Source: Tissierellia bacterium (GTDB taxonomy: Bacteria > Bacillota_A > Clostridia > Tissierellales > Peptoniphilaceae). Taken from it: a stretch of 5,767 nt of DNA. Below are positions 1 through 5,767 of the stretch, one piece after another. The stretch spans positions 1-5,767 of the forward strand of contig JAAYEN010000062.1 in assembly GCA_012728775.1 (NCBI GenBank), written 5' to 3'. The notes below the pieces were generated by a model. The model saw nothing but the letters and a program-made list of their open reading frames with translations. It had not been told where the DNA came from and made no database searches. The number at the start of each line of letters is the position of its first letter. Position 1 is the stretch's first letter. Position numbers and translations under genes: made by a program.

Positions 1-881
1 AACCATTCTTTGTTGAAAGTTCCATCTTCAATTTCTTGGTATCTTTCTTCTAAGAAAGATCTTATACTTGAAGAATCAAATTTTCCAAAGCTTCTCAATT
101 GCCCATATTGGCTAGTTCTAGAGTGAAGTGGAAGTTGTTTGAATAGTCCCATTTCTGCTGCTTTTCTCATCATTACTTCTGGTTCGTGGGACATAAACAT
201 TTCAGTTAAAACAGCTTCTGAAGGATGTCCTTTTTCAATTTCAAGTTTATATGCTTCGATAAAAATATTGTATATAATTGGCCAAATTCCTTGCTCTGCC
301 ATCAAGTCTAAATAAGTTTCATCATTAAAAGTAACTTCGATTGCACCTTGTTTTGTTGATCCTAAAGCCTTCGCAAGGGCAACTGCAATTTCTTTTGCCT
401 TACCAGTGTAGTCTTGTTCTACACTAACGAAAGTTGGGAAGCCTTCTCCAGCTTCATAAAGTTCTCTAACCCCTTCTCCAATCATTCTAGGAGCAACCAT
501 AATTATATCTAGATTTTCAGCTGGAACTATGTTTTTGAAAGTAATATTGTATGCTGAAGAGAAGTTAATTGCTGCACCTTCTTTTAGATTTGGCTCAAAA
601 ACCTCTTCATAAATATCTGAAGCTACTTCATCAGGAATAAGCATAAATATGATATCAGACATTTTAATTGCTTCGTCCATGGGATAAACTTTAAAGCCAT
701 CTTCTTCTGCTTGATGATAGGATGCGTCTCTAATGCTACCTACGATTACATTTTCAATTCCACTATCTCTTAGATTAAGAGCTTGACTTCTTCCTTGATT
801 TCCATAGCCTATAATTGAAATTACCTTATCCTTTAGTATCTCAATGTCAGCATCGTTGTCATAATAAATTTTAGTTTCCAT
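1..881 (-). CDS. Divergent ketol-acid reductoisomerase (KARI)-like protein, 3' end cut by window edge
   Basis: Reading leftward from ATG 879-881, 293 codons are open and no stop appears before the window edge; normal class I KARIs have about 330-340 residues. Seen: the KARI-type start (YYDNDADIEIL), the Rossmann motif GYGNQGRSQALNLRDSG (25-41), the cofactor loop after VG (47-48), about one residue shorter than usual, then the knotted domain with D192 and E196 (DLMAEQ), E227/E233 and S254 (SRTSQYG). KARI normally makes dihydroxy acids from acetohydroxy acids with Mg2+ and NAD(P)H. Odd: the catalytic His of the HGFN motif (E. coli His132) is Ser109, and the Lys of APKGPG (Lys155) is Arg132 in APRMIG. 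The second-domain glutamates are spaced six apart instead of four. It is the third gene of the operon, 28 nt after the carrier, with RBS AAGGAG. Family membership is secure; the reaction is not. Reduction of a 2-oxoacid made by the upstream lyase is inference. Confidence 0.85.
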   Translation of the reverse strand, partial: METKIYYDNDADIEILKDKVISIIGYGNQGRSQALNLRDSGIENVIVGSIRDASYHQAEEDGFKVYPMDEAIKMSDIIFMLIPDEVASDIYEEVFEPNLKEGAAINFSSAYNITFKNIVPAENLDIIMVAPRMIGEGVRELYEAGEGFPTFVSVEQDYTGKAKEIAVALAKALGSTKQGAIEVTFNDETYLDLMAEQGIWPIIYNIFIEAYKLEIEKGHPSEAVLTEMFMSHEPEVMMRKAAEMGLFKQLPLHSRTSQYGQLRSFGKFDSSSIRSFLEERYQEIEDGTFNKEW

Positions 882-887
882 TTTTTT

Positions 888-893
888 CTCCTT
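888..893 (-). promoter_or_regulatory. Ribosome binding site of the KARI-like gene
   Basis: On the minus strand AAGGAG lies six A residues before ATG 879-881. It sits in the 28-nt gap after the carrier stop codon. No promoter or terminator is visible in that gap, so the gene is expected to be co-transcribed with the carrier. Confidence 0.8.
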
Positions 894-909
894 AATAATT
901 AATTTTATT

Positions 910-2289
910 CTACTCTAATTCAACTGCATCTTCATCTGCATATTGATCAATACCTTGTTTTTCTTCCGGAGTCCTCATGAATCCGAAAATTATTGTAGCC
1001 ATTGTCACAGCAAATAATATATAAATGTAATAAACGTGTGGTATAATTTCTGCTGGAGATAGTCCAGTAAGCGACATACAAAGCATTACTTGTCCTCCAT
1101 GAGGAATTAAACCTTGAACCAAACATGAAAATATATCTAGTAAGCTAGCTACTCTTTTTCTTGCTATGTTATATTGTTTTGCTATGTTTAATGCTAATGG
1201 TGCAGATACAATAATTGCAATCGTATTATTAGCCAAAGCAAAGTCTAAAGCTGCTACTAATGTACCAATTCCAATCTCAGCACCTTTTCTACTTTTAATG
1301 TTCTTGGTAATATTATTAAGTAACCAGTCGATGCCACCGTAATGGCTAGCAAGCCCTGTAAGTCCTCTGACAAGTAGAGAAACTATTGAGACGCCGTACA
1401 TTCCACTCATACCTGATTGAGCAGCTTGCGCTAATGTAATAATGTCTGCATTACCATTTAATAAACCTATTATTGATGCTAATACTGTTCCTAATAATAA
1501 TACTGTTATTACGTTCATTCCTGCAATCGCAGTCACTAGTACAACTATATAAGGAATAATGTCAATAATATTATATGCGAAATCTCCTGCTATCTCCCCT
1601 GCAGATCCAGTTACACTATATATTATTACTGTAGCTAAAGCTGCTATTCCTGCAATTAGTCCATTCATTCTAAACTTATCTTTCATCTCAGCTCCAACAC
1701 CTCTGGTTGCTGCTATTGTTGTATCCGAAATTATAGATAGGTTATCACCGAACATAGCTCCGCCTAATACTGTAGCTATTGCTACTCCTACGTTTAGACC
1801 AGCTGCTTCTGCTACTCCAACTGCTATAGGTCCTATTGCTGCTATAGTCCCCATAGAAGTCCCCATTGCCGTAGCTATGAAAGCTGATATTATAAATAAT
1901 CCAGCAAAAAGAAATTTCTTTGGAACTAATGTAAGTCCTAAGTTTACAACTGATTCTACTCCTCCAGTAGCTTTAGTAACTCCTGAAAATGCTCCAGCTA
2001 AAAGGAATATAAGTATCATTAGGATTACGCCTGGTTGTCCTGCTGATTCGCAAAATAAATCAAATTTAGTGTCTAATTTATCTTTACCAATAAAGACTGA
2101 TACCATTATTGCTACTAATAGTGCTGTTTCTCTAGGTATCTTTTTAAAAGGTTCTTCTACTCCTAAAGCTGTAAATATTAGGCCTGCGCCTAAGTATAGA
2201 GCTAAAAATACTAGTAGAGGAACGAAGGCTATCGGTCCTAGATATTTATCATTGAAATCTAATGTTTCTTTTTTATTGTCTTCGCTCAT
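910..2289 (-). CDS. NhaC-family Na+/H+ antiporter-type carrier, possibly a methionine (MetT-like) or other amino-acid transporter
   Basis: This 459-residue inner-membrane protein is of normal NhaC-family length, with many hydrophobic segments between about residues 18 and 438 and charged cytoplasm-like ends. Family signatures seen: GTSMGTIAAIGPIAVGVAEA (143-162), FGDNLSIISDTTIAATRG (180-197), ALDFALANNT (347-356) and GLIPHGGQ (393-400). Members exchange Na+ with H+ or with organic solutes; comparative genomics has assigned NhaC-type proteins called MetT to methionine uptake. It is the second gene of the operon, between the lyase (31-nt gap) and the KARI-like gene (28-nt gap), which favours import of the lyase substrate or export of a product over plain pH homeostasis. 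The start at 2287-2289 is supported by AAAGGAG seven nt upstream. The family call is firm; substrate is inferred only from context. Confidence 0.88.
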   Translation of the reverse strand: MSEDNKKETLDFNDKYLGPIAFVPLLVFLALYLGAGLIFTALGVEEPFKKIPRETALLVAIMVSVFIGKDKLDTKFDLFCESAGQPGVILMILIFLLAGAFSGVTKATGGVESVVNLGLTLVPKKFLFAGLFIISAFIATAMGTSMGTIAAIGPIAVGVAEAAGLNVGVAIATVLGGAMFGDNLSIISDTTIAATRGVGAEMKDKFRMNGLIAGIAALATVIIYSVTGSAGEIAGDFAYNIIDIIPYIVVLVTAIAGMNVITVLLLGTVLASIIGLLNGNADIITLAQAAQSGMSGMYGVSIVSLLVRGLTGLASHYGGIDWLLNNITKNIKSRKGAEIGIGTLVAALDFALANNTIAIIVSAPLALNIAKQYNIARKRVASLLDIFSCLVQGLIPHGGQVMLCMSLTGLSPAEIIPHVYYIYILFAVTMATIIFGFMRTPEEKQGIDQYADEDAVELE

Positions 2290-2296
2290 ATCTGTT

Positions 2297-2303
2297 CTCC
2301 TTT
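2297..2303 (-). promoter_or_regulatory. Ribosome binding site of the NhaC-family gene
   Basis: Minus-strand AAAGGAG is separated by seven nt (AACAGAT) from ATG 2287-2289. It fixes the start of the carrier within the 31-nt gap after the lyase stop codon. Confidence 0.8.
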
Positions 2304-2320
2304 AATACGAGAATTGTATT

Positions 2321-3544
2321 TTAAATTTGTTTAAAACTATTTTCGAAGTCTTCAATTAGATCTTCTGCACTTTCTAATCCGACTGAAAGTCTTATTAGGC
2401 CGTCTGTTATACCTATTTTTTCTCTTTCTTCTTTTGGTACACTAGCATGTGTCATACTTGCTGGGTGTTCTACCAATGTATCAGGGTCTCCCAAACTCAC
2501 TGCAATTGATGGAATTGTAAGATTATTTACTAATTTCTTACCAGCTTCAAAAGCGCTCATACCTTTTACATCATCTTTTAATTCAAACGCAAGCATTCCT
2601 CCATACATTTCATTCATTTGAACTTTCGCTATCTCGTGTCCTGGATGGGACTCAAGGCCTGGGTAGTGTACTTTTTCAACATATTCATGTCCTTCTAAGA
2701 ATTGAGCTATTTTCATTGCGTTTTCGCAGTGTAGTTTTACTCTGATATCTAAAGTTTTCATCCCTCTTAATACTAAGTATGAATTAAATGGACTTGGAGG
2801 AGTTCCGTTTAATTTTGTTACTCCTATTCCTCTTATAATTGCAATATCTTCAGCTTTTCCTATTACAACTCCGCCTATAACGTCTCCATGTCCGTTAAGA
2901 TATTTAGTTACACTATGTACTACTATATCAGCGCCTAATGCTAGTGGAAATTGTACTGGAGGTGGTGCAAATGTAGAGTCTACAACTACTTTTATATCTC
3001 CTGCTTCATGAGCTATTTCTGCTATAGCTTTTATATCTGCAACAGCCATTGTAGGATTAGCAGGTGATTCTAAATAAACTATTTTTGTGTTTTCTTTTAT
3101 TGCTTTTCTAACATTTTCTGCATCAGTTACATCAACAAAAGATACTTCTATCCCAAAATGCTCCATGTTAGTTCTCATTAACACATCTGTTCCACCGTAT
3201 AATGTATCACTAGTTACTATATGATCTCCTGTCCTTAGTAAACCAACCATTGTCGAGCCAATTGCTCCCATCCCTGAAGCAGTCGCTACGCAATCTTCTC
3301 CGCCTTCAATGATTGCACATTTTTCTTCTAATGCTCTATTTGTTGGATTGCCGCCTCTACTATAAACAAAACCTGGAATTGATTTATCAAACTTTCCCGC
3401 TCCTTCTTCAACTGTTTCAAAACAGAAAGTCGATGTTTGATATATGGGAGTCGCCAATGCACCTGTTCCTTTATCAAATGCTTGACCACCATGAATCACT
3501 TTTGTAGAAAATCTTTTTTCTCTCCAGTTTACTTTTGTACTCAT
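2321..3544 (-). CDS. PLP-dependent Cys/Met metabolism enzyme, methionine gamma-lyase-like
   Basis: This 407-residue cytosolic enzyme has the length of the methionine gamma-lyase/cystathionine gamma-lyase family (fold type I PLP). Seen: YSRGGNPTNR (61-70, phosphate contact from the neighbouring subunit), SGMGA (90-94, PLP phosphate loop), Y116 stacking on PLP, D189 (DSTFAPP, ring nitrogen), S211 and T213, Schiff-base Lys214 in SVTKYLNGHGD, the GMKTLDIR segment (261-268), HPASMTH (360-366) and carboxylate-binding R385 (IRLSVG). GHGD and the overall match point to methionine gamma-lyase, which gives methanethiol, ammonia and 2-oxobutyrate. Against this, the Cys116-Lys240-Asp241 set typical of that enzyme is Gly118, Thr and Lys here (about 243-244), so cystathionine, homocysteine or an O-acylhomoserine remain possible substrates. 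It is first in the operon and starts at 3542-3544 behind GAGGAGG. Confidence 0.85.
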   Translation of the reverse strand: MSTKVNWREKRFSTKVIHGGQAFDKGTGALATPIYQTSTFCFETVEEGAGKFDKSIPGFVYSRGGNPTNRALEEKCAIIEGGEDCVATASGMGAIGSTMVGLLRTGDHIVTSDTLYGGTDVLMRTNMEHFGIEVSFVDVTDAENVRKAIKENTKIVYLESPANPTMAVADIKAIAEIAHEAGDIKVVVDSTFAPPPVQFPLALGADIVVHSVTKYLNGHGDVIGGVVIGKAEDIAIIRGIGVTKLNGTPPSPFNSYLVLRGMKTLDIRVKLHCENAMKIAQFLEGHEYVEKVHYPGLESHPGHEIAKVQMNEMYGGMLAFELKDDVKGMSAFEAGKKLVNNLTIPSIAVSLGDPDTLVEHPASMTHASVPKEEREKIGITDGLIRLSVGLESAEDLIEDFENSFKQI

Positions 3545-3553
3545 ATTCTGAAT

Positions 3554-3560
3554 CCTCCTC
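3554..3560 (-). promoter_or_regulatory. Ribosome binding site of the lyase gene
   Basis: GAGGAGG on the minus strand lies nine nt before ATG 3542-3544. It is a near-consensus site and the strongest in the window, suggesting efficient translation of the first operon gene. Confidence 0.8.
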
Positions 3561-3594
3561 TAATTTTTAAACTACTTTTTTAGCTTTCGTTACA

Positions 3595-3622
3595 TCTTCT
3601 ACAATTTCCTATTAATAGAAGA
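3595..3622 (-). promoter_or_regulatory. Hairpin in the untranslated leader of the lyase operon
   Basis: TCTTCTA (3595-3601) and TAGAAGA (3616-3622) are perfect 7-nt complements around a 14-nt spacer. A separate perfect 10-bp palindrome, CTATTAATAG (3609-3618), overlaps it, so two alternative pairings are possible. If transcription starts near 3644, both lie in a leader of about 100 nt. No known riboswitch or T-box was recognised. It may equally be a DNA site or chance in AT-rich sequence. Confidence 0.3.
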
Positions 3623-3650
3623 ATAAAAGCCTTACCCTTGACTTTGAATG

Positions 3651-3659
3651 ATTATATCA
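3651..3659 (-). promoter_or_regulatory. Extended -10 promoter of the lyase-carrier-KARI operon
   Basis: The minus strand reads TGATATAAT: a perfect TATAAT with the TGn extension. At the usual 17-nt distance the -35 hexamer would be TATATC (3674-3679), a poor match, so the promoter probably relies on the extended -10, an activator, or both. The predicted start is near 3644, about 100 nt before the lyase ATG. A second TATAAT at 3667-3672 (minus) is an alternative but also lacks a -35. Confidence 0.5.
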
Positions 3660-3676
3660 AAAACTAATTATAAGAT

Positions 3677-3696
3677 ATATGTTACATGTAATATAT
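3677..3696. promoter_or_regulatory. Candidate operator: 20-bp inverted repeat in the divergent promoter region
   Basis: ATATGTTACATGTAATATAT is a palindrome with one mismatched pair (G/T, inside the ATAT ends) around a perfect TTACATGTAA core (3682-3691). It overlaps the presumed -35 region of the operon promoter and abuts the weak -35 of the divergent regulator gene, so one site could serve both directions. Binding by the adjacent CdaR-type regulator is inferred from position only. Confidence 0.45.
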
Positions 3697-3723
3697 CGAA
3701 ATCGTTTTATTGCTTTTTATTAT
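3696..3723 (+). promoter_or_regulatory. Weak candidate promoter of the CdaR-type regulator
   Basis: TCGAAA (3696-3701, four of six matches to the -35 consensus), a 16-nt spacer, then TATTAT (3718-3723, five of six matches to the -10). The predicted start near 3730 leaves a leader of about 25 nt before the preferred ATG at 3755. In such AT-rich DNA this is only a candidate; its position beside the palindrome fits autoregulation. Confidence 0.3.
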
Positions 3724-3744
3724 GTTTTGTGTAACAATATATTC

Positions 3745-3750
3745 AGGTGA
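3745..3750 (+). promoter_or_regulatory. Ribosome binding site deciding the regulator start
   Basis: AGGTGA lies four nt before ATG 3755-3757. The reading frame is open further up, to TTG 3710 and ATG 3722, but those codons have no Shine-Dalgarno sequence and would add 15 or 11 residues ahead of the point where the conserved regulator domain begins. Confidence 0.6.
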
Positions 3751-3754
3751 TAAT

Positions 3755-4876
3755 ATGGATATTTCAAAAAATTTAGCACATCAAATTGTAAATAATATAA
3801 AGGGGATCATCCATCAAGATTTGAACTTTATGGACCGTCAAGGTATGATAATTGCTTCTACTAATCCTAATCGTGTAAACACATTTCATGAAGCTGCAAA
3901 AGCTTGTGTTGATAGGAAAAGGATTATTGTTATAGAATACGATAATCAATATAGAGGTTCTAAAAAAGGAATTAATATTCCAGTTGAATTTGAAAATGAT
4001 ATCATTGGAGTTATAGGTATTACTGGAAAAAGAGATGAAGTTGAACAATATGGAACCATTATCAAAAAGATGACTGAAATACTCTTAAAAGAAGAATGGA
4101 TAAAAGAAAATGAAACCCAAAAACGAGATAACTATAGAAATTTGTTGGAAGGAATTATATACGATAGATTCAAAGATGTAAATTTAATGTATTCTATCGA
4201 TGAAAACGCCTTAAAGCATATAGCCGTTTCTAAACCCTTCAAAAGTTATTTAAATACAGAACTTGTTGATAAAGTTTTAAATATTTTAGATTCTTATTTT
4301 CATAATAATAATAATAATATTTTATATTCATTTGTGTACCAAGAATTAGTTATATTATTTATGGATAACAGCAAAATATCAATCGAAAGATTCTTAAAAG
4401 CAATCATTCAAAGTACCAATGAAATTTTAAAATTAGAAATTGCATTTGGAGTATCCAGCCCTTTTTCTGACTTAAATTCATCTAATACATATTTTAATCA
4501 AGCCCTATCTTCCCATGATTGGCAAAGAAAATATGAGAAGAAGGAAGACTCAATTTTATTTTATGAAGATATGGATTTGGGAATTTTGTTAACGGATATT
4601 TCAACAAAAAATCGTATTAATTTTTCTAACAAAGTATTAAAAAATCTTTCAGAAGAAGAAATAGAATTTTATCATAATTTGCTTAATATTTATGGTAATA
4701 ATAACGGAAGCATCAAATCAATATCTGAAGAATTATTTATGCATAAAAATACTATTCAATATCGATTGAATAGACTCTACGAATTAACAGGATATAATCC
4801 TAGGGAGTATAATGGATATACCATCTTGAAACTCGCCTTTTTGTTACTTGATGATTCCGAATCACTTTCTCTTTAA
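3755..4876 (+). CDS. CdaR-family (sugar-diacid/PucR-type) transcriptional regulator
   Basis: This 373-residue cytosolic DNA-binding protein has the usual length and three-part layout of CdaR regulators. Residues about 3-135 are a diacid-recognition domain, with MDRQGMIIASTNPNR (26-40), TFHEAA (43-48) and KGINIPVEFENDIIGVIGITG (71-91), including the 'GVIGITG' signature. Residues about 140-280 are the variable linker domain, with IAFGVSSPF (229-237) followed by the family's alanine-containing helix. Residues about 304-362 are the PucR-type helix-turn-helix, with SISEELFMHKNTIQYRLNR (322-340) as recognition region. Known members (E. coli CdaR) activate genes in response to glycerate and sugar diacids. 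It is divergent from the lyase operon with 210 bp between the starts, so it probably controls that operon; its ligand here is unknown. The start at 3755 is preferred over TTG 3710 for its RBS. A run of five Asn (183-187) comes from an AAT repeat. Confidence 0.88.
   Translation: MDISKNLAHQIVNNIKGIIHQDLNFMDRQGMIIASTNPNRVNTFHEAAKACVDRKRIIVIEYDNQYRGSKKGINIPVEFENDIIGVIGITGKRDEVEQYGTIIKKMTEILLKEEWIKENETQKRDNYRNLLEGIIYDRFKDVNLMYSIDENALKHIAVSKPFKSYLNTELVDKVLNILDSYFHNNNNNILYSFVYQELVILFMDNSKISIERFLKAIIQSTNEILKLEIAFGVSSPFSDLNSSNTYFNQALSSHDWQRKYEKKEDSILFYEDMDLGILLTDISTKNRINFSNKVLKNLSEEEIEFYHNLLNIYGNNNGSIKSISEELFMHKNTIQYRLNRLYELTGYNPREYNGYTILKLAFLLLDDSESLSL
4302..4320 (+). repeat. AAT trinucleotide microsatellite inside the regulator gene
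   Basis: Five in-frame AAT codons flanked by AT at each end encode five consecutive Asn residues in the linker between the sensor and DNA-binding domains. Changes by whole units would alter linker length without a frameshift. Confidence 0.7.
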
Positions 4877-4879
4877 ATA

Positions 4880-4922
4880 AAAAGATACATTTTATCTTCT
4901 CAAACTATAAAATGTATCTTTT
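4880..4922. terminator. Hairpin between convergent genes, probable bidirectional terminator
   Basis: The arms 4880-4895 and 4907-4922 are perfect 16-nt complements with an 11-nt loop (4896-4906). The stem starts four nt after the regulator stop codon. It ends in four A/T pairs, so each transcript has a short U run at the 3' side; the minus strand continues TTTTTATTT, the plus strand does not continue in T. The stem is AT-rich and lacks a GC core, so efficiency is uncertain. It covers the last codons and the stop of the membrane-protein gene on the minus strand. Confidence 0.65.
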
Positions 4923-5539
4923 ACGCTTTCATGTTTTACTGATTTAGGCTCAAACTTCATTAAATCAAAAATCCATTGAACTATAATGCCCGTAAAGACT
5001 GCACCTAGTACAGTTGCTAATCCGAAACTTCCTCCTAATATTGCACCCATTATAACCACAACAACTTCTACTAAAGATTTTGCATGCCCCATTTTTAGAC
5101 CTGTCTTTTTCGATAAAGCTAGGTTAAATGAATCTCTAGGGCCTGATCCCAAGCCTGTTTTCATATAAAAGTAACTGGCAAACCCTAACAATACCATTCC
5201 AATTAATAAGTACAATAAACCCATAAATAAGGTGGTTTGCACTTTAAATATTCCTGAGTTCATATGTATTTGAACAAATGTGCCTACAAATAGACCATTT
5301 ACAATAGTTCCTATTCCCAAAGGTTCTCCAGAAATCATTGCAACTACCATCATTATAACTGATACTATAATGCTCATATATCCCAAACTAATTCCAGAAA
5401 TCTTACTCAAACCATCATGAAATACATTCCACGCATCCATTCCAATACCGCAAAATATTATAAAAGTAAGGGCTAATCCATATAGATATATACCAAAAAA
5501 TAAAACGATAACTCGTTTTATCAAATTATTCTTGTTCAT
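4892..5539 (-). CDS. YczE/YitT-like integral membrane protein with internal duplication
   Basis: This 215-residue protein has at least five strongly hydrophobic segments: about 8-30, 53-70, 76-92, 103-125, 153-171 and 174-194. It resembles the YczE/YyaS/YitT group of small membrane proteins, whose transported substrate, if any, is not established. The halves are clearly related: residues 31-90 and 129-188 align over 60 positions without a gap, each beginning GxG (GIGMDAWNVF, GLGSGPRDSF), passing through LSK and ending in VGTFVQ or TGIIVQ. The start at 5537-5539 is supported by GGAG five nt upstream and by a good promoter at 5584-5612. The gene converges on the CdaR-type regulator and shares its terminator hairpin. 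It lies downstream of a DauR-like regulator but has its own promoter. Function is unknown; only the family call is made. Confidence 0.8.
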   Translation of the reverse strand: MNKNNLIKRVIVLFFGIYLYGLALTFIIFCGIGMDAWNVFHDGLSKISGISLGYMSIIVSVIMMVVAMISGEPLGIGTIVNGLFVGTFVQIHMNSGIFKVQTTLFMGLLYLLIGMVLLGFASYFYMKTGLGSGPRDSFNLALSKKTGLKMGHAKSLVEVVVVIMGAILGGSFGLATVLGAVFTGIIVQWIFDLMKFEPKSVKHESVKDTFYSLRR

Positions 5540-5583
5540 ACTAACTCCATGTTTTAATTATAAATTCTATTTATTATATTTTT

Positions 5584-5612
5584 ATATTAACCTAAAACAT
5601 TTTTTACGTCAA
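5584..5612 (-). promoter_or_regulatory. Sigma-A-type promoter of the YczE-like gene
   Basis: The minus strand has TTGACG (5607-5612, five of six consensus), exactly 17 nt of spacer, and TAATAT (5584-5589). The predicted start near 5577 leaves a leader of about 38 nt before ATG 5537-5539. The -35 lies just beyond the terminator of the preceding gene, so the membrane protein is likely transcribed independently. Confidence 0.6.
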
Positions 5613-5617
5613 TTATA

Positions 5618-5643
5618 TAAAAAACTAGCATAAGCTGGCTTTC
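5618..5643 (-). terminator. Rho-independent terminator of the DauR-like gene
   Basis: On the minus strand GAAAGCCAGC (5634-5643), loop TTAT (5630-5633) and GCTAGTTTTT (5620-5629) form a stem with one C/A mismatch and G-U pairs, running into six T residues. It begins seven nt after the stop codon at 5650-5652, the expected place for a terminator. Confidence 0.6.
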
Positions 5644-5649
5644 TAAATA

Positions 5650-5767
5650 TTATTTATTTTCTTCTCTTGCAATTGTAATATATCTATATAAGCTAGCTTG
5701 GGATACATCTAGCCTTTTTGCTAATATTCCAACTGCACCTTTTATCATAAACACTCCCTTATTATCT
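5650..5767 (-). CDS. C-terminal HTH of a DauR/YheO-like transcriptional regulator, 5' part outside window
   Basis: Thirty-eight codons are open on the minus strand from the window edge to TAA 5650-5652. They read DNKGVFMIKGAVGILAKRLD and then VSQASLYRYI, followed by a charged tail. The KGVF-x-IKGAV lead-in and the LDVSQASLYRY recognition helix match the C-terminal HTH (DauR/YheO HTH_22 type) normally preceded by a PAS-like YheO domain; that part would lie to the right of the window. E. coli DauR controls D-arginine catabolism, but the ligand here cannot be judged from the tail. An internal ATG (5746-5748) has an RBS-like GGGAG ahead of it, but the conserved residues upstream of it argue that the gene continues off the edge. 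The downstream terminator supports this as the true 3' end. Confidence 0.7.
   Translation of the reverse strand, partial: DNKGVFMIKGAVGILAKRLDVSQASLYRYITIAREENK

Follow-up and report, generated by a model that had tools for sequence, protein, structure and literature searches.

A KARI-like protein with Ser and Arg at the catalytic His and Lys positions, and the variant clade in which its sequence places it

The closest described relative of the protein treated here is the 'putative KARI 2' of Sulfolobus (Saccharolobus) solfataricus (Sso-KARI), its best match both by sequence and by Foldseek at 40-41% identity. The structures of that protein (6jcv, 6jcz, 6jd1, 6jd2) were solved with Mg2+, NADPH or NADH, and CPD, it is called a KARI, and the title of the corresponding paper, as it stands in the reference list of PMC8615647, mentions cofactor bispecificity. 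Another member of the fold is BurG, the cyclopropanol synthase of malleicyprol biosynthesis, which uses NAD+ and two Mg2+, reduces hydroxypyruvate with NADH, has NAD+ bound during a reaction with loss of DMS, and forms a clade of its own in the published tree (PMC9359912). The isomerisation and the reduction carried out by KARI are separable in vitro (PMC4353338), and according to PMC2063504 hydroxypyruvate, tartronate semialdehyde and glyceraldehyde are brought to glycerate by redox steps that precede glycerate kinase.

The stretch of Tissierellia DNA analysed here (5,767 nucleotides, hereafter the window) carries a minus-strand operon of three genes in the order PLP lyase, NhaC-type carrier and KARI-like protein (Table 1). 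The gaps are 31 nt between the lyase and NhaC genes and 28 nt between the NhaC gene and the KARI-like gene downstream of it, and AGGAG-type sites precede each of the three. No ilv gene was found in the window by ORF list and Pfam search, in keeping with the first-pass annotation, which had seen a repurposed KARI in a lyase operon free of ilv genes, and Pfam and NCBIfam profiles recognised no gonydiol-pathway (BurG-type) genes there. The carrier reaches 77 bits to TIGR00931 against a cut-off of 370, and the YczE-like protein 131 bits to NF052291 against a cut-off of 205; a YczE-like homologue also occurs at the edge of an Oscillibacter cluster (L011). A promoter scan of the window returned 18 sites compared with a shuffle mean of 15.1, which is about equal, and the same scan found no terminator.

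Table 1. Features of the window, with the basis of each assignment.
Feature	Position	Strand	Basis
KARI-like protein (Ser109/Arg132 variant clade)	3..881	-	ORF; Pfam, NCBIfam, alignment, tree
Ser109 codon	555..557	-	counted from ORF start at 881; alignment with E. coli His132
Arg132 codon	486..488	-	counted from ORF start at 881; alignment with E. coli Lys155
NhaC-type Na+/H+ antiporter-family carrier	910..2289	-	profile matches
PLP enzyme, Cys/Met metabolism family; first gene of the operon	2321..3544	-	profiles, alignment
CdaR/PucR-type regulator, divergent	3710..4876	+	PF05651 Diacid_rec, PF13556 HTH_30
YczE-like membrane protein	4892..5539	-	NF052291 match

Judged from its sequence, the window ORF has the fold and the metal ligands of a class I KARI. 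It starts with ATG and is cut by the window edge after 293 aa; full-length homologues have about 328 aa, the C-terminal 35 or so residues lying beyond the window. A class I length goes together with matches to both Pfam domains, KARI_N (201 bits) and KARI_C (59 bits), and with the C-terminal end missing from the query the protein scores 239.6 bits against TIGR00465 ilvC (cut-off 226) and 253 against NF004017 (cut-off 336). The first-domain metal ligands E188/D192/E196 align with E213/D217/E221 of E. coli IlvC, and the domain-2 glutamates E227 and E233 with canonical metal-binding residues, at a spacing of 6 instead of 4. The fold and first-domain ligands are thus kept, as the first-pass annotation had stated, and its central observation, that the catalytic His and Lys are replaced, is borne out by the alignment of Ser109 with the catalytic His132 and of Arg132 with the catalytic Lys155 of E. 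coli IlvC, residues which are both present in all 25 canonical class I proteins aligned.

These changes are a property of a whole group of sequences. A homologue search found 7133 proteins, and among the 120 listed ones that were examined each of the patterns NF[SA]S[GA]YN[IV] and APRM[IV]G occurs in 118, the pattern giving nothing in the other two. Given the conservation of the changed residues in 118 of these 120 homologues and in a related MAG, a simple pseudogene or a sequencing artefact was rejected. From a scan with one genome per species, which yielded 475 relatives, the best 80 loci were kept, and an alignment was made of 95 variant rows (L109 and L110 being further copies of genes already in the set) and 25 canonical class I proteins, of which 18 come from genomes also carrying the variant. 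All variant rows have Arg in the Lys155 column, Ser at position 231 and Gln at position 249 (Met in 23 of the 25 canonical rows). The shifted spacing of the domain-2 glutamates reported in the first pass likewise holds for the group, being 6 in 95 of 95 variant rows as opposed to 4 in 24 canonical rows and 5 in the remaining one, which implies a two-residue insertion. Ser fills the His column in 84 variant rows, beside 9 with His and 2 with Thr, a share that is biased upward because the peptide patterns used for scanning came from the family itself. Three more positions are constant in all variant rows save one: Asn at 28 (Ser in 24/25 canonical rows), Tyr at 111 (Phe in 23/25) and Pro at 201 (Gly in 25/25). 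Arg for Lys in APRM.G, the two-residue insertion between the domain-2 glutamates and, with few exceptions, Ser/His/Thr-[GA]-Tyr-Asn form a signature that separates the variant clade from canonical KARI in the aligned set.

For 117 rows, 92 of them variant and 25 canonical, a quick maximum-likelihood tree calculated with columns 109 and 132 removed puts variant and canonical rows on opposite sides of a branch with an SH-aLRT of 99 (no bootstrap); L108, L002 and Sso-KARI have long branches. The first of these (G043 contig C105) is a very divergent His/Lys KARI with an end branch of 4.05, from a Chloroflexi genome that also has a variant copy. Seven rows in the tree keep the His, three close to the base of the variant part and four among halophilic archaea, and this placement suggests that the Lys-to-Arg change preceded His-to-Ser. 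By alignment and tree, the window protein is a member of a large Arg-type (mostly Ser/Arg) KARI variant clade that includes Sso-KARI. The variant has an Asp in the cofactor loop, which by the loop rules of PMC5940873 may mean a preference for NADH; the same Asp is found in Sso-KARI, whose paper has cofactor bispecificity in its title. Two wide searches, of 249 and of 296 genomes, each gave two genomes with a match of at least 57% identity (G001, G027, G010, G021), the remaining matches lying at 34-45%. A literature search, with most subscription journals outside its reach, returned no paper describing the variant clade and nothing linking it to glycerate kinase, GntP or the lyase.

Whether the variant has a branched-chain pathway to serve can be asked of the genomes that carry it. 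The closest genome is a Tissierellia MAG (G001) with a contig of 86.5% nucleotide identity to the window over 3950 bases, a close relative of the window's organism and probably another species; like G027, the isolate Murdochiella massiliensis SIT12, it may be incomplete. A KARI scores over the cut-off in all 50 genomes searched. A higher-scoring KARI accompanies the variant in 42 of them (18 of these other copies were read, all with His and Lys), and the variant is alone in eight (G001, G010, G014, G027, G044, G046, G047, G049). For DHAD there was no match in three of the 50 (G001, G014, G027), and in the 22 genomes searched for AHAS there was no match in G001, G010 and G027, a mere trace in G049 and one protein over the cut-off in G014. 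A second, canonical ilvC, which the first-pass annotation had thought worth seeking, was not found in the closest genome, nor were ilvD and AHAS, and the three are likewise not found in Murdochiella massiliensis, so that no branched-chain pathway is seen there for the variant to serve. The window's branch probably does not make valine.

In the Asgard archaea the variant is the only KARI found in all 13 genomes examined, which were chosen because they carry it (loci L067, L069, L070 and ten others, with Ser/Thr-Arg KARI only), and DHAD is over the cut-off in 11 of the 13; these genomes may depend on the variant KARI. AHAS-like proteins in the same genomes score under the cut-off. As a separate observation, one cluster of an uncultured archaeon (L080, about 10001-15300 of G060 contig C7) combines AHAS and a canonical KARI with a Lys-to-Arg variant in which the His is retained.

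The first-pass annotation had taken the residue changes to make isomerisation doubtful, and here we depart from it. Because Sso-KARI has the same signature in a structure with CPD, and because the variant is the only KARI found in the 13 Asgard genomes, Ser and Arg alone are no proof that isomerisation has been lost, and it is the genome evidence that carries the case.

The first gene of the operon has diverged as well. The lyase is nearest to methionine gamma-lyase (MGL) and remains under the curated MGL cut-offs, with 500 bits to TIGR01328 against 549.7. In an alignment to MGL structures, Gly occupies the position of the active-site Cys116 of MGL, and Thr-Lys that of the active-site pair Lys240-Asp241. 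By active-site residues as well as by cut-offs it falls outside methionine gamma-lyase, and with YGGT present in 119 of 120 listed homologues its sequence features set it apart as a subfamily of its own, marked by YGGT[NSD] and, in the rows inspected, by Thr-Lys. Across the 50 genomes, the nine best matches to the lyase (62-100% identity) occur one per genome and beside the variant KARI, on the same contig in six cases and, for G603, G604 and G605, as deduced from the lyases in L024, L025 and L017; weaker copies, at 61% identity or less, are located elsewhere.

The gene neighbourhoods were compared over 84 loci, 83 of them with the variant (L003 is canonical) and several on short contigs. The first-pass annotation had proposed checking whether the homologues form a clade linked to the lyase and NhaC genes. 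The first half of this stands, the homologues making up one side of the branch described above; the second does not, as only 10 of the 84 loci have the lyase (at least 60% identity) and 9 have the NhaC gene, and a clade defined by the lyase-NhaC link was rejected on these grounds. More widespread, counted by tblastn with representatives from L012, are a GntR/FCD-type regulator within 3 kb of the KARI (25/84) and a GntP-type permease (16/84), with both in 13 loci and often as the two genes flanking the variant. A glycerate kinase directly adjoins the variant in three loci and from two families, class I in L040 and L025 (the latter over the TIGR00045 cut-off) and MOFRL in L041. In L002 one is found at a distance of 4.3 kb, and the majority of the 84 loci have none nearby. 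By chance 0.06-0.12 glycerate kinases would be expected as direct neighbours among 149 slots, an estimate that assumes 1-2 kinases per 2500 genes and concerns a kinase family picked after the data were seen. Across the 50 genomes the class I kinase is found in 32 and MOFRL in 27; G001 shows neither of these two families, the ones sought, which speaks against glycerate as the product in the window itself.

The arrangement of these genes varies. In Murdochiella the order is CdaR type, glycerate kinase, KARI and GntP, and in L040 glycerate kinase, KARI, NhaC, lyase and CdaR type; a CdaR-type regulator occurs in the window, L040 and L041. In Oscillospiraceae (L011, L017, L023, L024, L025) racemase-like (alanine/serine), NhaC, lyase, GD_AH dehydratase, LarA and GntR genes lie opposite GntR-KARI, the families being assigned from one scanned representative of each. 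Sulfolactate metabolism was considered for the loci with GD_AH and LarA and dropped, the dehydratase having matched only galactarate dehydratase among NCBIfam and PDB sequences. The variant of L035 is found among sugar-acid genes that include MR_MLE and ILVD_EDD dehydratases, and in L006, L009, L010 and L031 the variant comes after the genes for a glycyl-radical enzyme and its activase, and is followed in L010 and L009 by a molybdopterin oxidoreductase (the L009 copy cut by the contig end). The glycyl-radical enzyme of L010 has 790 aa and scores below the curated cut-offs reported for it. Since other loci have different or uninformative neighbours, the clade need not share one substrate. Taken together, GntR, GntP, glycerate kinases, CdaR-type regulators and the lyase with NhaC point to hydroxy-acid or 2-oxo-acid catabolism.

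We suggest, with moderate confidence, that the window protein is KARI-derived and has left branched-chain synthesis in this branch to act as a catabolic Mg2+/NAD(P)-dependent oxidoreductase of small 2-oxo or 2-hydroxy (often 2,3-dihydroxy) acids. This is the best reading because the metal ligands are kept, the KARI half-reactions are separable, BurG provides a precedent and the redox route of PMC2063504 supplies a fitting reaction. The ilv genes not found in G001 and Murdochiella, the higher-scoring second KARI in 42 of 50 genomes and the catabolic neighbourhoods also favour it. Against it speak Sso-KARI with the same residues, the Asgard genomes, the archaeal L080 cluster with AHAS, and the many loci that have no glycerate kinase close by. 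For the reaction, its direction, substrate, cofactor and transport we infer the following: the PLP lyase would convert an amino acid to a 2-oxo acid, which the KARI-like enzyme would reduce to a 2-hydroxy acid on the retained two-Mg2+ site, with the NhaC-type carrier exchanging substrate or product. In other members of the clade a glycerate kinase or a sugar-acid dehydratase may take over the product, which would make glycerate-type acids the leading substrate class, with glycerate formed from hydroxypyruvate or from tartronate semialdehyde. As a tentative possibility, the same reading can be narrowed: lyase-derived 2-oxobutyrate would be reduced to 2-hydroxybutyrate, which would leave the cell through the NhaC-type carrier, the whole acting as an electron sink with no glycerate link in this branch. 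The lyase-NhaC-KARI operon with its 28-31 nt gaps, the adjacency of the subfamily's nine best lyase matches to KARI and the finding of neither tested glycerate kinase family in G001 are all in its favour, whereas several other clade neighbourhoods point to dihydroxy acids; methionine would be a doubtful source of the 2-oxobutyrate, because the lyase lacks the MGL cysteine and Lys-Asp pair.

Two explanations lie outside the proposed oxidoreductase. That the protein is an authentic KARI working with Ser and Arg, its pathway missed in incomplete genomes or split, we consider rather unlikely: Sso-KARI, with SGYN and APRMVG and its Mg2+, NAD(P)H and CPD structures, and the Asgard genomes with the variant alone and mostly with DHAD argue for it, but G001 and G027, where no DHAD or AHAS was found, show nothing that would supply the substrate or use the product, a higher-scoring KARI stands beside the variant in most genomes searched, and the window is devoid of ilv genes. 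Also rather unlikely is a redox-neutral enzyme with tightly bound NAD+ (an epimerase, an isomerase or a BurG-like elimination) that would take a hydroxy-acid substrate through a hidden oxidation-reduction cycle. BurG (PMC9359912) shows the KARI fold to be capable of such chemistry, and the 13 loci with both GntR and GntP near the KARI would suit it; however, a plain reductase would serve glycerate kinase equally well, and several clusters already have a LarA-type racemase. A bolder reading, which we regard as doubtful, would make the clade a second major class of KARI-fold enzyme, commonly annotated ilvC and occurring in lineages as distant as Asgard archaea and gut Firmicutes. It would be a catabolic reductoisomerase acting on tartronate semialdehyde or hydroxypyruvate, or on related aldonic acids, that changed Lys to Arg first and then His to Ser, and that is paired here with a remodelled PLP lyase. 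Tartronate semialdehyde is the hydrogen analogue of acetolactate, and hydroxypyruvate that of the 2-oxo acid to which acetolactate rearranges.

The variant genes often bear the name ilvC, and all but a few exceed the TIGR00465 cut-off; metabolic models could in this way assign a valine-synthesis step to organisms such as Murdochiella, in which its partner genes were not found. The Asgard genomes examined, with Ser/Thr-Arg KARI only, also raise the question of whether the KARI alkyl shift needs His and Lys. The finding is broader than a single-protein oddity, concerning a known fold with a solved member, Sso-KARI, that has the same residues.

Compared with class I IlvC (TIGR00465, PF07991 + PF01450), the window protein differs by His to Ser and Lys to Arg, by an M[IVLG]G-type motif after the Arg, by the two-residue insertion in domain 2, by Pro for the canonical Gly at 201 and by having no ilv neighbours in the window. 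D-apionate oxidoisomerase may also be a relative; a literature search gave nothing on it. Known hydroxypyruvate and tartronate-semialdehyde reductases, which belong to other families and are not known to include a KARI, would catalyse the proposed reaction beside glycerate kinase. BurG has been recruited away from branched-chain synthesis; it differs in its sulfonium chemistry and has 31-32% identity to the model of a full-length homologue that is 98% identical to the window protein (P0001). Sso-KARI shares SGYN, APRMVG and the 6-residue glutamate spacing.
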